This document shows positions 1 through 10,217 of a stretch of 10,217 nt of DNA, piece after piece. Every line of letters starts with the position of its first letter. The first letter of the stretch is position 1. The position numbers were made by a program, and so were the translations under genes. This stretch comes from Paludibacter sp. (lineage in GTDB: Bacteria > Bacteroidota > Bacteroidia > Bacteroidales > Paludibacteraceae). Under the pieces are notes generated by a model. That model searched no databases. It had not been told where the DNA came from and worked only from the letters and a program-made list of their open reading frames with translations. The stretch lies in assembly GCA_028748945.1 (NCBI GenBank), contig JAQTOL010000076.1:1-10217 (forward strand), written 5' to 3'.

Positions 1-19
1 AATAAAACGGATTATTAGT

Positions 20-2038
20 TTATTTATTAATGAATAATTTACGGGTTGATTTGTCTCCATTTGATGTAGAAACACTAACAAAATAAATCCCTGAATGATA
101 CTCAGCTAAAGGTATCGTCAGTAAATGGTCTCCGGATTCTAAAGTGTTTCGGGTTTCCATATACATTTTTTCTCCGGCAATATTGTAGATTGAAATAGCT
201 ACATCGGCGGATTGTAACAGTGAGAATCGTATGGTAATTTTATCGGAAGCAGGATTGGGATAAAGTTGCATACTTTGAATTAGCTCATACGTATTTGTCA
301 GACCGGTATAAATTAAATCCATTTTTTGCAAATACCATTGTTGATCAGGATTAGTGGCAATGTTGTTATCTGCTTCTACAGTTTTACTTCCATTTTCAAA
401 ACTTCCCTGGTAGTTATTTATTGAATTCAGGGATTTGTAATTTATTATCCCGTAAATGTTCCCTGTACTTACCGGGATGATTTTCCACTTTTGCGCATTA
501 TCATAATCATTAATGGCTACCTGAATCAGGCTATTTCCCTTCCCGTTTCCTGCCATGGCCAGCATGGATCTTTTGTTGATGATCCTGTATAAGTCGTTTC
601 CCAGTGAATTTATCTGCCAGAGTTGCCCTTCGTCCGATTCCGGTTCCCACAACATTAGGCCTGCATTCGGTTCAACCGATTCGTCCGTAACATCGATCAC
701 ATTATTTGTTTTTTTATTCATAATCATATAATATTGATTACCTGCAATAAATGCTTCGTATGGTTTTGCGCCTGTATTATTAAAACTGGTCGTCAGAAAA
801 TTCACTCTGTTTCCCAAATAGGTCTTTAAATAATCGACTCCCCCGGAATAGGTGCTAAAAAGGTATGTTTCATCATATACTCTGGTATTTAATACGTTCC
901 ATTTCGTGAAATTCTGTTGTTGTGATTGATTAATCAGAGCGGAAGTTTCATTGATATGGGATATAAGTTTTCCAATTAAATTATTTGATGTAATTTGCTT
1001 CCAATGATTCCTGACTGCAGTTTGAAACCATTCATCCTGCCAGATACGTTCAATCCATGTTCGGGGTGCATGTGCATTTTCGCGCATTAATTTTAATGTT
1101 GCATCACCTAACCTGTTATCATTATTAAAGGCAATGTCGTAATCCCACAAAGGTCCAAAATACAATTTATCGTCGGAGCGTTTTTTATACACGTATGTGC
1201 TCCAGAATGAATCGGAATTGCCGGTTAATTCGGAGGCAATATACCAGTTAATGAGCGAAGTTGTATCCACTCTTGAACGATAACCTGTTTGAGGATTTTT
1301 AAAATCGGAGGAAAACAATCTGGTTTCAAAATCGTTTATGTAATTTTTTATATAGTTTAATTGTTGCGATTTAATGACATCGTCATCCGGCGATTTTACC
1401 GATATTTTCATTCCTTTTCCTGAAGTAAACCACACCGTTTCTGATGATGCAAATCCATCTAATTCCAACAAGTATCCGCCACTAATTGCCGGTTCTATGG
1501 TGTCGTTGCCGGTTTGTTCATCGATGTTCACACGAAAAGGCGATACTTCCAATTGGTCGGAAACCAGGTAATTACCAAGAAAATTATTATTCAATACCAG
1601 ATCAACAAACCGGGCAGAAGGCGAAAATTCAAATCCTAATATCTCGCTGATTTTAAAAGTCAGGGTATTTCTTAGCAGTGTTTTGTCAGCATGATTTGCC
1701 AATAGAACCCAGCTTTTTTCTTTTGCGGGCAGATTCAAGAGGTTCGTTTTTTTGTCGAGTTTGATTCGGTACGGTTTTTTGCTGAAATTCCAGGTTGAAT
1801 TTCCTCTTCCCCTAATTTCAGTTATCATATTTAATTCTTCTGACGAATCGGAACTTTTAATTAATATATTGCCGGGAACCCAGGTAACTTTATCATTAAT
1901 TGGTTGGCTATTAGTTGTTGTAATGTAGAATGTGGGTAAATTGGTGATTTGAGTCTGAGAAATTAGATTCGCTGAGCTTCCCAGAATAAACAAAAACAGG
2001 ACAATGCGAAATTTTTTTGTTGGAAGGTATTGATTCAT
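20..2038 (-). CDS. Secreted CotH-family protein with ricin-type lectin domain and T9SS sorting tail
   Basis: The 672-residue product starts with a basic patch and a hydrophobic stretch (residues about 8-27), a signal peptide for Sec export. Residues about 35-420 match the CotH kinase-like fold: a glycine-rich RGRGNSTW segment (76-83), a KKPYRIKLDKK lysine-rich stretch (87-97) and the family's GPLWDYDIAFNN block (295-306), whose Asp residues are the expected metal/catalytic ligands. Residues about 435-572 look like a ricin B-type beta-trefoil, with repeated W-x-I/L turns (GQLWQI, AQKWKI, QQWYL), suggesting carbohydrate binding. Residues about 590-672 begin LYPNPASDKITI and end in a short basic tail, a type A Por sorting domain, so the protein is probably secreted or surface-anchored by the type IX system. 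CotH proteins in spore formers phosphorylate coat proteins; the target here is unknown. The ATG at 2038 is chosen because it directly precedes the signal peptide. A cell-wall or glycan-associated role is inference. Confidence 0.87.
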   Translation of the reverse strand: MNQYLPTKKFRIVLFLFILGSSANLISQTQITNLPTFYITTTNSQPINDKVTWVPGNILIKSSDSSEELNMITEIRGRGNSTWNFSKKPYRIKLDKKTNLLNLPAKEKSWVLLANHADKTLLRNTLTFKISEILGFEFSPSARFVDLVLNNNFLGNYLVSDQLEVSPFRVNIDEQTGNDTIEPAISGGYLLELDGFASSETVWFTSGKGMKISVKSPDDDVIKSQQLNYIKNYINDFETRLFSSDFKNPQTGYRSRVDTTSLINWYIASELTGNSDSFWSTYVYKKRSDDKLYFGPLWDYDIAFNNDNRLGDATLKLMRENAHAPRTWIERIWQDEWFQTAVRNHWKQITSNNLIGKLISHINETSALINQSQQQNFTKWNVLNTRVYDETYLFSTYSGGVDYLKTYLGNRVNFLTTSFNNTGAKPYEAFIAGNQYYMIMNKKTNNVIDVTDESVEPNAGLMLWEPESDEGQLWQINSLGNDLYRIINKRSMLAMAGNGKGNSLIQVAINDYDNAQKWKIIPVSTGNIYGIINYKSLNSINNYQGSFENGSKTVEADNNIATNPDQQWYLQKMDLIYTGLTNTYELIQSMQLYPNPASDKITIRFSLLQSADVAISIYNIAGEKMYMETRNTLESGDHLLTIPLAEYHSGIYFVSVSTSNGDKSTRKLFINK

Positions 2039-2116
2039 TAAATGGCGATTGAAATTTTCTTAGATTTTTTGTTTTTTACAAATGGGTTAGTAGAGCCATT
2101 TTTTAATATCAGGGAA

Positions 2117-2124
2117 CAAATATA
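2117..2124 (-). promoter_or_regulatory. Candidate -7 box of the CotH-like gene
   Basis: Read on the minus strand this is TATATTTG, a match to the Bacteroidota TAnnTTTG -7 element. It lies about 80 bases upstream of the ATG at 2038. No TTTG -33 box is visible at the usual 19-21 base spacing, so the call rests on the -7 box alone. Confidence 0.35.
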
Positions 2125-2176
2125 TAAATTTTTTCCCTTAAATTTTTGATTGTCTTCATTTTTCTGTAATATTAAT

Positions 2177-2201
2177 TCTCAAACCGGGCATAGGTTTGAG
2201 A
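2177..2201. promoter_or_regulatory. Perfect 9-bp inverted repeat, possible operator
   Basis: TCTCAAACC is followed by a 7-base spacer (GGGCATA) and the exact complement GGTTTGAGA. It sits in the middle of a divergent promoter region, where a dimeric regulator could act on both genes. It is not followed by a T run on either strand, so it does not look like a terminator. A role as operator is inference. Confidence 0.4.
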
Positions 2202-2295
2202 TAACCCCAATAATGAAATGTTTCGCTTCTGCATATAGATAAATGGTTATCATTTTATTTGCTTGAATAATGAGGAATTTTCGATTATTTTTAGT

Positions 2296-2303
2296 TACTT
2301 TTG
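2296..2303 (+). promoter_or_regulatory. Candidate -7 box of the SPFH gene
   Basis: TACTTTTG matches TAnnTTTG and stands 46 bases before the ATG at 2350, which would give a 5' leader of roughly 40 bases. The nearest upstream TTTG (2258-2261) is 34 bases away, too far for a standard -33 box. Confidence 0.45.
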
Positions 2304-2349
2304 TAAAATATAATATTTCACACATTTACACAACTAATATTTATAAATT

Positions 2350-3252
2350 ATGTTAGCTCTGATAGTTATTGGTATAGTCGGTTTGCTAGTCGGTTTTAGT
2401 GCAAAAAAATCAAATTCACCAGCTTCACCGTACAGCGGTATTATTAAAATTGTAGGGGTGGCCATCATTTTTATTGGTGCCGTAATGTCTTCGATTGTTC
2501 AAATAAATCCGGGCGAGATCGGTGTACAAAAGCTTTTCGGAAAAGTAAACAATACGATTTTGAACAGCGGACTGAATGTTATTAATCCATTGGTAGAAGT
2601 GGTAACATTTGATACCCGGACTCAAAATTATACCATGTCGGGTGTGCAGGATGAAGGTCAAAAATCGGGAGACGATGCCATACGCGTGTTATCGGCCGAT
2701 GGACTTGAAGTAGTTATTGACTTAACGGTTTTATATAAAATTGTACCTACCGAAGCTCCACGGATATTACAACAAATTGGAACGGATTACAGGAATACCA
2801 TTGTTCGTCCAATTTGTCGTACGAAAATTCGTGACAATGCCGTGTATTACGATGCCGTTGCCTTGTATTCGACGAAACGTGATGAGTTTCAGGCAAGGAT
2901 TTTTTCTACTATTGAAAAAGATTTTAAGGCCCGAGGGCTGGAACTTGAACAACTGTTGATTCGGAATATCACCCTTCCGGCCTCGGTTAAGACTACGATT
3001 GAGTCAAAGATTAATGCCGAGCAGGATGCACAGAAAATGATTTTTGTTCTTCAAAAAGAGAAACAAGAAGCGGAACGTAAGCGTGTAGAGGCACAAGGTA
3101 TTGCCGATTATCAGAAGATATTAAGTACCGGTTTAAGTGATAAACAGTTGCAGTATGAAATGATAAAAGCCATTGCCACTTCGCCCAATGCAAAATTAAT
3201 TATTATGGGAGGTGGAAAAAACAGCACTCCGGTCATTCTTGATACAAAATAA
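2350..3252 (+). CDS. Prohibitin-like SPFH/Band 7 membrane protein
   Basis: The 300-residue product has two hydrophobic N-terminal segments (about 2-16 and 31-50), then the Band 7 opening INPGEIGVQKLFGKV (52-66) and a GLNVINPLVEVVTFDTRTQ stretch (74-92) typical of prohibitins. The SPFH domain runs to about residue 210 (ending LLIRNITLP). It is followed by a charged alpha-helical/coiled-coil region (about 215-255, rich in K, E, Q and R) and a short hydrophobic C-terminus. Family members form large rings in the membrane and modulate proteases such as FtsH or organise membrane microdomains. No HflK/HflC partner or protease gene is adjacent, so the partner is unknown. The gene appears monocistronic: it has its own -7 box and is closed by the terminator at 3276-3306. 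The ATG at 2350 follows an A/T-rich leader without a Shine-Dalgarno sequence. Family assignment is secure; the physiological role is not. Confidence 0.9.
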   Translation: MLALIVIGIVGLLVGFSAKKSNSPASPYSGIIKIVGVAIIFIGAVMSSIVQINPGEIGVQKLFGKVNNTILNSGLNVINPLVEVVTFDTRTQNYTMSGVQDEGQKSGDDAIRVLSADGLEVVIDLTVLYKIVPTEAPRILQQIGTDYRNTIVRPICRTKIRDNAVYYDAVALYSTKRDEFQARIFSTIEKDFKARGLELEQLLIRNITLPASVKTTIESKINAEQDAQKMIFVLQKEKQEAERKRVEAQGIADYQKILSTGLSDKQLQYEMIKAIATSPNAKLIIMGGGKNSTPVILDTK

Positions 3253-3275
3253 AGAATTGAAATTTAATATTATTG

Positions 3276-3306
3276 AAAAGCTGTCAGGTTCCTGACGGCT
3301 TTTTTT
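3276..3306 (+). terminator. Intrinsic terminator after the SPFH gene
   Basis: AAAAGCTGTCAGG pairs with CCTGACGGCTTTT across a tight TT turn. The stem is about 13 bp with one G-T wobble and is followed directly by a T run up to 3306. It begins 23 bases after the SPFH stop codon. Confidence 0.88.
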
Positions 3307-3308
3307 AG

Positions 3309-3316
3309 TATATTTG
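3309..3316 (+). promoter_or_regulatory. Candidate -7 box of the 182-residue unknown protein
   Basis: TATATTTG matches TAnnTTTG and follows immediately after the terminator T run. It lies 24 bases before the ATG at 3341, giving a short leader. Termination and initiation thus seem to be packed into about 40 bases. A -33 TTTG is not seen. Confidence 0.45.
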
Positions 3317-3340
3317 CGAAATAAAATAAAATTCATTTCC

Positions 3341-3889
3341 ATGCCACGGGATAAAGCCATATTAAAAGAACAACTCGCTGATCTTTCAAAAAAGGAACTG
3401 GTGGACATGGTGCTGAAGTTATCCGCAAAACGCTTTAATTACGAGTATTTGTTGGTGAATTTTCTGGATACAGATGGCGGAGAGCAAACATTGTTCGAAG
3501 AAACCGTTGAAGATATTGACCAACTCTGTGCGAAAGAATATAAAGGACGAACCATCCAACATCAACTGGCTAAGAAACTTAATGCCTGCACCAAACGAAT
3601 TCGTGAATTTACAGTGGAAACGAAAAGCAAAAAACTGGAAGCTGATTTGGTATTATACGTACTCGAAATACAATTTGCGAATCCTTCCAGAGTCTTTGGA
3701 GCCCGTGTTTCAGGTTACGATTACAAAGTGGGGCTGTTACTCAAAAAACTTATTACGCTGGTTACAAAAAAACTTCATCCTGATTACCGGATTGATTATG
3801 TGGATAAAATAAATGAATTTCTTGACAAATTGCATCAGACTTCCAACCGAATTAATACGATTAAAGAATTACCAGCCTCTATTGATTAA
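3341..3889 (+). CDS. Predicted cytoplasmic helical protein of unknown function (182 residues)
   Basis: I do not recognise the family with confidence. The ATG at 3341 is preferred over an upstream in-frame TTG at 3314, which falls inside the -7 box. The product has no signal peptide or membrane segment and is lysine-rich and almost entirely helical by composition. The N-terminus (ADLSKKELVDMVLKLSAK, residues about 11-28) resembles the opening helices of DUF6155-like or SAP-like proteins. Later there are ADLVLYVLEIQFANPSRVFG (about 108-127) and a C-terminal helix pair with an HPDYRIDYVDKINEFLDKL core (about 147-165). No catalytic motif is visible. It follows a terminator and has its own promoter-like box, and it converges with the lipoate ligase gene with only 14 bases between the two stops, so it is probably transcribed alone. 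Coding potential is supported by the clean full-length frame and normal composition. Confidence 0.75.
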   Translation: MPRDKAILKEQLADLSKKELVDMVLKLSAKRFNYEYLLVNFLDTDGGEQTLFEETVEDIDQLCAKEYKGRTIQHQLAKKLNACTKRIREFTVETKSKKLEADLVLYVLEIQFANPSRVFGARVSGYDYKVGLLLKKLITLVTKKLHPDYRIDYVDKINEFLDKLHQTSNRINTIKELPASID

Positions 3890-3903
3890 TGTTTTTGTGA
3901 TGC

Positions 3904-4641
3904 TCATTTTTTAAAAATCCAATCTCTCAATTTATATTTGTTCTGCTGTATAAATTGGATTTTTTCTAACTCAGCTTCTGATAGAAAAGTAACAGTTTCC
4001 AGCTTGTATAACCTTAGAATTACTCCCGTAAAATTAACAATAAAGTCATTAATATCAGTTGCAGGAAGATTTTGTTCTCGCAGATAATTTCGGATATTCT
4101 TTACGGGGCTGGGAACTGATGGGATAGCTTTTATTATAGTTTTGCTTTGTACCGTAGATAGAGCCTTTTGCAGCCTATACAAATCGGTATCGTATAGTAA
4201 TGTTCCATGATGAAGTTCCCTTTTTTTTCCTATATGTGATGCTGTTCCGGAGATTTTAAAACCACCGGGTAACCAAAGGTCTTTCCGTTTACCAACCTCA
4301 ACTTCAATTCCTAAAGCGTTCAAAACCTCAACAATGGGCTTTAGAAAATTCGGATTTAAGGAAGATCTTTCGTTCGTTTTATTGGAAATAAAGCAAAAAT
4401 TTAAATTTCCAAAATCGTGATAAACACTGCCGCCACCTGACATACGCCTGACAATTTGAATATTGTTTTCTCTGCAATAATCCAGATTTACTTCGTTTTG
4501 GATGGCCTGATTGCAACCGATGATTACACTCGGTTCATTCACATAGAAAAGCAAAATTTCTTCCGGGCTCTCAGAAAATATATATTCCTCTGTTGCCAGA
4601 TTGAAAGTTGCTGAAGTGGATGTGGATTGGATGATTTGCAT
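3904..4641 (-). CDS. lplA: Lipoate-protein ligase A family, catalytic domain only
   Basis: The 245-residue product belongs to the biotin/lipoyl ligase fold. It carries RRMSGGGSVYHDFGN (65-79), the lipoate/ATP-binding loop; KISGTAS (129-135), whose lysine K129 corresponds to the lipoyl-adenylate-binding lysine; and HHGTLLYD (144-151). Ligases of this type activate free lipoate as lipoyl-AMP and attach it to E2 and GcvH domains of 2-oxoacid dehydrogenases and the glycine cleavage system. E. coli LplA is about 337 residues. This protein stops soon after NKYKLRDWIFKK, where the catalytic domain ends, so the C-terminal accessory domain is missing, as in archaeal two-part LplA/LplB enzymes. It could instead transfer octanoyl or lipoyl groups (LipM/LipL-like). 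The ATG at 4641 lies only two bases from the repeat element at 4644, so its leader is made of that element. It is probably not functionally linked to the sugar genes upstream. Confidence 0.85.
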   Translation of the reverse strand: MQIIQSTSTSATFNLATEEYIFSESPEEILLFYVNEPSVIIGCNQAIQNEVNLDYCRENNIQIVRRMSGGGSVYHDFGNLNFCFISNKTNERSSLNPNFLKPIVEVLNALGIEVEVGKRKDLWLPGGFKISGTASHIGKKRELHHGTLLYDTDLYRLQKALSTVQSKTIIKAIPSVPSPVKNIRNYLREQNLPATDINDFIVNFTGVILRLYKLETVTFLSEAELEKIQFIQQNKYKLRDWIFKK

Positions 4642-4643
4642 AA

Positions 4644-4805
4644 CCCCTAACCCCTAAAGGGGAACTATGATACTTTTGTTTATTAAAAACATTGATTTAT
4701 TTGTTGCAAAAAATACGAAAAGATAAAGAGGAATTATGAAATTAAACTTCCATAATTCCCCTTTAGGATTATAATTCTTTAGCTCCCCTTTAGGGGGTTG
4801 GGGGG
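4644..4805. repeat. MITE-like palindromic element, copy 1
   Basis: The left end (4644-4664) is CCCCTAACCCCTAAAGGGGAA. The right end (4783-4805) is its imperfect inverted counterpart, with CCCCTTTAGGGGG and further G runs. Inside is a hairpin, GGAATTATG (4730-4738) and CATAATTCC (4751-4759) around a 12-base loop, followed by an extra CCCCTTTAGG (4758-4767). The end, the internal hairpin and the ACTTTYGT stretch after the left end are all shared with copy 2 at 9982-10135, so this is a repeated element, not chance palindromy. It fills almost the whole gap between the tandem aldolase gene and lplA. It has no ORF. It contains TACTTTTG (4671-4678, plus), a -7-like sequence of unknown significance. 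It could also act as an mRNA-stabilising or attenuating hairpin. Confidence 0.8.
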
Positions 4806-4806
4806 T

Positions 4807-6105
4807 CTATTTTACATTAAACGCCACTCTTAACTCGTCTATTTCCTTATCGCCCATTGGATGCAGGGATCCGATGGAAGAAGCCATAACCAAAGAGTTA
4901 GCAGAGAATTCTGCCACCTCCAGATAATCGAAGGTATTGATTAATTTGTTCCCGGTAACAATCACACAGTCATTTTCAACAATGATTACCCGGTTTGTAT
5001 TGAACATTTTAGCAATATCTTCAGTATCGGAGTACAAACTCTCGAATGGAATGGAAGGAACATCCTGAAGGAAAATCCAGCTTTCCGGAATGGTGCGTAC
5101 GTCAAACTTTTGATGACTTACTGCGTGTGCCATCAAATTGGTAGGCTGAGTGGTAATAATAGAATTGATATGCGGATTCAACTGGTAAATACGGTGGTGA
5201 AGAGCTACCGAACGACTGGGTTCTTTCCCTGCTTCGGTCATGCCATTTTTCACCTGAACAATATTTTTGGGCAAAATATCCCAACGTGCCACGTCGCGTG
5301 GAGTTATCAGAAAGTCATTCTCTTTCCAGCGTACCGATACTGTTCCGTAAGTCGAAATCATCAATCCCTGATCGCAGGCCCGACGAATAATACTGACCAT
5401 ATCCGAACGAATTTCACGCTCTTCTGACGGATGATCAACATCCATAAACGGAGTAATATTTTTCGGGAAATGGTTGATATATTTTGAAATTTGTTCATCA
5501 GTCAGCGTATTTATTTTTCCGATACGTCCTGCATTTACAATGGTACGACAACAAAATTCAAGCGTCTCGAAACGTTGATAAGCATCCATCATATCGGTTC
5601 CACCTAACACTACCCCGTGATTTTCCATAATCACAGCTTTGAATTTCCGGTTCTTAAACTCATTGGCTATTTTCCCACCGAGTTCTTCGCTTCCGGGACA
5701 ACCATAGGGAGCAAAACCAATTTCACCACAGATTTTCCGTGCCTGAGGAACAATGCTGGTATCAGGTACCTGGCGGGCAATGCTGAAAGCTACCAATCCG
5801 GGTGGGTGAGCGTGAATGATAGCAGTCAACTCGGGACGGGTTTCATAGATTGCTTTATGAAATGGATATTCGGATGAAGGTTTGTGTAACCCGACAATTG
5901 TACCGTCTTTCTTTACACATACAATGTCTTTTACTGTCAATGAGCCTTTATCAACCGCCGAAGGAGTTATCCAAATATCACCGTTTCCATCTTTAATGGA
6001 AATGTTTCCACCCGAAGTGGTTGTCATTCCGCTCCGGTAAATACGTCCGATTATCACATTAATCTGTTCTACCGGATGCATTAAGTTAACATCTAACTGT
6101 TTCAT
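4807..6105 (-). CDS. Tandem class II aldolase protein with degenerate second domain
   Basis: The 432-residue product holds two class II aldolase/adducin domains. The first (about 10-215) has the full set: TTTSGGNIS phosphate/substrate loop (28-36), catalytic-type Glu in SSEYPFH (E79), zinc ligands in IIHAHPP (H98, H100) and in ENHG (H163). The second (about 232-430) aligns along its length but reads IITTQPT, VENDC and SRSVALH at these sites, so the three His and the Glu are lost. Family enzymes cleave ketose 1-phosphates such as fuculose or rhamnulose 1-phosphate to DHAP and an aldehyde, or epimerise or decarboxylate pentose phosphates; the substrate here is not clear. The second half is probably structural or regulatory. 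The ATG at 6105 is preferred; an in-frame TTG at 6126 lies in a 7-base repeat array. It follows the SorE-like dehydrogenase by 52 bases, probably in one operon. The stop codon directly abuts repeat copy 1. Confidence 0.88.
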   Translation of the reverse strand: MKQLDVNLMHPVEQINVIIGRIYRSGMTTTSGGNISIKDGNGDIWITPSAVDKGSLTVKDIVCVKKDGTIVGLHKPSSEYPFHKAIYETRPELTAIIHAHPPGLVAFSIARQVPDTSIVPQARKICGEIGFAPYGCPGSEELGGKIANEFKNRKFKAVIMENHGVVLGGTDMMDAYQRFETLEFCCRTIVNAGRIGKINTLTDEQISKYINHFPKNITPFMDVDHPSEEREIRSDMVSIIRRACDQGLMISTYGTVSVRWKENDFLITPRDVARWDILPKNIVQVKNGMTEAGKEPSRSVALHHRIYQLNPHINSIITTQPTNLMAHAVSHQKFDVRTIPESWIFLQDVPSIPFESLYSDTEDIAKMFNTNRVIIVENDCVIVTGNKLINTFDYLEVAEFSANSLVMASSIGSLHPMGDKEIDELRVAFNVK

Positions 6106-6120
6106 TTTATATAGATTATA

Positions 6121-6150
6121 GAACAAAGAGTCAAGAACAAAGACTCTTTG
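6121..6150. repeat. 7-base repeat array with perfect 9-bp hairpin
   Basis: The plus strand reads GAACAAA, GAGTCAA, GAACAAA, GACTCTTTG: three 7-base GARYCAA-like units, then an inverted end. CAAAGAGTC (6124-6132) and GACTCTTTG (6142-6150) form a perfect 9-bp stem around 9 bases. It occupies most of the 52-base gap between the dehydrogenase stop and the aldolase ATG. No T run follows the stem on the transcribed strand, so it is unlikely to be a strong terminator. It is related to the arrays around the four-helix gene. Confidence 0.65.
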
Positions 6151-6157
6151 TTTCTGT

Positions 6158-7438
6158 TTAATTCGCTAGTTTATCCGCATTGGAAAGCAAATAAGCTTCA
6201 GCTTCAACGCTCCAGAGTCCTTTATTTTTATCGCAAATTGTTGCCAGTTGTTTGAAAACCGGATTTGTTTCACCCAATTTTCCGAATTCGGAAATTGGAG
6301 TCAACGGTAAAGTAATATGCGTATAAATAAGTTTTTTACCTCCCGGAATTTCCGGTAAATGATTGGTCGCCTCAATTACAGCATTCAATCCTCCGATATG
6401 TGTCACCAATCCGGCAGGATCAAGTCCAATGCTCATCATTTCAAGAGCTTCCACCATATCGTCTGTGTTCCCGCCACTGGTCCCGACCACATGTGTGTAT
6501 GCATAATGTACATTGTAAAAGTTAAACATGGCACTGAATTTCGGATCGCCCGGACCGGCAAAGAAATTCATACAACCATCAAATGCAAGTATCGCATCGC
6601 CCTGTTCGACAACAGGTTTTACAGGGGCAAATACAAATACATCATCGTAACCGTTTCCACCACTGATAGCTTTAAGCTCTTCAACAGGATTTTCCATACT
6701 TCCTGTATTTACATATCGTAAATCGATTCCACGTGATGCAGCAAATTCTACGCTGTAAAAAGTGGCTGCACGGTCGAGGCGGGTTTGATCCACGTCGGTT
6801 ACCACACAAAGCGAAGGACGTCGATCTTCGCGGAGAAGAACGTAATTTATTGCAGCCAGTCCCATTGGACCAACTCCTGCCAGTATCGCCATTTTTCCAC
6901 CATTTACAATTTCCATGTTGTGAACGTAACTTCCGGGATTGGTGTGATAATTGGCATGCATAGCACCGATGACGCACGAAAGTGGTTCTGCCAGTGAAGC
7001 AGGATAAAATCCTTCTCCCTTGTAAGCAAGCAGACAATTTTTTTCCATCACTTCATTTGGAATAATTACGTAAGTGGCATCACCACCAATGTACCGGTAA
7101 CTATAACCCGGAGCACTTAGTATACCCACCGGACCATCTTCGTAATACAAGGCCGGTTGAATGGAAAATTTATCACCGGCTTTGAATTTACTTGCCCATT
7201 TTGATCCGACTTCCACCAGTTCTCCGGCGAATTCGTGCCCGATGATGATGGGTTTTTCAGCCACATCATTTGGGATGCGCTTGTGGTCGGTTCCCTGGCT
7301 TGATGCTTTGTACGAGGACATGCATAACGAGTCGGAAACTACTTTGGCTAATATTTCATTGTCTTTAATCTGCGGCAATTCGAACTCTTCTAACCGAAGG
7401 TCTTTTTTGCCATATAAACGGATTGCTTTTGTTTTCAT
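6158..7438 (-). CDS. SorE-like zinc-dependent sugar (phosphate) dehydrogenase
   Basis: The 426-residue product is a medium-chain dehydrogenase. Its GroES-like N-terminal domain carries the catalytic zinc ligands: C39 in SDSLCMSS, H68-E69 in GHEFAG, and E151 in AEPLSC. The Rossmann domain begins AILAGVGPMGLAA (184-196, GxGxxG) and has VVTDVD at the end of the second strand, which favours NAD(H). The four-cysteine structural zinc loop is absent, and the protein is longer than a typical 350-residue alcohol dehydrogenase. The size and the SLCMSSYKA start resemble L-sorbose 1-phosphate reductase (SorE) and its Bacteroidota relatives. It probably interconverts a ketose or ketose phosphate with a polyol (phosphate). 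The ATG at 7438 is preferred; an in-frame TTG at 7453 lies in a repeat array. The four-helix gene with its repeats separates it from the upstream aldolase fusion, and the tandem aldolase follows downstream. Substrate specificity is inferred. Confidence 0.85.
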   Translation of the reverse strand: MKTKAIRLYGKKDLRLEEFELPQIKDNEILAKVVSDSLCMSSYKASSQGTDHKRIPNDVAEKPIIIGHEFAGELVEVGSKWASKFKAGDKFSIQPALYYEDGPVGILSAPGYSYRYIGGDATYVIIPNEVMEKNCLLAYKGEGFYPASLAEPLSCVIGAMHANYHTNPGSYVHNMEIVNGGKMAILAGVGPMGLAAINYVLLREDRRPSLCVVTDVDQTRLDRAATFYSVEFAASRGIDLRYVNTGSMENPVEELKAISGGNGYDDVFVFAPVKPVVEQGDAILAFDGCMNFFAGPGDPKFSAMFNFYNVHYAYTHVVGTSGGNTDDMVEALEMMSIGLDPAGLVTHIGGLNAVIEATNHLPEIPGGKKLIYTHITLPLTPISEFGKLGETNPVFKQLATICDKNKGLWSVEAEAYLLSNADKLAN

Positions 7439-7444
7439 TATTTT

Positions 7445-7477
7445 GAGAGTCAAGAGTCAAGAACCAAGAATCAAGAC
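7445..7477 (+). repeat. 7-base repeat array, left copy
   Basis: After GA come four units, GAGTCAA, GAGTCAA, GAACCAA, GAATCAA, and then GAC. It begins 6 bases from the dehydrogenase start codon and so forms that gene's mRNA leader. It is inverted relative to the copies at 7569-7594 and 7952-7984. Confidence 0.8.
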
Positions 7478-7568
7478 GGTGTTGTTTGATATTGGATCCT
7501 GCTCTGGTTAATTGTTTGATTAATTGTATTCTAAATATTGATTTTATACATAAAACTCTGATGAAACC

Positions 7569-7594
7569 TGTCTTGATTCTTGGCTCCTGAGTCT
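7569..7594 (-). repeat. 7-base repeat array, inner copy
   Basis: On the minus strand this reads AGACTCAG GAGCCAA GAATCAA GACA, three diverged units. It overlaps the stop codon of the four-helix gene. With the inverted left copy at 7445-7477 it can form a long imperfect stem (about 21 of 24 positions) around a spacer of roughly 90 AT-rich bases in which I see no other feature. Confidence 0.75.
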
Positions 7595-7943
7595 AATTTA
7601 ATTTATCTTTGAAACCTATTATCATTTTTTGCAGTTCTGCCAGTTTTTCTTGCAACAGATTATATTGTCCCTGCTCAATATACGACAGATTGAGTGAAAC
7701 AAGTAATTCTGTTTCTAATTCAAATGTCGAACCTAGAGAGATTTCAAGAAATCGGGCAAAATCTTTGTTGCTCGATTTTGCTGAACCTTCCGATATATTT
7801 GTAGGGACTGAAACAGCAGCTCTTTGTAACTGAGAAACAAGTCCAAAACGCTCATTACTTGGAAAGGTGTTTGTTACTTTATAAATCTCAGTAACAAAAT
7901 CAACCGATTTAATCCAGACAGATAATTTTTTGAAATTGTGCAT
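7593..7943 (-). CDS. Four-helix-bundle protein (S23/IVP family)
   Basis: The 116-residue product matches the family first known from intervening sequences in 23S rRNA genes. It opens with FKKLSVWIKSVDFVTEIYKVT (residues 4-24), has the FPSNERFGLVSQLQRAAVSVPTNISEG block (27-53, the most conserved family segment), then the helix SNKDFARFLEISLGSTFELETELL (58-81) and a long final helix of E, L, Q and K residues. The fold is a four-helix bundle that forms pentamers and has a basic surface; the same fold occurs in the Avd accessory protein of diversity-generating retroelements. Its cellular role in Bacteroidota is unknown. No reverse transcriptase or rRNA gene is nearby. It interrupts a sugar operon, starts 8 bases from one repeat array (7952-7984), and its stop codon lies within another (7569-7594). 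The gene is complete, not truncated. No Shine-Dalgarno sequence is visible before the ATG. Confidence 0.9.
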   Translation of the reverse strand: MHNFKKLSVWIKSVDFVTEIYKVTNTFPSNERFGLVSQLQRAAVSVPTNISEGSAKSSNKDFARFLEISLGSTFELETELLVSLNLSYIEQGQYNLLQEKLAELQKMIIGFKDKLN

Positions 7944-7951
7944 AATCTCAT

Positions 7952-7984
7952 TGTCTTGATTCTTGACTCTTGGTTCTTGACTCT
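7952..7984 (-). repeat. 7-base repeat array, right copy
   Basis: On the minus strand this reads A GAGTCAA GAACCAA GAGTCAA GAATCAA GACA, four units. It fills the space between the fusion enzyme's stop codon (TAG at 7983-7985, which it overlaps) and the four-helix ATG. It uses the same units as the left copy with the middle two in swapped order. Confidence 0.8.
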
Positions 7985-9971
7985 ACGATAGCATCACCTG
8001 CCCACCGGTAATAGGCAATGCCTGTCCGGTTTCGCCGCATTGTTCCATCAGATACAAAGCTCCTTTGGTAACATCTTCGGGTGAACATCCTTTTTGCAGA
8101 GGAACCTGTGCCAGATAAAACGCTTTCACGTCGTCTATAGTTTTAGCACCCGGTACCTTTCCTGCATTTAAATACTGTACAAAGAGTCCGTTATCCGGAT
8201 CACTCCACAGCGGACCTTCGTAAAAATTTCCGGGACAAATGGAGTTTACCTTGATACGGAATGGTGCCAATTCCAATGCAAAAGATTGGGTCAGACCCAC
8301 TCCTCCAAATTTCCCACCGGCATAGGCAAAGTTCGCTTTACTGCCACGCAATCCCGATTTGGAATTAATCTGAATGATATCGGCATAATACTGAGGTGCA
8401 AATTTTGTTTGCAACTTCATCACCTTGCTGACTACTTTTGTACAATAAAAATATGCATTGTAGTTTATTTTCGTTACGAAGTCAAAGTTTTCGGGAGTCA
8501 TATCGTCAAGTCCTCCTGCGCGAAGTACGCCTGCATTGCTGATAAAGGCATCGATAGCCCCAAAGTTGCAAATGGTTTCGTGAACCAGGTTCTCAATACT
8601 CGGAATTTCGCTTACGTTGGTTTTTACAAAGATGGCACGATTACTTTTTGTCAGTGTATTGAAATGTTCCACCGTTGCCACACCGACTGTTTCATTCATA
8701 TCGGCCACTACGATATTGGCACCTTCCAGTAATAAACATCTTGCTATTCCTTCGCCAAATCCCTGGGCAGCTCCGGTTACGATGATGGTTTTATTTTCGG
8801 CACGACCTTTTGAAGCTCCTGCTGCCACACTGCGACGGTAGTTTTCCACTTCCCAGTTGTCAATAAAATCGATTTGTGTTTGTGTCATTGGATGTGGACC
8901 ACCAAACGATTCGGACAAATAGGCTATCTTCATAGCATCTTCAAAAACATCCAACAGAATATCACATTGGGCTGCATTAGCACCTGCAGCAACCAGGCCG
9001 ATACCTTTTATCAGGAAAATCTTTGGCTGATAACCAAACTTAGTGGTAAATGCAGGAATTTGTTTCGCTGCTTCGGCCAACACAGCTTCCGGTTCTTCGT
9101 CGTTAAGGAAAATATAATTCGATTTACAATAGACAATAGCATCAGGCGTAAATGGTTTGGCAATTTTTGCCTGATTTTCTTCACTGTCGCAGAAGTATTT
9201 TATCAGTTCGTTTTTGCGGACTTTCAATGTTTTCAAACCATCTTTTGAAAGCATCATGCGAATACCCGGAAGGATTTGTTCCGTACAACTACAAGTAGCG
9301 CGAGGTTCTGCAAGCTTAGTGAGGGGGTGACTCAAAGTCAACTTCTCACTGTTAGCTACGGCTTTATCAAGCGTATCCAGAATTTTGGTATAAAGCACTT
9401 TGATTTCTTCAATGCTGTTTGCACCGACAAAAATACCATGGTTTTGCAACCAGATAACGGCAGGTTCAGCTCCATCTTCGGCGCGAAAAGCTTTGATAGC
9501 ATCTTCCACTTTTTTGAACAATACGTAACCCGGATCGGTGTATTCGATATACAATGCCTTTGCTCCGAACAATTTTTTCAAATCACTTTCTGCATTAACG
9601 GCACACATCAACCCGTTGACAGTGGTTGGGTGTAAATGCACCACAAAGGCAAAGTCAATCACGTTATGCATGGATGTTTCCACCGACGGACGTTTGCCTT
9701 TGCTCAATGTTGCAGCTGCCAGATCGTTTTTCACTTCTTCTTCACGTTCGGCTGCATTGCTGCTGTATATTTTGTCGGACATGAGGTTCAGTTTGGATCT
9801 GTCCAGCACAGCAAAACCGTCTTCGGTAATGGTTGCCAGTGAAGAACCGCTGGCTTTCACCCAGATTTTTTCTTCGTTTTTGTACGAGGTGTTTCCTCCG
9901 CCTGCAATCACGAAACGGCTGTCGCGGCCGTAGAATTGCGATATTGTTATTAAATCATCAAGTTCTTTCAT
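7983..9971 (-). CDS. Bifunctional class II aldolase / short-chain dehydrogenase
   Basis: The 662-residue fusion has an N-terminal class II aldolase domain (about 1-240) with the GGGNTS loop (24-29), the catalytic-type Glu in PSVETSMH (E99), and zinc ligands in VVHLHP (H112, H114) and QNHG (H178). A linker domain (about 240-385) follows. The C-terminal short-chain dehydrogenase domain (about 390-662) has TGAAQGFGEG (399-408), VVAD with an Asp favouring NAD (D424), SNAG (478-481), and a catalytic triad of S537, Y550 and K554 (YAGGK). Relatives include RhaEW/YuxG proteins, in which rhamnulose 1-phosphate is cleaved to DHAP and L-lactaldehyde and the aldehyde is oxidised to lactate. The length and domain order fit. 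All catalytic residues are present, so both halves should be active. The ATG at 9971 is close to repeat copy 2. Rhamnose itself is inference; fucose-type or other deoxyketose phosphates are possible. Confidence 0.9.
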   Translation of the reverse strand: MKELDDLITISQFYGRDSRFVIAGGGNTSYKNEEKIWVKASGSSLATITEDGFAVLDRSKLNLMSDKIYSSNAAEREEEVKNDLAAATLSKGKRPSVETSMHNVIDFAFVVHLHPTTVNGLMCAVNAESDLKKLFGAKALYIEYTDPGYVLFKKVEDAIKAFRAEDGAEPAVIWLQNHGIFVGANSIEEIKVLYTKILDTLDKAVANSEKLTLSHPLTKLAEPRATCSCTEQILPGIRMMLSKDGLKTLKVRKNELIKYFCDSEENQAKIAKPFTPDAIVYCKSNYIFLNDEEPEAVLAEAAKQIPAFTTKFGYQPKIFLIKGIGLVAAGANAAQCDILLDVFEDAMKIAYLSESFGGPHPMTQTQIDFIDNWEVENYRRSVAAGASKGRAENKTIIVTGAAQGFGEGIARCLLLEGANIVVADMNETVGVATVEHFNTLTKSNRAIFVKTNVSEIPSIENLVHETICNFGAIDAFISNAGVLRAGGLDDMTPENFDFVTKINYNAYFYCTKVVSKVMKLQTKFAPQYYADIIQINSKSGLRGSKANFAYAGGKFGGVGLTQSFALELAPFRIKVNSICPGNFYEGPLWSDPDNGLFVQYLNAGKVPGAKTIDDVKAFYLAQVPLQKGCSPEDVTKGALYLMEQCGETGQALPITGGQVMLS

Positions 9972-9981
9972 AATAATACGA

Positions 9982-10135
9982 CCCCTAGCCCCTAAAGGGG
10001 AACTAAATTACTTTCGTCTCTGAAATTAATTCTTCAAGGGAATTTTGATTAATGCTAAATTGAATTTCTATTATTAAACTACAAAAAAGGAATTATGAAT
10101 ATGAACTTGCATAATTCCCCTTTAGGGGCTAGGGG
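9982..10135. repeat. MITE-like palindromic element, copy 2
   Basis: The ends at 9982-10002 and 10115-10135 are perfect 21-bp inverted repeats built from CCCCTAG, CCCCTAAAGGGG and AA. An internal hairpin, GGAATTATG (10089-10097) and CATAATTCC (10110-10118) with a 12-base loop, overlaps the right end. The hairpin and about 38 surrounding bases match copy 1 at roughly 34 positions, and the stretch after the left end (GGGGAACTA then ACTTTYGT) matches too. The middle 65-80 bases differ between copies. It fills the gap between the fusion enzyme's ATG and the preceding gene, whose stop codon it supplies. It encodes no protein. It could be a non-autonomous transposable element or a REP-like mRNA element. 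Confidence 0.85.
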
Positions 10136-10217
10136 TTTATTAATTCGTCTCCCAATTTAATAAACTCCTCCCTTTTGCTTCTATCGGCTTGCCCATTTGC
10201 ATCCACATACCCTCGCA
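10129..10217 (-). CDS. C-terminal tail of an unidentified protein, cut by the window edge
   Basis: One minus-strand frame entering from the right edge is open for about 28 codons (RGYVDANGQADRSKREEF, then IKLGDELINP) before a TAG. Its charged, helical composition looks like real protein, unlike the frame that stops after 11 codons and better than the other that stays open to TAA near 10140. The stop and last codons (AAC CCC TAG) fall in the inverted end of repeat copy 2, so the last residues may have been set by the insertion. Position directly upstream of the aldolase-dehydrogenase fusion suggests a sugar isomerase or kinase of the same operon, but the fragment is too short for me to identify. 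Confidence 0.55.
   Translation of the reverse strand, partial: RGYVDANGQADRSKREEFIKLGDELINP

Follow-up and report, generated by a model that had tools for sequence, protein, structure and literature searches.

The described systems that come closest to the block studied here are the S23-coding intervening sequences (IVSs) of 23S rRNA, in which an S23 ORF lies within an insertion of about 400–550 nt whose complementary ends fold it out (PMC4990558). There S23 is described as a protein without known function, and the IVS of Coxiella burnetii as having complementary ends, being cut by RNase III in vitro and being of unclear function and origin; the occurrence of IVSs is scattered and they are transcribed together with their host RNA (PMC4990558). 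A second system is the TAACTGA heptamer studied by MacGregor. Its direct repeats stand close to start codons, five Bacteroidetes being among the organisms that have such repeats, and their mobility was considered (PMC4679880). The accessible text of that paper deals with direct repeats and contains neither inverted arms round an ORF nor a mention of S23 or 'intervening'. The homology of the S23 family (PF05635) with Avd, the partner of the reverse transcriptase in diversity-generating retroelements (DGRs), is supported by PMC10053308, and the GxxExxY protein, to which we return below, is mentioned once in the available part of PMC8934634, beside a CRISPR-like reverse transcriptase.

In this work we have analysed a stretch of 10,217 nt (the window), contig C76 of a Paludibacter genome assembled in 540 contigs. 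The block of interest fills a gap between two genes which we call RhaD and ADH, the former name being our assumption from the order of the domains. Along the transcript we read the RhaD stop codon, a sense array, S23, a second sense array, a spacer, an antisense array, 7 nt and the ATG of ADH. The features are as follows.

7983..9971, minus strand: RhaD-type aldolase/short-chain dehydrogenase, the upstream gene of the gap (PF00596 and PF00106; orthologues found in relatives)
7954..7984, minus strand: left arm, a GARYCAA array in transcript sense, overlapping the RhaD stop codon by 2 nt (tandem-repeat and array scans)
7593..7943, minus strand: S23/IVP four-helix-bundle ORF of 116 aa (PF05635, 128 bits; TIGR02436, 121 bits)
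7571..7594, minus strand: inner array in the orientation of the left arm, starting at the S23 stop codon (array scan and sequence)
7477..7570, no strand: spacer from the inner array to the right arm (sequence)
7446..7476, plus strand: right arm, a GARYCAA array in antisense, partner of the left arm in the predicted fold
7439..7445, minus strand: A-rich tail running up to the ADH start codon
6158..7438, minus strand: alcohol dehydrogenase (ADH), the downstream gene of the gap, with its ATG at 7438 (PF00107/PF08240; orthologues in relatives)
6120..6155, no strand: mini hairpin lacking an ORF, with repeats of the GARYCAA type, between ADH and the FucA-like gene (AGAACAAAGAGTC / GACTCTTTGTTTCT; hairpin judged by eye)
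from 4807, minus strand: FucA-like aldolase
3904..4641, minus strand: lipoate ligase-type gene

The original prediction that a complete S23/IVP-type ORF lies between GARYCAA arrays is true, and its scheme of two array orientations stands as well, with the bounds of the three arrays refined to those given above; it does not mention the mini hairpin at 6120–6155. The outer arrays, when one is inverted, are identical at 27 of 31 positions. Tandem-repeat scores of the arrays are 41–55. Over the whole gap the inverted match has a score of 44, while none of 200 shuffles exceeded 29. The genome contains 61 copies of a 17-base array pattern and 16 of the same pattern written backwards. The predicted fold of the block has an energy of -142.3 kcal/mol (z -4.41) with the outer arms paired, and the IVS-like architecture that had been proposed for this protein-coding operon, an S23 ORF enclosed by complementary termini, is supported. 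The inner array may be the left boundary of another element that has no ORF. Mini-hairpins like it also follow S23 in another locus, L011 (1846–2060), where hairpins of the same array type stand in series after the S23 stop, as if ORF-less copies were nested.

The block shares with the S23-coding IVSs the ORF, the complementary ends that would fold it out and a scattered occurrence, and its transcription together with the host RNA would be a further likeness. Unlike the IVSs, such cassettes lie between the stop and start codons of protein-coding operons and end in tandem arrays, mostly of 7-base units. Location in a 23S rRNA gene was rejected: the block lies between the RhaD and ADH genes, the window gave no Rfam match, and six 23S motifs had no match in the cassette loci examined. 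The arrays resemble the TAACTGA repeats in being tandem heptamers, intergenic and often directly upstream of start codons; the unit here is GARYCAA, and the tandem TAACTGA unit TAACTGATAACTGA was absent from every locus examined. We recognised no earlier account of S23 cassettes in operon gaps in the open-licence literature of PubMed Central.

The protein belongs to the S23/IVP family, its scores lying above the cut-offs of PF05635 (33.8 bits) and TIGR02436 (24 bits), and structures of relatives have been solved (2gsc, 2rld). Judged from the sequences, it is under purifying selection, with Ka/Ks of 0.06–0.155 in 15 pairs, five of which include a broken copy and many of which have Ks near saturation. 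Some copies are broken: that on contig C62 of the window's genome (G000) has two stops and that of G027 is split over two frames. S23 is a four-helix bundle distantly related to Avd; the Avd models stayed below their cut-offs (bAvd 23.3 against 40 bits, DivGenRetAVD 29.3 against 80 bits) and, unlike the situation in a DGR, the reverse transcriptase model RVT_1 had no match in G000, a genome 85% complete, so we rejected the idea that S23 is the accessory protein of a DGR. A defence function was likewise set aside, as PADLOC gave no match for S23, nor for one GxxExxY protein.

Is the ORF always present at this site? Of 40 genomes searched for RhaD, among them that of the window, ten have a full-length RhaD followed by ADH; G007, whose RhaD match is partial and carries a stop, and G002, where the contig ends, are outside this count. 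S23 lies in the gap in three of the ten (G000, G019, G023) and is absent from seven (G015, G004, G011, G005, G009, G001, G014). The original prediction, which would have been contradicted by an ORF always found at this site, is on this point supported by the alleles without S23. None of the seven gaps without S23 is bare: other repeat types stand near the stop and the start, namely GAACCACAATAGACACATAG in two, GGTAAGCAGTAAGC in two and ACCCCTAACCCCTAAAGGGG in three. In eight of the ten gaps the two halves match in inverted orientation beyond all 200 shuffles, and the match is borderline in G001 (reached by 1 of 200 shuffles) and G023 (7 of 200). Two more gaps filled by S23, in G024 (L010) and in Proteiniphilum sp. 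X52 (L256), were found via S23 and stand outside the ten. In this gap the S23 protein of the window stands no further from that of Proteiniphilum sp. X52 (72% identity) than from those of congeners (66–70%), although its RhaD is 79% identical to that of X52, as against 87–90% to congeners, which counts in favour of a mobile unit.

To survey S23 ORFs elsewhere we aligned the left flank locally to the reverse-complemented right flank and took a score of 28 as the threshold for arms. In related genomes 62 of 82 S23 ORFs reached it, compared to none of 65 control ORFs; this set includes the window, and the G027 copy, which is broken, enters it as four rows, from two fragments in two loci. Without ORFs shorter than 80 aa and the double locus the figure is 60 of 76. 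Among 80 named loci, mostly from Bacteroidota and the top-ranking 80 among at least 572 relatives, 48 of 81 S23 ORFs had arms, against 8 of 151 controls, and in another control set 4 of 58 ORFs did. Below the threshold were 20 of the 82 ORFs from related genomes and 33 of the 81 from these best 80 loci. A period of 7 was found in 33 of 56 rated arms. The link between arrays and S23 which the original prediction drew therefore stands when one starts from the ORFs, but much less so from the arrays of the window's own genome: the array pattern matches 19 contigs, of which 18 carry a GARYCAA array, and two of these (C62 and C76) carry S23, while three other S23 ORFs of this genome (L003–L005) have no GARYCAA array nearby. 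The arms are not always of the heptamer kind, since S23 in L215 and L216 has long arms of GTGCTTCGCAC / GGGCTTCGCC-like units, and in L210 (929–1461) a 73-aa S23 ORF lies between TAACTGT-type heptamer arms, near the published TAACTGA repeats.

Armed S23 insertions nearly always lie in sense and take up the gap between the stop of one gene and the start of the next. The median distance from the stop to the left arm is 3 and 6 nt in the two sets, and that from the right arm to the downstream start 10 and 9 nt. S23 has the strand of both neighbours in 93 of 97 armed cases (52/54 and 41/43). Adjacent control genes are co-directional in 127 of 162 pairs, from which about 0.61 is expected for both neighbours (p 3e-15; genes called as simple longest ORFs). 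In relatives an A-rich tail, TCTAAWAATCTAAA, stops 1–6 nt ahead of the ATG. Among 48 genomes of the genus, 11 carry the right end CTTKRYTCTAAWAATCTAAA, at 12 places that represent four kinds of gap, six of the places being at mutB. At all 11 places where an ORF was callable it stops 1–6 nt ahead of the ATG of a gene on the same strand, and at the twelfth an ATG follows near the contig end.

S23 and its arms are a recurring unit, of which near relatives stand in unrelated gaps with similar arms. We compared 101 armed, non-identical S23 elements in 4863 pairs taken from different gaps and called arms alike at a score of at least 0.8. Like arms were found in 58% of the 89 pairs whose S23 proteins are at least 60% identical, 13% of 592 pairs at 50–60%, 3% of 1681 at 40–50% and fewer than 1% of the 2501 pairs below 40%. 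The rank correlation of arm likeness with S23 identity (rho 0.20) was reached by none of 500 permutations, which indicates that protein and arms travel together between gaps.

We therefore consider it likely that the block is a small, sense-only mobile intercistronic cassette, the mRNA counterpart of the 23S rRNA intervening sequences, with arms that pair in the transcript. Its order is stop codon, left array, S23 ORF, right array, A-rich tail and start codon. The cassette would be transcribed from the promoter of the host operon, its arms would pair in the mRNA with S23 looped out, and the upstream stop and the downstream start would come close together at the foot of the stem. This closeness would allow the insertion to be tolerated and S23 to be made. 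By analogy with rRNA, RNase III may cleave at the arms, and the expression of the two flanking enzymes might be separated, as the original prediction proposed. Differences between the arms, however, show no excess of G-U wobbles over A-C on the transcript strand (85 against 73, p 0.38), so RNA pairing is not demonstrated as a selected property. S23 itself probably serves the element, either by binding or protecting its RNA or by aiding its movement.

Gaps that hold S23 in one genome are empty in another or contain a different ORF that carries repeats of its own. Most of the closest relatives of S23 sit before mutB, and in L007 the gene before mutB is a methylmalonyl-CoA mutase subunit. We examined 40 of 43 mutB-like matches, from 39 genomes. 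The upstream gene was mutA in 30 loci and another gene in nine, which we take to be a CPBP-type membrane protease, and it was cut off in L150. The gap held S23 in ten loci (with stops in G000:C62, in two frames in G027 and without the usual start in G013), a GxxExxY ORF in 11, ORF6N in three and repeats without an ORF in five, and in the remaining 11 it was empty or short. Another S23 subfamily, whose arms are of GTTACRA or GTAAACGAG, lies between a gene that resembles sdhA and an sdhB-like gene with Fer2/Fer4 domains. Of 45 matches 31 were examined there: eight hold S23, six hold CCCC-type repeats without an ORF, 16 are empty (2–27 nt) and one is cut by a contig end. The ORF-less repeats failed the inverted-match test in nine of nine cases, three of the five at mutB being tested, and the six CCCC-type repeats, none of which rose above its shuffles, were accordingly rejected as true inverted arms. 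Around these gaps we made several minor observations. L358, an sdhA–sdhB gap of G007, is almost empty but retains a stretch that resembles a right arm and may be the footprint of a loss. In the mutA–mutB gaps L154, L158 and L161, which contain ORF6N, an S23-type right end is present in L154 and L161 and a shorter stretch in L158, and in L161 a GTTATCACAATTTGTGATAAC palindrome stands ahead of the ORF6N ORF with a near copy within it. Upstream of mutB in L165 and L167, about 220 nt carry several short array types in a row with no ORF, which resembles layered insertions.

How did these gaps come to differ? Within the genus the S23 N-termini are specific to the site, M(T/N)(S/T)HKDL at sdhA–sdhB and MHNF at mutB, which also fits old insertions plus losses. 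A single clade for the mutB-site S23 proteins was not rejected by a tree test (AU p 0.105), so independent entries at that site are not proven. Orthologous arms at mutB are more alike left to left and right to right than left to right, for S23 and GxxExxY equally, and much of the inheritance there is therefore vertical. Together, the tree and the arms point to a turnover in which insertions are gained, lost and replaced on the time scale of species. Concerted evolution of the arms is supported neither by the mutB comparison nor at sdhA–sdhB, where the mean is 42.3 within elements and, between elements, 35.6 for left with left and 44.5 for right with right.

More questions are raised by the way in which such a cassette might move. 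In agreement with the original prediction of a small unit without its own transposase, the block contains none. Perhaps, then, a DNA transposase acts in trans on the terminal inverted repeats, as on a MITE. MITEs and REP elements are small and intergenic and have inverted repeats and ORF-less derivatives, as the cassettes do; unlike them, the cassette has a conserved ORF that is not a transposase, a sense bias and arms that differ from one S23 clade to another. Insertion at the level of DNA alone would not be expected to give a nearly complete sense bias, unless antisense copies were selected away. Nor did we see a target-site duplication: empty gaps are present, but their flanks have diverged, and joint and duplication are unreadable because the genomes compared belong to different species. 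We regard transposition in trans as unlikely.

Alternatively, the excised RNA of the cassette could re-enter transcripts and be copied back into DNA, which would explain why insertion is sense-only in mRNAs and in rRNA, and the distant likeness of S23 to Avd, below the cut-offs as given above, would suit a protein that works beside a reverse transcriptase. Yet the need for a host promoter explains the sense bias as well, and RVT_1, although present in 20 of 48 genomes of the genus, has no match in the other 28, among them the window's genome, nor in near-complete, S23-bearing ones such as G016, G014, G024 and G021. The cassette can be present in a genome where no reverse transcriptase is detectable, and the enzyme was rejected as a resident partner. 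Re-entry through RNA is in our opinion quite unlikely for the block.

Could S23 and its arrays instead be a host regulatory module, tuning how the flanking enzymes are translated or how fast their mRNA decays, with the hairpin kept by selection? The predicted stems are strong (in the mutA–mutB copy z is -5.79, and the inner part of the left arm pairs with the right arm), S23 is under purifying selection as far as Ka/Ks tells, and the RhaD–ADH gaps keep an inverted match, clear in eight of ten and borderline in G001 and G023, with four repeat types. A host module is, however, at odds with the seven RhaD gaps that have no S23, the 16 of 31 empty sdhA–sdhB gaps and the 11 of 40 empty or short mutB gaps, with the other ORFs that occupy the same place and with the broken copies in G000:C62 and G027, and we give it little credence.

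Arrays without S23 are the commoner kind in the window's genome. Solo sense arrays stand 1–7 nt after a stop codon on C6, C15, C207, C256, C363 and C408, and solo antisense arrays 11–39 nt before a start on C2, C6, C119, C139, C171 and C207; several thus hold the same side as in full elements. Six array contigs stand outside this pattern or allow no assignment: on C5, C117, C279 and C450 the array overlaps a long reading frame, on C121 it is at the contig end and on C202 in a divergent gap. This abundance, and the position of heptamers mostly just upstream of start codons in MacGregor's paper (PMC4679880), might suggest free-standing intergenic repeats that act near start codons, with S23 merely among them, a reading that is very improbable given that inverted arms around S23 far exceed the controls, that the arm sequence goes with the S23 clade across gaps and that several solo arrays are true to their side.

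Under the preferred reading, that of a mobile cassette between operon genes, many intergenic heptamer arrays would be accounted for, and so would the 'four helix bundle' and GxxExxY genes inside unrelated operons, inserted genes of a sort that can mislead operon-based prediction of function. The large set of S23 cassettes, with its empty and filled sites and protein-specific arms, also makes the function and origin of S23 IVSs testable.

An earlier reading had omitted that GxxExxY, DUF559 and ORF6N ORFs use the same kind of gap. Arms scoring at least 28 surround 21 of 33 GxxExxY ORFs, with both neighbours co-directional in all 20 rated cases, and 12 of 19 short DUF559 ORFs, of which the upstream neighbour is co-directional in 11 of 11 and the downstream one in 5 of 9; neither count includes controls. 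It may be, and we put this forward tentatively and as a whole, that a guild of sense-only intercistronic parasites lives on host promoters in Bacteroidota and beyond, in which three or more Pfam families (S23, DUF559 and GxxExxY, a PDDEXK_3 protein, perhaps also ORF6N) have arrived convergently at a common plan: each brings repeat arms of its own, often with its own stop codon on the left and its own translation-start region on the right, is inserted between the stop and start codons of operon genes and can replace the others there. The 23S rRNA intervening sequences would then be a branch that settled in rRNA, and the S23 branch might insert into RNA and not into DNA.

Two further repeats of the window deserve mention. 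Repeats of the CCCCTAAAGGGG type lie at 4641–4794, in the interval that separates the lipoate ligase-type gene from the FucA-like one. Directly upstream of RhaD lies an inverted pair of the ACCCCTAGCCCCTAAAGGGGAA type (9981–10009 and 10113–10137) in which no ORF was seen, and elsewhere this repeat type flanks several DUF559 ORFs.
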